Assembly (NCBI RefSeq): GCF_020387415.1
Contig: NZ_JAGWCB010000010.1
Location: 62,001-126,000, forward strand
DNA: 64,000 nt
Source of the DNA: Ideonella benzenivorans
GTDB taxonomy: Bacteria > Pseudomonadota > Gammaproteobacteria > Burkholderiales > Burkholderiaceae_C
Direction of reading: 5' to 3'
The stretch's first letter is position 1, and each line of letters begins with the position of its first letter. Below are positions 1 through 64,000 of this stretch, in pieces. A model generated the notes under the pieces. That model ran no database searches. It was not told the origin of the DNA and saw nothing but the letters and a program-made list of their open reading frames with translations. The position numbers were made by a program, and so were the translations under genes.

Positions 1-1
1 T

Positions 2-733
2 CCCGAGAAACCCCGGCGCAAGGCCCTGGTGACCGGTGGCAGCGGCGCCATCGGCGCGGCCATCTGCCGCCGCCTGGCCGCGGACGGCCTGCATGTGCTG
101 GTGCACGCCAACCGGCAGGCGGCTGCCGCCCAGGCCCTGTGTGAGCAGTTGCGCGACAGCGGCGCCACGGCCGACTGGGTGCAGTTCGATGTCACCGATG
201 GCGAGGCCTGCCAGCGGGCCCTGGAGGCGGTGCTGGCCGACGGCCCGGTGCAGGTGCTGGTGAACAACGCCGGCATCCACGACGACGCGGCCTTTCCGGG
301 CATGTCCGCCCTGCAATGGCACCGCGTGATCGACGTGTCCCTGCATGGCTTCTTCAACGTCACGCAGCCACTGTCCATGCCCATGGTCCGCAGCCGCTGG
401 GGCCGCATCATCTCGGTGTCTTCGGTCGCCGCGCTGACCGGCAACCGGGGCCAGACCAACTATGCGGCCGCCAAGGCCGGCCTGCATGCCGCCAGCAAAT
501 CCCTGGCCCAGGAACTCGCCAGCCGCCACATCACCGTCAACGTGGTGGCCCCCGGCATCATCGAATCCGAGATGTCGGCCGGCGTGTTCGACCCGGAGAC
601 CATCGCCCGCCTGGTGCCGATGAAACGCGCGGGCAGCCCGGACGATGTGGCCCATCTGGTGGGCTTCCTCGCCAGCGAACAGGCCCGTTACATCACGGGA
701 CAGGTGATCTCCGTCAACGGGGGCATGGTCTGA
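2..733 (+). CDS. fabG: 3-ketoacyl-ACP reductase, FabG-like SDR (5' end outside window)
   Basis: NADPH-dependent short-chain dehydrogenase/reductase that reduces 3-ketoacyl-ACP in chain extension. The frame is already open at the left edge, so the true start lies outside; a GTG at 29 falls inside the Rossmann strand and is not the start. Numbering from the first visible codon, the cofactor loop TGGSGAIG is at about 11-18, NNAG at about 88-91, and the catalytic Ser-Tyr-Lys at about 141, 154 and 158 (YAAAK). The C-terminus ends in the usual VNGG. It lies 4 nt before a chorismatase gene and heads a run of pigment-type genes, so I infer it serves aryl-polyene synthesis and not housekeeping fatty acid synthesis. 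Family certain; the specific pathway is inferred. Confidence 0.9.
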   Translation, partial: PEKPRRKALVTGGSGAIGAAICRRLAADGLHVLVHANRQAAAAQALCEQLRDSGATADWVQFDVTDGEACQRALEAVLADGPVQVLVNNAGIHDDAAFPGMSALQWHRVIDVSLHGFFNVTQPLSMPMVRSRWGRIISVSSVAALTGNRGQTNYAAAKAGLHAASKSLAQELASRHITVNVVAPGIIESEMSAGVFDPETIARLVPMKRAGSPDDVAHLVGFLASEQARYITGQVISVNGGMV

Positions 734-737
734 TCCC

Positions 738-1766
738 ATGAGCGCGATCGCGACGCCGACCGCCCTGACCTCTGGCCTGGCCTTCCTCCTCGCCCCGACG
801 CCCGCCGAAGCAGAACGCCGGGCCCAGGTCGTGGGCCTGACGCCCTTGGGTGGGCTCAGCCCATCCGTGCCCGCCGATGCGGGGAGCGCGCCCTGGCTGC
901 CGCTGAACATGCCCTTGCTGGGCAGCAGCGAACTCGCCAGCCAGCTCTGGTGCCTGCCGGGACCGGTCTCGGCCTGGCAGCACAGCACCGACACCGGGGT
1001 GCACCTGCACGCCCGCGTCGCCCGCGATGCCCAGTTCCTGCTGGCCGAATCCCGCGTGGACGGACCGCTGGCCACCCAGGCCCGCCACCTCTACACCGCC
1101 GTGCTCGGCGCGCTGCGTGGCAGTGGCCACCCCCACCCCATCCGCTTCTGGAACTATCTGGCCGACATCCACGGCACCGAGGACGGTGAAGAGCGCTACC
1201 GGCGCTTCAACCAGGGCCGCCGCGAGGCCATGCAGGCCCTGGGCTGCGCCATCACCGAAGGGGCTCCCGCCGCCTGTGCGCTGGGCAACCGAGAAGGGCG
1301 ACTGCGCGTGGCGGTGCTCAGCGGGGCCCAGGCGCCCCGTGCGATCGAGAACCCGCGCCAGGTCAGCGCCTACCACTACCCCGCGCAGTATGGGCGGACC
1401 CCGCCCGTGTTCTCGCGCGCCGCGCTGCTGCCCTTGCCCTTCGGCCGCGACCTGCTGCTGATCAGCGGCACCGCCAGCATCGTGGGCCACCAGAGCCTGC
1501 ACGAAGGCGATGTACAGGCCCAGACCGAGGAGGCCTTGCGCAACATCGAGGCCCTGCTGGCGCAGGCCTGCGCGGGGCGCCCGGCGTTGTCCTTGTCTGA
1601 ACTCAGCGGCCGGGTCTATGTCCGCCACCCGGCCGATGTGCCCCGGGTGCTGGACCGTCTGGTCGCGCGCGGCATGACGGGCTTCAGCGTGCTGCAGGCC
1701 GAGGTGTGCCGCCGTGAACTGCTGGTGGAAATCGAGGCGGAGGGCTGGGTGACCCATGCCGGCTGA
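738..1766 (+). CDS. xanB2: Chorismatase, FkbO/Hyg5/XanB2 family (3-/4-hydroxybenzoate synthase type)
   Basis: 342 residues. Members of this family hydrolyse chorismate to hydroxybenzoates or dihydroxy acids; XanB2 of Xanthomonas supplies 3- and 4-hydroxybenzoate for xanthomonadin and ubiquinone. Family landmarks visible here are HGTEDGEERYRRFN (about 145-158), SAYHYPAQYG (about 210-219), SGTASIVGH (about 243-251) and QTEE (about 262-265), which holds the glutamate expected to act in catalysis. It starts 4 nt after the fabG stop and overlaps the next gene by 11 nt, so all are co-transcribed. With the flanking reductase, acyltransferase, glycosyltransferase and thioesterase it indicates an aryl-polyene pigment cluster whose ketosynthase part lies to the left. 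Which hydroxybenzoate isomer is made cannot be read from the sequence. Confidence 0.83.
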   Translation: MSAIATPTALTSGLAFLLAPTPAEAERRAQVVGLTPLGGLSPSVPADAGSAPWLPLNMPLLGSSELASQLWCLPGPVSAWQHSTDTGVHLHARVARDAQFLLAESRVDGPLATQARHLYTAVLGALRGSGHPHPIRFWNYLADIHGTEDGEERYRRFNQGRREAMQALGCAITEGAPAACALGNREGRLRVAVLSGAQAPRAIENPRQVSAYHYPAQYGRTPPVFSRAALLPLPFGRDLLLISGTASIVGHQSLHEGDVQAQTEEALRNIEALLAQACAGRPALSLSELSGRVYVRHPADVPRVLDRLVARGMTGFSVLQAEVCRRELLVEIEAEGWVTHAG

Positions 1767-2526
1767 GACGCGGGGCCTGCGCCGGGCCGGGCAGGTGCTG
1801 CTGTTCTACCTGCTGCTGCTGTGGCTGGGCGGCATGCTGCTGGCCGGCAACTTGTTCTGCCTGCCGCTGGCGCTCGTGCCCGCACGCGTTCGGCAGCCCC
1901 TCATGCAGCGACTGATCAGTGCCCTGTTCCGGCTCTTCCTGGCCGGCTGCACCCGCTGCGGCCTGATGCGGCTGGACCTGACGGCCCTCGACGAGCTCAA
2001 CCAGCGCCCCGGCGGCATGCTGATCCTGGCCAACCACCCGAGCATGATCGACGTGTTCCTGGTCCTGTCGCGTGTGCGCGAGGCCCTCTGCCTGATGAAG
2101 GCCGACCTGGTGACCAACGCCTTCCTGGCGGTGGGCGCCCGGCTGGCCGGCTATGTCAACAACAGCCGTCCCGAACACCTGATCCGCACGGCGACACGGG
2201 CGGTGCGCCGAGGCCAGCGCCTGCTGGTCTTCCCGGAAGGCACCCGCACCGTCGAGGACCCGATCAATCCGCTCAAGCCCGGGGCAGGCCTGATCGCCAA
2301 GCTGGCGCAGGCCCCCCTGCAGGTCGTCATCCTGCGCACCAACTCGCGCTATCTGTGCAAGGGCTGGCCGATCTGGCGTGCGCCGCGTTTCCCCGTGGTG
2401 TACCAGGCCCGCCTGGGCCCCTGCCTGCCGGCCCCCCGCAACGCGAGCGACACCTTGACGCAACTGCAAAATGCCTTCCGACAGCAGTTGCCCACCTCGG
2501 CGATCGACCCGGAATTCACGGTCTGA
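1756..2526 (+). CDS. PlsC-like 1-acyl-glycerol-3-phosphate acyltransferase family protein
   Basis: 256 residues. It has an N-terminal hydrophobic segment (about 14-40), the H-x4-D acyltransferase motif HPSMID at 94-99 and FPEGTR at 159-164. These mark the LPLAT family, which transfers acyl groups from acyl-ACP or acyl-CoA at the inner membrane. Family members within aryl-polyene and xanthomonadin clusters are thought to attach the polyene acyl chain to a glycerolipid-type or sugar carrier. The 11-nt overlap with the chorismatase gene and the glycosyltransferase 19 nt downstream support that role here over general phospholipid synthesis. The substrate is inferred from context. Confidence 0.85.
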   Translation: MPAETRGLRRAGQVLLFYLLLLWLGGMLLAGNLFCLPLALVPARVRQPLMQRLISALFRLFLAGCTRCGLMRLDLTALDELNQRPGGMLILANHPSMIDVFLVLSRVREALCLMKADLVTNAFLAVGARLAGYVNNSRPEHLIRTATRAVRRGQRLLVFPEGTRTVEDPINPLKPGAGLIAKLAQAPLQVVILRTNSRYLCKGWPIWRAPRFPVVYQARLGPCLPAPRNASDTLTQLQNAFRQQLPTSAIDPEFTV

Positions 2527-2545
2527 ACGCCCGAGCCATGACACC

Positions 2546-3301
2546 ATGACATCCCACACCCACCTGGTCCTCATCCCCAGCTACAACCCCGGCCCCAAGG
2601 TCTATGAGACCGTGCAGGCCGCCCGTGCCCAGTGGACGCCGGTCTGGGTGGTGGTGGACGGCAGCACCGACGGCACCACCCAGACACTGCAGCGCATGGC
2701 CGCCACCGACCCGGGGCTGCGCGTGCTGGTGCTGCCGCGCAACTGCGGCAAGGGTGCGGCCGTGCTGCACGGCCTGGACGAAGCCCAGCGCCTGGGCTTC
2801 ACCCACGCCCTGTGCATGGATTCGGACGGACAACACCCGGCCATGCTGATCCCGCAGTTCATGGAGACCTCCCAGGCCAATCCGGCCGCCATGGTGCTGG
2901 GCGTGCCGGTGTTCGACGCCAGCGCCCCGGCCCTGCGGGTGCAGGGCCGCAAGATCTCCAACTGGTGGGCCAATCTGGAGACGCTCTGGGCCGGCATCGG
3001 CGACTCGCTGTACGGCTTTCGCGTCTACCCGATCGAGCCGCTGCGCCAGGTGATGCACGGCCAGCGCTGGATGCGCCGTTTCGATTTCGACCCCGAAGCC
3101 GTGGTGCGCCTGGCCTGGCGCGGTGTGCGCCCCCTCAACCTGCCCGCCCCGGTGAAGTACCTGACCGCCTCGGAAGGTGGCGTCTCCCACTTCAACTACT
3201 GGCGTGACAACCGGCTGCTCACCTGGATGCATCTGCGGCTCATGCTTGGCTTCGCGCTGCGCCTGCCCGCCCTGGTCGGACGTCGTCTGCTGCACCGCTG
3301 A
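2546..3301 (+). CDS. Family 2 glycosyltransferase (pigment cluster)
   Basis: 251 residues from the ATG at 2546. An in-frame upstream codon at 2471 would lie inside the acyltransferase gene, so I did not use it. The GT-A fold is shown by the N-terminal strand ending in VVVDGSTDG (about 35-43) and the metal/nucleotide motif MDSDGQH (about 91-97), as in dolichol-phosphate-mannose-synthase-like GT2 enzymes. The C-terminus has an Arg/Leu-rich amphipathic stretch that may contact the membrane, but no multi-pass membrane domain. Context suggests it glycosylates the aryl-polyene or its lipid carrier; donor and acceptor are unknown. Confidence 0.85.
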   Translation: MTSHTHLVLIPSYNPGPKVYETVQAARAQWTPVWVVVDGSTDGTTQTLQRMAATDPGLRVLVLPRNCGKGAAVLHGLDEAQRLGFTHALCMDSDGQHPAMLIPQFMETSQANPAAMVLGVPVFDASAPALRVQGRKISNWWANLETLWAGIGDSLYGFRVYPIEPLRQVMHGQRWMRRFDFDPEAVVRLAWRGVRPLNLPAPVKYLTASEGGVSHFNYWRDNRLLTWMHLRLMLGFALRLPALVGRRLLHR

Positions 3302-3347
3302 ATCGCCGCCCCATGTCCGACACGTCCGCACCAATCCAGGCGCACCG

Positions 3348-3803
3348 ATGCCCCTGACCCTGACGCCCCCCAAGGACCGCCCCCTGTTCCAGGTGCCGCG
3401 CCGCGTGCGCTTTGGGGACTGCGACCCGGCCGGCATCGTCTATTACCCGCGCTACCTCGATCTGCTCAATTCGGTCATCGAGGACTGGTGGACCCACATC
3501 GGCCTGTCCTGGCACGAGGAGCTTCCCCGGCGCGGGCTGTTCACGCCGCTGTCCCACCTGGAGACCCAGTTCCTGCGGCCGTCCCGCATGGGCGATGAAC
3601 TCGTGGCCACGCTCTGGCTGGAGGCCTTGCAGCGTTCATCCATCCGGCTCAATCTGCTGCTGAGCGGACCGGACGAGGGCCAGGAGCGCTTGGTCGCCCG
3701 TGTGCGTCAGGTGTGTGTGGACCGCCGCACGCAGGCGCCCTGCCTTTGGCCCGAAGACGCCCATGCGCTGCTGGCGGCCTGGCGGCGGACGCCGGGTTCC
3801 TGA
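3348..3803 (+). CDS. Hot-dog acyl-CoA/ACP thioesterase, 4-hydroxybenzoyl-CoA thioesterase type
   Basis: 151 residues. The N-terminal RFGDCDPAGIVYYPRYLD (about 21-38) is the 4HBT-family active-site signature, with the catalytic Asp at about 26. Such enzymes hydrolyse aryl- or acyl-thioesters. The start at 3348 gives the family's usual length; longer versions would run into the preceding gene. It is the last gene of the pigment-type operon and probably releases the aryl-polyene acid or edits hydroxybenzoyl thioesters. It is distinct from the YbgC-type paralogue of the tol operon at 38954. Confidence 0.85.
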   Translation: MPLTLTPPKDRPLFQVPRRVRFGDCDPAGIVYYPRYLDLLNSVIEDWWTHIGLSWHEELPRRGLFTPLSHLETQFLRPSRMGDELVATLWLEALQRSSIRLNLLLSGPDEGQERLVARVRQVCVDRRTQAPCLWPEDAHALLAAWRRTPGS

Positions 3804-3910
3804 GCGAGCCTGCCGGTGATCTGGTTCGCCCGCCGGACCGTTCGCCACGGTCTGCTTCCACACCATGGGAAGGGTCCTGGTGCCCCGCAGCACAGGCCAA
3901 GGCCCGTCGC

Positions 3911-3916
3911 TACAAT
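3911..3916 (+). promoter_or_regulatory. Candidate -10 hexamer for glnS
   Basis: TACAAT lies 54 nt before the glnS start in a 167-nt intergenic gap. No convincing -35 was found at 16-18 nt spacing, so this rests on the -10 alone. Confidence 0.4.
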
Positions 3917-3970
3917 CGAACAGATCATCGGGCCATTGCCGGCCCCTGCATCCAGGAACCTCCGCGCTTC

Positions 3971-5764
<1,794 letters not shown>

Positions 5765-5795
5765 GCCCCGCCTTCGCCCCCGCTCTCCGCTGCGC

Positions 5796-5813
5796 AGGCG
5801 CCCTCGGGCGCCT
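5796..5813 (+). terminator. Rho-independent-type terminator after glnS
   Basis: A perfect 7-bp inverted repeat (AGGCGCC / GGCGCCT) with a CTCG tetraloop, followed by a short pyrimidine-rich tail. It lies just downstream of glnS and just before the acyltransferase gene. Confidence 0.65.
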
Positions 5814-5830
5814 TTCGCATTGGCCCTCCC

Positions 5831-6934
5831 ATGTCTCGCCCTTCTGTCCGTGCGGCCTCGGTGCCGCTGATCGACCTCGGCCGCGTGCTGGCGTCGCAAC
5901 TCATCGTCTGGCACCACCTGACCCTCTACAGCCCCTTGCAGGCCCAGCTGGACCCGCTGGCCCCCTCGCTGTGGGACTGGCTGGCCGATCCGGCCCGCAT
6001 GGCGGTGCAGATCTTCCTGGTCATGGGCGGCTACCTGGCCGCCATGCAGTGGCTGCCCCACCCCGACGCGGGCGACCGCCTGCCCCCGGCCGCGCTGCCC
6101 CGCGCGCTGTGGCAGCGCTATCTGCGCCTGGTGCCAGCCTGCATGGTGGCCCTGGGGGCTGCGGTGCTCAGCGCCGAGCTGGCCCGGATGATCAGCGACG
6201 ACCCCAACCTGCCCCCCGCCCCGACCTGGGACCAGTGGCTGGTCAACCTGTTGCTGTTGCAGGACATCCTGGGCCAGGATGCGCTCAACGCCGGCCTCTG
6301 GTACGTGGCCATCGACCTGCAGCTCTTTGGCCTGCTGTTGCTGATCGTGGCCCTGCGCCACCACGCGGCCTGGCGCAACGGCCTGACCATCGGGCTGGTG
6401 CTCGGGCTGACGCTGGCCTCGCTGTTCGGCTTCAACCTGCGCCATGAACTCGATGCCTGGGGGCTCTACTTCTTCGGCAGCTACGGGCTGGGCATGCTGG
6501 CCGCCTGGATCCGCCATGCACGCCACCGCCACCATGCGTGGTTGGGGCAGGCTTTCCTCGCTACCGTGGTGGTGGCCGCCCTGGGCCTGGCCTGGCGTGA
6601 CCGGCTGCTGGTCGCAGGCCTCACGGCGCTGTGTCTGGCCAGCCCATGGATCAACGGCCCCCTCTGGAGCCGGTTGGCGGCCTGGGGCCCGCTGCCCTGG
6701 CTGGCGCGCACCTCGTACGCGGTGTTCCTGGCCCACTACCCCGTCTGCGTGCTCACCGGCGCCGTGGTCAGCACCTTCTGGCCCGAAACGACCTTCTTCA
6801 GTGTGCTGGGCCTGCTCATCACCTGGACGCTGGCCCTGCTGGCGGGCTGGGCGCTGCACGTGGGCGTCGAGCAGCAGGTCAAGGCCTGGATGAGGCCTCA
6901 GCGCACCACGGTGGCACCGCAGGCCTCCCACTGA
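5831..6934 (+). CDS. Acyltransferase-3 family membrane protein (OafA/YrhL type)
   Basis: 367 residues with about ten hydrophobic helices throughout, typical of acyltransferase-3 proteins that O-acylate surface polysaccharides, peptidoglycan or small molecules from the cytoplasmic side. The N-terminus contains the family's usual pattern (LIDLGRVLASQLIVWHHL), with a conserved-type His in helix 1 at about residues 26-27, and helix 2 carries FLVMGGYL. No SGNH domain is fused. It stands alone between a terminator and a long intergenic region, so the acceptor cannot be inferred. It could belong to surface-polysaccharide modification. Confidence 0.8.
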   Translation: MSRPSVRAASVPLIDLGRVLASQLIVWHHLTLYSPLQAQLDPLAPSLWDWLADPARMAVQIFLVMGGYLAAMQWLPHPDAGDRLPPAALPRALWQRYLRLVPACMVALGAAVLSAELARMISDDPNLPPAPTWDQWLVNLLLLQDILGQDALNAGLWYVAIDLQLFGLLLLIVALRHHAAWRNGLTIGLVLGLTLASLFGFNLRHELDAWGLYFFGSYGLGMLAAWIRHARHRHHAWLGQAFLATVVVAALGLAWRDRLLVAGLTALCLASPWINGPLWSRLAAWGPLPWLARTSYAVFLAHYPVCVLTGAVVSTFWPETTFFSVLGLLITWTLALLAGWALHVGVEQQVKAWMRPQRTTVAPQASH

Positions 6935-7297
6935 TGGGGCGCGCCGCGCACCGTCGCGCGCCCCTCCCCCGCGGCCGCTGCCCCCAAGCCGTCCACCCTG
7001 TCCACGCCCTGCCTTGGGGGTGGGCGCCGACGGTGAAACTGTCCATACTGGTGCATGACCCTGGCACGGAACTCGCTGGTTCGGTGGTTACGGCCGGAAG
7101 CCGGTTCTGTACTGCAGAAATCGGCAACCGGTGGTCCTGACACGTCACATTGCCTGTTTTGTACGTGTTTTCCCAAACCTTCTCAGGGTCAAGCCCTTGT
7201 GAAGTGAACGAAGTTGGACGCTATAGTGGCGCCCTTTGGCAACTCACAAGGTTGCCGTCGACAAGAGACAGCGCTGAAAGGCGACTGGAGGATACGA
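6935..7297. other. Intergenic region upstream of tonB (363 nt)
   Basis: No credible gene. It holds a TATAGT hexamer at 7222-7227 that could serve as a -10 for tonB, with a TTGTGA at 7197-7202 at a long 19-nt spacing. The tonB ribosome-binding site GGAGG lies at 7287-7291. I looked for a Fur-box-like inverted repeat and did not see a convincing one. Confidence 0.5.
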
Positions 7298-7984
7298 GTG
7301 GATTTCGCTGAATCGCAGCGCAACCCTGGCAAGCATCCTGTCGGGTTGATCATCGTGATCGTGCTGCACCTGCTGCTGGGCTGGGCCCTGCTCAGTGGCT
7401 TGGCACGCAAGGTGGTGGAGGTCGTGAAGGCCCCGATCGAGACCAAAATCATCGAGGAGGTGAAGCCGCCGCCACCCCCGCCCCCGGAAAACCTGCCGCC
7501 GCCGCCCAAGACTGCGCCGCCGCCGCCGGCCTTCGTGCCGCCGCCGGAGGTCCAGGTGGCCCAGCAACCGCAGGCCCCCACCATCACCACGACCAATGTG
7601 CAACCGCCGCCGCAAGAGGTGAAAATCTCCCAAGCGGCCCCCGCCGTGCAGGCCCCCCCGGCGCCGCCCGCACCGCCACGGGCAGCCGCCCGCCCGGCGA
7701 TTGCAGACGTCTCAGCCTGCGCGCCCAAGGGTTCCGACTACCCTGCCGCCGCAGCCCGCGCCCAGGCCACCGGGACCACCCGCGTGCGCTTCACTGTGGA
7801 CGCCGGCGGCAAGCTGGCCAAGGCCGAGGTCGTGCGGTCCGCCGGCCCGTCCCGCGAGCACCGCATGCTCGACCGCATCGCAGTCGAGAAGCTGAGTGAA
7901 TGCACGTTCCGCCCCGGTGTGGACGAGAACGGCCACCCCGCCGGTGGCACGTTCGAAGTCGACTACGTCTGGACGCTGCAGTAA
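7298..7984 (+). CDS. tonB: TonB energy-transducing protein
   Basis: 228 residues. It couples the inner-membrane proton motive force to outer-membrane TonB-dependent receptors. A single N-terminal membrane anchor (about 15-35) is followed by a long Pro-rich spacer with repeated PPPP and VPPPEV-type runs (about 57-155) and a C-terminal TonB domain ending in the FEVDYVWTLQ-type strand. The GTG start at 7298 was chosen over an upstream in-frame codon because GGAGG sits 6 nt ahead and the membrane anchor then begins at the expected distance. It is followed by exbB and two exbD genes, a complete energising complex. Iron-responsive control is usual in the family, but no clear Fur site is seen. Confidence 0.92.
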   Translation: MDFAESQRNPGKHPVGLIIVIVLHLLLGWALLSGLARKVVEVVKAPIETKIIEEVKPPPPPPPENLPPPPKTAPPPPAFVPPPEVQVAQQPQAPTITTTNVQPPPQEVKISQAAPAVQAPPAPPAPPRAAARPAIADVSACAPKGSDYPAAAARAQATGTTRVRFTVDAGGKLAKAEVVRSAGPSREHRMLDRIAVEKLSECTFRPGVDENGHPAGGTFEVDYVWTLQ

Positions 7985-8068
7985 ACCTTTTTTGAACCGC
8001 CCGTCCGCACGACGACCCGTCGGCGCGATGGGCTCATCCCCTCCCCCTGGATACCCCTTGGAGTGAAC

Positions 8069-8905
8069 ATGTCCTTTCTGAAACTTCTGCGTGCGCCCCT
8101 GCTGGCAGCCACCATCGCTTTCACCGGCACCCTGCCGTTGTCCGCCCTGGCGCAGGAGACCGCTTCCGCCCCGGCCGCTGGTGCCTCGACCGATGTGACC
8201 GCCCCGGCCCCCGAATCGATCCCGACCCCGGAAACCAAGAAGGAAACGATCGACAACCCCTACGGCCTGGATGCGCTGTGGAGCCAGGGGGACTTCGTCG
8301 CCCGCGGCACGCTGATCATCATGATCCTGATGTCGATGGGCAGCTGGTACATCATCTTCACGAAGCTCTGGGAACAGCACAAGATGTTCAAGAGCGCCAA
8401 GGCCGTGACCGACGACTTCTGGAAGTCGGGCTCGGTCAAGAAGGGTGCCGCCACGCTGGAAGAAGGCTCGGCCTTCCGTTACATGGCCGATGAAGGCATC
8501 AAGGCCGCCGAACACCACGAGGGCACGCTGGTCGACAACATCGACCTGCACACCTGGATCGGCATGAGCGTCGAGCGCGCCGTCGGCAACATCAACAGCC
8601 GTCTGCAGGACGGTCTGGCCTTCCTGGCCACGGTCGGCTCCACTGCCCCGTTCGTGGGCCTGTTCGGTACCGTGTGGGGCATCTATCACGCCCTGACCGC
8701 CATCGGCATCTCGGGCCAGGCCTCGATCGACAAGGTGGCCGGCCCCGTCGGTGAAGCCCTGATCATGACCGCCTTCGGTCTGGCCGTGGCCGTGCCGGCG
8801 GTGATGGGCTACAACTGGCTGATCCGCCGCAACAAGTCGGTGATGGAGAAGGTCCGTGCCTTCTCGGGCGACGTGCACAACGTGCTGCTGGCCGGCAAGC
8901 AGTGA
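8069..8905 (+). CDS. exbB: ExbB, TonB-system proton channel subunit
   Basis: 278 residues, MotA/TolQ/ExbB family. A cleavable-looking leader (1-29, ending ALA-Q) and an Ala/Pro-rich periplasmic stretch precede the first membrane helix at about 81-97. Helices 2 and 3 lie within about 185-265, including the conserved GLFGTVWGI and AFGLAVAVPAV segments that line the channel. The ATG at 8069 has a TTGGAG site upstream. ExbB pentamers enclose ExbD dimers and drive TonB. It lies in tonB-exbB-exbD-exbD order. Confidence 0.94.
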   Translation: MSFLKLLRAPLLAATIAFTGTLPLSALAQETASAPAAGASTDVTAPAPESIPTPETKKETIDNPYGLDALWSQGDFVARGTLIIMILMSMGSWYIIFTKLWEQHKMFKSAKAVTDDFWKSGSVKKGAATLEEGSAFRYMADEGIKAAEHHEGTLVDNIDLHTWIGMSVERAVGNINSRLQDGLAFLATVGSTAPFVGLFGTVWGIYHALTAIGISGQASIDKVAGPVGEALIMTAFGLAVAVPAVMGYNWLIRRNKSVMEKVRAFSGDVHNVLLAGKQ

Positions 8906-9013
8906 TTTTCCGGGGCGGTGCCACGGCACCGTCCACGGGCCGCGACCCCGGTGGCCCCGGGCTGATCCCCGGTGGCGCCGGACGAACCGTCCGCTCGCAC
9001 AAAGGAACGCAAG

Positions 9014-9442
9014 ATGGCAATGAGCGTTGGCTCCGCCGATGGCGATGAAGAGCAGATGAACTCGAGCATCAACACCACGCCCCTCGTGGACGTGATGCTG
9101 GTGCTGCTCATCATCTTCCTGATCACCATCCCGGTGGTCACCCAGTCCGTCAACCTGACCCTGCCGAAGGAAATCAACGTCCCGACGCAGACCAAGCCGG
9201 AAAACATCCTGCTCGCGGTCACCAAGGATGGCGACGTGTACTGGTCCACCAAGTACATCCCCGACACCGACACCCTGGTCGAGATGCTCAAGAAGGAAGC
9301 GGTCAAGGTGCCGCAACCCGAAGTGCACATCCGCGGTGATGAGAATGCCCGCTATGAGTCGGTGGGCCGCTTGATCGTGGCCTGCCAGCGCGCTGGCATC
9401 GCCAAGGTCGGCTTCATCACCGAGCCGCCGGCCAAGAACTGA
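9014..9442 (+). CDS. exbD: ExbD, first copy
   Basis: 142 residues, TolR/ExbD family. A short cytoplasmic N-terminus precedes NTTPLVDVMLVLLIIF, in which Asp26 is the membrane-embedded proton-carrying residue. The periplasmic domain follows. The ATG at 9014 has AAAGGAA upstream and gives the usual family length. An adjacent second exbD copy 11 nt downstream means the two can form a heteromeric stator, as known for Xanthomonas exbD1/exbD2. Confidence 0.93.
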   Translation: MAMSVGSADGDEEQMNSSINTTPLVDVMLVLLIIFLITIPVVTQSVNLTLPKEINVPTQTKPENILLAVTKDGDVYWSTKYIPDTDTLVEMLKKEAVKVPQPEVHIRGDENARYESVGRLIVACQRAGIAKVGFITEPPAKN

Positions 9443-9453
9443 AAGGAAGCCCC

Positions 9454-9876
9454 ATGGCCATGAGTGTCGGGTCGTCCGAAGACGACATGATGGTCGAGAT
9501 GAACACCACGCCGCTGATCGACGTGATGCTCGTCCTGCTGATCATGTTCATCATCACCATCCCCGTGCAGACGCACGCGGTGAAGATGAACATGCCGGTG
9601 AACTCCCACAACTCGCCGCCCCCGAAGCCGCCCGAGATCGTGCGCATCGACATCGACTTCGACGGCACCATCGGCTGGAACGGCGAGACAGTCCCCAGTC
9701 GTGGCGATCTCGAAGCGCGGCTCTACCGCCTGTCACTGCTGCCGGATCAGCCCGAGGTGCATGTGCGCCCCAACAAGCTGGTGACCTACAAGTATGTCGC
9801 CATGGTGCTGGCCGAGGCGCAACGCCTGGGCGTGACCAAGATCGGCATCATCGGCAACGAGCAGTTCATGAACTGA
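9454..9876 (+). CDS. exbD: ExbD, second copy
   Basis: 140 residues. It has the same architecture as the preceding gene, with the membrane Asp at 23 in NTTPLIDVMLVLL and a periplasmic domain that has diverged from copy 1. The two start alike (MAMSVGS), suggesting tandem duplication followed by divergence. The gene ends the tonB operon; a strong terminator follows. In Xanthomonas the second ExbD is dispensable for iron uptake but needed for other functions, so specialisation is possible here too (family knowledge, not shown by the sequence). Confidence 0.92.
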   Translation: MAMSVGSSEDDMMVEMNTTPLIDVMLVLLIMFIITIPVQTHAVKMNMPVNSHNSPPPKPPEIVRIDIDFDGTIGWNGETVPSRGDLEARLYRLSLLPDQPEVHVRPNKLVTYKYVAMVLAEAQRLGVTKIGIIGNEQFMN

Positions 9877-9940
9877 CCCTGCGCGGGCAGGTCTGGCCAC
9901 GGGAACACCACCGGGCCCGCCCGCACACCGCTTGCCGGAG

Positions 9941-9976
9941 AATCGGGGTTCGTTCCGTCAGGATCGAACCCCGATT
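9941..9976 (+). terminator. Terminator after the tonB-exbBDD operon
   Basis: A perfect 12-bp inverted repeat (AATCGGGGTTCG / CGAACCCCGATT) with a 12-nt loop, followed by TTGTTT. It separates exbD copy 2 from the repeat-protein gene. Confidence 0.85.
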
Positions 9977-10013
9977 TGTTTCCTGGACTCCCTTCACAAG
10001 GAAGACCCCTCTG

Positions 10014-11210
10014 ATGATCACGCTGCGACACCTCGCCACCGCGCTGCTGCTGGCGGGCAGCCTCACTGCCGTGCAGGCCCAGAGCCTGCGCCCTGAAGTC
10101 GGCAAGCCGCTGCAACAGGCCAGCGACCTGCTGCGCGCTGGCAAGGCCCGGGAAGCCCTGGCCAAGGTCAACGAAGCCGACCGTGCCGGCAACAAATCCG
10201 CCCAGGAAACGCTGATGATCGAGCGCATGCGCGGGGCCGCCGCCCAGCGCGCGGGCGACAACGCCACGGCTGCCAAGGCCTTCGAGGCGGTGTTCGCCTC
10301 CGGCAAGCTGAACACCACCGAACAGGGACAGATCGCCGAATCGCTGGCCTTCGCCTACTCCCAGCTCAAGGACAACGCCAAGGCCAGCCAATGGGTGCAG
10401 AAGGCCCAGGCCCTGGGCAACAACAGCGCCCAGCTCAAGCAACTGGCGGCCTATCTGCAATCTTCCAGCGGCGACTACAACGCGATCGCCAAGAGCGCTG
10501 CGGCGGCTGTCGCCGCCGCCGAACAGGCCGGCAAGCGACCTGAAGAGGCCGACCTGCTGCGCCTGGCCGATGCCTACCAGCACACCAACAACGCGGCCGG
10601 CCAGTCGGCCGCGCTGGAAAAGCTGGTCGCCAACTATCCGAAAAAGGACTACTGGGCCGCGCTGCTGGGCCGCCTGCAACGCAAGCCGGGCTTCTCGGAT
10701 CGCTTCGGCATTGACGTGCTGCGCCTGAAGCTGGCCACCGGCAACCTCAGCAGCGCCAACGACTACATGGAGCTGGCCCAACTGGCGATGCAGGCCGGCC
10801 TGCCCAGCGAAGGCAAGGCCGTGGTCGACAAGGGTCTGGCCGCCGGCATCCTGGGCACCGGCGCCGAGGCGACCCGCCACAAGCGGCTGCTGGACCTGGC
10901 GGTCCAGCAGGAGAAGGACGGCAAAGCCGCCATCGCCAACGAAGTGGCCCAGGCCCGCGACGGCAACGCCATGGTCCAGGCCGGGACCCGGCTGGTGTCC
11001 TACGGCCAGCTGGATCAGGGCATCGCGCTGATCGAGCAGGGGATTGCCAAGGACCAGCTGCGCAAGCCCGCCGACGCCAAGCTGCGCCTGGGCCAGGCTC
11101 TGCTGAAGAAGAACAAGGCGCGCGCCCTGCAGGTGCTGCGCAGCGTGCAGGGCGCCGACGGCGTGGCCGACATCGCCCGTCTGTACGCCATCCTCGCCAG
11201 CCAGTCCTGA
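10014..11210 (+). CDS. Secreted tetratricopeptide-like repeat protein
   Basis: 398 residues beginning with a signal peptide (MITLRHLATALLLAGSLTAVQAQ, cleavage after about 22). The mature part is nearly all alpha-helical and Ala/Leu/Lys-rich, with helix pairs resembling TPR units (for example DLLRAGKAREALAKVNEADRAG). It is probably a periplasmic scaffold. AAGGAAG lies before the ATG. It follows the tonB operon after a terminator and precedes a hydrolase gene by 8 nt, so it is likely co-transcribed with that gene. No enzymatic motif is seen; the function is unknown. Confidence 0.7.
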   Translation: MITLRHLATALLLAGSLTAVQAQSLRPEVGKPLQQASDLLRAGKAREALAKVNEADRAGNKSAQETLMIERMRGAAAQRAGDNATAAKAFEAVFASGKLNTTEQGQIAESLAFAYSQLKDNAKASQWVQKAQALGNNSAQLKQLAAYLQSSSGDYNAIAKSAAAAVAAAEQAGKRPEEADLLRLADAYQHTNNAAGQSAALEKLVANYPKKDYWAALLGRLQRKPGFSDRFGIDVLRLKLATGNLSSANDYMELAQLAMQAGLPSEGKAVVDKGLAAGILGTGAEATRHKRLLDLAVQQEKDGKAAIANEVAQARDGNAMVQAGTRLVSYGQLDQGIALIEQGIAKDQLRKPADAKLRLGQALLKKNKARALQVLRSVQGADGVADIARLYAILASQS

Positions 11211-11218
11211 GGTCTGCC

Positions 11219-12193
11219 ATGACGTCCATGTCTCCCCTGTCGGCCGAATCGGATGGGGTCGTGCCACTGGGGCATGGCGTCTACCAGGTGGACACTCTGT
11301 TCCACCGGGCCCATTTCGATGCGGCCTACCTGGTGGTCGATGACGGCCACGCGGCCTTCATCGACACCGGCACCGGCCTGGCCGTGCCCCGCCTGCTGGC
11401 GGCCCTGGAAGCCCTGGGGTTGCGCCGCGAGCAGGTGGACTGGGTGATCCCCACCCATGTGCACCTGGACCACGCAGGCGGCGTTGGCCCGCTGATGCAG
11501 CAGCTGCCCGCGGCGCGCGCGCTGGTCCACCCCCGGGGGGCCCGGCACCTGATCGACCCCAGCGCGCTCTACCAGGGCGCCCTGGCCGTCTATGGCCAGG
11601 AGGAGATGGACCGCTCCTATGGCACCCTGGTGCCGGTGCCTGCCGAGCGGGTCGTTGAAAGCGAGGACGGCCAGCAGCTGCCGCTGGGCCAGCGGGTGCT
11701 CACGCTGATCGACAGCCCGGGGCATGCCAAGCATCACCACGCGATCTGGGATCCGGTGTCGCGCGGCTGGTTCACCGGCGACACCTTCGGCCTGAGCTAC
11801 CGTGAACTGGATGTCGACGGCCAGCCCTGGGTCCTGCCCACCACCACGCCGGTGCAGTTCGACCCGGCCGCCCTGCGCCAGACCATCGCCCGGCTGATGG
11901 CCAGCCAGCCCGAGTGCATGTACCTCACCCACTATGGCCGCTGTGCCCCGGTGGAGCCGATGGCCCGCCAACTGCTGGGTCTGCTGGACAAGGTCGAGAC
12001 CCTGGGTCTGCGCCTGCGCCACGCCCCCCAGCGACACGAGGCCCTCAAGCAGGGCCTGGCGCAGATCTACCGCGCCAGCCTGCTGGCCACCGGCAGCACG
12101 CTGCCCGGGGCCGAGATCGACCGCCTGCTCGACATGGACATCGAACTCAACGCCCAGGGCATGGGCGTCTGGCTGGACCGCCTGCCCGCCTGA
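11219..12193 (+). CDS. Metallo-beta-lactamase-fold hydrolase
   Basis: 324 residues. The dinuclear zinc motif THVHLDHAGG (about 79-88) and a downstream metal-ligand region DSPGHAKHHHAIWD (about 164-177), plus GDTF (about 187-190), are typical of the MBL superfamily (glyoxalase II-like). The C-terminal third is helical with no recognised extra domain. It starts 8 nt after the TPR-like gene and is convergent with eda. Substrate unknown; thioesters, lactones or phosphodiesters are all possible for this fold. Confidence 0.8.
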   Translation: MTSMSPLSAESDGVVPLGHGVYQVDTLFHRAHFDAAYLVVDDGHAAFIDTGTGLAVPRLLAALEALGLRREQVDWVIPTHVHLDHAGGVGPLMQQLPAARALVHPRGARHLIDPSALYQGALAVYGQEEMDRSYGTLVPVPAERVVESEDGQQLPLGQRVLTLIDSPGHAKHHHAIWDPVSRGWFTGDTFGLSYRELDVDGQPWVLPTTTPVQFDPAALRQTIARLMASQPECMYLTHYGRCAPVEPMARQLLGLLDKVETLGLRLRHAPQRHEALKQGLAQIYRASLLATGSTLPGAEIDRLLDMDIELNAQGMGVWLDRLPA

Positions 12194-12201
12194 ACCGCCC
12201 C

Positions 12202-12834
12202 TCAGCCCGGGGGGCGCAGCGCACTGGCCTGCCGGGCCAGGGCCGTGATGCGGGCCCAGTCGCCAGCCCGCACCGCCTCCGACGGGGTCAGCCACGAGCC
12301 GCCGCAGACCCGCACATTCGGCTGCGCCAGGTAGCTGGCCGCATTGCCGATCTGGATCCCACCAGTGGGACAGAAAGCCACATCCGGGAAGGGCCCGGCC
12401 AGGCTCTTGAGCATCGACACCCCGCCAGCGGCCTCGGCCGGAAAGAACTTCAGGAAGCGAAAGCCCGCCTCCAGCGCCGCCATCACCTCGGAGGGTGTGG
12501 CCACCCCCGGCAACAGCGGCAGGCCCTGGGCCTGGCAGGCCTCGGCCAGCACCGGGGAAAAACCCGGGCTGACCGCGAACTGCGCCCCGGCCGCTCGGAC
12601 GGCCACCGCATCCTGCGCGGTGCGCAGGGTGCCCGCCCCCACGATGGCCTGCGGCACCGCCCGCGCGATGGCTGCGATCGACGGCAGCCCGGCCGGGGTG
12701 CGCAGAGTCACCTCCAGCACCCGCACGCCGCCGGCGACCAGTGCCTGTGCCAGCGGCACCGCGTCTTCCAACCGTTCCATCACCAGCACGGGAATCACGG
12801 GGCCGGAGACGGCCAGTTCCAGGGTGTCCAGCAT
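12202..12834 (-). CDS. eda: KDPG/KHG aldolase
   Basis: 210 residues, class I aldolase of the Entner-Doudoroff pathway that cleaves 2-keto-3-deoxy-6-phosphogluconate to pyruvate and glyceraldehyde-3-phosphate. The Schiff-base Lys is in FLKFFPAE (about 130), the catalytic Glu in LEVTLRTP (about 43), and CPTGGI supplies the phosphate site. The ATG at 12834 has AGGAG upstream; the longer start would be a TTG. It follows edd by 42 nt on the same strand. Confidence 0.95.
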   Translation of the reverse strand: MLDTLELAVSGPVIPVLVMERLEDAVPLAQALVAGGVRVLEVTLRTPAGLPSIAAIARAVPQAIVGAGTLRTAQDAVAVRAAGAQFAVSPGFSPVLAEACQAQGLPLLPGVATPSEVMAALEAGFRFLKFFPAEAAGGVSMLKSLAGPFPDVAFCPTGGIQIGNAASYLAQPNVRVCGGSWLTPSEAVRAGDWARITALARQASALRPPG

Positions 12835-12876
12835 GGTCAAGGCTCCTGCGGTCGAAAAAAAGAAGAAGGGGCCAGC

Positions 12877-14718
12877 TCAGGGCTGGGCCGCTGCGGCGGG
12901 CAACCAGGTGCAGGCACCTTCCTCGGCCGTGCCCACCCGCTGCCGGAATCCGGCGAACAGCTCCCGCCCCCAACCGTGCCCGGATTCGGCAGCCAGCGCG
13001 GCAGGCCGGGGGGCCGGCGTGCGCGCAGCCCATTCCTCGGCCGGGACCAGGGCCTCCAGCGTGCCGCCCTCGGCATCCAGCCGGATGCGGTCGCCATCCC
13101 GCACCCGGGCCAGTGGCCCGCCGGCCAAGGCCTCCGGGCTGACATGGATCGCTGCCGGTACCTTGCCCGACGCGCCACTCATTCGGCCATCGGTCACCAG
13201 GGCCACCCGCTGCCCCCGCCCCTGCAGCACCGCCAGCGGCGGCGTCAGCTTGTGCAGTTCGGGCATGCCGTTGGCATGGGGCCCCTGGAAGCGGACCACC
13301 GCGACGAAATCCCCCGTCAGTTCGCCCGCCTGGAAGGCCGCCTGCAAGGCCTCCTGGCCGTCGAACACCCGGGCCGGTGCCTCGATCACATGGCGGTCTG
13401 GCGGCACAGCCGACACCTTGATGACCGAACGGCCCAGGTTGCCGGTGAGCAGCTTGAGCCCCCCCACGGGTGAGAACGGTGCCGCCACCGGACGCAGCAC
13501 CTGCTCATCGCCGCTCTGCGCGGCAACGGGGCGGTGCTGCACCCGACCGGCCGCATCCAGTGCGGGCACCGTGGCAAAGGCTTCCAACCCGCGGTCGGTC
13601 ACGGTGGCCACCTCGCCGTGCATCAGCCCGGCCGCCAGCAGTTCGCGGATCACGAAGGCCGTGCCGCCTGCGGCCTGGAACTGGTTCACGTCGGCCGCGC
13701 CGTTCGGATAGACCCGCGCCAGCAGCGGCACCACGGCCGAGAGGTCGGCGAAGTCGGTCCAGTTGATCAGGATGCCGGCCGAGCGGGCCACCGCCACCCA
13801 GTGGATCAGATGGTTGGTGGAGCCACCAGTGGCCAGCAAGGCCACCATGGCGTTGACGATGCAGCGCTCATCCACCTGGTGGCCGATGCAGCCGCCACGC
13901 GCCCGCTGCGCCAGCAGCGTGGCCACGGCCTCGCGGGTGAGCGCCTCGCGCAGCGGCGTGTGCGGGTGCACGAAGGCCGCCCCCGGCACATGCAGCCCCA
14001 TCGCCTCCAGCAGCATCTGGTTGGAATTGGCGGTGCCATAGAAGGTGCAGGTGCCCTCGCCGTGGTAGGCCGCCTGCTCAGCCGCCAGCAGCTCGGCCCG
14101 CCCCACCAGGCCCTGGGCCGCCTGCTCACGCACCTTGGCTTTGGCCTCGTTGGACAGGCCGGACGTCATCGGCCCGGCCGGCACGAACACACAGGGCAGA
14201 TGGCCGAAGTGCAGCGCACCGATCAGCAGCCCCGGCACGATCTTGTCGCAGATGCCCAGCAGCAGCACGCCGTCGAACACATCGTGCGACAGGGCAATGG
14301 CCGTGCCCATCGCGATGGTGTCGCGCGAGAAGAGCGACAGCTCCATGCCGGGCTGCCCCTGGGTCACGCCATCGCACATCGCCGGCACACCGCCGGCCAC
14401 CTGGGCCGTCGCCCCCGCAGCGTGCGCCGCCTGGCGGATCAAGTCCGGAAAACACTCGTACGGCCGGTGGGCCGAGAGCATGTCGTTGTAGGCGGTGACG
14501 ATGCCCAGGTTGGGTGCGCGCTCGGCCACCACCCGCAGGCGATCGTCCCCCGGCATGGCCGCAAAGGCATGGGCCAGGTTCGCACACCCCATGCGCTGCA
14601 CGCCGGGCGGCCGCTGCCGCAGGGTGTCGACCTGCCGCAGGTAGGCGCTGCGGAGATCGGCACTGCGCTCGCGGATGCGGTCGGTCACCGCGGCAAGAAC
14701 GGGGTGCAAGGTACTCAT
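12877..14718 (-). CDS. edd: 6-phosphogluconate dehydratase
   Basis: 613 residues, an iron-sulfur enzyme of the IlvD/Edd family that dehydrates 6-phosphogluconate to KDPG. Cluster-ligand cysteines are visible in [17 protein letters not shown] and [12 protein letters not shown], and the C-terminal [23 protein letters not shown]-type segment is diagnostic. I chose MSTLHPV at 14718 over the ATG three codons upstream by family resemblance. It forms an operon with eda. No zwf, pgl or transporter gene is adjacent, so the upper part of the pathway is encoded elsewhere. Confidence 0.96.
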
Positions 14719-14807
14719 GGCAGGCATCCGTCACTGGCGCCGGCCACAAAGCGCAACCGGTCGGGCCATTATTGAGGTGCCGCCCCTCAGGGTCAAACCG
14801 GAGGCCT

Positions 14808-15356
14808 TCAGTGCCGGCCCAGCACCGCCGGGTCGTCCACGCTGATGCTGGCCGAGGGGTAGCGGATCAGCAGGCGACGCGCCGCCCCGGGGCCCCGCAG
14901 CTGCACCAGCTCCGAGAACAACTCGGTGCCGAAGCCCACTGGATGGCCCCGGTGCCCCCGGTGCGAGGCACAGGCCACCGCATGGTGCTGCAGCGCCCCG
15001 GCCACGGCCAGCAACAGGGCCGGGCCGACCATCGGCATGTCAGCCGGCAGCATCAGCCAACCATCGGCGGTGGCCCGCGCCGCCACCCCGGCGGCGAGGA
15101 AAGTGGTCGTGCCATCCGCGTCTTCGGTGGGAGGATCCACCACCAGCACGTCGCGCCGGGCCACCCAGCGCCCGGCCTCCTCGGCCAGCTCGGGCCGGGT
15201 CACGGCCAGCACGGGCAGACCACTGGCCATCGCGTTGTGCAGCGTGTGGACCAGCACGCTGTGCAGCCCCTGGGCCTCGGACGGGCGGGCATGGAGGCCG
15301 TGGCGGTGCGAACCAGCTTGCACGCCCAGCACAAGGACGGTGGGTGTTGGCGGCAT
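14808..15356 (-). CDS. MobA/MocA-like nucleotidyltransferase, altered N-terminal loop
   Basis: 182 residues, resembling molybdenum-cofactor cytidylyl/guanylyl-transferases. PADMPMVGP (about 104-112) is the metal-binding DMP region and [10 protein letters not shown] (about 132-141) the substrate loop. However, the nucleotide-binding start, normally LAAGxSxRMG, reads [13 protein letters not shown] here and lacks the canonical Gly/Ser/Arg/Met arrangement. It may be an active divergent enzyme or one that has lost nucleotide binding. Divergent from pdxH; edd lies 89 nt downstream on the same strand. Confidence 0.65.
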
Positions 15357-15454
15357 GGCAGGATGAAGACCCGGAAGGCAGAACAGGCCTTCAGCTTCGG
15401 GCCCGGCCCGGTTGCCGGCAATGGGAGCATCACTTAAGGCCCCACCCCAGGGCC

Positions 15455-15460
15455 TACACT
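15455..15460 (+). promoter_or_regulatory. Candidate -10 hexamer of pdxH, leaderless geometry
   Basis: TACACT ends 6 nt before the pdxH ATG, so transcription would start at or next to the start codon. No strong -35 and no Shine-Dalgarno is present. Confidence 0.4.
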
Positions 15461-15466
15461 GTCGGT

Positions 15467-16105
15467 ATGAGTGACCTCGGACATCTGCGAAAGAGCTACG
15501 AACGCGACGTGCTGGAGGAGGCGCAGGCGGCGTCGGCCCCCTTGCTGCAGTTCGAACAGTGGATGAAGGAGGCCCTGGCCTCAGGCGTCGTCCCCGAACC
15601 CAATGCCATGACGGTGGCCACCGTGTCCCCCGAAGGCCGCCCCTCCACCCGGGTGGTGCTGGTCAAGGCCTTCGATGAGCGGGGCATTGTCTGGTACACG
15701 AACTACCACAGCCGCAAGGGCCGCGAGTTGGCCGGCAACCCCTATGCCGCGCTGCAGTTCCACTGGGTGGAGATGGAGCGCGTGGTGCGCATCGAAGGCA
15801 AGGTCGAGAAGGTCAGCGATGCCGAGTCGGACGCCTACTACGCCTCCCGCCCGCTGGATTCACGGCTGGGTGCCTGGGCCTCACCGCAGAGCGAGGTGAT
15901 CAGCTCCCGGGCAGTGCTGGTGGCCAACGCAGCCAAGGCCGCCGCCCAGCACGGCCTGAACCCGGCCCGCCCGCCGCACTGGGGCGGCTTCCGGCTGGTG
16001 CCGGACACCTGGGAGTTCTGGCAGGGCCGCAAGTCCCGTCTGCATGACCGGCTGCGCTACCGGCTGGTGGACGGCGTCTGGCAGCGGGAGCGGCTCGCGC
16101 CCTGA
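15467..16105 (+). CDS. pdxH: Pyridoxamine/pyridoxine 5'-phosphate oxidase
   Basis: 212 residues, FMN-dependent oxidase of the last step of PLP synthesis and salvage. The flavin-binding core includes [16 protein letters not shown] and [12 protein letters not shown], and the C-terminus has the dimerisation region ([17 protein letters not shown]-type, ending RLAP). The start at 15467 matches the family; the longer frame starts inside the divergent gene's control region. There is no ribosome-binding site ahead of the ATG, consistent with a leaderless mRNA. Confidence 0.95.
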
Positions 16106-16125
16106 AAGCAACGCCCGCGGACGAT

Positions 16126-16671
16126 TCAACCCGGCTCGCGCAGCAGATGGGCCAGCGTGTGGCGGAACTTCTCGACCTTCGGGGCGACAACATAGGCGCA
16201 GTAGCCCTGCCCCGGGTGCTGGGCGAAGTAGTGCTGGTGGTAGGCCTCGGCCGGCCAGAACTGCTGCAAGGGCTGTAGCTCCGTCACCACCGGGTCCGGC
16301 ACGGCCTGCTGCACCTCGGCCAGCACGGCTTCGGCCACGGCACGCTGGTCGTCCCGCTCCAGGTAGATGCCGGAGCGGTACTGCGTGCCCACGTCATGCC
16401 CCTGGCGGTTGAGCGTGGTCGGGTCGTGGATCAGGAAGAACACTTCCAGCAGCTCACGCAGGCTCACCTGGCGCGGGTCGAACACCAGCCGGACCACCTC
16501 CGCATGGCCGGTGGTGCCGCTGCAGACCTGTTCGTAGCTGGGGGACGGCAGCCGACCGTTGGCATAACCCGAGGTCACCGACTGCACGCCCCGCACCTGT
16601 TCGTAGACCGCTTCCAGGCACCAGAAACAGCCGCCGGCCAGGGTGATGGTGTCGTGCGCATCGGTGTTCAT
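16126..16671 (-). CDS. msrA: Peptide-methionine (S)-S-oxide reductase
   Basis: 181 residues. It reduces methionine-S-sulfoxide in proteins. The active-site motif AGGCFWCLEAVYEQVRG with the nucleophilic Cys is at about 14-15, followed by SGYANG. The ATG at 16671 is preferred over a TTG at 16701 that would overlap the upstream gene. It lies 26 nt downstream of the DUF748 gene on the same strand and is convergent with pdxH. Confidence 0.95.
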   Translation of the reverse strand: MNTDAHDTITLAGGCFWCLEAVYEQVRGVQSVTSGYANGRLPSPSYEQVCSGTTGHAEVVRLVFDPRQVSLRELLEVFFLIHDPTTLNRQGHDVGTQYRSGIYLERDDQRAVAEAVLAEVQQAVPDPVVTELQPLQQFWPAEAYHQHYFAQHPGQGYCAYVVAPKVEKFRHTLAHLLREPG

Positions 16672-16697
16672 GGTCTGCAAGCCCTCGGGGTTGGGAA

Positions 16698-19600
16698 TCA
16701 ACGGGTGGCCAGGCTGAGTTCGGCGCTGGGCTTCCAGGCCGAAGCACTGTCCCCCCCGGAAGCCGGGGCCGCCGGGGCATGGGCCCGCGGCGCGGCCAGG
16801 AACAGGCGCTCGCTGGGCAGCCCGCGGGCCAACAGCGCGTCACGCACCGCGATGCCGCGGGCCAGCGCCAGCTGCCGGACCACGTCGTCATTGACCGGTG
16901 CGGCCTTGCGCAACAGCGCCTCCATCTGGGCCACGGGAATGTCCTTGGCCAGACCGATCAGGTTGCGCGGCTTGCCAGGCAACTTGGTGTCGGCATAGAG
17001 CTGACGCACCAGGGCCTCCCGCTGCGCGGGGGTCAGGGCCGGCAGGACCGCGTCGGGCGCCTCGCCCTCGCGCAGGGCCCGACGCCGCTGTTCGGCCAGC
17101 ACGCGCTCCTGCACCCAGGCCGCCTGCACGGCATCGTGCTCGGCCGCCAGGTCCGCCGTGCCGGTCACGGTCATGCGCAGACCGGGACGGTCTTGCAGGG
17201 CCTTGGCCACCTTGTCCAGGGCCGCATCCGACCCCGTGACCAGCGTGGCCGTGCCGGGGACGAAGGCCACCTGGCTCAGGTCGGGCCCGCCGCCGCCGGT
17301 CAGCAAGGCGAAGGGCGCTGTCACCGCCTTCACCAGCAGATTGACGATCACCTTCACGATCAGCCCGCCCACGCTGAACTGCGGGTCGTTGATCGAGCCG
17401 CTGATCGGCAGGTCGAGGTCGATCACCCCGTTGCGGTCCTTCAGCAGCGCCACCGCCAGCAGCACCGGCAGCTTGGTGGCGTCCGGGCTGTCGATGTGCT
17501 CCCCGAAGGTGAGCTGGTTCAGCACGATCCGGTTGCGCGCATCGAGCTTGCCATCCGGGTCGATGCGGTAGCCCACGTCCATGGTCAGCTTGCCGCGCTC
17601 GATGGCGTAGCCGGCGTACTTGCCGGCATAGGGCGACAGCGGTGCCAGCTCCAGGTCGCTGGCCCGGGCGTTCAGATTCAATGCCAGGGGACGGGCCAGC
17701 GGATTGACCTCGCCCTGGATCTCCAACTGCGCGGTGCCGGCCGCCCGCCCGCTGAGCTGGACCGTGGCCATCTGCGTCGCATCCGAACGGAAGGCACCAA
17801 TGTGGCCGTTGAGCTCGGTCAGGTCCGCCCGGTAGTTGGGGCGGATGAAGTGGTCCTCGAAATCCACCCGGCCCCGGGTGAGCTCCACCCCGCCGACGAT
17901 GATCTGGGCCGAGGAACCGGTGTCAACCGAGGCTGATCCCCCTGCCGCGGCCGAGGCCCCCGGGCGCACGGCGACCGCCGAGGCTGGGGCCGCCGCGACC
18001 ACGACCGGCGCGGCGGTCGCGCCCTCCGGCGGTGCCAGCCCCGCCGCGCGCCGCGCCGCCAGGTCATTGAGGTTCAGATGGCCCTGCTCGGTGACCACCA
18101 GCCGGGCGAAGAAGTCCGACAGGCGGACCTGCCCCACTTCCACATGGGGTGCCTGCCCTGGGGTCAGGCGCAGGTCCAGCCCCTGCAGGCCCAGCGCCTG
18201 CCAGCTCAACAGTTCATCGGCCTCGGAAGCTGTGGCATTGCCCCCCCCCAGGCGGCTGTTGAGCCGGAAATCGTTCATCCGGGCCTCGCCCTGGATGCCC
18301 AGCGCCAGCCCGGTGGGCTTCCATTGCGCACGGGTCTGCAGCCGGGCACTGGCCACCGCGTGGTCCACCGACACCGGCCAGCCGCCATCCAGATAGGCCG
18401 CGGCCGTGGACAAGGGCAGTTGGTCGGCGCGAACACGGCCCTTCCAACCCCAGGGTGCCAGGCCCACCTGTCCATCCCAGCGCAGCGTGCCAAGCTTCTG
18501 GGCACGGCCCGCCGCCAGCCAGCGCAACTCACCCTGCAGCGGCAGGGCCGCCCCCTTCCCGGCCGGCCATTGCAGGCTGCCGGCCCGCAAGCCGATGCCA
18601 TCGAGCTTGATGAGAACCGGTTCGGTCCCGGTGGTCTCGTCACGCCACTGCAGCCGCCCCCCTTCCAGATGTGTCTTGGCCAGGGTCAGGTGCCAGGCCG
18701 CGCCATCGTCCGCAGCCGACCGGGTGGCCGGCCCAGGCCGGGCAGCGGGCGCGGCCGGGCCCCGCTTCAGCCACTGGGCCAGGTTGATCTGCCCCTTCGC
18801 ATCGCGGGCCGCCTGCACGACCGGCTGGGCCCAGCGGAGCTCCCCCACCGAAACCGTCCGTGCGCCGGTGTCCAGGGCCACGTCCTGCACCGCCAGTTGG
18901 TCCCAGGCCAGCGCCGTCCGGCGGGCACGGCCCTCGCCTTCGTTCACCTTCCAGTGGTCCAGCGTCACGGCCGGCAATTCCACCTGCAGCGGCTGTGCTC
19001 CCGGCTCGCCCTGCCAATGGAGCTTGGCCTGAGCGCTCAGCGTCCCCTCCAGCTGCGGGACGATCCAATGGGCCAGGTAAGGCTGCCAGGCGTTGACGGC
19101 CCAGCCATCGGCCTTCACCGTGACCTGGCCCGCGGCTCGGCTGATCTCGGCCTGGGCCTGGGCCTCGCCCACGGGCTGGGCTGCGCTGCCAGACAGGAGC
19201 TGCCAGCGCACGTCCAGCCGGCTCGGATGGGCCGCCTCGGCCAGCGGCCAACGGCCATCGTGCAGCGTCAGGTTCGGCACGGCCAATGTCCACTGACCGG
19301 CCGGGCGCACCGCCCCATCCTGGACCGCCAGTTGGGCGTCCTCCAGTGTCAGCTGACCCAGCGCCAGCTGCCAGGCGGGCGCGGTGGGGGCCGCTTGGGC
19401 GGCCGAAGCCGAGGGCTTGGGCGGCTGAACCTGCACTGGTGCCGCAGCCCAGGACTGCCAGTTCCAGCGGCCTTGCGCATCGCGCTGGGTGGCCACCCGC
19501 AGGCCCTTCAGGCTCATGGTCTTCACGTCCAGCCGGCGCTGGGGCCAGGCCAAGGCATTGAGCGAAACCTGCAGATCTTGCAGGGTCAGCGCCCGCGCCT

Positions 19601-20486
19601 GCGCCGGTGCCTGCACGCTCAGCCCCTGCAAGCCCAGTTGCCCTGCCACCCGCCAGCCCAGCCCCTGGGGACCCTGTTCGATGCCCAGCGACAGCTCCAG
19701 CGTCAAGCGCCCTTCGGTCGGACGCAACGGCAAGCTCGCAGGCAGGTAGGGGGTCCAGCGGGCCAGGTCCAGTTGATCCAAATGCAGATGCACCTGCTCC
19801 GGCCGCTTGGGGTCAAAGGGTGTCAGGCGGGCGCCGGTGTCGAAGCGGCTGCCATCCAGGTCGAACCTCAGGCGCGGCTGCACCTCGGCCGTCTCGTCCG
19901 ACTGGCTCAGCGTCGAGATGAAGGGCAGGTCCAACTGGAGACCGCTGAGCTGGTGCTTCTGGGCCAGCGGACGGTCATCGAAATCGACGCGACCATCCAG
20001 AACCTGCAGGTTGTAGAGCGCAAAGCGGGCCGGCTCCGAGGAGGCCGGCTGGGACGCTGGGGACTGCCAGCGCTTGAGCAGATCGTCCACGTCGTAATGC
20101 CCGTTCGCCGTCCGGGCCAGCTGCAGGTGGGGCGATTGCAGCACCAGGGTCCGCACCACCGGAGCCCGCTGCCACAGCGAGGCGGCGCTGAGCGCCAACG
20201 ACAGTTCGTCCACCGTGAGCTGAGGCGCTTGGCCAGCCTGGGCGGCGCCCACCTGCAGCCCCGTCACCCGCAAGCGCAGGGTGAAGGGGTTGAACCGCAC
20301 GGCTTGGACCTGGACCGGACGCCCCAGCGCCTGGGGCGCATAGGTCTGCACCGCCCACCGCAAACCCCAGGGCACAGCCAGGGCCGCCAAGATGGCCAGG
20401 GCGAGCAGGGTGACCAGCGTGACGGTCAGGCGACGCCGCCAGCCAGGGCGAAGACAGGTGGACGAAACAGCGGAGGCAACAGACAT
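16698..20486 (-). CDS. Very large AsmA-like/DUF748 envelope protein
   Basis: 1262 residues. One N-terminal membrane helix (about 19-41) is followed by a long periplasmic region rich in beta-strands with alternating hydrophobic residues. The AsmA/DUF748 signature VQTYAPQALGRPVQVQAVRFNPFTLRL-type segment follows the anchor. AsmA-like proteins form long grooves that span the periplasm and are linked to phospholipid transport or outer-membrane assembly. The C-terminal about 150 residues resemble an OmpA-type fold that includes VTGTADLAAEHDAVQ. Ala/Pro/Gly-rich linkers lie at about 950-990. The ATG at 20486 was chosen because it places the membrane anchor at residue 19; upstream codons encode low-quality sequence. 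Confidence 0.8.
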   Translation of the reverse strand: MSVASAVSSTCLRPGWRRRLTVTLVTLLALAILAALAVPWGLRWAVQTYAPQALGRPVQVQAVRFNPFTLRLRVTGLQVGAAQAGQAPQLTVDELSLALSAASLWQRAPVVRTLVLQSPHLQLARTANGHYDVDDLLKRWQSPASQPASSEPARFALYNLQVLDGRVDFDDRPLAQKHQLSGLQLDLPFISTLSQSDETAEVQPRLRFDLDGSRFDTGARLTPFDPKRPEQVHLHLDQLDLARWTPYLPASLPLRPTEGRLTLELSLGIEQGPQGLGWRVAGQLGLQGLSVQAPAQARALTLQDLQVSLNALAWPQRRLDVKTMSLKGLRVATQRDAQGRWNWQSWAAAPVQVQPPKPSASAAQAAPTAPAWQLALGQLTLEDAQLAVQDGAVRPAGQWTLAVPNLTLHDGRWPLAEAAHPSRLDVRWQLLSGSAAQPVGEAQAQAEISRAAGQVTVKADGWAVNAWQPYLAHWIVPQLEGTLSAQAKLHWQGEPGAQPLQVELPAVTLDHWKVNEGEGRARRTALAWDQLAVQDVALDTGARTVSVGELRWAQPVVQAARDAKGQINLAQWLKRGPAAPAARPGPATRSAADDGAAWHLTLAKTHLEGGRLQWRDETTGTEPVLIKLDGIGLRAGSLQWPAGKGAALPLQGELRWLAAGRAQKLGTLRWDGQVGLAPWGWKGRVRADQLPLSTAAAYLDGGWPVSVDHAVASARLQTRAQWKPTGLALGIQGEARMNDFRLNSRLGGGNATASEADELLSWQALGLQGLDLRLTPGQAPHVEVGQVRLSDFFARLVVTEQGHLNLNDLAARRAAGLAPPEGATAAPVVVAAAPASAVAVRPGASAAAGGSASVDTGSSAQIIVGGVELTRGRVDFEDHFIRPNYRADLTELNGHIGAFRSDATQMATVQLSGRAAGTAQLEIQGEVNPLARPLALNLNARASDLELAPLSPYAGKYAGYAIERGKLTMDVGYRIDPDGKLDARNRIVLNQLTFGEHIDSPDATKLPVLLAVALLKDRNGVIDLDLPISGSINDPQFSVGGLIVKVIVNLLVKAVTAPFALLTGGGGPDLSQVAFVPGTATLVTGSDAALDKVAKALQDRPGLRMTVTGTADLAAEHDAVQAAWVQERVLAEQRRRALREGEAPDAVLPALTPAQREALVRQLYADTKLPGKPRNLIGLAKDIPVAQMEALLRKAAPVNDDVVRQLALARGIAVRDALLARGLPSERLFLAAPRAHAPAAPASGGDSASAWKPSAELSLATR

Positions 20487-20584
20487 GAGAAACAGGCACA
20501 ACCCGGAGATGACCGTCACTATAGGCCCCTCCCGCACCCGCTTGGCCCATCCCTGTCGGGCCTGTTCGGAGCCAGCAAAGACAA

Positions 20585-20616
20585 GGCCCCTCTGCACCCA
20601 AAGGTTCAGAGGGGCC
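20585..20616 (-). terminator. Terminator in the ubiD-DUF748 gap
   Basis: A perfect 10-bp inverted repeat (GGCCCCTCTG / CAGAGGGGCC) with a 12-nt loop; on the minus strand it is followed by TTGTCTTTG. It lies in the 301-nt gap 20487-20787, in which I see no gene. It probably ends ubiD transcription before the DUF748 gene. Confidence 0.7.
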
Positions 20617-20787
20617 CGGGGTGAGATGCTCACCCATCGGGGCACAGACGAGAATCGGGCCTGGGCCCCAAGGCACGCCGATGGCGCCTTCGAGGATCGC
20701 CTCCGAAGAGGCCTGCACAGCGTACTGCGGTGGCCCCCGCTTGGCAACACGCGACACCTCCGCACAGACCCTGGTCTGCGCGGTGGA

Positions 20788-22344
20788 TCAGCCTCCCGCC
20801 ATCAGGCGGTCGAACAGGACATCCATCCGCTGGCGCACCGAGGCGTCCATTTCGATCGGCCGGCCCCACTCGCGCGAGGTCTCGCCGGCCCACTTGTTGG
20901 TGGCATCCAACCCCATCTTGCCGCCCAGGCCGCTGACTGGCGAGGCGAAGTCCAGGTAGTCGATCGGTGTCTGCGCCACCAATGTGGTGTCGCGCACCGG
21001 ATCCATCCGGGTGGTGATCGCCCAGACCACTTCCTTCCAGTCGCGGATGTTCACGTCCTCGTCGGTCACGACGATGAACTTGGTGTACATGAACTGCCGC
21101 AGAAAGCTCCACAGCCCGAACATCACCCGCTTGGCATGGCCGGGGTAGGCCTTGCGGATGGAGATGACGGCCATGCGGTAGCTGCAACCCTCGGGCGGCA
21201 GGTAGAAGTCGACGATCTCCGGAAACTGCTTTTGCAGCAGGGGTACGAAGACCTCGTTCAAGGCGACGCCCAGCACGGCCGGCTCGTCAGGCGGCTTGCC
21301 GGTGTAGGTGGAGTGGTAGATCGGGTCACGCCGGTGGGTGATCCGGTCGATGCGCAGCACCGGGAACCAGTCCTGCTCGTTGTAATAGCCGGTGTGGTCA
21401 CCATAGGGCCCCTCCAGCGCATGCAGGTAGCCCCCGATCTCCTTGGTGGGCACACCATGCTCGCTGTGCCCGGTGAACCCCGCCGGGGCGGTGGGGATGT
21501 GCCCCTCCAGCACCATCTCGGCCGTGGCCGGCACCTGGAGCTTCAGCGGGCCTTCCCCCACCTGGGTGTCGGCCAGTTCGGTACGACCACCGCGCAGCAG
21601 GCCGGCAAACTGGTACTCGGACAGTGTGTCCGGCACCGGCGTGACCGCGCCCAGCGTGGTCGCCGGGTCGGCCCCCAGCGCCACCGCGATCGGAAACGGC
21701 TGCCCCGCGTTGACCCGACCGAACTCGCGGAAGTCCAGCGCCCCGCCCCGATGCGCCAGCCAGCGCATGATGACCTCGTTGCGGCCGATCACCTGCTGAC
21801 GGTAGATGCCCAGGTTCTGGCGCAGGCGTGGCTGCAGCACCGTTTGTGGCCCCCGCGTCACGACCAGGCCCCAGGTGATCAGCGGGGCCGCGTCCCCTGG
21901 CCAGCAGTGCTGGATCGGCCAGCGGCTCAGGTCCACCGCGGCCCCTTCGATCACCACCTCCTGGCAGGCTGGCGATCCCACCTTCGCGGGCTTCATGTCC
22001 CAGACCGCCTTGGCCATGTCCCAGAGCTTGCCGGCCTCGCGCAGGCTGCGCGGTGGCTCCGGCTCCTTCAAGGCAGCCAGCAGCCGCCCCACCTCGCGCA
22101 GGTCGGTCAGCGTCTCGGCCCCCATCCCCAAGGCGACCCGCCGCGGCGTGCCAAACAGATTGGCCAGCACAGGCACGGTGTGCCCGGTCGGCTGCTCAAA
22201 CAGCAGGGCCGGTCCCTCGGCACGCAAGACCCGGTCCGCCAGGGCCGTCATCTCCAACCGGGGCGACACGGATTGGGACACGCGACGCAGTTCCCCTAGC
22301 TGGTCGAGGCCCTGGATGAAGCCTCTCAGATCACGATATTTCAT
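20788..22344 (-). CDS. ubiD: UbiD, 4-hydroxy-3-polyprenylbenzoate decarboxylase
   Basis: 518 residues, prenylated-FMN-dependent decarboxylase of ubiquinone synthesis. The start [21 protein letters not shown], the middle LRRQGRT-like [11 protein letters not shown] and the [18 protein letters not shown] region with the conserved acid are typical. The C-terminal [22 protein letters not shown] and WGRPIEMD are strongly conserved in UbiD. Its cofactor needs the prenyltransferase UbiX, not encoded nearby. An AT-rich inverted repeat (22339-22345 / 22355-22361) covers the start codon. Confidence 0.96.
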
Positions 22345-22610
22345 ACATTTAAGTTATGAAAGATAAAGCTCATATACTTGACCGGTTATTTTTGCTCTTC
22401 CTACAATCCCGGCTGTCAACTCAAGTTCCAGGTTTGCCCGCGCCCCGCCCTGGGGTGCCGTGACAGGGAAACCTTCCGTTCTGACGTGAAGGCCGGCGAG
22501 CACAAGCCCCGGCACCGCAGAGCATCCGATTATCGCCACCCTGGTCTGACCGACGGCGCGATGCCGCACAGACCCGCGAATGGGTGACGACCCGAGAAGA
22601 AAGGAAGGAC

Positions 22611-23546
22611 ATGACTGAACCGCAATGGTGGCAGCGCATGACCGACGCAGTGTCCCGCAGCACAGGAGTGTTCCTGCGCGATGTGGGCCGCGGACTGCTG
22701 GATGTCAGCCACAACATGCTGGCGCTGGTGGGATTGGTGGTCGTTTCGGCCGCCATCTTCCTGGCCGGCCGGGCTGACCTGCGCGCGTCCATTGAGCAGC
22801 AGGCCTATGGCTGGCTGCAGGCGCGCTTGGCGCCGCAAGATGGGGCCGATGCCGGCGACGACACCGAAGACGTCCAGATGCCGGAAGACCCCGGCACGAC
22901 CAGCCTGGCCAACGCCATGGCCATCGACCCCAAGACTCTCAGCCGGCAACAGGTGGTGGTGACCAACTGGCTGGCCCGCCGCTACAAGGTGGCGCCAGAG
23001 CCCGTGGCGCGCCTGGTGCAGGAAGCCTGGCACGTCGGTCAGCGCACGGGCATGGACCCGACCCTGATCCTGGCCGTGGTGGCCGTCGAGTCCAGCTTCA
23101 ACCCCTTCGCCCAGAGTGCTGTGGGCGCCCAGGGGCTGATGCAGGTGATGACCCGCGTGCACAACCAGAAGTACCAGGCCTTTGGCGGTGCCTTGACGGC
23201 CTTCGACCCGGTGACCAACCTGCGGGTGGGTGTCCAGGTGCTGCGCGAGTGCATCTCCCGTGCCGGCGGCGTCGAGGCCGGTTTGCGCTACTACGTGGGA
23301 GCGGCCAACGCCGACAACGATGGTGGCTACGCCGGGCGCGTGCTGGCCGAGCAGGACAAGCTGCGCCGGGTGGCGGCTGGACAGAAGATCTCGGTGAACG
23401 CCCAGAATGCCGTGGCGGCCGCAACCGCACCGCCCGCACCAGCGTCCCACGCCGACCTGAACGCCGCCCCCGCGCCGGCCAAGAGCGAGCCGCCGGTGGG
23501 CCACCTGCAGGACAAGAACGACCATGTCGCGCTGGTGACGGGCTGA
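22611..23546 (+). CDS. Membrane-anchored lytic transglycosylase (SLT domain)
   Basis: 311 residues. A membrane anchor at about 37-53 is followed by an acidic linker and an SLT lysozyme-like domain from about residue 130. The catalytic Glu160 is in VAVESSFNPFAQS, followed by GAQGLMQVM. Such enzymes cleave the peptidoglycan glycan chain with formation of 1,6-anhydro-muramic ends, for remodelling or insertion of envelope machines. The C-terminal about 45 residues are Ala/Pro-rich and disordered-looking. GGAAGGA precedes the ATG at 22611. Divergent from ubiD across a 266-nt AT-richer gap. Confidence 0.88.
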   Translation: MTEPQWWQRMTDAVSRSTGVFLRDVGRGLLDVSHNMLALVGLVVVSAAIFLAGRADLRASIEQQAYGWLQARLAPQDGADAGDDTEDVQMPEDPGTTSLANAMAIDPKTLSRQQVVVTNWLARRYKVAPEPVARLVQEAWHVGQRTGMDPTLILAVVAVESSFNPFAQSAVGAQGLMQVMTRVHNQKYQAFGGALTAFDPVTNLRVGVQVLRECISRAGGVEAGLRYYVGAANADNDGGYAGRVLAEQDKLRRVAAGQKISVNAQNAVAAATAPPAPASHADLNAAPAPAKSEPPVGHLQDKNDHVALVTG

Positions 23547-23549
23547 AGT

Positions 23550-23555
23550 TACACT
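23550..23555 (+). promoter_or_regulatory. Candidate -10 hexamer for the glyA transcript
   Basis: TACACT begins 4 nt after the transglycosylase stop. A start about 7 nt downstream falls on the first base of the riboswitch P1 stem (23562), a spacing that supports both calls. No clear -35 was identified. Confidence 0.5.
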
Positions 23556-23561
23556 AGCAGC

Positions 23562-23712
23562 CTTCACGCAACTGGCGATAGAAGGTGGTCGGCGGGCACC
23601 GATGCTCACCGCCCCGCCTGCGAGGTGGATCACCACCGGGAAGCGTGAAGCCCCCGGGCGCCGCGGATGCGGCCCACGGGGTGATCGATCTGCCGTTCGC
23701 CTGGGCAACCCG
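23562..23712 (+). ncRNA. ZTP (pfl) riboswitch upstream of glyA
   Basis: The order of conserved elements matches the ZTP/ZMP-sensing pfl motif. P1 left arm CTTCACGC (23562-23569) pairs perfectly with GCGTGAAG (23643-23650). ACTGGCG (23571-23577) follows the left arm, and ACCACCGGG with AAGCG precedes the right arm. The distal CCGNNCGCCTGGGCA block at 23693-23707 supplies the conserved pseudoknot and ligand-site sequence. Between GGTGG and CCACC there is an extended internal stem instead of a short loop. ZTP riboswitches respond to the purine intermediate ZMP/ZTP when one-carbon folate is low and turn on genes such as glyA, which is the next gene. A T-rich stretch (CTTTTCG) follows at about 23719. 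Confidence 0.88.
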
Positions 23713-23775
23713 CACCTGCTTTTCGTTGACACGCAGGCCGCCGGGTGAACTCGCCCCGACTTGAAGGAAGCTTCC

Positions 23776-25026
23776 ATGTTCGACCGTACCCAATCGACGA
23801 TCGCCAACGTCGACCCCGAGCTGTGGGCCGCGATCCAGGCCGAGAACCAACGCCAGGAAGAGCACATCGAGCTCATCGCCTCGGAAAACTACACCTCGCC
23901 CGCCGTGATGCAGGCCCAGGGCAGCCAGCTGACCAACAAGTACGCTGAAGGCTACCCCGGCAAGCGCTATTACGGTGGCTGCGAGAACGTGGACGTGGTT
24001 GAGCAACTGGCCATCGACCGCGTCAAGCAGCTGTTCGGCGCCAACTTCGCCAACGTGCAGCCCAACTCCGGTTCGCAAGCGAACCAGGCCGTGTTCTTCG
24101 GCCTGCTGCAGCCCGGCGACACCATCATGGGCATGAGCCTGGCCGAAGGCGGCCACCTGACCCACGGCATGCCGCTGAACATGTCGGGCAAGTGGTTCAA
24201 GGTCGTGAGCTACGGCCTGGACGCCAACGAGGACATCGACTACGCCGCCATGGAAGCCCTGGCGCGTGAGCACAAGCCCAAGCTGATCATCGCCGGCGCC
24301 TCGGCCTTCGCGCTGCGCATTGATTTCGCGCGCTTTGCCAAGGTGGCCAAGGAAATCGGCGCCTACTTCATGGTGGACATGGCCCACTACGCCGGCCTGG
24401 TGGCTGCGGGCGTCTACCCGAACCCGGTGCCGCATGCCGACGTGGTGACCTCCACCACCCACAAGAGCCTGCGCGGCCCGCGTGGCGGCATCATCCTGAT
24501 GAACCACGAGGACATCGCCAAGAAGATCAACTCGGCGATCTTCCCAGGCATCCAGGGTGGCCCGCTGATGCACGTCATCGCTGGCAAGGCCGTGGCCTTC
24601 AAGGAAGCGCTGAGCCCCGAGTTCAAGGCCTACCAGGAACAGGTGGTCAAGAACGCCAAGGTGCTGGCCGAGACCCTGATCTCGCGCGGCCTGCGCATCG
24701 TGTCCGGCCGCACGGAAAGCCATGTGATGCTGGTGGACCTGCGTCCCAAGGGTCTGACTGGCAAGGAAGCCGAAGCCATCCTGGGCGCCGCCCACATGAC
24801 CTGCAACAAGAACGGCATCCCCAACGACCCGCAAAAGCCGATGGTGACCAGCGGCATCCGTCTGGGCACGCCAGCCATGACCACCCGCGGCTTCAAGGAA
24901 GAGCAGGTGCGCGCCACCGCCAACCTGATCGCCGATGTGCTGGACAACCCGCATGACGAAGCCAACATCGCCCGCGTGCGCGAGCAGGTGGCGGCCCTCA
25001 CGCGCGACTTCCCGGTCTATCGCTGA
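23776..25026 (+). CDS. glyA: Serine hydroxymethyltransferase
   Basis: 416 residues, PLP enzyme converting serine and tetrahydrofolate to glycine and 5,10-methylene-THF, the main one-carbon source. The PLP Lys230 is in [14 protein letters not shown], and the N-terminal [19 protein letters not shown] and [13 protein letters not shown] are typical. GAAGGAAG (23763-23770) precedes the ATG at 23776, ruling out the longer in-frame start. Control by the upstream ZTP riboswitch is strongly indicated; a 14-bp hairpin follows the gene. Confidence 0.97.
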
Positions 25027-25070
25027 GTTGTGCCAGGGAGCGGCAGGCGCTGCCCTCCCCAGCATGAACG

Positions 25071-25103
25071 CGGGCCCGCCAACGCCAGACGTTGGCGGGC
25101 CCG
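25071..25103 (+). terminator. Terminator hairpin between glyA and nrdR
   Basis: A perfect 14-bp GC-rich inverted repeat (arms 25071-25084 and 25090-25103, starting CGGGCCCGCC) with a 5-nt loop. No T tract follows, so termination may be partial. Confidence 0.65.
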
Positions 25104-25148
25104 TCGCCTATCCGGCGCCAGTCATCCTCATTTGAGTCGGAGCCTCCC

Positions 25149-25592
25149 ATGCGCTGCCCCTACTGTGCCCACGACGAAACCCAGGTCGTCGAAACCCGCG
25201 AATCGGATGAAGGCGATGTGGTGCGCCGGCGCCGGCGCTGCACCAAGTGCGACAAGCGCTTCACCACCTACGAACGGGCGGAAATCTCGCTGCCCGCGGT
25301 CGTCAAGCGAAGCGGTGCCCGGGTGGAGTTCGACCCGGCGAAGCTGCGCGCCTCGATGACCCTGGCGCTGCGCAAGCGGCAGGTGAGCATCGAACAGGTG
25401 GATGCCGCCATCGAACGCATCCAGGACAAGCTGCTGGCCAGCGGCCTGCGCGAGATCCCGTCCACCCGGGTCGGCGAACTGGTGATGCGCGAGCTCAAGC
25501 GCCTGGACAAGGTGGCCTACGTCCGCTTTGCCTCGGTGTACCGCAGCTTCGAGGACGTAGACGAGTTCAGCCGCCTGATCAAGGAAATCTGA
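25149..25592 (+). CDS. nrdR: Transcriptional repressor NrdR
   Basis: 147 residues. It represses ribonucleotide reductase genes according to ATP/dATP. The N-terminal zinc ribbon has Cys3-x2-Cys6 and Cys31-x2-Cys34 ([16 protein letters not shown]), and an ATP-cone domain follows at about 49-139. The ATG at 25149 gives exactly the family N-terminus MRCPYC. It is located next to glyA as in many Burkholderiales and convergent with the pilus cluster. Confidence 0.96.
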
Positions 25593-25622
25593 ACCCGCGC
25601 CGTCACGGCCCGACGCGCAGGC

Positions 25623-26060
25623 TCACTGCCAGCACTGCGCCGTCGTGGCGTCAGTGTCCTGCCCCTTGGCGCCGGTGCTCGTCAGGGTCAGGGTGCCGCA
25701 GGGGTCACCCGACTGGGTCGGCTCGGCGCTCAGCGTGTAACCCTGGCCGGTGCCCGAGATCTCCACCGAGATCGTGTAGTACTTGGCGCTGTCCGAGGCC
25801 CCCGCCGGCGAAGTCGTGAGGTTGCCCGGCAGCACCGCGCCGGTGTAGCCCTGGAGGCTGGTGCTGTAGTAGCGCTGCATGAACTGCTCGGCTTGCAGCA
25901 GCACCGTCTCCGCATCGGCACGCCGGCCCTTGCGCACCTGACTCACATAGCTCGGGTAGGCCACGGCCGCTAGGATCGCCACCACGGCCACCACAATCAT
26001 CAGTTCGATCAGGGTGAAACCGCGGTGGGCCGAGGGCCGGTCAACGACAGAGTTCGACAT
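25623..26060 (-). CDS. pilE: Type IV pilin-like protein PilE
   Basis: 145 residues. The prepilin leader ends before the processing site RG^FTLIELMIVVAVVAILAAVAYPSY; Glu5 of the mature form is present. The C-terminal domain has two cysteines (near GDPCGTL and TTAQCWQ) that would form the pilin disulphide loop. AGGAA precedes the ATG at 26060. It is the last gene of the minus-strand minor-pilin cluster, so it is a minor or cluster-associated pilin and not necessarily the major subunit. Confidence 0.9.
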   Translation of the reverse strand: MSNSVVDRPSAHRGFTLIELMIVVAVVAILAAVAYPSYVSQVRKGRRADAETVLLQAEQFMQRYYSTSLQGYTGAVLPGNLTTSPAGASDSAKYYTISVEISGTGQGYTLSAEPTQSGDPCGTLTLTSTGAKGQDTDATTAQCWQ

Positions 26061-26080
26061 AGGGTTCCTGGCTCGCTGGC

Positions 26081-29000
26081 TCATGGCGTGGGCGGGTTGA
26101 GGATTTGACGCCAGACGCGGTCGGTGATGACATTCCCGGCGGGCCGCGGCGGCCCGGGCACGCAGAGCTCCTCGGCCTCATTGCTGGTGTTGACGATCAC
26201 GGTCAAGCAGAAGCCCTCGCCGCACTTATGGCCCGGATCAGGCAGGCACTGGGTGACATTTGGCTGATCGCCCACCACCCCCTCCTGATTGGACAGCAGC
26301 TTGTCGATGCCGTCCGCCGTACTCTTCATGCCGGCCACCACCGTGTCGGAACCGTTGACCACGCCATCCCCATTGGTGTCGAACACCGGCGAGGTCAGCG
26401 CCGCACCGCTCACGGCGTCCACAATGAAGTTGTAGCCAGTCCCCACGTTGCTTTCGCACATGGCCGCCGGTGCCGCCGGCACGATGGAGCTGAAATAAAC
26501 CACGCTCAGGATGCTCTGCGGGGCGTAAACCACCCGCTGACCGGCCATGATGTTCAGGTCCAGGTACCAGCCCTTCCTGACGGTCCAGTCCACCGCGTTC
26601 GACGACAACTTGTAGTAGGTGTTGGTCACGGTCTTGCCGTTCGCTGTCTGGTCCACCGTCACGGGATGTTCCGTGTCAATGGTCTGTTGAACCAGCACGT
26701 TGCGCTGAGGGGCGGTCACCCCGTTGAACGGGCTGACGGTTCCCCCAGCAGCCCCCCGGGCTGTGGAATCCCACACCCCATAGAAAGACTGCATGCCGGT
26801 GCTGGTGGCATCGGCCGCATCAAACAGCTTGCCGGTGCCGAACAGCACCACATAGCCCTGGGTCGGGTGCGCCATCACAATCGGCGCTGCCGTGATGGGC
26901 TGCACATTGTTCGCGCCATCCTGGGCCGTGAACAACGGCGCCCCACCAAACGACACCTTCCAGGTTGACGTGTCCGTCCCGTCAGTGAAGTCGAAGCGCC
27001 ACAGATTCCCCAGCAGATCCCCCGCATAAGCGGCGTACACCTCCTGGTGCGAATTGCGCAGCAGGTACACCCCACCCAGCCCATTGCCCGTGCCGGTCGG
27101 CACCTGGATCGACTTGACCACGCTGCCGGTCTGCACATCGACAACCAGCAGCGCCGCACGGCCATTCGCGCTGTACGGGCCATTGCCAATGAAGGCATAC
27201 CAACCGGACTGCCCCGCCAACTTGCCCCCCTGAATGGGACCGACCCGCATGTCACCCTGCACATAGCCCAGGTCGTTGTCGGTCAGCTCCCACTGCACCG
27301 TGTTGCTGCCCAGAGCACCGGTGGGGTCGGTGGTGGCCAGGTTCAAGGCAAACACCCCTCGTCCGCCCGCCCCCATGCTGCCCACCAAGACATTGGTCCA
27401 GCGTGGGCTGTTCTCGCCCTGCGGGGTGATGTAGGCATCGGACTCCACCGTCGGGCCGTCGACGAAGAAATGATGGTAGTTCGTCGTGGTGCCATAGGTC
27501 TTCGACGCCACCAAGGACAGGTTCGGGAAGCCGACCCGCGGCACATAGCCGAACAGTTCCTTGCCGTCGCTGCCGCGGAACAAATGGAAGATGCCCGCAT
27601 TGGCCCCCACCGCAACCACCCCCTCGGACCGGGCCGCCTTTTGGGCCAAATAGCCGGCATACCCGGCGTTCCAAGTGGTATCGCTCAGCTTGTCATAACC
27701 CAGATTCACCAAGTTCTTGACATAGACCGGCGGTGAATTGATGAAATCGCCGAGCAACTGGCCGCCACGTGAGCGGAAGGTCTTGGCTGCCCCCTCATTG
27801 CTGGTGTCGCCCCGGATGTAATTGACCAACGCGTCACCGTCAAAACCCGAAGAGCCCACGATCAGGCTCTTGTCAGACGTGCTCAGGCCGTTGACCGAAA
27901 AGGCCTCGGGAGACGAACCACTCCAGGTGAAAAGATTGCGGCTGGCCAGATCCGGCAGCACCTTCGAAGCCTGCCACACGGGCGCGGCATTGGCCCCGCC
28001 CAGCACGCTGCCATTGGTATCCAAGCGATAGGCCAGGACATCACCCGTCCACGCCCCGGAGCGATAGGTCGGGACGAACTTGATGTTGTCCTGCACCAGG
28101 GTGGAGGCCACGGTTGCTACACCGGCTTCCCGTCCGTCATTGCCCACGGCCTTGCCAAAGGCATTGGACAAGGCGTTTGTCAGTTCGGTCACATTTTTGG
28201 CAGACGCAAAATCGCCCCCGGTATTAACCGCCGCATGCCAGAGATCGTCAATTTTTTCTGGATTTGAAGTGTTCTGGCCTGGAAGAGGATCTGGCCAACC
28301 AATGGTGCCATTGGCCAGCTGCGCCAGCGTCGATGCCTTTGCGGCATCCGTGGAGGCATCCAAAGTCCCCTTGACGCCGATCCCCACCGTGAATTGGCTC
28401 AAATGCTGCCAGAACGCAATATCACCATCCACGGGCGTGATGTTGTTTGCAATACTGGTATCCAAGTCCCGGATATACCATCGCATGGCTGCATCCGCCA
28501 GCGTATTGGAATATTTTTTTGGCGCGTCACTGTAAGGACGCCCCGGAACGTACTGATAAGGCGTATAGCTGTTGGGGTTTTGTCCAGGATTGGTGGAACT
28601 ATAGGGATAACTGTAGGTATTGGTCGAAGTGTCCAGATCCCCTGCCGCAGTGTAATCGTCGTTGTAATAACCATCCGTGGTCAGCACATTGACAGACCGC
28701 CGGCAAGCCAAACGTTCATTCCCAGGCGCCGTTGTCGCCCCAGGCACCGTGGCCCATGGGCTGTAGGCATCGGATTTCCGGTTGTAGAAATACCCGCCCA
28801 CGGCATCCACTGCCGTGCGCAGCGGCGTCCCCCCGGTGGATTCGATGCTCTGAACACCCGTGAGCACCTTTCCCAACCAGTTGGCATCCAACTGGGCCAC
28901 ACCCAGCTCAATCACCTTAAAGGACGCGGAACCGCCGCCCTCGACGGTAGAGGCAGAAGTCTTGTTGATTCGCCCCCATCCCGCCCTCAGTTGATCCTTG

Positions 29001-29893
29001 AAATTGGTGAAGGACTCCGAAATGGCCGCCTTGGCCATGAACTCTCGCATCCGGTAGTAGGAAAACCAGTTGGCAAAGTTCTGCAGCTCCTGCTTCTGCG
29101 TGCACTTGACCTGCTGCCCACTGGCATCCCGGCAATCATCCCGCCCAGCCGCCGACACCGCTGGGGCATGGCTTCCGTTTGTCGCATTGACGTTATAAGC
29201 GGTGTAGCTGCTAGTTTTGGTTGGGTCCGCACCGGCCTTCAGCCGATATACCAGACCAGGCGCAAATTGCCTTGACTTCTGCCCATCGTTCACGATGGTT
29301 CTGGCATCCGTGCACCACGTCCCGCCGGTAATCGTTTTGGTGGTGACCAGGTTGTAGGTCCCAGAAACCAGCCCCGCAGGATCCCAAGGAGCTCGAGTGG
29401 CATCGATGATATTGCCCCGGCGGACGAAGACCCCACTGCCGTTGGGAGTGGGATTCACCCAAGGCAGGTAGTGAATGTCTGGGTTGTAGTAGATGGTGTT
29501 GACGTCCGGCGACCGAAACTGCATCTGATACACGTATCTCGCAGTGGGCTCGGCCGGCGCAACACAAGGTTCGTAGTTATAGGTACCCTGGGGAGTGCTA
29601 ACCCGTTTGCGCGGATCACCCGGAAAGGCCCCAGCCCATTGATCAAACACGGTCACCGAATAGCCGTTGAGCGTGAAGGCCCCTTCCGGCATGGCGTCAA
29701 ACAGCATCGATCCCGAATCGTCGATCGTGATCATCACGTTCGGCGGAGGCACAGCCCCTGCACTGCTGGTCAATGGACTCTGCGAAGGCTCTGTGGCGCC
29801 TGCCACGGTCGCGGCAAGGGCCGCCAGGCTCAGGGCCAAGGGGCCTGCCCACGTCGGCCGCTGAAGAAGGAAATGGCGAAGGGTCGTGCTCAT
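26081..29893 (-). CDS. pilY1: PilY1-type pilus tip adhesin/assembly protein
   Basis: 1270 residues. A signal-peptide-like N-terminus (to about 33) is followed by a von Willebrand A-like domain with MIDAS motif DDSGS at 58-62, then by a C-terminal beta-propeller PilY1 domain (DALVNYIRGD and GANAGIFHLFRGSDGKELFGYVPR-type segments). An EF-hand-like calcium loop DTNGDGVVNGSD lies near the C-terminus. PilY1 sits at the pilus tip and controls extension, retraction and surface sensing. GGGGAGA precedes the ATG at 29893. Base composition is visibly more AT-rich over about 28.2-29.6 kb (the N-terminal half) than in its neighbours. Between pilX and pilE in the usual order. Confidence 0.92.
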   Translation of the reverse strand: MSTTLRHFLLQRPTWAGPLALSLAALAATVAGATEPSQSPLTSSAGAVPPPNVMITIDDSGSMLFDAMPEGAFTLNGYSVTVFDQWAGAFPGDPRKRVSTPQGTYNYEPCVAPAEPTARYVYQMQFRSPDVNTIYYNPDIHYLPWVNPTPNGSGVFVRRGNIIDATRAPWDPAGLVSGTYNLVTTKTITGGTWCTDARTIVNDGQKSRQFAPGLVYRLKAGADPTKTSSYTAYNVNATNGSHAPAVSAAGRDDCRDASGQQVKCTQKQELQNFANWFSYYRMREFMAKAAISESFTNFKDQLRAGWGRINKTSASTVEGGGSASFKVIELGVAQLDANWLGKVLTGVQSIESTGGTPLRTAVDAVGGYFYNRKSDAYSPWATVPGATTAPGNERLACRRSVNVLTTDGYYNDDYTAAGDLDTSTNTYSYPYSSTNPGQNPNSYTPYQYVPGRPYSDAPKKYSNTLADAAMRWYIRDLDTSIANNITPVDGDIAFWQHLSQFTVGIGVKGTLDASTDAAKASTLAQLANGTIGWPDPLPGQNTSNPEKIDDLWHAAVNTGGDFASAKNVTELTNALSNAFGKAVGNDGREAGVATVASTLVQDNIKFVPTYRSGAWTGDVLAYRLDTNGSVLGGANAAPVWQASKVLPDLASRNLFTWSGSSPEAFSVNGLSTSDKSLIVGSSGFDGDALVNYIRGDTSNEGAAKTFRSRGGQLLGDFINSPPVYVKNLVNLGYDKLSDTTWNAGYAGYLAQKAARSEGVVAVGANAGIFHLFRGSDGKELFGYVPRVGFPNLSLVASKTYGTTTNYHHFFVDGPTVESDAYITPQGENSPRWTNVLVGSMGAGGRGVFALNLATTDPTGALGSNTVQWELTDNDLGYVQGDMRVGPIQGGKLAGQSGWYAFIGNGPYSANGRAALLVVDVQTGSVVKSIQVPTGTGNGLGGVYLLRNSHQEVYAAYAGDLLGNLWRFDFTDGTDTSTWKVSFGGAPLFTAQDGANNVQPITAAPIVMAHPTQGYVVLFGTGKLFDAADATSTGMQSFYGVWDSTARGAAGGTVSPFNGVTAPQRNVLVQQTIDTEHPVTVDQTANGKTVTNTYYKLSSNAVDWTVRKGWYLDLNIMAGQRVVYAPQSILSVVYFSSIVPAAPAAMCESNVGTGYNFIVDAVSGAALTSPVFDTNGDGVVNGSDTVVAGMKSTADGIDKLLSNQEGVVGDQPNVTQCLPDPGHKCGEGFCLTVIVNTSNEAEELCVPGPPRPAGNVITDRVWRQILNPPTP

Positions 29894-29933
29894 GAGACGT
29901 CTCCCCAGGAACGGCGCGGTGGCCATTCCGGCT

Positions 29934-30512
29934 TCAGTTGATGCGTGAGATGGACTGGAGCCAGACGACGGAACCGGCCGTCGTTCGCCCCTGGGCGTCC
30001 TGTTGGAAATCCGGGCTGAATCCGCGGGCCGTCACCAGCAGGGCCTGGGTTGTGCCATCGTTCAGCACGGTGTATTCCGCCAGGCACTGCGGGGGGGGTG
30101 GCTTGATCGAGCTGTCCGACGACACCAGCACCGAATTGGGCACCGTGGTGGCCACGGCGCCGACCCCAAACCAGTTGGAGAACGTGCCCCAACGCGTCGG
30201 CAGCCCATCGGCCGGGTTACCGTTATCGTCCGGCAGTGGCGGCAGGATGGCAAAGCCAGCAGTACCGCAATTGGGATAGGTGGCTGGATTGACCACATGG
30301 CCCGAACACCGTTCGCAGTACCGCAAAGCCAGCTCGGCGTACTGCTGCGCCTGGGTTTGTGCGCGGGCGTTGTTCGCGATCAGATCGGAGGTCAGCGCCC
30401 CACGCATCACCGCCACCGACATCAGCGCGATGATCACCAGCATCACCAGCGCGACGATCAGGGTTGCACCCCGCTGAGAAGCCACCGCAGTGGCAGATCG
30501 CCTCGAGTTCAC
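29934..30512 (-). CDS. pilX: Minor pilin PilX-like protein
   Basis: 192 residues. The N-terminal SQRGATLIVALVMLVIIALMSVAVMRG is the PilX-family variant of the pilin helix, without the canonical FTLIE. The GTG start at 30512 overlaps the pilW stop as GTGA, with GGGGGA upstream, which settles the start. Conserved-type cysteines lie in RYCERCSGH and PNCGTAG. It is part of the PilVWX priming complex that seats PilY1 at the pilus tip. Confidence 0.85.
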   Translation of the reverse strand: MNSRRSATAVASQRGATLIVALVMLVIIALMSVAVMRGALTSDLIANNARAQTQAQQYAELALRYCERCSGHVVNPATYPNCGTAGFAILPPLPDDNGNPADGLPTRWGTFSNWFGVGAVATTVPNSVLVSSDSSIKPPPPQCLAEYTVLNDGTTQALLVTARGFSPDFQQDAQGRTTAGSVVWLQSISRIN

Positions 30513-31360
30513 AGCGCGGTCCCCCGGCGGTTCTGGATCAGGAAGGTGGAGGTGAACGCCCGGTACATGTACCGATCGCCCGCGGCTGGCGTGGTGGCGG
30601 CTGCGAAAGGATCGCAGCCCTGGTAAGCCGTCGGTGCAGTCAGCACCGGGTCGGCACTGCGCACGATCAGGCACACCCGCACCGACACCACCTGGGGCCA
30701 GGTGCCGGCTGCTGTGACCTCCGTCGCCGTCTTGTAGGTGCTGGCCACGTTGGCACCAGGGGCCGCCACCCCGTAGGTGGCCTGCATGTCACTGATGTTC
30801 TCCACCAAGGCCTGCCCACTGGCATTGCCTGGCCCCCGACAGAACAGCGCCCCATTGGAAATGTAGAAACGGCTGTATTGCAGGTAATAGCCGCTTGTCA
30901 GCGCCAGCGTATTGCCCAGGCAATCCAGTGGCACCTTCACCCCAGCCACCGTCTTGGTGATGCTGTTGAACTCGTTGGCCTCGAAGGCCACGGCCAGCGC
31001 ATTCCGGCCCGTGGCTGCGCAGGTGAGCTGGTCAATGTCTTTGGACAGGTCTGCAAAATCAGTATCACAACCCCGAACCCAGTTGTCGGTCACGGCGTTG
31101 CGGGTGAACCCGGTGCCGGCGCCCACCGGCCCCCCTGTCGGCGCGCTGTAGGCCGCATTGCTCACCTGCGTGCGCAAGATGCCCATGGCGGCGCTGGCGT
31201 CCTCGGTGATCTGGGCCAGGGCCCGCCCCACCTGGGTCGTCTGGCTGGCGCCCTGGTAGCTGGCGTACATCGCCGCCAGCACCACCAGACCGATGGCCAG
31301 TGACACCATCAGCTCGACCAATGTGAAGCCGCGCATGCGCGGCAGGGAATGCCCAGACAT
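30509..31360 (-). CDS. pilW: Minor pilin PilW-like protein
   Basis: 283 residues. The prepilin site lies in RMRG^FTLVELMVSLAIGLVVLAAMYASYQ near residue 11. The second of two adjacent ATGs (31360) is chosen because GAGG then lies 7 nt upstream; the ATG at 31363 is a one-codon alternative. Length and the C-terminal AGDRYMYRAFTSTFLIQNR fit PilW of the PilVWX complex. The stop overlaps the pilX start. Confidence 0.88.
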   Translation of the reverse strand: MSGHSLPRMRGFTLVELMVSLAIGLVVLAAMYASYQGASQTTQVGRALAQITEDASAAMGILRTQVSNAAYSAPTGGPVGAGTGFTRNAVTDNWVRGCDTDFADLSKDIDQLTCAATGRNALAVAFEANEFNSITKTVAGVKVPLDCLGNTLALTSGYYLQYSRFYISNGALFCRGPGNASGQALVENISDMQATYGVAAPGANVASTYKTATEVTAAGTWPQVVSVRVCLIVRSADPVLTAPTAYQGCDPFAAATTPAAGDRYMYRAFTSTFLIQNRRGTAL

Positions 31361-31370
31361 CATGCGTCCT

Positions 31371-31919
31371 CTACAGGCCGATCCGGAAATGCATGCAGCG
31401 CGGCGCCGCTGCGGTGGAGAATTTCGGGGGGCAGGCCGATGCACCGGCCACATTGCTCGCATTGCCCACCACGTTGGTACCTTCCGCGTCGGGGTCCCGC
31501 CAGATCACCCACAGATCGAACAAGGTGCTGTCGGCGTCGGAGGGACTGATGTAGCCCGTTCCGCTGGGAAGAGACTTGTAGAGCGTGGCTTGCCAGGCGG
31601 CCAGATCCACGGCCGCCATCTCATCCTTGGTGCAGGCATCCGGATTGGCACAGGCCGCCTCGGCAGGCGCCCCCAGCGCCAGCGTCGCATTGTTGAGAAA
31701 GTAATCGGCCCGCCCGGTGTAGTTGGCCCGCATGCGGTCGGCCATATCCGCCGCCAGCAAGGTGGCCACGGACCGGAACTCGGTGGTCTTGCCGAAGCGC
31801 GTGGCCACCCCCAGCAGCCCCGCCATCGCGAGGATGCCCAGAGACACCACCAGGATGGCCACCAGAACCTCGATCAAGGACGCACCGGCAACCCGCCGGC
31901 GGGACACCTGCCTCAGCAT
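31371..31919 (-). CDS. pilV: Minor pilin PilV-like protein
   Basis: 182 residues. The N-terminus RRRVAGASLIEVLVAILVVSLGILAMAGLLG is the PilV form of the pilin helix, with SLIEVLVA typical of the family. The C-terminus has paired cysteines (ASACPPK and PRCMHF). Its ATG overlaps the upstream fimT stop (ATGCTGA), indicating translational coupling. Acts in the minor-pilin priming complex. Confidence 0.88.
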   Translation of the reverse strand: MLRQVSRRRVAGASLIEVLVAILVVSLGILAMAGLLGVATRFGKTTEFRSVATLLAADMADRMRANYTGRADYFLNNATLALGAPAEAACANPDACTKDEMAAVDLAAWQATLYKSLPSGTGYISPSDADSTLFDLWVIWRDPDAEGTNVVGNASNVAGASACPPKFSTAAAPRCMHFRIGL

Positions 31920-32497
31920 ATGTTGCCACTCCCCTTCTTGACCTGGATCTGCCCGGCCACCGTCACGCAGACGTGCCGCACATTGGAGGTGTAGGTGCTG
32001 CTGCTGGTGTCCGCCACACGGGGCGTCACGGTGAACTTCATCACGCCACCGGCCAAGCCATTGGCCTCGAAGGTCACCGCCGCGGTAGCGCTGTCCTCAG
32101 CCAGCCCGCCCACCTTGGAAGTGGGGCTGCCCACCCGCAACACCACCTCATGGGCGCCCACGTCCACATCCCGGTCGTTGTCGACAAAGATCAGCCAGCC
32201 GCTCTTCCAGTCCGATCCATGACAGTTCGGGCTGGCCGCATTGGGATCGTTCGTCGCACAGATGGTGACCGGTGCCAGACGCTTGAGCGACTCTGAACGG
32301 GCCAGCCGCAGGGCCTGCCACAAATCGTCGGCCGCCCCTGAGGCGGCCCGTGCGGCCACGAATGACTGCATCGCCGGTGCGGCCACGCTCATCAAAATGA
32401 CGGCCACCGCCACCGTGACCATCAATTCGATCAAGGTCACCCCCCGGACGCGGACACGTGCCGGAGTGAACGAATGGGGCACAGACAAGCAAACCAT
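31913..32497 (-). CDS. fimT: FimT/GspH-type minor pseudopilin, copy 2
   Basis: 194 residues. The prepilin site is at about residue 19 (RVRG^VTLIELMVTVAVAVILMSVAAPAMQ). The C-terminal domain has the GspH/FimT pattern (ARSESLKRLAPVTICATND, WKSGWLIFVDNDRD). The start at 32497 keeps the leader at a normal length, though no strong ribosome-binding site is visible. FimT proteins in some species bind DNA for natural transformation; that cannot be judged here. Confidence 0.85.
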   Translation of the reverse strand: MVCLSVPHSFTPARVRVRGVTLIELMVTVAVAVILMSVAAPAMQSFVAARAASGAADDLWQALRLARSESLKRLAPVTICATNDPNAASPNCHGSDWKSGWLIFVDNDRDVDVGAHEVVLRVGSPTSKVGGLAEDSATAAVTFEANGLAGGVMKFTVTPRVADTSSSTYTSNVRHVCVTVAGQIQVKKGSGNIC

Positions 32498-32582
32498 CTT
32501 CACATGGTGCCCCAAATGTTCCCGCGCGCGCAGCGGGCTGGCGATGAACGGCACACGCCAGCGGACAAACGGTCACCGCCAC

Positions 32583-33161
32583 TCAGGCGCAGTCGTCGGC
32601 CTCGGTCTGGCGGACTCGCCCGGGCTTGTTGACGCACACCAGCAGGCTGCCAGGCACCCCCCGGCTGTCCGGCGCAGCCCCTGGCGGCACAAAGCGGAAA
32701 TGCGAGGCCGCGTTGCTGGAGAACCCCTGCGCATGGAAGGTCAAGGCCTTCACCGTGGCCGCCACGCTGCCCGCCGCGGCCCGCTGCAGGTGCACCATCA
32801 GCACCGGGTCATCGACCTCTCGGATGCCGGTGTTGCCCCGGTCGATGAACACCAGCCAACCGGTGCTCCAGTCGCGCCCGCTCTCCAGACACTGCGGCTC
32901 GCCGGTCGGCACCGATTCAGGTGCCAAGGCGCACAGGGTGACGGTCTCCCCGCGCCGCAGCGCCTCTGATCGCGCCCGGTGCACCCCTTGGCGGAAGGAT
33001 GCCGTCTCGGCCGCCACGGCCTGCCGGTGCTGCATCGCCACCATTGAGGGCACCGCGATCCCCATGATCACCGCGGCCAGGCTGGCCGTGACCATCGTCT
33101 CGACCAGCGTCACCCCACGGGCCACGCGACGCCCGCCCTTGTTCCCCCACTTGCCAGCCAT
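32583..33161 (-). CDS. FimT/GspH-type minor pseudopilin, copy 1
   Basis: 192 residues. Prepilin site RVARG^VTLVETMVTASLAAVIMGIAVPSM, then a GspH-like domain (HRARSEALRRGETVTLCALA, DWSTGWLVFIDRGNTG). It resembles the next gene in layout and motifs, so the two are probably duplicates. GGGGGA precedes the ATG at 33161. It is the first gene of the minus-strand pilus cluster and diverges from ribD across 156 nt, which contains an ACACATTGTGT palindrome at 33222-33232. The long open frame upstream of 33161 on this strand is a shadow of ribD. Confidence 0.84.
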   Translation of the reverse strand: MAGKWGNKGGRRVARGVTLVETMVTASLAAVIMGIAVPSMVAMQHRQAVAAETASFRQGVHRARSEALRRGETVTLCALAPESVPTGEPQCLESGRDWSTGWLVFIDRGNTGIREVDDPVLMVHLQRAAAGSVAATVKALTFHAQGFSSNAASHFRFVPPGAAPDSRGVPGSLLVCVNKPGRVRQTEADDCA

Positions 33162-33317
33162 CAATTCCCCCCTTGCGGTGTGTCTGATGGGCCGTACAGC
33201 GCCCCCTTGTCGGTTTCCGAGACACATTGTGTGAACAGGGATCGCTTCGGTCATCCCTCCGCGGTAGTCCCACTTTCGGGGGGAGAATGCGCCGCCCGAC
33301 GCCGGATCCCTGCCGCC

Positions 33318-34457
33318 ATGAACCCCGCCCTGCCCCCCGAGTTCTCCCCTGCCGACGCAGCCTGGATGGCGCGCGCCCAGGCCCTGGCCGAGCAGGCGGT
33401 GGGCCTGACGGAGCCCAACCCACGGGTCGGCTGTGTCATCACGGCAGCGGATGGCACGGTGCTGGGCGAGGGCCACACCCAGGCGGCTGGCCAGGCCCAC
33501 GCGGAAGTGATGGCCTTGCGCGCCGCGGCCGCCGCCGGTCGGGACGTGCGCGGCGCCACAGCCTATGTGACGCTGGAGCCCTGTGCCCACCATGGCCGCA
33601 CGCCCCCCTGCTGCGACGCCCTGATCGCCGCCGGCGTCGGACGGGTGGTGGTTGCCGCGGGGGACCCGAACCCGCTGGTGAACGGCCAGGGGCTGGCGCG
33701 GCTGCGCGCCGCCGGCACCACCGTGGTCCAGGCGAGCGCGCCCCATGTCGAAGCCTGCGAGGCATTGAACATTGGCTTCTTCCACCGCATGCGCACCGGT
33801 CGCCCCTGGGTGCGGCTGAAGGTCGCCGCCTCGCTGGACGGCCGCACGGCGCTGGACAACGGCGTCAGCCAGTGGATCACCGGCCTGGACGCCCGGCGCG
33901 ACGGCCATGCCTGGCGCCGCCGCGCCGGTGCCCTGCTCACCGGCGTGGGCACGGTGCTGGCGGATGACCCCCGGCTGGATGTGCGGCTGGTGCCCACGCC
34001 GCGTCAGCCGCTGCGCGCCATCGTGGACGCCCGGCTGGACACGCCGCCGTCCGCCCGCCTGTTCGAGGCTGAAGGCCCGCTGGTCTTCTATGCCGCCGCG
34101 CCCGCCCCGGAGCGGGTCGCGGCCCTCACAGCCCAAGGTGCCGAGGTCATCTTGCTGCCCGCCACCGCCGGCCGGGTGGACCTGGCCGCCGTGCTCGCCG
34201 ACCTGGCGCGCCGGCCGATCAACGAGCTGCATGTGGAAGCGGGCCCCCGCCTGAACGGCAGCCTGATCAGCGCCGATCTGGTCGATGAGTGTCTGGTCTA
34301 CCTGGCCCCGATGCTGCTGGGGGCCGGGCGCGGCATGGCCGCCCTGCCCGCGCTGACGACCCTCGACGGCGCCTGGTGCTACGCCTTCCACGACCAGACC
34401 CCGATCGGGGCCGACCTGCGCCTGCGGCTGCGCCGGCGGACCCGCACGCCAGACTGA
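33318..34457 (+). CDS. ribD: Bifunctional riboflavin deaminase-reductase
   Basis: 379 residues. The N-terminal deaminase domain has the zinc site HAE (61-63) with PCAHHGRTPPC (Cys89 and Cys98). The C-terminal domain is the NADPH-dependent pyrimidine reductase (KVAASLDGRTAL, WITGLDARRDGHAWR). It catalyses the second and third steps from GTP to riboflavin. The ATG at 33318 is preceded by no strong ribosome-binding site, and no FMN riboswitch is recognisable upstream. First gene of ribD-ribBX-ribH-nusB. Confidence 0.95.
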   Translation: MNPALPPEFSPADAAWMARAQALAEQAVGLTEPNPRVGCVITAADGTVLGEGHTQAAGQAHAEVMALRAAAAAGRDVRGATAYVTLEPCAHHGRTPPCCDALIAAGVGRVVVAAGDPNPLVNGQGLARLRAAGTTVVQASAPHVEACEALNIGFFHRMRTGRPWVRLKVAASLDGRTALDNGVSQWITGLDARRDGHAWRRRAGALLTGVGTVLADDPRLDVRLVPTPRQPLRAIVDARLDTPPSARLFEAEGPLVFYAAAPAPERVAALTAQGAEVILLPATAGRVDLAAVLADLARRPINELHVEAGPRLNGSLISADLVDECLVYLAPMLLGAGRGMAALPALTTLDGAWCYAFHDQTPIGADLRLRLRRRTRTPD

Positions 34458-34465
34458 CGGCCGCC

Positions 34466-34471
34466 TACAAT
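34466..34471 (+). promoter_or_regulatory. Candidate internal -10 hexamer before ribBX
   Basis: TACAAT ends 6 nt before the ribBX ATG, the same geometry as at pdxH. If used, it would give a leaderless internal transcript of ribBX-ribH-nusB. No good -35 is seen. Confidence 0.35.
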
Positions 34472-34477
34472 CGGGGG

Positions 34478-35578
34478 ATGCCCATCTCCCCTGTTCCCGA
34501 GCTGGTGGCCGAGCTGGCCGCCGGTCGCATGGTGATCCTGGTTGACGAAGAAGACCGGGAGAACGAAGGCGACCTGATCCTGGCCGCCGACCATGTCACC
34601 CCGGATGCGATCAACTTCATGGCCAAGTACGGCCGTGGGCTGATCTGCCTGACGCTGACCCGCGAGCGCTGCGAGCGCCTGCAGCTGCGGCCGATGACCG
34701 CCCACAACGGCGCCCCGCACGGCACCGCGTTCACCGTGTCGATCGAGGCGGCCGAAGGCGTGACCACCGGCATCTCGGCCGCCGACCGCGCCCGCACCGT
34801 GCGGGCCGCCGTGGCCCGCGACGCCAAGCCCAGCGATCTGGTGCAACCCGGGCACATCTTCCCGCTGCAAGCGCAGGACGGCGGCGTGCTGATGCGCGCC
34901 GGTCACACCGAAGCCGGCTGTGACCTGGCTGGCATGGCGGGCCTGACCCCAGCCGCCGTGATCTGCGAGGTGATGAACGACGACGGCACGATGGCGCGGC
35001 TGCCCGAGCTGCAGCGCTTTGCCGAAGAACACGGGCTGAAGATCGGCACCATTGCCGACCTGATCCAGTACCGCAGCCGCAACGAGACGCTGGTGGCCCC
35101 CGCGGGCCGCCGCGTGCTGCAGACGCCGCAAGGCGAATTCGACACCCATGTGTTCCGCGACCGCACCGGTGGCGTGCACCTGGCCCTGACCTGCGGCCAG
35201 TGGGCGCCGGGCGAAGAGGTGCTGGTGCGGGTGCACGAGCCCCTGTCGGTGCTGGACCTGCTGGACGCCGGCCCTTGCGCCCACTCCTGGCCCCTGCCGC
35301 AGGCGCTGACCACGTTGCAACAGGCCGGCAAGGGCGTGGCCGTGCTGCTCAACTGCGCCAAGGACAGCAGCGAGCTGCTGCTGGACCGCCTGCTGCCCGG
35401 TGAAGGCGACCACACGCCGCACGCCTTCGACCTGCGGACCTACGGCGTGGGCGCCCAGATCCTGCGCAGCGTGGGTGTGACCCGCATGAAGCTGCTGGCC
35501 AACCCGCGCCGCATGCCCAGCATGACCGGCTACGGGCTGGAAGTGACCGGCTTCGTGCGCCCCAACGAACAACCCTGA
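34478..35578 (+). CDS. ribB: 3,4-dihydroxy-2-butanone-4-phosphate synthase with degenerate GTP cyclohydrolase II domain (RibBX type)
   Basis: 366 residues. The N-terminal DHBP synthase (about 1-205) makes the four-carbon unit from ribulose-5-phosphate; its acidic loop [10 protein letters not shown] (23-32) and [15 protein letters not shown] are intact. The C-terminal half has the length and fold pattern of GTP cyclohydrolase II, but the zinc-ligand region (normally Cys-x10-Cys-x-Cys) is absent; the region reads [19 protein letters not shown]. So it fits RibBX, and an active RibA should be encoded elsewhere. The start follows TACAAT and lies 20 nt after ribD. Confidence 0.9.
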
Positions 35579-35595
35579 CCCCCGGAAGGAACCCC

Positions 35596-36060
35596 ATGCA
35601 AGGTGCAGACAAGGGCCAGAGCGGCTCGCTGGACGGCCAGACGCTGGCCATCGGGATCGTGCGCGCCCGCTTCAATGACGCGATCACCGCCCAGTTGGCC
35701 GCGTCCTGTCTGGCCGAGCTGGCGGCCTGTGGCGTGCGCGAGGAGGACATCCAGGTGGTGACCGTCCCCGGCGCGCTGGAGGTGCCGCTGGCCCTGCAGG
35801 CCCTGGCCGACAGCGACGACTACGACGCGCTGATCGCCCTGGGTTGCATCATCCGCGGGGAGACCTACCACTTCGAACTGGTGTCCAACGAAAGCGGCGC
35901 GGGCGTGACCCGCGTCAGCCTGGACCACCAGATCCCCATTGCCAATGCCATCCTGACCGTCGAGAACGAGGCCCAGGCCTGGGCCCGCGCGGAAGAAAAA
36001 GGCCGTGATGCCGCCCGCGTCGCCGTCGAGATGGCCAACCTGTTGAACGAACTGCCGTGA
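35596..36060 (+). CDS. ribH: 6,7-dimethyl-8-ribityllumazine synthase
   Basis: 154 residues. It condenses the RibD product with the butanone phosphate to lumazine and usually assembles as an icosahedral or decameric shell. [10 protein letters not shown], the [12 protein letters not shown] loop, [13 protein letters not shown] and the catalytic-region His in that loop are visible. GGAAGGA precedes the ATG at 35596. Its stop overlaps nusB as GTGA. Confidence 0.96.
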
Positions 36061-36539
36061 GCGACACCTCTTCTTCCCCGGCCCGTCCCGCCCACAAGCG
36101 AACGGCGCCCAAGTCCGCGCGCCGCCGCTCGCGCGAGCTGGCCCTGCAGGGCCTCTACGAATGGCTGATCTCGGGTGCCGAGGCTGGCACCATCGACGCC
36201 CACATGCGCGAGCAAGGCGACTTCGAGCGCTGCGACCAGGCCCATTTCGATGCGCTGCTGCATGGCTGCATCGCCGAAGCCGCCGACCTGGACAGTGTGC
36301 TGGCCGCCCATGTGGACCGCCCGACGACCGAGCTCTCGCCGGTGGAACACGGCGTGCTGTTGATCGGCGCCTACGAGCTCAAGCACTGCCTGGACGTGCC
36401 CTACAAGGTCGCCATCAACGAAGCCGTGGAACTGGCCAAGAGCTTTGGCGGCACCGACGGCCACAAGTACGTCAACGGCGTGCTCGACAAATCGGCGGCC
36501 GTGCTGCGGCCGGCCGAAACCAGCGCCGCGCGCCGCTGA
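36057..36539 (+). CDS. nusB: Transcription antitermination factor NusB
   Basis: 160 residues, all-helical RNA-binding protein that joins NusE on boxA to prevent premature termination in rRNA operons. The Arg-rich N-terminus with [18 protein letters not shown] and [36 protein letters not shown]-type segments are typical. The GTG start overlaps the ribH stop by 4 nt. The ribH-nusB pairing is common in proteobacteria. A terminator follows. Confidence 0.95.
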
Positions 36540-36559
36540 ACCTTCTCCATCCCAGCACC

Positions 36560-36580
36560 GCGGGGCGCCAGGCGCCCCGC
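36560..36580 (+). terminator. Terminator of the rib-nusB operon
   Basis: A perfect inverted repeat GCGGGGCGCC / GGCGCCCCGC around a single A, followed by GTTTCTTTCC. Steric limits leave about 9 bp of stem and a 3-nt loop. Confidence 0.8.
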
Positions 36581-36596
36581 GTTTCTTTCCTCCGCC

Positions 36597-37781
36597 ATGA
36601 AACTCGCCAGCCGCCTCGACCACATCGCCCCGTTCTATGTCATGGAGTGCGCCAAGGCGGCCAACGAGATCGCCCGCCTGCCCGAATGCGACCCGGCGCG
36701 AGGCGGCACGCCGATGATCTACCTGAACATCGGTGAGCCGGACTTCACCGCGCCCGCCTCGGTGCAGGCTGCGGCCGAGGCCGCGATCCGTGCCGGCCGC
36801 ACCCAGTACACCGACGCCAACGGCCTGCCGGCATTGCGCGAGGCCCTGTCGGGCTGGTACCGGCAGCGCTTCGGTCTGGACATCGCACCTGAACGCTTCG
36901 TGATCACCGCCGGCGCCTCCGGCGCGCTGCAGCTGGCCAGCCTGGCCCTGTTCGAGCCGGGCGACGAGGTGCTGATGCCGGACCCGGCCTACCCCTGCAA
37001 CCGCCACTTCGTCGCCGCGGCCGGTGCCACCGCCGTCTCGCTGCCCGCCAGTGCGGCCCAGCGCTTCCAGCTGGATGCCGCCACCGTCGCGGCCCACTGG
37101 ACCCCGGCCACGCGCGGCGTGCTGCTGGCCTCGCCGTCCAACCCGACCGGCACCTCGATCATGCCGGAAGAGCTGGCGGCGATCGCCCGCGAGGTGCGCC
37201 AGCGCGGCGGCGTCACCGTGGTCGACGAGATCTACCTGGGCCTGTCCTACGACGAGCGCTATGGCCAGAGCGCCCTGGCGCTGGGCGAGGACATCATCTC
37301 GGTCAACAGCTTCTCGAAGTACTTCGGCATGACCGGATGGCGCCTGGGCTGGCTGGTGGTGCCGCCGGCCCTGGTGCCGGCGCTGGAGAAGCTGCAGCAG
37401 AACCTCTACATCTGCGCCTCCACCGTGGCCCAGCATGCCGCGCTGGCCTGCTTCGAGCCCGACACGCTGGCCGAGTTCGAACGCCGCCGCCAGGCCTTCC
37501 GGGCCCGGCGCGACTTCATCGTGCCGGCCCTCAACGCGATGGGTCTGACGGTGCCGGTGGCCCCCGATGGTGCCTTCTACGCCTGGGCCGACTGCAGCCG
37601 CTTCACCGACAGCAGCTGGGACTTCTGCCTGCGCGCCATGCGCGAAGCCCATGTGGCACTGACGCCGGGCAAGGACTTCGGCCCGGCCGCGGCCGAACGC
37701 TACCTGCGCCTGTCCTTTGCCAGCAGCCTGGAACAGCTGCAGGAAGCCGCCCGACGGCTCTCACATTTCGTTGCAAGCTGA
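36597..37781 (+). CDS. PLP-dependent class I/II aminotransferase
   Basis: 394 residues, fold type I. PLP-binding Lys241 is in NSFSKYFGMTGWRLGW. LASPSNPTGT and the C-terminal LRLSFASS Arg region for the substrate carboxylate are present. Relatives are annotated as aspartate/alanine-type aminotransferases (AatA- or AlaA-like), but specificity cannot be set from sequence. It follows the nusB terminator and is alone or weakly linked to the kinase gene 71 nt downstream. Confidence 0.88.
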   Translation: MKLASRLDHIAPFYVMECAKAANEIARLPECDPARGGTPMIYLNIGEPDFTAPASVQAAAEAAIRAGRTQYTDANGLPALREALSGWYRQRFGLDIAPERFVITAGASGALQLASLALFEPGDEVLMPDPAYPCNRHFVAAAGATAVSLPASAAQRFQLDAATVAAHWTPATRGVLLASPSNPTGTSIMPEELAAIAREVRQRGGVTVVDEIYLGLSYDERYGQSALALGEDIISVNSFSKYFGMTGWRLGWLVVPPALVPALEKLQQNLYICASTVAQHAALACFEPDTLAEFERRRQAFRARRDFIVPALNAMGLTVPVAPDGAFYAWADCSRFTDSSWDFCLRAMREAHVALTPGKDFGPAAAERYLRLSFASSLEQLQEAARRLSHFVAS

Positions 37782-37852
37782 GCGAGCACCGGCCAGGGCA
37801 TTTGCGTTGACACGCTGCCCAGCGCGAGCGGAATTGCTTATGCTCCGCCCTC

Positions 37853-38896
37853 ATGTCCTGGAACCCCTTCAAGACGCGTCAAGGCAGTACCGACGGCGCC
37901 TCGTCGACGTTTCAGCGCACGGTCATCGAAGACCGGGCCCGTAGTCAGTTCGACGCGCTGCATGCCCTTCTCCAGGAGGAAGAGGGCTGCGCGCCGCTGG
38001 GCACCGTCGGCCGCTACGAACTGCGCACCGTGCTGGGCGAAGGGGGGTTGGGCACCGTCTATGGCGCCTGGGACCCGCTGCTGTCGCGCCGGGTGGCGGT
38101 CAAGATGCTGAAAAGCCAGGCCCTGCCACAGACCGCGGAGGCGGGCATGCCGTCGCCTGAGGAGCTGACGCTGCACGAGGCCCGCGCCGCGGCCCGGCTG
38201 TCACACCCGCACATCGTGACGGTCTTTGACGCGGGCAGCTCCCCGCAGGGCATCTACATCGCCATGGAGCCGCTGCACGGCCTGGACCTGCGGCAGATGC
38301 TGCGCCAGGGCTGGCGCCCCAGCCCGCAGGAAGCGGCCAGCCTGGTGCGGCGCGTGGCCGAGGCCCTGGCCTACGCCCACGGCAAGGGTGTCATCCATTG
38401 CGATGTGAAGCCCGCCAACATCTTCATGGTGGACCGGCGCATGCCCAAGGTGCTGGATTTCGGCATCGCCCGGCTGGCCCGTGGCGATGGCAGCGCGGTT
38501 CTGGCGGCCTCGGTCGGCTCGCCCCACTACCTCGCCCCGGAGCAGCTGACCCAGGGCCTCATCGACCGCCGCTGCGATGTCTATGCCCTGGGCGTGGTGC
38601 TGTTCGAACTGCTGACCGGGCGGGTGCCCTACACCGGGCATTCGATGGACGAGATCAGCCAGGCCGTGTTGAAGGCCCCCCAGCCGGTGGCCTGCCAGTG
38701 GGCTCCCCAGGCGCCCGAGGGCTTGTCTGCCATCGCGGCCCGGGCCATGGCCCGCCATCGCGACGCGCGCTTTGCCTCGGCCCGCCATCTGGCCAATGCC
38801 CTGCGCGAATGGAAGCACGCTGGCGAGGCCGAACCGCCCCCGCCAGCCGCCAACCAGCGCAGCCTGTTGGCCTGGTTGCGCGGGGACCGCGGCTGA
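37853..38896 (+). CDS. Soluble Hanks-type serine/threonine protein kinase, non-RD
   Basis: 347 residues. The P-loop GEGGLGTVYG (62-71), ATP-anchoring Lys84 in VAVKML, catalytic loop HCDVKPAN (182-189) and DFG in VLDFGIARLA are present, followed by GSPHYLAPEQ. The residue before the catalytic Asp is Cys, not Arg, so it is a non-RD kinase. There is no membrane segment or sensor domain; the C-terminal about 50 residues are a basic, Pro-containing tail. A cytoplasmic regulator is expected. No phosphatase or FHA partner is adjacent, so targets are unknown. Confidence 0.88.
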   Translation: MSWNPFKTRQGSTDGASSTFQRTVIEDRARSQFDALHALLQEEEGCAPLGTVGRYELRTVLGEGGLGTVYGAWDPLLSRRVAVKMLKSQALPQTAEAGMPSPEELTLHEARAAARLSHPHIVTVFDAGSSPQGIYIAMEPLHGLDLRQMLRQGWRPSPQEAASLVRRVAEALAYAHGKGVIHCDVKPANIFMVDRRMPKVLDFGIARLARGDGSAVLAASVGSPHYLAPEQLTQGLIDRRCDVYALGVVLFELLTGRVPYTGHSMDEISQAVLKAPQPVACQWAPQAPEGLSAIAARAMARHRDARFASARHLANALREWKHAGEAEPPPPAANQRSLLAWLRGDRG

Positions 38897-38905
38897 GCGG
38901 GTCTC

Positions 38906-38925
38906 CCCGCCCGCCGGCGGGCGGG
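38906..38925. terminator. Fully palindromic GC hairpin after the kinase gene
   Basis: CCCGCCCGCC immediately followed by GGCGGGCGGG, 10 nt after the kinase stop and 28 nt before ybgC. It has no T tract, so it may act as a weak terminator or only as a cruciform-prone site. Confidence 0.4.
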
Positions 38926-38953
38926 CAGGGGTCGGCGTATCATTGGCGGTTTC

Positions 38954-40053
<1,100 letters not shown>

Positions 40054-40068
40054 GGCGGGGGACGCGAG

Positions 40069-40497
40069 ATGCCTGCAGTTGCCTCCCGCAGCGGCGGCCG
40101 TCGACGCCGCGCGATGAACGAGATCAACATGGTCCCGTTCATCGACGTGATGATGGTGCTGCTGATCATCTTCATGGTCAGCGCGCCGATGATCACCACC
40201 GGCCTGGTGGACCTGCCCAGCGTGGGTAAGGCCAAGACCCGGCCGCAGAGCGTGGTCGAGGTGGTCGTCCAGAGCGATGACAAGCTCGAACTGAAGATCG
40301 ACCAGGGCCCGTCCCAACCGATCACGCTGGGTGCCCTGGCCGACCAGGTGCTGAGCGCCCAGAACGGCAGCGACAACGTGCCGGTGATCATCTCGGCCGA
40401 CAAGCAGGTGCGCTACGACAGCGTGATGAAGGTGATGGACACGCTGCAGCGCCATGGCGTGCAGCGCGTGGGGCTCTCGGTCAAACAGGGAGGCTGA
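40069..40497 (+). CDS. tolR: TolR, Tol-Pal proton channel subunit
   Basis: 142 residues. [21 protein letters not shown] places the proton-carrying Asp at 26 in the single membrane helix, with a periplasmic domain after it. It is a paralogue of the two ExbD proteins at 9.0-9.9 kb but more alike to TolR in its [16 protein letters not shown] segment. Next to tolQ and tolA. Confidence 0.95.
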
Positions 40498-40501
40498 GTC
40501 C

Positions 40502-41653
40502 GTGAGCAGTCCGCTGCAGCCCTGGTCCACGCCCCGTGACGCGCTGCATCCGCCCAGTGCGGACAACCCGCGCGTGGGCTGGCTCATCTCGGTGCTGGCC
40601 CATGCCCTGCTGGTGCTAGCCCTGACCCTGGGCGTGCAGTGGCACACCTCCGACCCCGCGGGGGTCTCGGCCGAACTGTGGTCGGCCGTGCCGCAGATCG
40701 CCGCCGAACCGCTGGGCCAACGCGATGGCCAGCCGGATGCGGCCCCGCCCTCGTCCGATCAAGCCGAGCCCACCCCACCGACCCCGCCGGCAGCCCAGGT
40801 GGAAGCAGCCCAGCAGCGCGCTGCCACCCAGGCGGCGGCCCAAGCCGCTGAGAAGGCGGCCGAGAAAGCGGCGGAAAAGGCCACCGAAAAGGCCGCTGAA
40901 AAGGCCGCCGCCCAGAAGGCGGCCCAGAAGGCCGCTGCCGAGAAGGCCCAGGAAGAACGCGATGCCGAGCTGGCCCGCGAGCGGGATCAGCGTGCCAAGG
41001 ACAAAGCGGCCAAGGAGAAAGCCGCGAAAGAGAAGGCGGACAAGGCCGAAAAGGCCGCCGAAGAGAAAGCCGCCAAGGAAAAGGCTGCCAAGGAAGCCCA
41101 GGACGCCAAAGACAAAGCCGACAAGGCGGCCAAGGAGAAGGCGGCCAAAGAAGCTGCCAAGGAGAAGGCGGCGCAGGACAAGGCCGAACAGGCCGCCAAG
41201 GACAAGGCAGAGAAAACGGCCAAGGAAAAGGCCGCGCAGGAGCAGGCCCGCCAGGCCAAGGCCGCGGCCGCCGCCCGCCAGGACCAACTGCGCCGCATGG
41301 CCGCCCAGCTGGGCAGCCCGACCGGCGTGGCCGGCGCCAACGGCCCGTCCGGCAGCACCGGCACCGCACAGCGCAGTTCCGGCCCCTCGGCCAACTACGC
41401 CGGCCGCATCAAGGCCTACATCAAGCCCAACATCGTCCAGATCGACAGCATCGACGGCAACCCGGAAGCGGTGGTGGAAGTGCGCTGCGCGCCGGACGGC
41501 ACCATCATCGGCCGGCGCCTGACCCATGCCAGCGGCAACAAGGACTGGGACGACACCGTGCTGCGCGCGATCGACCGCACCGGCAAGCTGCCGCGTGACG
41601 TCGACGGCCGGGTGCCGCCGACGATGGAAATCCACTTCAAACCCCGCGAGTGA
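40502..41653 (+). CDS. tolA: TolA, envelope-spanning Tol-Pal protein
   Basis: 383 residues. N-terminal membrane anchor (about 25-45), a long Lys/Ala/Glu helix of near-repeats such as [17 protein letters not shown] (about 105-265) that crosses the periplasm, a Gly/Ser-rich hinge, and a C-terminal TonB/TolA-like domain (about 300-383) that binds TolB and Pal. The GTG at 40502 starts 5 nt after tolR and gives the usual N-terminus; upstream in-frame codons lie inside tolR. The expected tolB and pal do not follow: the end overlaps the convergent DoxX gene by 17 nt. Confidence 0.93.
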
Positions 41654-42101
41654 GGCGGCGCCGGCGCCACCAGGCATCCACCGACCAGGCGCCCGGCCCC
41701 CACAACAGCAAGGCCAGCAGCAGGCTGCCCCAGAACTGGTGCTGGGTCAGCGCCGCGTCCGCCAGCTCGGCCAGGCTGATGGCGGCCACCGCGTTCACCA
41801 CGCTCAGCCCGGCTGCGCCGAAACGCCCGGCCAGCCCCAGCACCAGCAGCACCGGCAAGGCCAGCTCCCCCGCGGTGCCGGCCACGGCCGCCACGTCGGG
41901 CGGCAGCAGGGGCACGTGGTATTCGTCCTGGAACAGCGCCAGCGTGATGTCCCAGTCGCGCAGCTTGGTCAGGCCGGAGCGGAAGAACACCGCCCCCACA
42001 TAGACACGCGCCGCCAGCTGGGCCGGGGCCTGCAAGGCCTGCAGCAGCCGCTCGGCGCGCTGGGCCCAGGCGCCGCCGGGCAGAAAGGTGTGAAGTGACA
42101 T
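41637..42101 (-). CDS. DoxX-family membrane protein of the bufferin operon
   Basis: 154 residues with about four hydrophobic helices, typical of DoxX. The N-terminal region has [18 protein letters not shown], the family's usual first-helix motif. The ATG at 42101 is preferred over a TTG at 42107. It lies 2 nt downstream of bufC and is therefore the last gene of the operon. DoxX proteins often accompany DUF692/DUF2063 gene pairs; suggested roles are membrane redox chemistry or assisting export or maturation. Confidence 0.87.
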
Positions 42102-42103
42102 GG

Positions 42104-42940
42104 TCAAGGTTCCTCATGGGTCGAAAGGTCCACGGCCGACAGGCAGTCCACGGCCGTCCACCAGCCGTCGGTCAGGGCCGTCTGCAGCCAGGCCTGGAAA
42201 TCGTGTGGGGCGGCCTGGGCCAGGGCCTGCCCCAGGCTCTCGCCACGCAGCAGGTGGCGGGTGAAGCGCGCCTGGTCCGCGGGCAGCGGCCGCACGCCCA
42301 CCGCCAGGCCGCGGCGGCAGACCACCACCGCCGTGCGTCCGCGGCCGGCCGGGGGTGGCGGCTGAACCTCGGCCGCTGGGACATCCCCCTGGGTCTGGGT
42401 CTGCCACAGGGCCAGCGCCGCGGTGGACAGGCTCAGCACCGCCAGCCCCGGCCGGGGTTGCAGGACCAGCCGGACCGGATCCGTGGTGTGCAAGAGGGCC
42501 AGCCCCGCCGGCCAGCCCTCTGGCGCGTCCTCGGCCCGGTTGGCCTGGTGCACCCCCCATTCCAAGCGGGCCAGGTCCGCGGCCCAACCAGCCACCGTCG
42601 GGCACCGCGCCCGCCCTGCCGGGCTGCGCAGCCAACCGGCCCAGTGGCCGCCCCAGGTGCCCAGATCCCCTTGGCGCGGCGGATGCCGTTGCCACAGATC
42701 CCAGGCCGCGGCAGCCACATCGGCCGGCGCCAGCTGGCCGGCCAGCACCGGATACGCCACGGTCAGCGTGCGGGCCGCGGTGGCCCGGGCATGCTGCCGG
42801 TGGGACGACAGGGCCGCCGCCGGGCCGCACCAGCCCGTCGGCCAGGCCTGTGCCCCGCCCTGCAGCGCCGCCAGCAACGCTGTCTGATGGCGGTGTTCCG
42901 CCCGCGCCGCCGCGGTCAGGCGGCCTGCCGCCGTGCCCAT
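42104..42940 (-). CDS. bufC: BufC-like DUF2063 partner protein of the iron oxidase
   Basis: 278 residues. An N-terminal DUF2063-type helical domain (QTALLAALQGG through TLTVAYPVLAGQLAP, with a LARLEWGVHQANRAED-type centre) is followed by a C-terminal DUF2063 extension rich in Ala/Leu. Such proteins form the recognition partner that brings the precursor leader to the DUF692 oxidase. GGGGAGG precedes the ATG at 42940. It overlaps bufB by 25 nt and is followed 2 nt later by the DoxX gene. No metal-ligand set is evident. Confidence 0.85.
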   Translation of the reverse strand: MGTAAGRLTAAARAEHRHQTALLAALQGGAQAWPTGWCGPAAALSSHRQHARATAARTLTVAYPVLAGQLAPADVAAAAWDLWQRHPPRQGDLGTWGGHWAGWLRSPAGRARCPTVAGWAADLARLEWGVHQANRAEDAPEGWPAGLALLHTTDPVRLVLQPRPGLAVLSLSTAALALWQTQTQGDVPAAEVQPPPPAGRGRTAVVVCRRGLAVGVRPLPADQARFTRHLLRGESLGQALAQAAPHDFQAWLQTALTDGWWTAVDCLSAVDLSTHEEP

Positions 42941-43815
42941 GGGGCCTCCCCATGGTGTTCCGGCCGGCAGGCGGCGGCCCGCGCCGCCTCCTGCAGCAAG
43001 GTGTCCAGCGACGGCAAGCGGGTGTCCCACTCGATCAGTGTGGGCACTGGCCCCAGCCGGGCCAGCGCATGCCGGTACACCGTCCAGACCGCCTCGCCCA
43101 CCGCGCTGCCGTGGTCGTCGATGACCAGCGGGCCGCTGGCATCGTGACCGGCCAGGTGGATTTCCTCCACACTGGCCGGGTCCAGCGCATCCACCCCATC
43201 ACAGGCGGCTCGCACCGGGTCGGGTTCGCGCCGGTTGAGGGCATTCACCACCAGGTTGTTCAGGTCCAACAGCACATGGCAGCCGGTGCAGCGCGTCAAG
43301 GCGTTGAAGAAGTCCGGCTCCGCCATCTCGTCGTCTGCGCGCCACAGACAGGTGCTGATGTTCTCGACCGCCAGCACCCGCCCGAGTCGGGTCTGCACCT
43401 GGTCCACCTGCTGCGCCATCAGCGCCAGCGAGGCTTGGTTGAAACCGATGGGCAGCAGGTCACCCGCATGCACCGCCTTGCCGCCACGACGCACCTGCGT
43501 GAAGGCTGCGTGGTCCGAGACATGGCGCGGCGCCACGTCCCGCACCAGGTCGGCCAGCCGGTCCAGATGCCAGGCATCCAGCCCGGCGGCCGACCCCAGC
43601 CCCAGCCCCACACCATGCAGGCTGAGGGGATAGCACGCCGCCGCGGCCCGCAGTGCCGCACGTGCCGCACCACCGGCGGCAAAGAAGTTCTCCGAGTGCA
43701 CCTCGATGAAATCCAGCGCCGGGCGGCGCTGCAGCAGGGCACGCCCGTGCGGCGTGCGCCAGCCGATGCCCACCGGCTGGCGCCGCGGCAGAGCCGAGGC
43801 AGCGGACGGGCTCAC
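42916..43815 (-). CDS. bufB: BufB-like DUF692 multinuclear non-heme iron oxidase (RiPP-modifying)
   Basis: 299 residues, TIM-barrel MNIO enzyme. All family metal-site motifs are visible: GIGWR (16-20), FIEVHSENFF (36-45), LSLHGVGLGLGS (64-75), SDHAAF (100-105), VENIS (150-154), LLDLNNLVVNALN (182-194), EIHLAGHD (218-225), DDHG (233-236) and IEWD (261-264). MNIOs bind two or three irons and convert cysteines of precursor peptides to oxazolone/thioamide, thiooxazole or other metal-binding groups. The GTG at 43815 overlaps the precursor gene stop as GTGA, fixing the start and showing translational coupling. Confidence 0.93.
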   Translation of the reverse strand: MSPSAASALPRRQPVGIGWRTPHGRALLQRRPALDFIEVHSENFFAAGGAARAALRAAAACYPLSLHGVGLGLGSAAGLDAWHLDRLADLVRDVAPRHVSDHAAFTQVRRGGKAVHAGDLLPIGFNQASLALMAQQVDQVQTRLGRVLAVENISTCLWRADDEMAEPDFFNALTRCTGCHVLLDLNNLVVNALNRREPDPVRAACDGVDALDPASVEEIHLAGHDASGPLVIDDHGSAVGEAVWTVYRHALARLGPVPTLIEWDTRLPSLDTLLQEAARAAACRPEHHGEAPWARRQAA

Positions 43816-44090
43816 TTCTTCAGATCCATCTTGGCCTCGTCCAGCGTGCGGCCATGCAGCGCATGGCAGCTGCCCTTGGCCACGTAGTTCCATTCGTCGG
43901 CCCCGTGGTCGGTCTTGGCCAGGCCCGCGCAGGAATGCGAGCCCGACAGATTGGCGCAATCGTTGGCGCCGGCCTTGGCGATGCCGAAGCACTTTTCCTT
44001 GGGGCCGGATTCGGCCTGGGCCGTCGCGCCCAGGCCAAGGGCCATCACGGCGGTCAGGGCGGTGGAGACGAGCAGGTGGTGCGAATGCAT
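43812..44090 (-). CDS. bufA: Bufferin-type RiPP precursor (DUF2282, four cysteines)
   Basis: 92 residues. A Sec-type signal (1-26, cleavage after AQA) precedes a mature part with four cysteines at 34, 45, 54 and 75, in the contexts EKCFGIAKAGANDCA, HSCAG and GSCHA. This matches the DUF2282 precursor family now called bufferins, in which the MNIO enzyme modifies cysteines to make copper-binding groups and the product is exported to the periplasm. AGGAG precedes the ATG at 44090. First gene of bufA-bufB-bufC-doxX, divergent from an ECF sigma gene. The modification type and metal are family knowledge, not shown directly here. Confidence 0.9.
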   Translation of the reverse strand: MHSHHLLVSTALTAVMALGLGATAQAESGPKEKCFGIAKAGANDCANLSGSHSCAGLAKTDHGADEWNYVAKGSCHALHGRTLDEAKMDLKK

Positions 44091-44150
44091 GGGAGCTCCT
44101 GGAAGGAAGGGGGTTTGCAGCCACGCCCTGTGCGCAGCTGTCAGGTCTGT

Positions 44151-44176
44151 GGTCGCGGGCGGCGCGCATTCCTTAC
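44151..44176 (-). promoter_or_regulatory. Candidate ECF-type promoter of the bufferin operon
   Basis: On the minus strand GTAAGG (44176-44171) and CGACC (44155-44151) are separated by 15 nt and lie about 60 nt before the bufA ATG. The layout resembles the GTAACC-N16-CGAA element used by the bufferin-regulating SigF of Caulobacter, as I recall it. Inferred from spacing and similarity only. Confidence 0.4.
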
Positions 44177-44179
44177 ACT
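44174..44179 (+). promoter_or_regulatory. Candidate -10 hexamer of the ECF sigma gene
   Basis: TACACT on the plus strand, 29 nt before the sigma ATG. Its first three bases overlap the proposed -35 of the divergent buf promoter, so the two promoters may interfere with one another. Confidence 0.4.
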
Positions 44180-44208
44180 GAAGGTGTTGCCATTCCCGAT
44201 CCCCGCGC

Positions 44209-44775
44209 ATGCCAGACGAATTCCAGAAGGCGGTGCAGGCCTTGCGCCCGCAGCTGATGCGCTACGCCCACTCGCAGCTGCGCAACGAGGCCTGGGCCGA
44301 GGACGCGGTGTCGGACACCCTGCTGGCGGCGCTCGAGCGGCCCCAGGCCTTTGCCGGCCAGTCGCAGCTCAAGACCTGGCTGGTGGGCATCCTCAAACAC
44401 AAGCTGGTGGACCAGCTGCGTCGCCATGCGCGCGAAGCCACCGTGCTGCAGGCCGATGACGCCGAGGATCTGGACGCGCTGCTGTTCGACGAGACCGGCC
44501 ACTGGCGGGAAACGCCGGCCGACTGGCAGGGCCATCCCGAGGCCCTGCTGGGCCAGCAGCAGTTCCTGCAGGTGCTGGACGCCTGCATGGAGCACCTGCC
44601 CCCGGTGCAGGGCCGGGTCTTCCTGATGCGGGTCTGGCTGGAGCTGGACACCGAGGAGATCTGTCAGGAGCTCGCCATCACCGCTGCCAACCTCTGGGTG
44701 CTGCTGCACCGGGCGCGGCTGCGCCTGCGTGACTGTCTGCAGACGCGCTGGTTCCCACCGGCCGCGCAGGCCTGA
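44209..44775 (+). CDS. ECF-family RNA polymerase sigma factor
   Basis: 188 residues. The sigma-2 region includes LMRYAHSQLRNEAWAEDAVSDTLLAALE and FAGQSQLKTWLVGILKHKLVDQLRR; sigma-4 includes LPPVQGRVFLMRVWLELDTEEICQELAITAANLWVLLHRARLRLRDCL. There is no sigma-1.1 or sigma-3. It diverges from the bufferin operon across 118 nt and is followed after 23 nt by a small zinc-finger anti-sigma gene. It most likely activates the bufferin operon in response to metal stress; this is inferred from arrangement. Confidence 0.92.
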   Translation: MPDEFQKAVQALRPQLMRYAHSQLRNEAWAEDAVSDTLLAALERPQAFAGQSQLKTWLVGILKHKLVDQLRRHAREATVLQADDAEDLDALLFDETGHWRETPADWQGHPEALLGQQQFLQVLDACMEHLPPVQGRVFLMRVWLELDTEEICQELAITAANLWVLLHRARLRLRDCLQTRWFPPAAQA

Positions 44776-44798
44776 CCCCTCCCCGCCACGGACCTGCC

Positions 44799-45023
44799 AT
44801 GCTGTTCCAGATCTCCTGCCGTCAGGCCACCGCCCTGATCCTCCAGGCCGAAGACCGCACGCTCACCCGCGGCGAACGCCTGCGCCTGCGCCTGCACCTG
44901 ACCTTGTGCGACCCCTGCCCGCGTTTCCTGCGCCAGGTGACGGTGATGCACCGCGCCGTGGACCGCTGGAAGCACTACCGCGATGCAGCACCGGACGACG
45001 GCCCGGTTTCTGAAGAAAAATAA
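44799..45023 (+). CDS. Minimal zinc-binding anti-sigma factor (ZAS-like)
   Basis: 74 residues. Cys7, then His33-x3-Cys37-x2-Cys40 (LHLTLCDPC), form the zinc-binding anti-sigma pattern; the helix around it resembles the sigma-inhibiting domain. There is no membrane segment, so it would be a soluble, cytoplasmic inhibitor able to sense metal or thiol oxidation directly. It is placed right after its likely partner sigma gene. Too short for any other domain. Confidence 0.82.
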   Translation: MLFQISCRQATALILQAEDRTLTRGERLRLRLHLTLCDPCPRFLRQVTVMHRAVDRWKHYRDAAPDDGPVSEEK

Positions 45024-45154
45024 CGGTTTGACAAGGACTTGCGAACGTCGAATGGGCAAGCTGGCAGGCATTCTGACGCCTTATCGCGCCATGCCCGTGC
45101 GGCTGTCCCTTCTAGGATGACACGACATACAGGCCTCATCGGGCCTGCCCCTTT

Positions 45155-47695
45155 ATGCAGGCCATGAGCAACCTTTCGCATCTGCCGCCTTCCGTGACGT
45201 CGGGCACCGACGACCCGGCCCTGCTGCCGTCGACCGGTGCGCAGGAATCGTTCGCCTGGCCCACCCCGCCCTACGCCATCTACGCCACCAGCCTGCCGCA
45301 GCAGGAGCCCGAGCCCTGCGAGATCGAAGGGCTGAACGGCAAGGTCATGCAGGCCACGATGCTGGGCTTCTGGCCAGGCCAGAACGTGATCCAGGTGCTG
45401 GTGCCGCCGGCCCGCACGGCCATGCCGCTGCGCCCCAGCCAGTTCCGCCGCATCACGCTGCTCACTCCGCTGCGGCCGTCCTTCATGGACCGCGGCGCGG
45501 TGCCCGCCGAGCTGATGGACTTTCACCCCTCGGTCGACTACCGGGTGGACCTGGCCGACGGCAGCACCCTGAGCGGCCGCACCGTGGGCCACATGGAAAC
45601 TACGGAAGGCCTGTTTCTGTTCCCGCCGCTGGACGATGGCGGCACCGTGCAGCGCCTGTTCTGCCCGCGCGGCGTCTATGCCCGCTACCAGCTGGGGGCC
45701 GCCCTGGGCAGCATGCTGGTGGCCGAGGACACCGCCAGCCCGGCCCAGATCGCCGAAGTGCTGGCCGAGCAGAACCAGCTGCGCGAGCGCCGCCTGGGCG
45801 ATGTGCTGCTGGGCCAGAACGTGGTCACCCGCGAGCAGCTGGAATCCGCGCTCGAGACCCAGTCCCGCATGCCGATGGTGCGCATCGGCGAGGCGCTGAT
45901 CGCGCTGGGCTACATCACCCAGGGCCAGCTGGATGCTGCGCTGTCCGAACAGCGCGAGAACCGCGCCGTGCCCCTGGGCGAGCTGCTGGTGCGGGCCGGC
46001 CACATCCAGCGCAGCGCGCTGCGCTCCGCCCTGGCCCGCAAGATGGGCTACCCGGTGGTCCAGCTGGAAGACTATCCGATCGACCCGATCGCCCTCAAGC
46101 AGGTGCCGCTGAGCGTGGCACGCCGCCTCAACGTGCTGCCGCTGCAGTCCCTGCCCGGCCGTCTGGTGGTGGCGCTGGAGGACCCGTCGCGCACCGACGT
46201 GCTCGACGAGCTGTCCTTCCTCGCCCAGGGCAAGGTGGTGCCCGTGCTGCCGGCCAGCGACAACCTGCAGCAACTCATCTCCGGCGCCTACCAGAAGCAC
46301 GGCTACGAGGAGGCGATCTCGCTGAGCGCCTTCGACCCGTCCGGGCTCTCGTTCGACGAGGCCGGCACCGAGCGCCTGCTGGCCGACCTGGAGCAGACCC
46401 GCACGTCGGAGCAGGAGACCCCCGACGAGCCGCCGATCGAGCAGTCGGACAACACGCTGGTGCGGCTGATCAACACCATGATCGTCGAGGCCCAGGCTCA
46501 GGGTGCCTCCGACATCCACATCGAACCCCAGCCCGGCCGCGAGAAGCTGCGCATCCGCTTTCGCCGCGACGGCATCCTGCACCCCTACCTGGAGCTGCCG
46601 CACACCTACCGCAATGCCCTGGTCGCCCGCATCAAGATCATGTGCGACCTGGATATCTCCGAGCGCCGGCGGCCGCAGGACGGCAAGATCAACTTCGCGC
46701 GCTTCGTGCCCTCCTGCCCGATTGAGCTGCGCGTGGCCACCATCCCGACCAACAACGGGCTGGAAGACGTGGTGCTGCGCCTGCTGGCCTCGGCCAAGGC
46801 CCTGCCCATCGACAAGCTGGGCCTGTCACCGCAGAACCTGCTGGCCCTGAAGGACGCGATCGGTCGTCCCTACGGCCTGGTGCTGTGCGTAGGCCCCACC
46901 GGTTCCGGCAAGACCACCACGCTGCATTCGGCGCTCAGCTACATCAACACGCCCGAGCGCAAGATCTGGACCGCCGAAGACCCGGTCGAAATCACCCAGG
47001 CCGGCCTGCGCCAGGTGCAGGTGAACCCGAAGATCGACTGGACCTTCGCCAAGGCGCTGCGCGCCTTCCTGCGCGCCGACCCGGACGTGATCATGGTGGG
47101 CGAAATCCGCGACGAGGAGACCGCCAGCATCGCGATCGAATCCTCGCTGACCGGCCACCTGGTGCTCTCGACGCTGCACACCAACAGCGCCGCCGAGACC
47201 GTGACCCGTCTGCTCGACATGGGCATGGACCCGTTCAACTTCGCCGACTCGCTGCTGGCGGTGCTGGCCCAGCGGCTGGTGCGGCGCCTGTGCAGCAACT
47301 GCCGGCGCGCCGAGCCCGCCCCGGACGAGTGGGTGGAAGAGCTGCTGGACGACTACCTGCACGCCTGGGAAGGCCACACCGGCGCCCCCGACCGCGCGGC
47401 GCTGAAGCAGGACTGGATCCGCCGCCACGGCGCCAAGGGGGTGCTGATGCACTACCACAGCCCCGGCTGCGAAAAGTGTGACAAGACCGGCCTGCACGGC
47501 CGGGCCGCGATCCACGAGCTGCTCAGCACCTCGCGCGAGATGCGCCAGCTGATCCACAGCGCCGGCCATGCCGAAGACATCGAACAACTGGCGCTGAGCC
47601 AGGGCATGCGCACGCTGCGCCAGGACGGCATCGAAAAGGTGCTGGCGGGCATCACCTCACTGGAAGAAGTGCGCGCCACCAGCAACACGCGCTGA
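45155..47695 (+). CDS. GspE/PilB-family ATPase with three MshEN-like repeats and a novel N-terminal domain
   Basis: 846 residues. The C-terminal half is a type II secretion / type IV pilus extension ATPase: Walker A GPTGSGKTTT (580-589), Asp box TAEDPVE (606-612), Walker B VIMVGEIRDEET (645-656) and a CxxC...CxxC zinc site (RLCSNC and GCEKCD). The N-terminal half has three repeats exactly 30 residues apart (about 213-236, 243-266, 273-296), of pattern (R/P)(L/I)G-x2-L-x10-L-x2-AL, which resemble the c-di-GMP-binding MshEN motif. Residues about 40-180 form an unassigned beta-rich domain. A TTGACA lies at 45028-45033. No pilin, secretin or inner-membrane platform gene is adjacent. A second ATG at 45164 is an alternative start. 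Confidence 0.87.
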   Translation: MQAMSNLSHLPPSVTSGTDDPALLPSTGAQESFAWPTPPYAIYATSLPQQEPEPCEIEGLNGKVMQATMLGFWPGQNVIQVLVPPARTAMPLRPSQFRRITLLTPLRPSFMDRGAVPAELMDFHPSVDYRVDLADGSTLSGRTVGHMETTEGLFLFPPLDDGGTVQRLFCPRGVYARYQLGAALGSMLVAEDTASPAQIAEVLAEQNQLRERRLGDVLLGQNVVTREQLESALETQSRMPMVRIGEALIALGYITQGQLDAALSEQRENRAVPLGELLVRAGHIQRSALRSALARKMGYPVVQLEDYPIDPIALKQVPLSVARRLNVLPLQSLPGRLVVALEDPSRTDVLDELSFLAQGKVVPVLPASDNLQQLISGAYQKHGYEEAISLSAFDPSGLSFDEAGTERLLADLEQTRTSEQETPDEPPIEQSDNTLVRLINTMIVEAQAQGASDIHIEPQPGREKLRIRFRRDGILHPYLELPHTYRNALVARIKIMCDLDISERRRPQDGKINFARFVPSCPIELRVATIPTNNGLEDVVLRLLASAKALPIDKLGLSPQNLLALKDAIGRPYGLVLCVGPTGSGKTTTLHSALSYINTPERKIWTAEDPVEITQAGLRQVQVNPKIDWTFAKALRAFLRADPDVIMVGEIRDEETASIAIESSLTGHLVLSTLHTNSAAETVTRLLDMGMDPFNFADSLLAVLAQRLVRRLCSNCRRAEPAPDEWVEELLDDYLHAWEGHTGAPDRAALKQDWIRRHGAKGVLMHYHSPGCEKCDKTGLHGRAAIHELLSTSREMRQLIHSAGHAEDIEQLALSQGMRTLRQDGIEKVLAGITSLEEVRATSNTR

Positions 47696-47762
47696 ACCCG
47701 GCCGGCTGAGGCACACTGGCGGCCTTGCCACCCGCTGCGGCGGACTTCCGGAGGACCGCGCC

Positions 47763-49775
<2,013 letters not shown>

Positions 49776-49793
49776 CGCACCAGCCTCGGCCGC

Positions 49794-51074
49794 TCAGAAC
49801 AGGCCGTTGAAGGGCAGGATCTCGATCCAGTCGCCGGCGGCCACATCGCCCTGCTCCGCCGACAGCACGGCCAGCCCCTGGGCCTGCGCCAGGCCGCTGA
49901 GCACGCCCGAGCCCTGGGCGGCGGCCAGCCGGGCCTGCCAAGCCCCATCCTCCCCCGGCTGCAGCAGCACGCGCGGGAACTCGGTGCGACCGGGCCGCTT
50001 GCGCACGGGGCCGGCGCTGCGCAGCTGCAGCCGCGGCAGCGGCGTCACCGCCACGCCCGCCAGGGCCAGCAAGGCATCGCGGGCCAGCACCTCCAGGCTG
50101 ACCAGGGCTGCCACCGGGTTGCCCGGCAGCGCGAACAGCCAGCAGGGCCGGGTGCGGCCCGGCGCCGGCTGCAAGGCGCCAAAGGCGAACGGCCGGCCCG
50201 GCCGCATCGCCACCGACCAGAAATCGACCGCTCCGCGACGGGCCAGCAGCGCCCGCGTGTGGTCCGCGTCCCCCACACTGACCCCGCCGCTGGTCACCAC
50301 CGCATCGGCCTGTGCCAGGGCCCGGTCCAGCGTCGCTTCCAGCGCCGCCGGGTCGTCCGGCACGCGCCCAAGGTCCAGCACCTCAAGGCCCAGCTGGCTG
50401 AGCGCCGCGCCCAGGCTGAAGCGGTTGCTGTCGTAGAGGCAGCCCGCCGGCAGCGCTTCGCCGGGCGAGCGCAACTCGTCGCCGCTGGAGAACAGCGCCA
50501 CCACCAGGCGGCGGAACACCCGCAGCTCGGTCAAGCCCAGCGAGGCCGCCAGCCCCAGGTCCGCCGGCGCCAGGCGCCGCCCGGCCCGCAGCGCCGGCTG
50601 GCCCTGGGCCAGGTCCTCGCCACGGTGGCGGCGGTGGTCGCCGGCCCGCAGCGTGTCCGGCGCGATCACGATGGCCTCGCCCTCGCGCGTGCAGAGCTCC
50701 TGCGGCACCACGGTGTCGGTGCCGGCCGGCATCACCGCGCCGGTCATGATGCGCACGCAGTCGCCCGCCGCCAGCGGGCCGTCGTAAGGGTGCCCGGCCA
50801 GGGCCCGGCCGACCACCCGCAGCCGGGTCGGCTGGCCGGCTCGCAGCGCGAAGCCCGCCAGGGCGTAGCCATCCATCGCGGCGTTGTCGTGCGGCGGCAC
50901 GTCCTGCGGCGCCAGCACGTCCTCGGCCAACACGCGGCCCAGGCAGGCCATCAGCGGCTGCCACTGGGTCTCAGCCGGGGCATGGCCCCGCACCGCCGCC
51001 AACATCCGCTCCCGCGCATCGGACACGCTCAGCGAAACAGCGGCAAAGGAGGAAGACTCGGGCGTGGCAGGCAT
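49794..51074 (-). CDS. moeA: Molybdopterin molybdenumtransferase
   Basis: 426 residues. It inserts molybdate into adenylylated molybdopterin. Domain III motifs SGGVSVGDADHT and LFALPGNPVAALVSLE and the N-terminal PPHDNAAMDGYAL are clear. The start at 51074 matches the family; an ATG at 51113 is possible but gives an unsupported Pro-rich extension. Divergent from the DTW gene and convergent with the sigma-54 activator. The MobA-like gene at 14.8 kb is not linked to it. Confidence 0.94.
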   Translation of the reverse strand: MPATPESSSFAAVSLSVSDARERMLAAVRGHAPAETQWQPLMACLGRVLAEDVLAPQDVPPHDNAAMDGYALAGFALRAGQPTRLRVVGRALAGHPYDGPLAAGDCVRIMTGAVMPAGTDTVVPQELCTREGEAIVIAPDTLRAGDHRRHRGEDLAQGQPALRAGRRLAPADLGLAASLGLTELRVFRRLVVALFSSGDELRSPGEALPAGCLYDSNRFSLGAALSQLGLEVLDLGRVPDDPAALEATLDRALAQADAVVTSGGVSVGDADHTRALLARRGAVDFWSVAMRPGRPFAFGALQPAPGRTRPCWLFALPGNPVAALVSLEVLARDALLALAGVAVTPLPRLQLRSAGPVRKRPGRTEFPRVLLQPGEDGAWQARLAAAQGSGVLSGLAQAQGLAVLSAEQGDVAAGDWIEILPFNGLF

Positions 51075-51142
51075 GGCAGCGGGGGCAAAGGGCCGGAAAG
51101 GCGGCGCCCGCATTGTGCCGCCGGCCATGCCAAGATGCCGCC

Positions 51143-51760
51143 ATGGAGTCCTCTGCCGCGCGCCGCCCCCGCTGCCCCCGTTGCGAACGACCGGCCCGCA
51201 CCTGCCTGTGCGGCTGGACGCGGCCCATCGACAACCCGGTGCCGGTGCTGGTGCTGCAGCACCCGCTGGAAGTGCAGCACCCCAAGGGCAGCGCACGGCT
51301 GCTGACGCTGAGCCTGACCCGCTGCGAATGCTGGGTGGGCGAGACCTTCGACCCGGATCGGCTGGCCGCCTGGATCGGCACGGACGGCGGCACCGCCCTG
51401 CTCTACCCGGCCACGCAGCTGGGCCCCACGCCACCGGCGGCGCCAGCCCGTGTCGAACGGCTGGTGCTCATTGACGCCACCTGGCGCAAGAGCCTGAAGA
51501 TGCTGCTGGCCGAGCCGCAGCTGCAGGCCCTGCCGCGGCTGGCCCTGCAGGCCGTGCCGCCCTCGCGCTACCGCATCCGGCAGGCCCGGCGCGAGGACCA
51601 GCGCTCCACGCTGGAGGCCTGCTGCCAGGCCCTGGGCGAGCTCGACGCCCGCCCGGAACGCTACGACCCGCTGCTGCAGGCCTTTGACGACTTTGTGGCC
51701 GCCCAGGCGGCCTGGATGACCGGCCGGGCGGCGAAGGAGACCGTCCCCGGTCTCAGTTGA
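51143..51760 (+). CDS. DTW-domain tRNA-uridine aminocarboxypropyltransferase (TapT/TrcA-like)
   Basis: 205 residues. An N-terminal zinc cluster (Cys11-x2-Cys14, Cys21-x-Cys23) and the DTW-region motif present as DATW (111-114, LIDATWRKS). Enzymes of this family transfer the 3-amino-3-carboxypropyl group of SAM to U47 in the tRNA variable loop. The gene overlaps the convergent SapC-like gene by 8 nt. The ATG at 51143 gives the family N-terminus. Confidence 0.86.
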   Translation: MESSAARRPRCPRCERPARTCLCGWTRPIDNPVPVLVLQHPLEVQHPKGSARLLTLSLTRCECWVGETFDPDRLAAWIGTDGGTALLYPATQLGPTPPAAPARVERLVLIDATWRKSLKMLLAEPQLQALPRLALQAVPPSRYRIRQARREDQRSTLEACCQALGELDARPERYDPLLQAFDDFVAAQAAWMTGRAAKETVPGLS

Positions 51761-52514
51761 GGACCTGACCGGCCGCGGCCTGCAGCGCCAGATGGCGGTC
51801 CAGCAGACGGCGCATGTTGGTCAGCGAGATCTGGTGCGCGCTGAGCAGCCCCAGCAGGCCGCTGCGGGCCAGCTCCAGCATCTCGGCGTCGCTCAGCTTG
51901 GCCAGGCGTTCCTCGTCCACGCCCAGGAAGCCGTCCACGGTCATCGGCTTGCCATCCGGCAGCGTGGCGTCGAAGCGCTTGGGTTGCAGCAGCTGCAGCT
52001 CCATCAGGCGCTGGCCGACGCGACGGGTGCGTTCCACTTCCACTTCCACGTTCTCGATGAACTGGCGCAGGTTGGTCAGCAGCTCGGTGGGTTCGCCTTG
52101 GTCGTCGAACAGCGGGCGGCCTTCGGTGCTGGAGAAGCCCGCGAACGATTCATCGAAGCAGACCACATAGCGGTCGGCCTCGACCCGGGCCATCGTGAAC
52201 GGGTAGGCGCGCAACATGGCCGGCACGTAGTAGCCGTCCCAGCGGCCATCGGGCTGCAGGAACAGGTTCTCGCCCGGGGTCACGCCGAACACGGCCACCG
52301 GGGCCACCTGCGGCTTGCCCTGCTCGTCCTGGCCGGCATTCAGAAACAGGATCGGGTATTCCTTGCAGGCGTCGCCGAATTCGGCCACGGTCAGGAAGAG
52401 CGAGTTGAGGCCTTGCGCCACGCCCAGGTTGCTGACGTCAGCGCGCAGCTTGAGTTCGCGGTGCTTCTCGCGGTCCAGTCCGACCGGTTTTTTGTGCAGT
52501 TCAGGGTTGATCAC
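51753..52514 (-). CDS. SapC-like protein
   Basis: 253 residues. Matches the SapC family: HRELKLRADVSNLGVAQGLNSLFLTVAEF-type N-terminus, YPILFLNAG, and a long helical C-terminus. The namesake is tied to Campylobacter S-layer genes, but proteobacterial members sit mostly with TonB receptors or tryptophan halogenases and have no settled function. The GTG at 52514 has GGAGAA upstream and overlaps the transporter gene by 14 nt. Confidence 0.78.
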   Translation of the reverse strand: MINPELHKKPVGLDREKHRELKLRADVSNLGVAQGLNSLFLTVAEFGDACKEYPILFLNAGQDEQGKPQVAPVAVFGVTPGENLFLQPDGRWDGYYVPAMLRAYPFTMARVEADRYVVCFDESFAGFSSTEGRPLFDDQGEPTELLTNLRQFIENVEVEVERTRRVGQRLMELQLLQPKRFDATLPDGKPMTVDGFLGVDEERLAKLSDAEMLELARSGLLGLLSAHQISLTNMRRLLDRHLALQAAAGQVLN

Positions 52515-53811
52515 TCGGGTTCTCCGTGTTCGGCAAAGGGCTGGCAAGCACCTTGTCGACGCGCTTGCCATCAAGGTCCACCACCTCGAAGCGCCAGCCC
52601 CCCCATTCCACCGCGTCGGCGGTGTGCGGCAGCCGGCCCAGCAGCAGCATGATCATGCCGGCCAGGGTGTTGTAGCGCCCGCGGTCTTCCTCGGGCAGCT
52701 CTTTCAGTTCCAGACGGTCCTTCAGCTCGTGGACCGGGATCATGCCGTCCACCAGCCAGCTGCCGTCCTCGCGCTGGATCATCCAGGCATCTTCGTCGGT
52801 GGGGGCACCAAACTCGCCGGTGATGGCCTCCAGCACATCGCGCACCGTGATCACGCCCTGCACCACCCCGTACTCGTCCACCACAAACACCAGCTCGGCG
52901 CCGGTGCTGCGGAAATGCTCGGCCAACTCCATGCCTGAGAGCGTCTCCGGCACGAAGACGGGCGGGGTGATGAAGGCCTCCAGCGACTCGATGTGCCCCT
53001 TGGACATCGGCGAGAGCAGGTCATGCGCCGCGACCACGCCCACCACCTCGTCCAGGCTGCCGCGGCACACCGGGTAGCGCGAATGCTGCTCCTCGGCCAC
53101 GGTGGCCAGCACCTCGTCGATCGAGGCGTTCAGGTCCAGCCAGCGGATTTCCGCACGGGGCACCATCATCGAGCCGACCTGCCGGTCGTCCAGGCGGAAC
53201 ACGTTGCGCACCATCTGGTGTTCCTGCGCCTCGATCACGCCGGCGTCCAGGCCCTCTTCCAGGCTGGCGGCGATCTCCTCTTCGGTCACGCTGCGGATCT
53301 GGTCGTTGCGGATGCCCAGCAGGTGCAGCACCGCCTCCGTGCAGGCCGCCAGCAGGGTCACCAGCGGGCTGGCCGCCATCGACAGCCACTTCATCGGCCG
53401 GGCCACCAACCGGGCCACGGTCTCGGGGTACATCTGACCCAGGCGCTTGGGCACCAGCTCGCCAAAGATGATGCTGAGGATGGTGATGATGATCACCACC
53501 AGGGCGGTGGCGGTGATGTCGGCCGTGCGGCCCACCAGCGGCGTGACGGACTGCAGCCACTGCGACAGACCGTCCGAGAAGGCCGACTCACCGACGATGC
53601 CGTTGAGCACGCCGATCGACGTGATGCCGATCTGCACCGTCGAAAGGAAATGGGTGGGGTGGTCCTGCAACTCCAGGGCGGTGGCGGCGCCGCGTTCCCC
53701 GGCCTCCACCATGACCTGCAACCGGGCCTTGCGGCTGGCGGCCAGGGCCATTTCCGACATGGCGAAGACGCCGTTGAGAACGATCAGGAAGGCAAGTAAC
53801 GCAAAGTCCAT
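52501..53811 (-). CDS. CorC/HlyC-type CNNM transporter with CBS pair
   Basis: 436 residues. An N-terminal DUF21 transmembrane domain (about 1-190, with LALLAFLIVLNGVFAMSEMAL-type first helix), two CBS domains (about 200-330) and a C-terminal CorC-HlyC domain (DGMIPVHELKDRLELKELPEEDRGRYNTLAGMIM). Members export or regulate Mg2+/Co2+ or related ions. The ATG at 53811 was preferred to a GTG at 53835; neither has a Shine-Dalgarno. It shares an overlap with the SapC-like gene downstream. Confidence 0.9.
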   Translation of the reverse strand: MDFALLAFLIVLNGVFAMSEMALAASRKARLQVMVEAGERGAATALELQDHPTHFLSTVQIGITSIGVLNGIVGESAFSDGLSQWLQSVTPLVGRTADITATALVVIIITILSIIFGELVPKRLGQMYPETVARLVARPMKWLSMAASPLVTLLAACTEAVLHLLGIRNDQIRSVTEEEIAASLEEGLDAGVIEAQEHQMVRNVFRLDDRQVGSMMVPRAEIRWLDLNASIDEVLATVAEEQHSRYPVCRGSLDEVVGVVAAHDLLSPMSKGHIESLEAFITPPVFVPETLSGMELAEHFRSTGAELVFVVDEYGVVQGVITVRDVLEAITGEFGAPTDEDAWMIQREDGSWLVDGMIPVHELKDRLELKELPEEDRGRYNTLAGMIMLLLGRLPHTADAVEWGGWRFEVVDLDGKRVDKVLASPLPNTENPSDQP

Positions 53812-53882
53812 GGGAGGCGGCGGAGCAAATTCCACGCCGCGAGGCTGAAGGCAATGGGGAGGGAGCGTAGCAGAATCGCGCC

Positions 53883-54710
53883 ATGCACTATCTCATCGGC
53901 GACCTGCAAGGCTGCTGCGACGCCTTCGAACGGCTGCTGGCCGAACTGGATTTCTCCCCTTCCCGCGACCACCTGCACCTGCTGGGCGACCTGGTCAACC
54001 GCGGCCCCGATTCGCTGGGCGTGCTGCGCCGCCTGCGCGCCCTGGAAGGCAGCGCCACCTGCCTGCTGGGCAACCACGACCTGCACCTGCTGGCCGTGGC
54101 CGCCGGCGTCAAGCGCGCCAACCGCAAGGACACGCTGGACGCCATCCTGGCCGACGAGGACCGCGAAGGCTGGCTGGCCTGGCTGCGCCAGCGCAAGCTG
54201 GCCGACCTGGACCAGGGCTGGCTGATGGTGCATGCCGGCGTGCTGCCGCAGTGGAGCACCCCGCAGACCCTGGCGCTGGCCGCCGAGGTGGAAGCCATGC
54301 TGCAAAGCCCCGAGCTGCCCCGCTTCCTGCAGCAGATGTACGGCAACCACCCCGCCCGCTGGCAGGACGAGCTGCAAGGCATCGAACGCTGGCGTGGCAT
54401 CGTCAACGTGCTGACGCGCATCCGCTTTTGCGCGGCCGACGGCACGCTGGATTTCGAATCCAAGGACAGCGCGCAGGCCGCGCCCCCCGGCATGCGGCCC
54501 TGGTTCGACCAGCCGCACCGGGCCACCGCCGGCCAGCCGATCGCCTTCGGCCATTGGTCCACGCTGGGTCTGATCAACCGCCCGGACCTGCTGGCCATCG
54601 ACACCGGCTGCGTCTGGGGTGGCGCCCTGACCGCCGTGCGGGTGGACGGCGGCCGACGCGACGTGGTGCAGGTGCGCTGCGCGCAGGCCCAGGTGCCGGG
54701 CAAGGGTTGA
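53883..54710 (+). CDS. apaH: Diadenosine tetraphosphatase, symmetrical
   Basis: 275 residues, PPP-family metallophosphatase that splits Ap4A to two ADP and can remove Np4 caps from RNA. Metal-site motifs GDLQGC (6-11), LLGDLVNRGPDS and LLGNHDLHLLAV are present, as are the family-specific FGHWSTLGL and DTGCVWGGALTAV. Divergent from the CorC-type gene. Confidence 0.95.
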   Translation: MHYLIGDLQGCCDAFERLLAELDFSPSRDHLHLLGDLVNRGPDSLGVLRRLRALEGSATCLLGNHDLHLLAVAAGVKRANRKDTLDAILADEDREGWLAWLRQRKLADLDQGWLMVHAGVLPQWSTPQTLALAAEVEAMLQSPELPRFLQQMYGNHPARWQDELQGIERWRGIVNVLTRIRFCAADGTLDFESKDSAQAAPPGMRPWFDQPHRATAGQPIAFGHWSTLGLINRPDLLAIDTGCVWGGALTAVRVDGGRRDVVQVRCAQAQVPGKG

Positions 54711-55012
54711 AAAGTGGCGGGATCGGCCAGGTTCAATGGCCCTGCCGCTGCAACCGGTGGACACAATCCGTAAAATCACCGTATCGGTAGCGATATCCCT
54801 TGCTGCCACACCGTATTTCCCAGGCCTGAAGGATCGGTCACGACCGGTCTCCTGGTTCCGCCCGTGCAAGACGTCTTGAACCGCAAGCCGTCCTGCTGAT
54901 TCGGGGGAAGAAGCCTCGACACCCCGAGGCGGCCGCGCTCCTGACGCTGCCCGACGCAAGCCCGTTCCCCAAACGGCCTGCGCGAGGCAGCGCTTTTGCT
55001 TGAAAGGTCTCC
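54711..55012. other. Intergenic region upstream of the MHS transporter (302 nt)
   Basis: No gene seen. It contains a 6-bp hairpin (GCCTCG 54913-54918 / CGAGGC 54925-54930) and a slightly T-rich stretch at 54990-55005 just before the transporter start. I see no riboswitch consensus that I recognise. Confidence 0.4.
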
Positions 55013-56353
55013 ATGTCTCCGTCCCCGACCGCGGCCTCCGGCCCGCGAAATTCCGCCAGCCAGGTGGCCATCGCCTCGCTGGTGGGCACCGCCATCGAGT
55101 TCTACGACTACTACATCTACGCCGCCGCCGCGGTGCTGGTGTTCAACACGCAGTTCTTCCCCAAGGGCGATGCCTCCATCGCCACACTGCTGTCGCTGTC
55201 CACCCTGGCACTGGCCTTCATTGCCCGCCCCATCGGCTCGGCCCTGTTCGGCCACTTCGGTGACCGCATCGGTCGCAAGCGCACGCTGGTGGCCTCGCTG
55301 CTGACCATGGGCCTGTCCACCGTGGCCATCGGCCTGCTGCCCAACTACGACACCATCGGCGTCTGGGCCCCCATCCTGCTGTGCGTGTTCCGCATCGGCC
55401 AGGGCATTGGCCTGGGCGGTGAATGGGGTGGTGCCGCGCTGGTGGCCACCGAGAACGCGCCCGAAGGCCGCCGCGGCTGGTTCGGCACCTTCCCTCAACT
55501 GGGCGCCCCCATCGGCCTGCTGCTGGCCAATGGCGGCTTCTTCCTGGTTAGCTACTACCTGGGCCCGGACGCGATGGTGGCCTGGGGCTGGCGCATTCCC
55601 TTCCTGCTGTCCTTCGTGATGGTGCTGGTGGGCCTGTACGTGCGCCTGAACCTGCATGAGAGCCACGTCTTCGAGCACGCCGAAAAGGCGGGCCGCAAGC
55701 TGCACGCCCCGGTGGCCACGGTGATGCGCCAGCATGGCCGCGCCATCCTGTTGGGCACGCTGATCATGACCACCACCTACGTGCTGTTCTACCTGATGAC
55801 GGCCTTCGTGCAGGTGTACTCGAAGAGCCCGGTGGCCATCTCGCCGGCCGGCCACCCGACCGGCCTGGGCATCCCGGCCAACACCTTCACCGGCATGCTG
55901 CTGATCGGCGCCATCGTGTTCGGCATCTTCACCAGCCTGTCGGGCGTGCTGGCCGACGCCATGGGCCGGCGCCTGTGGCTGATCCTGGTGACGCTGGCCA
56001 TCATGGCCTTCGGCCTGGGCATGTCGGCCCTGCTGACCAACGGCACCCCGATGACCGTGCTGGTGTTCATCATCATCGGCCTGGCGCTGATGGGCTGCAC
56101 CTTCGGCCCGATGGCTGCTCTGCTGCCCGAGATGTTCCCGACCGAGGTGCGCTATTCCGGCGCCTCGCTGGCCTACAACTTCGCCTCCATCGTCGGCGCG
56201 TCCATCCCCACCCTGGTGGCCCTGGACCTGAACAAGAACTTCGGCCTGTGGGGCGTGGGCCTGTACCTGGCCGCCAACGGCCTGCTGACGCTGGGTGCCC
56301 TGCTGGCCACCCGCGAAACGCGGCTGGTGGACCTCACCCTGGTCAAGGCCTGA
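55013..56353 (+). CDS. MHS-family (metabolite:H+ symporter) major facilitator
   Basis: 446 residues with twelve predicted helices. ASLVGTAIEFYDYYIYAAAAVLVF and GHFGDRIGRKRTL are the MHS subfamily signatures; GGEWGGAALVATENAP marks helix 4. The subfamily imports proline/betaine, citrate, alpha-ketoglutarate, shikimate or aromatic acids with protons; the substrate cannot be told. Single gene with a strong terminator. Confidence 0.9.
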   Translation: MSPSPTAASGPRNSASQVAIASLVGTAIEFYDYYIYAAAAVLVFNTQFFPKGDASIATLLSLSTLALAFIARPIGSALFGHFGDRIGRKRTLVASLLTMGLSTVAIGLLPNYDTIGVWAPILLCVFRIGQGIGLGGEWGGAALVATENAPEGRRGWFGTFPQLGAPIGLLLANGGFFLVSYYLGPDAMVAWGWRIPFLLSFVMVLVGLYVRLNLHESHVFEHAEKAGRKLHAPVATVMRQHGRAILLGTLIMTTTYVLFYLMTAFVQVYSKSPVAISPAGHPTGLGIPANTFTGMLLIGAIVFGIFTSLSGVLADAMGRRLWLILVTLAIMAFGLGMSALLTNGTPMTVLVFIIIGLALMGCTFGPMAALLPEMFPTEVRYSGASLAYNFASIVGASIPTLVALDLNKNFGLWGVGLYLAANGLLTLGALLATRETRLVDLTLVKA

Positions 56354-56364
56354 CCACACGACAC

Positions 56365-56394
56365 ACCGGTCTGCCCTGGGAAGGGCAGACCGGT
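56365..56394 (+). terminator. Terminator after the MHS transporter
   Basis: A perfect 13-bp stem (ACCGGTCTGCCCT / AGGGCAGACCGGT) with a GGGA loop, followed by CTTCCTGCG. Confidence 0.82.
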
Positions 56395-56404
56395 CTTCCT
56401 GCGT

Positions 56405-56410
56405 CATAAT
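56405..56410 (+). promoter_or_regulatory. Candidate -10 hexamer for tRNA-Ser
   Basis: CATAAT lies 14 nt before the first base of the tRNA. A matching -35 would fall inside the preceding terminator and is not convincing. Confidence 0.4.
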
Positions 56411-56424
56411 CGGCGCCTTCTCCA

Positions 56425-56514
56425 GGAAGCGTGGCCGAGCGGTTTAAGGCACCGGTCTTGAAAACCGGCGAGGGTTCATCCCCTCCGTGAGTTCGAATCT
56501 CACCGCTTCCGCCA
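56425..56514 (+). tRNA. tRNA-Ser (anticodon UGA)
   Basis: 90 nt including an encoded CCA. The acceptor GGAAGCG pairs with CGCTTCC, the discriminator is G (56511) and CCA is at 56512-56514. Anticodon loop CTTGAAA gives TGA flanked by the stem ACCGG/CCGGT. A long variable arm typical of tRNA-Ser (CGAGGGTTCATCCCCTCCG region) and the T arm with GTTCGAATC are clear. A terminator follows at 56531. The integrated element begins right after. Confidence 0.96.
56500..56514. other. Candidate attL core in the 3' end of tRNA-Ser
   Basis: P4-type integrases normally recombine at tRNA 3' ends, and phage-like genes start right after this tRNA. The matching direct repeat (attR) would lie to the right of the window, so the assignment cannot be confirmed. 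Confidence 0.35.
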
Positions 56515-56530
56515 AGAATCCAGGAAATAC

Positions 56531-56552
56531 GGGCCTTCTCGGCCCTTTTTTT
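56531..56552 (+). terminator. Terminator after tRNA-Ser
   Basis: GGGCC (56531-56535) / GGCCC (56541-56545) with a 5-nt loop and seven T's. The rest of the 320-nt gap up to 56834 holds no gene that I can support. Confidence 0.85.
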
Positions 56553-56834
56553 ATTCCTACCCACCAAAGAACCCACCAATCGGCAAGGTGCTTGCTTGTG
56601 GTCGGACGGAGATCCACTCGGGTCTACTTTAGACCGCCCCGCCGGCCTCCTGGATGCCAACATTTGCCAACAAGCTGACCGCATCCCGGCCGGCGGGACC
56701 TCAACTTTTCTCAACAAGTGCCGGCGTCGCTTTCGTGGCCCAGCTCATCACGCCTGGGGACCTGAGAGACAGACCGCGTGCCTCCGCATAGGCCCGGAAT
56801 CCTACAGTCAGGGCCAGATCACGAGCGAGGCGCC

Positions 56835-57344
56835 ATGGACTGGATCAGACGGATTCTCAGAACCAAGCCCACAGCGGAGAAGCCGGCCCAACAGGCCTGG
56901 GGAGCCGCCGCGCGAGCGCCTCGCAATGAACCCGCGCCGCCAGTACTCCAGCGGCCGGCCGATAGCGGCCCGCTGCAGCGCCAGGTCGACGCCTGGGAGG
57001 AATACACGCGGCAGCTTGCGTATTGGGACGACGCAGACCCAGACGACATTGAGGCCGCTGCCGCGCAAGCCGATGAACTTGCCGGCGTGCTGGTGGACAG
57101 GAACCTCGACGGCAAGCAGGCCGAACGCGAGAGGCGCGAGGAGGACGCTGTCCGCCTCTATGAGGCCAACGTGGCCGACGAGTTCATGGGCAGCCACCCT
57201 TACGAGCGTCTCCTGATCATCTACTGCCGCACCGGCCGGGCCGAGGACGCCGCACGTGTCGCCCAGGCCTGCCTGCGCCACGTGCGCATGGGCGAGGGGG
57301 ACAAGCTGCGAGCTCGGTGCCTGAAGGTTCTCGGCACGCCATGA
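56835..57344 (+). CDS. Unknown 169-aa protein next to the tRNA, helical, possible cargo gene
   Basis: 169 residues. It is the only plus-strand gene of the element interior. The first 50 residues are basic and Ala/Pro-rich; the rest is helical, with charged stretches (DAWEEYTRQLAYWDDADPDD) and one TPR-like helix pair (HPYERLLIIYCRTGRAEDAARVAQ). There is no signal or membrane segment. Its stop abuts the terminator of the opposing operon. Possibly a cargo or accessory gene of the element; no homologue recognised. Confidence 0.55.
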   Translation: MDWIRRILRTKPTAEKPAQQAWGAAARAPRNEPAPPVLQRPADSGPLQRQVDAWEEYTRQLAYWDDADPDDIEAAAAQADELAGVLVDRNLDGKQAERERREEDAVRLYEANVADEFMGSHPYERLLIIYCRTGRAEDAARVAQACLRHVRMGEGDKLRARCLKVLGTP

Positions 57345-57367
57345 AAAAAAGCCCGCACGAGGCGGGC
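57344..57367 (-). terminator. Terminator of the element's minus-strand operon
   Basis: On the minus strand GCCCGC, a 5-nt loop, GCGGGC and seven T's. It lies 50 nt after the stop of the Ig-like gene and ends the long operon. Confidence 0.9.
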
Positions 57368-57417
57368 AAGCCGATTCGGGATCCTCCTCGGCAGGGCTTG
57401 GGTGCCACCCTTGGAAT

Positions 57418-57786
57418 TCAGGCGCTGGCCGGGCCGATGCTGGAGCTGTGGGAGGCATTGACAGACGAGCCACAGTACCCGGCAGGCTCGTTGGTCCCGC
57501 CCTCCACTCCAAAGGGCATGGCGGCGGAAGCAATGTTCCCAGCGGCGTCGGTGACCTTGATGCCGAGGAAGTCACCACGGACCAAAGGACGGGCCGCCCA
57601 GGCCGCGGCCGAGTTGAAGGCGAACCGCCCCCCTTCCTTCATCTTGGTCTGGTAGGTGGCACCGCCGGGCCACACGATGGTCACGGTGTCACCAGGCAGC
57701 ACGGTGCCGCTCGCCTGGCCAGAAATGACCTTGTCCGGGAACCTGATCAGGTCCAGGTTGATGCTGGGGCATTGAAGTTGCGTCAT
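57418..57786 (-). CDS. Ig-like phage-type protein, last gene of the element operon
   Basis: 122 residues. VISGQASGTVLPGDTVTIVWPGGATYQTKM and LGIKVTDAAGNIA resemble bacterial Ig-like repeats seen in phage tail/head decorations and large adhesins, where they bind surfaces weakly. The C-terminal tail is Ser/Ala-rich. AAAGGAAAG precedes the ATG at 57786. It follows the gp10-like gene, with which it likely worked in virion structure. Assignment rests on the strand pattern and the VTDAAGN signature. Confidence 0.55.
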   Translation of the reverse strand: MTQLQCPSINLDLIRFPDKVISGQASGTVLPGDTVTIVWPGGATYQTKMKEGGRFAFNSAAAWAARPLVRGDFLGIKVTDAAGNIASAAMPFGVEGGTNEPAGYCGSSVNASHSSSIGPASA

Positions 57787-57797
57787 CGTCTTTCCTT

Positions 57798-58343
57798 TCA
57801 ACCGTTGTTCAATCCTTGGCCAGTTCCCCGGCCGCCTTGTCCATCTCTTCGAGGAACTCGGGTTCCAGCTCCTTCAGCGCGCTGCGCAAAAACGAGCGGG
57901 GGGGGCAACTTCACCATGCGGCTGTGCGCCTTCACCAGAACCTCGCTTCCGGTCTCCTTGCCGCGCTTCTTCACCCACATACCCATGTCGCGACCCTTGA
58001 CTGCCTTCAGAGAGAAACGCCCCTGCTCACGAATCATCCGCAAGTGTTCCTTCACCGTCACCGCCCCGGAGAACCCGTACTCGTGCACCCGGGCGTACTC
58101 GACATTGGTGCCGACCACGCCGCGGATCTGCGCGCCCTCCTGATAGACCGCCTGGTCGATGGAGCGGCGCAGCGTGCCAGTGCGCACGTTGAGCACCTGG
58201 CCGCTGAGCTTGTCGCGCATCACGCGCGCCTGCAGCTTCAAAACCATGCGCCCCATGCCCTTTGCAGCCTCCTCCTTGGCCTTCTGGGGCAGTTCTTCAA
58301 AGAACTTGGTCACCCGTTCCACACCGACAACCTTCGCGCTCAT
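57798..58343 (-). CDS. HK97 gp10-like tail-completion protein, frameshifted at a C8 tract
   Basis: As read, 181 residues. AKVVGVERVTKFFEELPQKAKEEAAKGM, VRTGTLRRSI and NVEYARVHEYGF are typical of HK97 gp10 / head-tail joining proteins. After MVKLPP the frame meets eight C's (plus-strand G run 57899-57906); with seven C's the protein would continue as RSFLRSALKELEPEFLEE and end in GELAKD at a TGA at 57811-57809. That restored gene (177 residues) leaves clean spacing to the next start. So the sequence is either a mutation, a sequencing error, or a slippery tract. The ATG at 58343 overlaps the upstream gene as ATGA. Confidence 0.72.
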   Translation of the reverse strand: MSAKVVGVERVTKFFEELPQKAKEEAAKGMGRMVLKLQARVMRDKLSGQVLNVRTGTLRRSIDQAVYQEGAQIRGVVGTNVEYARVHEYGFSGAVTVKEHLRMIREQGRFSLKAVKGRDMGMWVKKRGKETGSEVLVKAHSRMVKLPPPLVFAQRAEGAGTRVPRRDGQGGRGTGQGLNNG

Positions 58344-59023
58344 GCCTGGCTCCACTTGAACAGGAACTCGGCCTTGGCAGCGTCCATGGCCGCACCGACG
58401 TCGCTCAGGAGAAGGTTGTAGGCACTGGCCGTGGTGTAGCTGAACCCCGCCACCGGCAGACTGATTTGCCGAGTCTGGAACTCGGCACCCAAGGGCTGCA
58501 CCGACGCGCCGTGCTGCTCCCGGAGCTGCCGCGCCAGCTGCTGGTGAGCCATGCCGGCACCGCAGAGCCGCGCATAGGCCTCGCCGAGCTGCTCCAGCAA
58601 GGTCTCGACCTGAGGCTTCAGCGCCTCGATCTCTTCGCCCGCCTCGGCGAACCGTGCAAGCCGGACCTGACCGATCAAGCCCGGCCGCTGGGCATGGATG
58701 GCTGCGGCTTCAGCCTGCAGCTCGACCAGCATCTCCTGAACCGCTTCCGAGACGACGGCGGCACCGCTCTCGCGAGGCGCCAAGTCCGTCAGCTGCTCGG
58801 ACAGCGCCAGCACCTCGGGCTCGGCTCCGGTCACACGCTGCCCAGCACGGATCAAGCGCGCGATCAGGCCACGGCGCTCGGCCTTGATGGCGGATGCCCG
58901 CCCGGTCACAGCGCCCGCGTTCGCCGCCTCGGCATTGAGTCGGGCCATCTCCTCGTTGATCGCGGCCAGCCGCTGGTCGGCCTCTCGCAGGGCATCGAGG
59001 GCGCCCTGAAGTTCGGTTGTCAT
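58340..59023 (-). CDS. Unknown coiled-coil protein of the element
   Basis: 227 residues. Residues about 1-190 are a heptad-rich helix (ALDALREADQRLAAINEEMARLN; EEIEALKPQVETLLEQLGEAY) that would form a coiled coil. The C-terminal about 35 residues turn to a beta/aromatic pattern (PVAGFSYTTASAYNLLLSDV). There is no catalytic motif. Coupled by ATGA to both neighbours, between the small protein gene after the helicase and the gp10-like gene. Could be a scaffold or structural factor. Confidence 0.6.
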   Translation of the reverse strand: MTTELQGALDALREADQRLAAINEEMARLNAEAANAGAVTGRASAIKAERRGLIARLIRAGQRVTGAEPEVLALSEQLTDLAPRESGAAVVSEAVQEMLVELQAEAAAIHAQRPGLIGQVRLARFAEAGEEIEALKPQVETLLEQLGEAYARLCGAGMAHQQLARQLREQHGASVQPLGAEFQTRQISLPVAGFSYTTASAYNLLLSDVGAAMDAAKAEFLFKWSQA

Positions 59024-59211
59024 GTGCGTTCCTTGTGGGGGTGAGTGGCGCCGTACCGGCGCCGGGTGGTTGATTCCTGGATGACAGGTTTTGACAGGTT
59101 CTCGGGCTGCGGGCCGGCTGCCGCCGTCCGAGCCTCGACCTCGGTGCCGAGGGCCTCCAGATGGCGCGCCATCGCTGCGAAAGAGCGCTGCCCCGCCGAT
59201 TGCTCGCTCAT
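59020..59211 (-). CDS. Small unknown protein (63 aa) after the helicase
   Basis: 63 residues, basic C-terminus (TTRRRYGATHPHKERT). The ATG at 59211 overlaps the helicase stop and its stop overlaps the coiled-coil gene start, both as ATGA, which is the main support for it being real. No domain recognised. Confidence 0.6.
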   Translation of the reverse strand: MSEQSAGQRSFAAMARHLEALGTEVEARTAAAGPQPENLSKPVIQESTTRRRYGATHPHKERT

Positions 59212-60539
59212 GCCCGTTCCTTTCGTGGTGAGACGTCCGAGGCGGACTCGGCCCACAGCTGGTGCTCGCCGTAGAGCTTCAGCGCGATGCGTCCCCGCTG
59301 GCCCTGACGGTTCTTGGCCACCTTCGCCAAGACGGTCAGCGCCCTGTCGGCCTCGCGGGCCCAGGGGTGCAGCAGAATCACCGTGTCGGCGTCCTCCTCC
59401 ACCGCGCCGGACTCCTTGAGGTGGTGCAGCTGGGGCTCGCCGCCTTCGGTGGATCGGTTGAGCTGGCTCAGCGCCAGCACGCACATGTCCAGCTCCTTGG
59501 CCAGTTGCTTTAGGCCCCGGCTGATCTGCTCGATCTGGTGGTGCCGCTTGTCGGTGGTGCTGGTGCTGCTGCAGAGCTGCAGGTAGTCCACCACCACCAG
59601 CGCCAGCCCATGCCGGCGCTTGACCTGGCGGGCCTTTGTTCGGATGTCCAGCAGGGTCAGCGCCGGCTGGTCATCGATGAAGAGCGGCAGCCGGCCCATG
59701 GCCTCGGCCGCCTCAGCCATCCGCGACCAGTCCTCCTCTAGGAAGCGCCCGGTGGTGAGCGCATCCATGGACACCCGGCCCAGGTTGGCCGCGCAGCGGT
59801 CCACCAGCTCGCCGGCCGGCATCTCCTGGCTCAGCATCAGCACCGATTGCCCCTGGGCGGCCACGCTCAGGGCCATCTGCCCGGCCAGGGAGGACTTGCC
59901 CACCGAGGGCCTGGCCGCCAGCACCACCACCTTGCCGGGCTTGAATCCGCCCCCCAGGGCGCTGTCGATGCGTTCTAGCCCCGTCGGTACTCCCGGGGTC
60001 GTTTCGCCGGCTCCCAGGGCCTGCCAATGGTCAATGCGGGCCGCTGCCAGGTCGGAGATGGATCGAGGCTCTGCTGCCGCCTTGGTGCGCTGGATGCTGC
60101 CCAGCAGCCCCGCCGCACGGTCCAGCAGCTGATCGGCGTCTTCGGACTCGCCCACCAGCGCCAGCATCTGCTCGGCCGCCTGGGCCAGTGCACGGCGGGC
60201 GGCCTTGTCGATCACGGCCTGGGCGTAGCGCTTCACGCCCGACGCGCTGGGCACGGACTGGGCCAGCTCGGTCAGGTACGGCAGGCCGCCGCACTCCTCG
60301 GCTTGGCCGGCCACCTGCAGGCGCTCCAACACCGTCACCTGGTCCACGGGCTGGCCGTGGGCGTTGAGGTCCGCCACGGCCCGCCAGATGGTGCGATGCC
60401 GACTGTCGAAGAAGTGGGCGGCCTCAAGGTGGCAGTCCGCCACGCGCCACCAGGCGTCCGGGTCGAGCATCAGCGCGCCCAGCACGGCCTGCTCGGATTC
60501 CTGGCTCCACGGCCGGTTGAGCTGCTCACGCGCGCCCAT
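59208..60539 (-). CDS. Phage-type DnaB replicative helicase
   Basis: 443 residues. An N-terminal DnaB domain (ESEQAVLGALMLDPDAWWRVAD) and a C-terminal RecA-like motor with Walker A ARPSVGKSS and Walker B LVVVDYLQL, plus the SQLNRSTE motif region. Provides the replicative helicase that the element loads at its own origin. GGAGGTG precedes the ATG at 60539. The start lies within the preceding initiator gene (14-nt overlap). Confidence 0.92.
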   Translation of the reverse strand: MGAREQLNRPWSQESEQAVLGALMLDPDAWWRVADCHLEAAHFFDSRHRTIWRAVADLNAHGQPVDQVTVLERLQVAGQAEECGGLPYLTELAQSVPSASGVKRYAQAVIDKAARRALAQAAEQMLALVGESEDADQLLDRAAGLLGSIQRTKAAAEPRSISDLAAARIDHWQALGAGETTPGVPTGLERIDSALGGGFKPGKVVVLAARPSVGKSSLAGQMALSVAAQGQSVLMLSQEMPAGELVDRCAANLGRVSMDALTTGRFLEEDWSRMAEAAEAMGRLPLFIDDQPALTLLDIRTKARQVKRRHGLALVVVDYLQLCSSTSTTDKRHHQIEQISRGLKQLAKELDMCVLALSQLNRSTEGGEPQLHHLKESGAVEEDADTVILLHPWAREADRALTVLAKVAKNRQGQRGRIALKLYGEHQLWAESASDVSPRKERA

Positions 60540-61284
60540 GGGCACCTCCGAAAACGTGATCGCAGTCCAGCAGGTCACCACCGCTCCGCTGGCCCTGGGG
60601 ATGAACACCACCGGTCTGTTTGGGAGGGAAGAGGCCCTGGTAGCCCGCGGCGATGCTGTTGGCGATCACTGCGGCCGGTGAGTGGCCTTCAGCGCGGTAG
60701 CCGTCCAGGGCCTTGATTTGGGCCTCGGCTGCGCGCCGGGTGATCGGCTTACGGCGTTCCTTGCGATCAGCGACCCAGGCCAGCCAGGACACGCGAGGGA
60801 GCCATTCGGGCAGTTCGATCAGCGAGGCGTCGAAGCCCGAGACTGCGCGCTTGCGCGCTTCTTTGGTGGTTCTGACGGTTCCTGATGGTTTGGGTGCACC
60901 CTGGTTCACTACTTCGCGGAACCCTGGTGCACTACTTCCGGAACCCTGGTGCACTACTGCACTATGGTTCACTAGTGCACCCTGGTTCACCATTTCGGCA
61001 GTTCCGGTGAGCTTGTCGAACACCACGCGGTACAGGTTGGTCCGGCCGCCGCGCCCCATCGGGCCGGCTTGCTTGCGGATCTCCAGCTCCCCGCTCTGGT
61101 TGAGGGCCTCCAGGAGGACCATGGCGTACCGCGGCTTCGTCCGGCACTTCGCTGCCAGGGTGGTGATGGAGGGGTAGGCGCGGCCATCGTCATCTGCGAA
61201 GTCGGCGATGGCCAGGAGCATCAGCAGCTCGGAGCCGCTGTGCCTGCTGCCTTCCCACACCCGGGCCATGGTTCGGACGCTCAT
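60526..61284 (-). CDS. Helix-turn-helix replication initiator-like protein with internal repeats
   Basis: 252 residues. The N-terminal winged-helix region (VWEGSRHSGSELLMLLAIADFADDDGRAYPSITTLA) matches phage replication proteins; the C-terminal HSPAAVIANSIAAGYQGLFPPK is typical of helicase-loading/initiation proteins. The middle (about 115-145) is encoded by near-repeats and reads as VNQGALVNH, VVHQG, VVNQG. The ATG at 61284 overlaps the upstream gene as ATGA. It precedes the DnaB gene, so it likely opens the origin and loads the helicase. Confidence 0.7.
   Translation of the reverse strand: MSVRTMARVWEGSRHSGSELLMLLAIADFADDDGRAYPSITTLAAKCRTKPRYAMVLLEALNQSGELEIRKQAGPMGRGGRTNLYRVVFDKLTGTAEMVNQGALVNHSAVVHQGSGSSAPGFREVVNQGAPKPSGTVRTTKEARKRAVSGFDASLIELPEWLPRVSWLAWVADRKERRKPITRRAAEAQIKALDGYRAEGHSPAAVIANSIAAGYQGLFPPKQTGGVHPQGQRSGGDLLDCDHVFGGAHGRA
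60902..60990. repeat. Iteron-like repeats inside the initiator gene
   Basis: Five copies of TGGTKCAC with CCC and ACTACT flanks, beginning at 60902, 60925, 60947, 60965 and 60983 (spacings 23, 22, 18 and 18). The uneven spacing is not a pure codon repeat. Lambda-type origins place such iterons inside the initiator gene. Confidence 0.65.
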
Positions 61285-61484
61285 GCCCCTGACCTCCTCC
61301 ACCACCGCGGGCGAACATCCCGGGCTCGGTTGGTGACACGGCGCAGCGTCACCTCGGCCAGGATCCGCGCCCATGCAGTGCAAGTGGGGCAGAGCCTGGT
61401 ATGCGAGGTCATGCAGGTGCACGGACGAAGGTGCAGCGGCTGCGGGGTGTCGATCACCTTGCGATCCAGGCGGGTGCCACTCAT
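61281..61484 (-). CDS. Small zinc-binding protein (67 aa) of the element
   Basis: 67 residues with four cysteines, Cys22-x-Cys24 and Cys32-x2-Cys35 (PCTCMTSHTRLCPTC), fit for one zinc ion, and a basic C-terminus (RRVTNRARDVRPRWWRR). Its start and stop overlap both neighbours as ATGA. Could bind nucleic acid; no named family. Confidence 0.62.
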   Translation of the reverse strand: MSGTRLDRKVIDTPQPLHLRPCTCMTSHTRLCPTCTAWARILAEVTLRRVTNRARDVRPRWWRRSGA

Positions 61485-61735
61485 CGGGCACCCTCCGGTC
61501 GGGCGCGGCGCAGATCACCGACCACCCAGCGGGTAGCACCGCCGCGCTTAATCGGCGCCGGCAGCACGCCAGACTTGGCCCAGCGCCAGACGGTCATCTC
61601 GGACACGCTGTGCCGGGCGGCGACCACTTGGACAGGAACCTCCGCAGAATCAGGGAGGGTGTCGAACACCTGCAGCGCACGCAGGTGCACCGGACTGAGG
61701 GAGGCGCCCCCTTCTTGCGTGGTGACATTGGCCAT
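61481..61735 (-). CDS. AlpA/excisionase-like winged-helix protein
   Basis: 84 residues. VVAARHSVSEMTVWRWAKSGVLPAP and IKRGGATRWVVGDLRR are the MerR-like winged helix of AlpA/Xis proteins, which aid excision or turn on element genes. The ATG at 61735 overlaps the preceding stop as TGATG; a GTG at 61738 is the alternative. Confidence 0.75.
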   Translation of the reverse strand: MANVTTQEGGASLSPVHLRALQVFDTLPDSAEVPVQVVAARHSVSEMTVWRWAKSGVLPAPIKRGGATRWVVGDLRRARPEGAR

Positions 61736-62094
61736 CACGCCCCCGCCGGCAGGTAGAGACCAGCGCGCTTGGCGCGGGCAGCCTGGGACGCCTTCTGTGT
61801 GGCGGCCAGCAGCTTCTCGACCCCCTGCTTGTCGTTGCGGCCGTCTTCAGCAAGCTTGGCCCAGAAGGCACGCACCTCGCTCAGGCGCCAGCGGGTACAG
61901 CGAGGTTTGCGGATCACGGGCTGCGGCGCTCGGCCTGCAGCAACTTCGGCGTGCCACCAAGTCAGCGACATCCCGCCGGCAGCAGCACACGTCTTTGAGT
62001 CGACCAGCGCGACTTCCGCCAAGCTGGCAGGCAACGCGCGAGAAGGTTGCGGGGTGGCCTGTCCCGCTGTTTGCGGCCCCATGCTTTTCGTCAT
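61735..62094 (-). CDS. Second AlpA-like DNA-binding protein
   Basis: 119 residues. The N-terminal 35 residues are Ala/Pro-rich. SKTCAAAGGMSLTWWHAEVAAGRAPQPVI followed by TRWRLSEVRAFWAKLAEDG resembles the helix-turn-helix and wing of AlpA-like regulators. Start at 62094 (ATG); a TTG at 62121 is an alternative. Two AlpA-like genes in tandem suggest one for excision and one for regulation. Confidence 0.65.
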   Translation of the reverse strand: MTKSMGPQTAGQATPQPSRALPASLAEVALVDSKTCAAAGGMSLTWWHAEVAAGRAPQPVIRKPRCTRWRLSEVRAFWAKLAEDGRNDKQGVEKLLAATQKASQAARAKRAGLYLPAGA

Positions 62095-62150
62095 GGGGGC
62101 ATCGTCTGCCTCGCTCTCCAAATGGAGAAACTTGCGTCTCTGCCTTTGGA

Positions 62151-62759
62151 CTATTTCAGTCCCTTGAGCGCTTTCATCACGGTGGACTTCTTCCGCCTCA
62201 AGGCAGCGTTCGGGTGGTCAGCAAAGTGCAAGACGATGCGCTTGGCGGCCCCACGGCGCGGGTAGCCCTCGCGCTTGGCAACCACGGCCAACTCCAGCTC
62301 GAACAAGGCCGATCGCTCTTTGGTGGCCTGGGTGCCAGCGTGCCGGATGGCGCGTGTCCCCATGAGGGCATTCGCTACCGATCCGAGCTGTCGAGCAAAT
62401 GCTTCGTGCTTGGCTCGCAGCTTCAACCCACGCACGTGCAGCCGCTTTCTTCGCCGCTGGAGCAGCTGGGCATACATCCCGACAGCAGGTTGCGCCCCGC
62501 CATCACCAAGGGCAGCAAATGAGTCCTGCCTGACATCGTCCGCAAGCTGTCGCAGCCCGGCGGCGATGTTCTCCGGCGTGGCCACCTGAAGGTGCCCAGC
62601 CTTCAACGCCTGCTGCAGCGCTGCCTCATTCCGGGAACGCAGCACCAGCAATTCCTCAACCGCCGAATTCCCCCATCGGGCCCGGAGTGACTTCAGAAAC
62701 CCGTCGGGAAGAACCGGCAGCAGTGTCGCCCCTGCCGGCGCCTTGATGCGACTTCGCAT
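62151..62759 (-). CDS. Unknown basic protein of the element (202 aa)
   Basis: 202 residues, strongly basic (MRSRIKAPAG; LLQRRRKRLHVRGLKLRAKHEAFARQLG; AALRRKKSTVMKALKGLK), mostly helical. No catalytic motif or membrane segment. It probably binds nucleic acid. GAGG lies ahead of the ATG at 62759. Confidence 0.55.
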   Translation of the reverse strand: MRSRIKAPAGATLLPVLPDGFLKSLRARWGNSAVEELLVLRSRNEAALQQALKAGHLQVATPENIAAGLRQLADDVRQDSFAALGDGGAQPAVGMYAQLLQRRRKRLHVRGLKLRAKHEAFARQLGSVANALMGTRAIRHAGTQATKERSALFELELAVVAKREGYPRRGAAKRIVLHFADHPNAALRRKKSTVMKALKGLK

Positions 62760-62769
62760 CCTGGACACC

Positions 62770-63060
62770 TCAGGTGGCCTTCTTCTCGACAACTGCCTCG
62801 TTGGCCTTGTCGATCAACAGCCCCGCTTGTCGCATCGCGTAGATCGCCGGCCACCAGCTCGACTTGGCCTGGAACATGCCGGCGTCGTCGCTGGTCACAA
62901 CGGCCTCGGTCATGCCGTGGAACGATTCGAGCGCCATGCTGAACAGCACCTGGATGTCGGACAGCATGTCGCTGACGGAGGCCTTGGGGTCGACGGCGAG
63001 GCCGGCAGTGGTCAGGCCAAAGTCGGCGAACTGAGCCGCGGCAGAATCTTGGGTAGCCAT
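62770..63060 (-). CDS. Unknown small protein (96 aa), first gene of the element operon
   Basis: 96 residues, helical, acidic. AAGGAGA precedes the ATG at 63060, a strong site. KASVSDMLSDIQVLFSMALESFHGMTEAVV forms an amphipathic helix. No domain recognised. A promoter for the operon should lie between 63060 and the integrase gene, which I could not pinpoint. Confidence 0.6.
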   Translation of the reverse strand: MATQDSAAAQFADFGLTTAGLAVDPKASVSDMLSDIQVLFSMALESFHGMTEAVVTSDDAGMFQAKSSWWPAIYAMRQAGLLIDKANEAVVEKKAT

Positions 63061-63150
63061 GATGTGCTTCTCCTTGGGTTGCACGTTGTGGTCAGGCGGG
63101 CTAGGAGGGTCCAAGCTCCCAGCTCGCCGCCTTGCCGCTGAACCGCGCGG

Positions 63151-63177
63151 CGCCGGTGCCCGGTAGATCGACCGGCG
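63151..63177 (-). terminator. Possible hairpin after the integrase gene
   Basis: CGCCGGT / ACCGGCG with a 13-nt loop just beyond the integrase stop, without a T tract. Weak support as a terminator. Confidence 0.3.
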
Positions 63178-63185
63178 GCGATGTC

Positions 63186-64000
63186 TCAGGCCTGCCGTGC
63201 CCTGCTGTTCAACGGCACCACCTCGCCCTTTGTCTCGACCCTGGCCAGGAAACTGGCCCAGTCCTCCATCAGCCGGCGGCGCTTCTCGAACAGATCCCCG
63301 CGCCGGTAGGCCGCTTCCACCTTGTCGCTGACCACGTGGGCCAGCGCCATCTCGCAGACCTCGTTGGGGTAGCTCGTGCGCTCGGCCGCCCAGTCCCGGA
63401 AGGTGGAGCGGAAGCCATGGGGCACAGCGTCGACCTGCATGCGGCGAAGCACAGCTGTCAGGGTCATGTCGGACAGGGAGCCGCCGCGCGGCGCGGTGAA
63501 CACGAGCGGTGAGCCAGGCGTCTGCGGCAAGGCCTTCAGCAGCTCGACGACTGCAGCAGACAGCGGCACGCGGTGCTCGCGGCCAGCCTTCATGCGATCC
63601 GCTGGCACAGTCCAGACAGCCGCCTCGAGGTCCACCTCGGACCAGGCCATGCCGCGGACCTCGCCAGAGCGAGCGGCCGTCAGGATGGCGAACTGCAGCG
63701 CCTTGGCGCCGAGGCCTTCCTGGCCGCGCAGATCGCGCATGAACGCGCCGACCTCGCCAACCGCCAGGGCCTGGTGGTGTTCGACCTTGGCCACCTTCTC
63801 TCGTTTCGGGAGCTGGGCGTCGAGGTTGCCCTTCCAGGCCGCCGGGTTGTCGCCAGCGCGGTATCCCCGACCCTTCGCCCAGTCCAGCACCGACTCCATG
63901 CGGCCGCGCACCCGGCTAGCCGTCTCAGTCTTAGTGCGCCAGATCGGCTCCAGCACCTTCAGCACGTGGGCCAGCGCCACGTCGCGCACCAGCATGTCGC
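63186..64000 (-). CDS. int: P4-type tyrosine integrase, N-terminus outside window
   Basis: About 270 residues visible, reading leftwards. The core-binding part (LKVLEPIWRTKTETASRVRGRMESVLDWAKGRGYR) and the catalytic domain are seen: Arg in AARSGEVRG, His-x-x-Arg in HGFRSTFRDWA, then AHVVSDKVEAAYRRGD with the nucleophilic Tyr. The family's N-terminal arm-binding domain (about 100-130 residues) lies beyond the right edge. It recombines att sites, usually in tRNA genes. The ATG at 63995 is not the true start. Confidence 0.93.
   Translation of the reverse strand, partial: DMLVRDVALAHVLKVLEPIWRTKTETASRVRGRMESVLDWAKGRGYRAGDNPAAWKGNLDAQLPKREKVAKVEHHQALAVGEVGAFMRDLRGQEGLGAKALQFAILTAARSGEVRGMAWSEVDLEAAVWTVPADRMKAGREHRVPLSAAVVELLKALPQTPGSPLVFTAPRGGSLSDMTLTAVLRRMQVDAVPHGFRSTFRDWAAERTSYPNEVCEMALAHVVSDKVEAAYRRGDLFEKRRRLMEDWASFLARVETKGEVVPLNSRARQA

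Follow-up and report, generated by a model that had tools for sequence, protein, structure and literature searches.

Promoter motif and gene neighbourhood point to probable joint control of two bufferin operons by an ECF sigma factor and a zinc-type anti-sigma factor in Ideonella benzenivorans

Analysis of a 64,000-nt stretch of the Ideonella benzenivorans genome (contig NZ_JAGWCB010000010.1, positions 62,001 to 126,000; hereafter the window) suggests that a Buf1-type bufferin operon and an unlinked BufA2-type operon are probably both under the ECF sigma factor encoded next to the former, which a zinc-type anti-sigma factor would release upon stress. In the proposed mechanism, the 74-aa anti-sigma keeps the sigma factor inactive in the cytoplasm until stress disturbs a putative Zn(Cys)3(His) site; the freed sigma factor would then transcribe bufABC-doxX from a GTAAG-N16-CGAC promoter and, together with it, turn on the BufA2-type operon. 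In relatives, the same promoter may also serve methionine-sulfoxide repair and ergothioneine-type genes. As for the nature of the signal, which we infer, excess copper is the most likely inducing stress, with about an even chance of being the right one. The promoter and the predicted regulon are the new part of this result.

Table 1. Features of the divergent buf and sigma factor loci (positions within the window).
Feature	Position	Strand	Support
doxX	41637–42101	-	PF07681, 62.2 bits
bufC, DUF2063 partner protein	42104–42940	-	PF09836, 28.9 bits
bufB, MNIO (formerly DUF692) peptide-modifying enzyme, GTG start	42916–43815	-	Pfam PF05114 (MbnB_TglH_ChrH), 287 bits
bufA, 92-aa DUF2282 (Buf1-type) bufferin precursor, four Cys	43812–44090 (including stop)	-	PF10048, 75.6 bits (cut-off 22.4)
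Predicted promoter of bufABC-doxX	44152–44177	-	TGTAAG (44177–44172), 16 bases, CGAC (44155–44152)
ECF sigma factor, PRK12520/TIGR02943 type	44209–44775	+	PRK12520, 275.3 bits (cut-off 255); TIGR02943, 223.3 bits (cut-off 162.2)
74-aa soluble zinc-type anti-sigma, Cys7-His33-Cys37-Cys40	44799–45023	+	NF052368, 63.7 bits (cut-off 50)

The four minus-strand genes are tightly packed: bufA and bufB share a 4-nt GTGA overlap (bufB GTG at 43815), bufB (end 42916) and bufC (start 42940) overlap by 25 nt, and 2 nt (42102–42103) separate bufC from doxX. The initial annotation had described this packing exactly to the base, and its gene identities and operon structure hold as well. A four-Cys DUF2282 precursor with an adjacent MNIO maturase, a DUF2063 partner and DoxX fits a Buf1 operon, and the BufA N-terminus, judged by eye, is Sec-like and ends in AQA. 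Among NCBIfam models, BufB matched MNIO_BufB best (285.7 bits, under that equivalog model's cut-off of 310), while bufA and bufC had no match in the same search; bufC cleared the Pfam DUF2063 cut-off (27.2) only narrowly, and a PDB sequence search with it gave no useful match. The BufB motifs, which include residues that we take to be metal ligands, align with PDB entry 3BWW. Copper buffering by the BufA peptides is probable from the bufferin literature.

On the opposite strand, the ECF sigma gene (Pfam Sigma70_r2, 50.3 bits; r4_2, 50.2 bits) is followed by the anti-sigma gene, whose product scored 25.2 bits with zf-HC2 (cut-off 22.2). Its ligand motif, C-x25-H-x3-C-x2-C, recurs with exact spacing in 38 of 39 anti-sigma sequences, all trimmed around the motif before cysteines were counted. 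The protein is devoid of a membrane segment; over 19-residue windows, its Kyte-Doolittle mean peaks at 0.5. The divergent sigma gene, the small protein behind it, the Cys and His residues and the soluble character were all as first annotated. The predicted structure (pLDDT 75.3, pTM 0.48) was compared with PDB folds without a match reaching E 0.001, and a PDB sequence search was likewise without a useful match. Gene order and the likeness to neisserial MseR (see below) suggest that the anti-sigma binds the sigma factor; the predicted Cys/His site presumably holds zinc, and this putative zinc protein could possibly sense metal directly.

The bufA promoter scored 27.5 against a weight matrix trained on 29 of 32 relatives, which were chosen by the same motif, with the window excluded; none of 2000 shuffles, preserving base composition but not dinucleotides, equalled this score. 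Of the 33 linked loci, 26 have a motif before bufA that scores 15 bits or more, and seven fall below this value. In a set of 80 named loci, which shares some genomes with the training set, all 60 that have bufA in divergent orientation scored 17 bits or more. Two loci (L245 and L248) carried a CGTC variant. The strand facing the sigma gene was free of the motif, with none of the 33 loci above 10 bits. Taken together, the promoter evidence supports recognition of the buf promoter by this sigma factor.

The divergent arrangement of buf, sigma and anti-sigma genes is not rare in the family. Among 100 sampled family genomes, 33 encode the anti-sigma at most 1.5 kb from a DUF2282 gene, divergently in every case, and the two genes co-occur by genome with p = 1e-9. 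Of the 32 fetched relatives, 28 yielded the complete four-gene buf set.

In the 4.49-Mb genome of I. benzenivorans itself the motif is rare: a relaxed version matched three times, namely before bufA, before an unlinked BufA2-family operon and antisense within a ClpP-like gene (named by eye). The last of these (C13:239039) looks like a chance match, as do a site at C3:21441 and three one-mismatch GTGGAAG matches. Convincing sites precede bufferin operons only, and the strict motif was not recovered before msrA or msrB in this genome. Judging by this shared site, the same predicted switch seems to serve a second, unlinked copper-peptide operon.

Across the 100 family genomes, the strict motif matched 83 times; 26 matches inside the sigma gene, where it coincides with Cys-Lys-Glu-Leu codons, were removed before counting. 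Of the remainder, 50 fell in the 47 genomes with the anti-sigma and seven in the 53 without (p = 1e-8), one of those seven (L155) preceding bufA. A reversed control pattern matched 55 times overall, close to the 57 real non-coding matches; the excess exists only in anti-sigma genomes. There, 20 of 32 unlinked matches precede buf, methionine-sulfoxide, ergothioneine-type, thioredoxin, DUF1223, catalase-like or Spond_N genes—functional classes assigned after the matches were known—and 12 lie before unrelated or no clear genes. The motif also occurs upstream of msrA, msrB, msrP-like and ergothioneine-type genes in relatives, its strict form before msrA or msrB in two of them (L137, L157). Nine further unlinked bufA genes from anti-sigma genomes (L193 to L202 without L197) were mixed, with five at 15 bits or more and three below zero.

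Promoter type co-varies with the kind of regulator encoded alongside. In zinc-type loci (n = 33, window included), the GTAAG/CGAC motif was present in 24 and the Caulobacter SigF motif (GTAACC-N16-CGAA) in none; in loci with the membrane anti-sigma NrsF (n = 8), the SigF motif was present in six and GTAAG/CGAC in none. Promoter and regulator types consequently agree in all 30 linked loci with either motif (24 zinc-type, six NrsF-type). The sigma factors of the two sides share 22% identity in this family, and a search of the I. benzenivorans genome found no NrsF (PF06532). This agreement, together with the confinement of the motif excess to anti-sigma genomes, argues against a merely historical neighbourhood, in which the sigma/anti-sigma pair would mainly have other targets and buf would mainly be driven by another sigma factor reading a similar promoter. 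We consider this improbable, although several observations speak for it. Where neither anti-sigma adjoins buf, six of 11 upstream regions still contain the motif, against strict specificity, and another regulator may therefore read it. In one genome (G081, locus L097), the pair comes directly after a TolA-like gene, without intervening buf genes. A divergent bufA is absent from the nearest 1.8 kb in 20 of the 80 named loci; for two of these the upstream sequence is shorter than 1.1 kb, and in L331 a bufA lies ~2.5 kb away. A separate comparison of eight buf genomes with neither anti-sigma gave a sigma homologue in seven (25–41% identity), and the five loci inspected showed no zinc-type gene.

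A weightier alternative retains the wiring and changes the switch: in an RsrA-like manner, oxidation would join zinc-ligand cysteines in a disulfide, zinc would leave and the freed sigma factor would govern a regulon chiefly for repair of oxidant damage (e.g. by HOCl), with bufferins as one member. We regard this as a serious, if not the favoured, possibility. Streptomyces RsrA has the HxxxCxxC motif and the upstream Cys at equal spacing and switches via a disulfide between two zinc ligands (PMC2893595); the window anti-sigma scores 20.1 bits with the RsrA model (cut-off 62.5), and the RsrA target set differs. An oxidant switch would also suit the repair genes linked to the motif in relatives, including those for thioredoxin and a catalase-like protein. 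In gonococci, members of the set are H2O2-responsive (PMC2893595), and HOCl induces an ECF system of another bacterium that has an operon for methionine-sulfoxide reductase (PMC8315932). Against it, the convincing own-genome sites are restricted to bufferin operons, Caulobacter SigF targets respond to metals and not to ROS-generating agents (PMC3511200, PMC8224329), and transcription of the meningococcal sigmaE targets MsrA/MsrB was unchanged by H2O2, diamide or singlet oxygen (PMC2893595). The lack of response of these sigmaE targets to the oxidants also weighs on the favoured reading, as does the fact that the consulted text of that paper reports no metal response of MseR. A copper and methionine-oxidation response, in which an unrelated sensor governs the targets known from Caulobacter SigF, appears the most likely reading. 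Only tentatively do we extend it to two unrelated sensors for the Buf1, Buf2 and methionine-sulfoxide repair set within one family—membrane NrsF with its own sigma family (GTAACC/CGAA), and a cytoplasmic zinc protein with another (GTAAG/CGAC) that would sense Cu(I) directly via Zn(Cys)3His. If true, this would be a clean case of regulator exchange on a similar target set, and direct Cu(I) sensing would also supply the inducer of neisserial MseR, left open in meningococci in 2010.

The initial annotation called the system little-described, which is half right. In Caulobacter, bufferin-type operons are established targets of an ECF sigma factor (PMC3511200, PMC8224329), and MNIO, DUF2063 and DoxX genes with an ECF sigma factor and a zinc-type anti-sigma are known from Neisseria (PMC2893595). 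Our literature searches, covering few subscription journals, found nothing combining MNIO, sigma factor, methionine sulfoxide reductase and copper, nothing on a Neisseria sigma factor with msrAB, copper and DoxX together, and only the Caulobacter work for ECF, DoxX, DUF692 and anti-sigma. A 2025 MNIO survey, in its accessible part, lists sigma and NrsF genes in Buf1 and not in Buf2 clusters; the promoter common to both operon types here suggests that such a sigma factor can nevertheless control a Buf2 operon at a distance, and one short promoter rule would cover the linked and the unlinked bufferin operon.

The pairing itself is not new and closely resembles the neisserial sigmaE/MseR operon (NMB2140–NMB2145; NGO1948–NGO1943), studied by experiment in 2010 (PMC2893595; gene identities from PMC2954202). 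The present result links an MseR-type pair with bufferin-type operons. Common to both are DoxX, MNIO (DUF692), DUF2063, an ECF sigma factor and a small cytoplasmic zinc-type anti-sigma with equal ligand spacing (Cys4-His30-Cys34-Cys37 in MseR). Promoter geometry is alike (GTMAG-N16/17-CGTC in Neisseria, GTAAG-N16/17-CGAC here), with CGAC replacing CGTC. The neisserial genes form one co-directional, autoregulated operon, whereas the window holds two divergent units without a motif facing sigma; the neisserial precursor NGO1947 may not be a DUF2282 protein, and msrA/msrB, a proven sigmaE target there, is here motif-linked in relatives only. Caulobacter SigF, in turn, is copper-induced and controls two MNIO operons and MsrPQ (PMC3511200, PMC8224329), a likeness extending to the DUF2282 operon adjoining the ECF sigma gene, the second MNIO operon and the msrP-like gene linked to the motif in relatives. 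In contrast to the soluble anti-sigma of the window, NrsF is a membrane protein of six helices whose cysteines are probably periplasmic, and the SigF promoter is unlike the one described here.

The minus-strand operon bufA-bufB-bufC-doxX described in the initial annotation was reproduced with its 4-nt GTGA overlap, 25-nt overlap and 2-nt gap, as were the divergent ECF sigma gene and the gene for a 74-aa protein with Cys7, His33, Cys37 and Cys40. The window belongs to contig C9, one of the 21 that make up the 4.49-Mb genome. A Pfam search of the window proteins placed all expected domains above curated cut-offs, DUF2063 barely so, while BufB scored 285.7 with the NCBIfam bufferin-maturase model, below the cut-off of 310, yet this was its best model. 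The 3′ end of doxX overlaps the end of an opposite-running TonB_2/TolA-like gene, the last (and TonB_2 domain-encoding) of a group of TolQ/TolR/TolA-like genes; in one relative (G081, locus L097), the same kind of genes is followed directly by sigma and anti-sigma genes, with no buf genes between. On the 3′ side of the anti-sigma gene follows a large gene resembling those for type II/IV secretion ATPases (T2SSE, 417.6 bits; MshEN).

Coordinates of the predicted promoter, the second bufferin operon and neighboring genes
Feature	Position	Strand	Remark
bufA promoter, upstream element (predicted)	window 44177-44172	minus	TGTAAG, then 16 bases
bufA promoter, downstream element (predicted)	window 44155-44152	minus	CGAC
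ECF sigma gene	window 44209-44775	plus	
Anti-sigma gene	window 44799-45023	plus	
TolQ/TolR/TolA-like genes	window 39367-41653	plus	reach doxX end
Secretion ATPase-like gene	window 45155-47695	plus	
Second bufferin operon	C16:112381-114398 (own genome; L134:882-2899)		behind the same promoter motif

Among 100 family genomes (99 genera), the anti-sigma model scored above cut-off in 47 and DUF2282 in 58, and in 33 the two lay within 1.5 kb of each other, divergently in every case. The regulatory pairing had been called little-described; the observation itself was correct, but the arrangement proved widespread and the pairing has a neisserial precedent. All four genes, bufA, bufB, bufC and doxX, were present in 28 of 32 fetched relatives, the full set going undetected in L062, L066 (which starts at a contig end), L086 and L087. 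In seven of the 33 linked loci (L072, L078, L079, L080, L082, L086, L091), an additional gene, judged by eye to be thioredoxin-like and with a CxxC motif, lies between promoter and bufA in bufA direction; in these relatives it may belong to the buf operon. In a phylum-wide sample of 299 genomes, anti-sigma (above cut-off in 91 genomes) and DUF2282 (63 genomes) were mostly apart by their listed coordinates; in G241 and G257 the genes for sigma and anti-sigma run in the same direction as the buf genes, and in locus L241 they do so with an MNIO gene.

Relatives share a bufA-strand motif consisting of GCAGTGTAAGGA, a spacer and GCGACA. In the window, CGAC begins 65 nt 5′ of the bufA ATG, and the predicted promoter scored 27.5 with a weight matrix trained on 29 of 32 relatives picked by that motif, window excluded, a value reached by none of 2000 composition shuffles. 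At least 15 bits were obtained in 26 of the 33 linked loci, and less in seven. Eighty named loci, picked by sigma similarity, included the anti-sigma in 77 cases and a divergent bufA within 1.8 kb in 60; 59 of these 60 scored at least 18 bits and the remaining one 17.0, although some come from the genomes used for training. On the sigma strand, none of the 33 linked loci scored above 10, which gives no support to autoregulation through this promoter of the kind known from Neisseria.

That the adjacent sigma factor would read the buf promoter is best supported by the match between promoter type and regulator type. SigF of Caulobacter has a membrane anti-sigma, NrsF. This protein occurred in 14 of the 100 family genomes, and in eight of them its gene was at most about 3.2 kb away from one for DUF2282; bufA of these eight loci was preceded by a SigF promoter (GTAACC, CGAA) in six and by the GTAAG motif in none, whereas the 33 zinc-type loci carried the strict GTAAG motif in 24 cases and the SigF motif in none. 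The two sets of sigma factors are matched by different NCBIfam models and share 22% identity, compared with 58% and 56% within each. Evidence against exclusivity comes from nine other genomes in which buf adjoins neither kind of anti-sigma: of their 11 regions 5′ of bufA, six contained the GTAAG motif and one the SigF motif, making a further regulator probable. A sigma homologue with 38–41% identity, encoded elsewhere in some genomes that have a GTAAG-type buf promoter but no zinc-type or NrsF anti-sigma (loci L226, L227, L228, L229) and adjoining a response-regulator gene in L227 and L228, is a possible candidate for a further regulator of this promoter.

Across the family sample, the strict motif gave 83 matches, of which 26 inside sigma coding sequence were dropped before counting. 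The retained 57 fell mainly in the 47 anti-sigma genomes (50, vs. seven in the 53 genomes without; p 1e-8), while a reversed-motif control gave 25 and 30, respectively. Besides 18 linked bufA promoters, the 50 comprised 32 other matches: 5′ of a second-type MNIO gene (six, with a precursor detected in five), unlinked bufA (two), msrA, msrB or msrP-like genes (four), a histidine-specific, EgtD-like methyltransferase (two), an EgtB-like protein (one), DUF1223 genes with a CSSC motif (two, from two genera; L143, L169), a thioredoxin, a catalase-like protein and a Spond_N protein (one each), and different genes or none clear (12). The EgtD-like and EgtB-like genes (L136, L148, L167) suggest that ergothioneine-type thiol synthesis may belong to the same regulon in some relatives.

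Within the source genome, both TGTAAG-N16/17-CGAC and the relaxed GTAAGNA-N14/15-CGWC had three matches. Each set contains the bufA site and one site on contig C16; the third match, different for each pattern, looks like chance. The C16 site comes after a hairpin that looks terminator-like by eye, and the site is followed by genes for a 94-aa precursor (BufA2 family, 94.3 bits; cut-off 60) and an MNIO-DUF2063 fusion protein (MNIO_BufB, 371.9 bits, cut-off 310; DUF2063, 58.1 bits).

As to the signal, 37 of 39 anti-sigmas (sequences cut around the motif beforehand) and 69 of 73 in a second set possess only the three ligand cysteines, which suggests that the sensing chemistry probably involves the metal site itself. 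RsrA also switches via ligand cysteines, and the cysteine count therefore cannot separate copper from oxidant. Modelling the anti-sigma gave three helices at a pLDDT of 75, and searching the PDB with this structure yielded no match with an E-value of 0.001 or better, an uninformative outcome. By analogy, copper is preferred over oxidant as inducer because a similar Caulobacter set is copper-induced. Most economically, the anti-sigma would release the sigma factor once its metal site is disturbed, and the small regulon of the freed factor would buffer copper through two bufferins.

Among known systems, a survey of MNIO enzymes assigns NrsF to Buf1 clusters as their anti-sigma, whereas for Buf2 clusters its available part mentions no sigma genes; its main text contains none of the words zinc, zf-HC2 and promoter (PMC12452194). 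In Neisseria, the sigmaE gene is followed by that of MseR, whose putative zinc ligands Cys4, His30, Cys34 and Cys37 (PMC2893595) have the same spacing as Cys7, His33, Cys37 and Cys40 of the window anti-sigma, and the neisserial promoter, GTMAGBWTT-N12/13-CGTCTAAH (PMC2893595), has the geometry of the window bufA promoter. MseR deletion derepresses the operon together with msrA/msrB, and the MseR cysteines matter (PMC2893595). In gonococci, the genes encode DoxX, a periplasmic protein, DUF692, DUF2063, sigma and NGO1943 (PMC2954202). Gonococcal members of the regulated set are H2O2-responsive, whereas none of H2O2, diamide, singlet oxygen and SDS-EDTA elicited a response of the meningococcal targets (PMC2893595). 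Caulobacter SigF is copper-induced and controls two MNIO operons and MsrPQ (PMC3511200, PMC8224329). Beyond the initial annotation, our analysis contributes the predicted promoter, a second bufferin operon that carries it and a similar target set under two sensors that are unrelated to each other.
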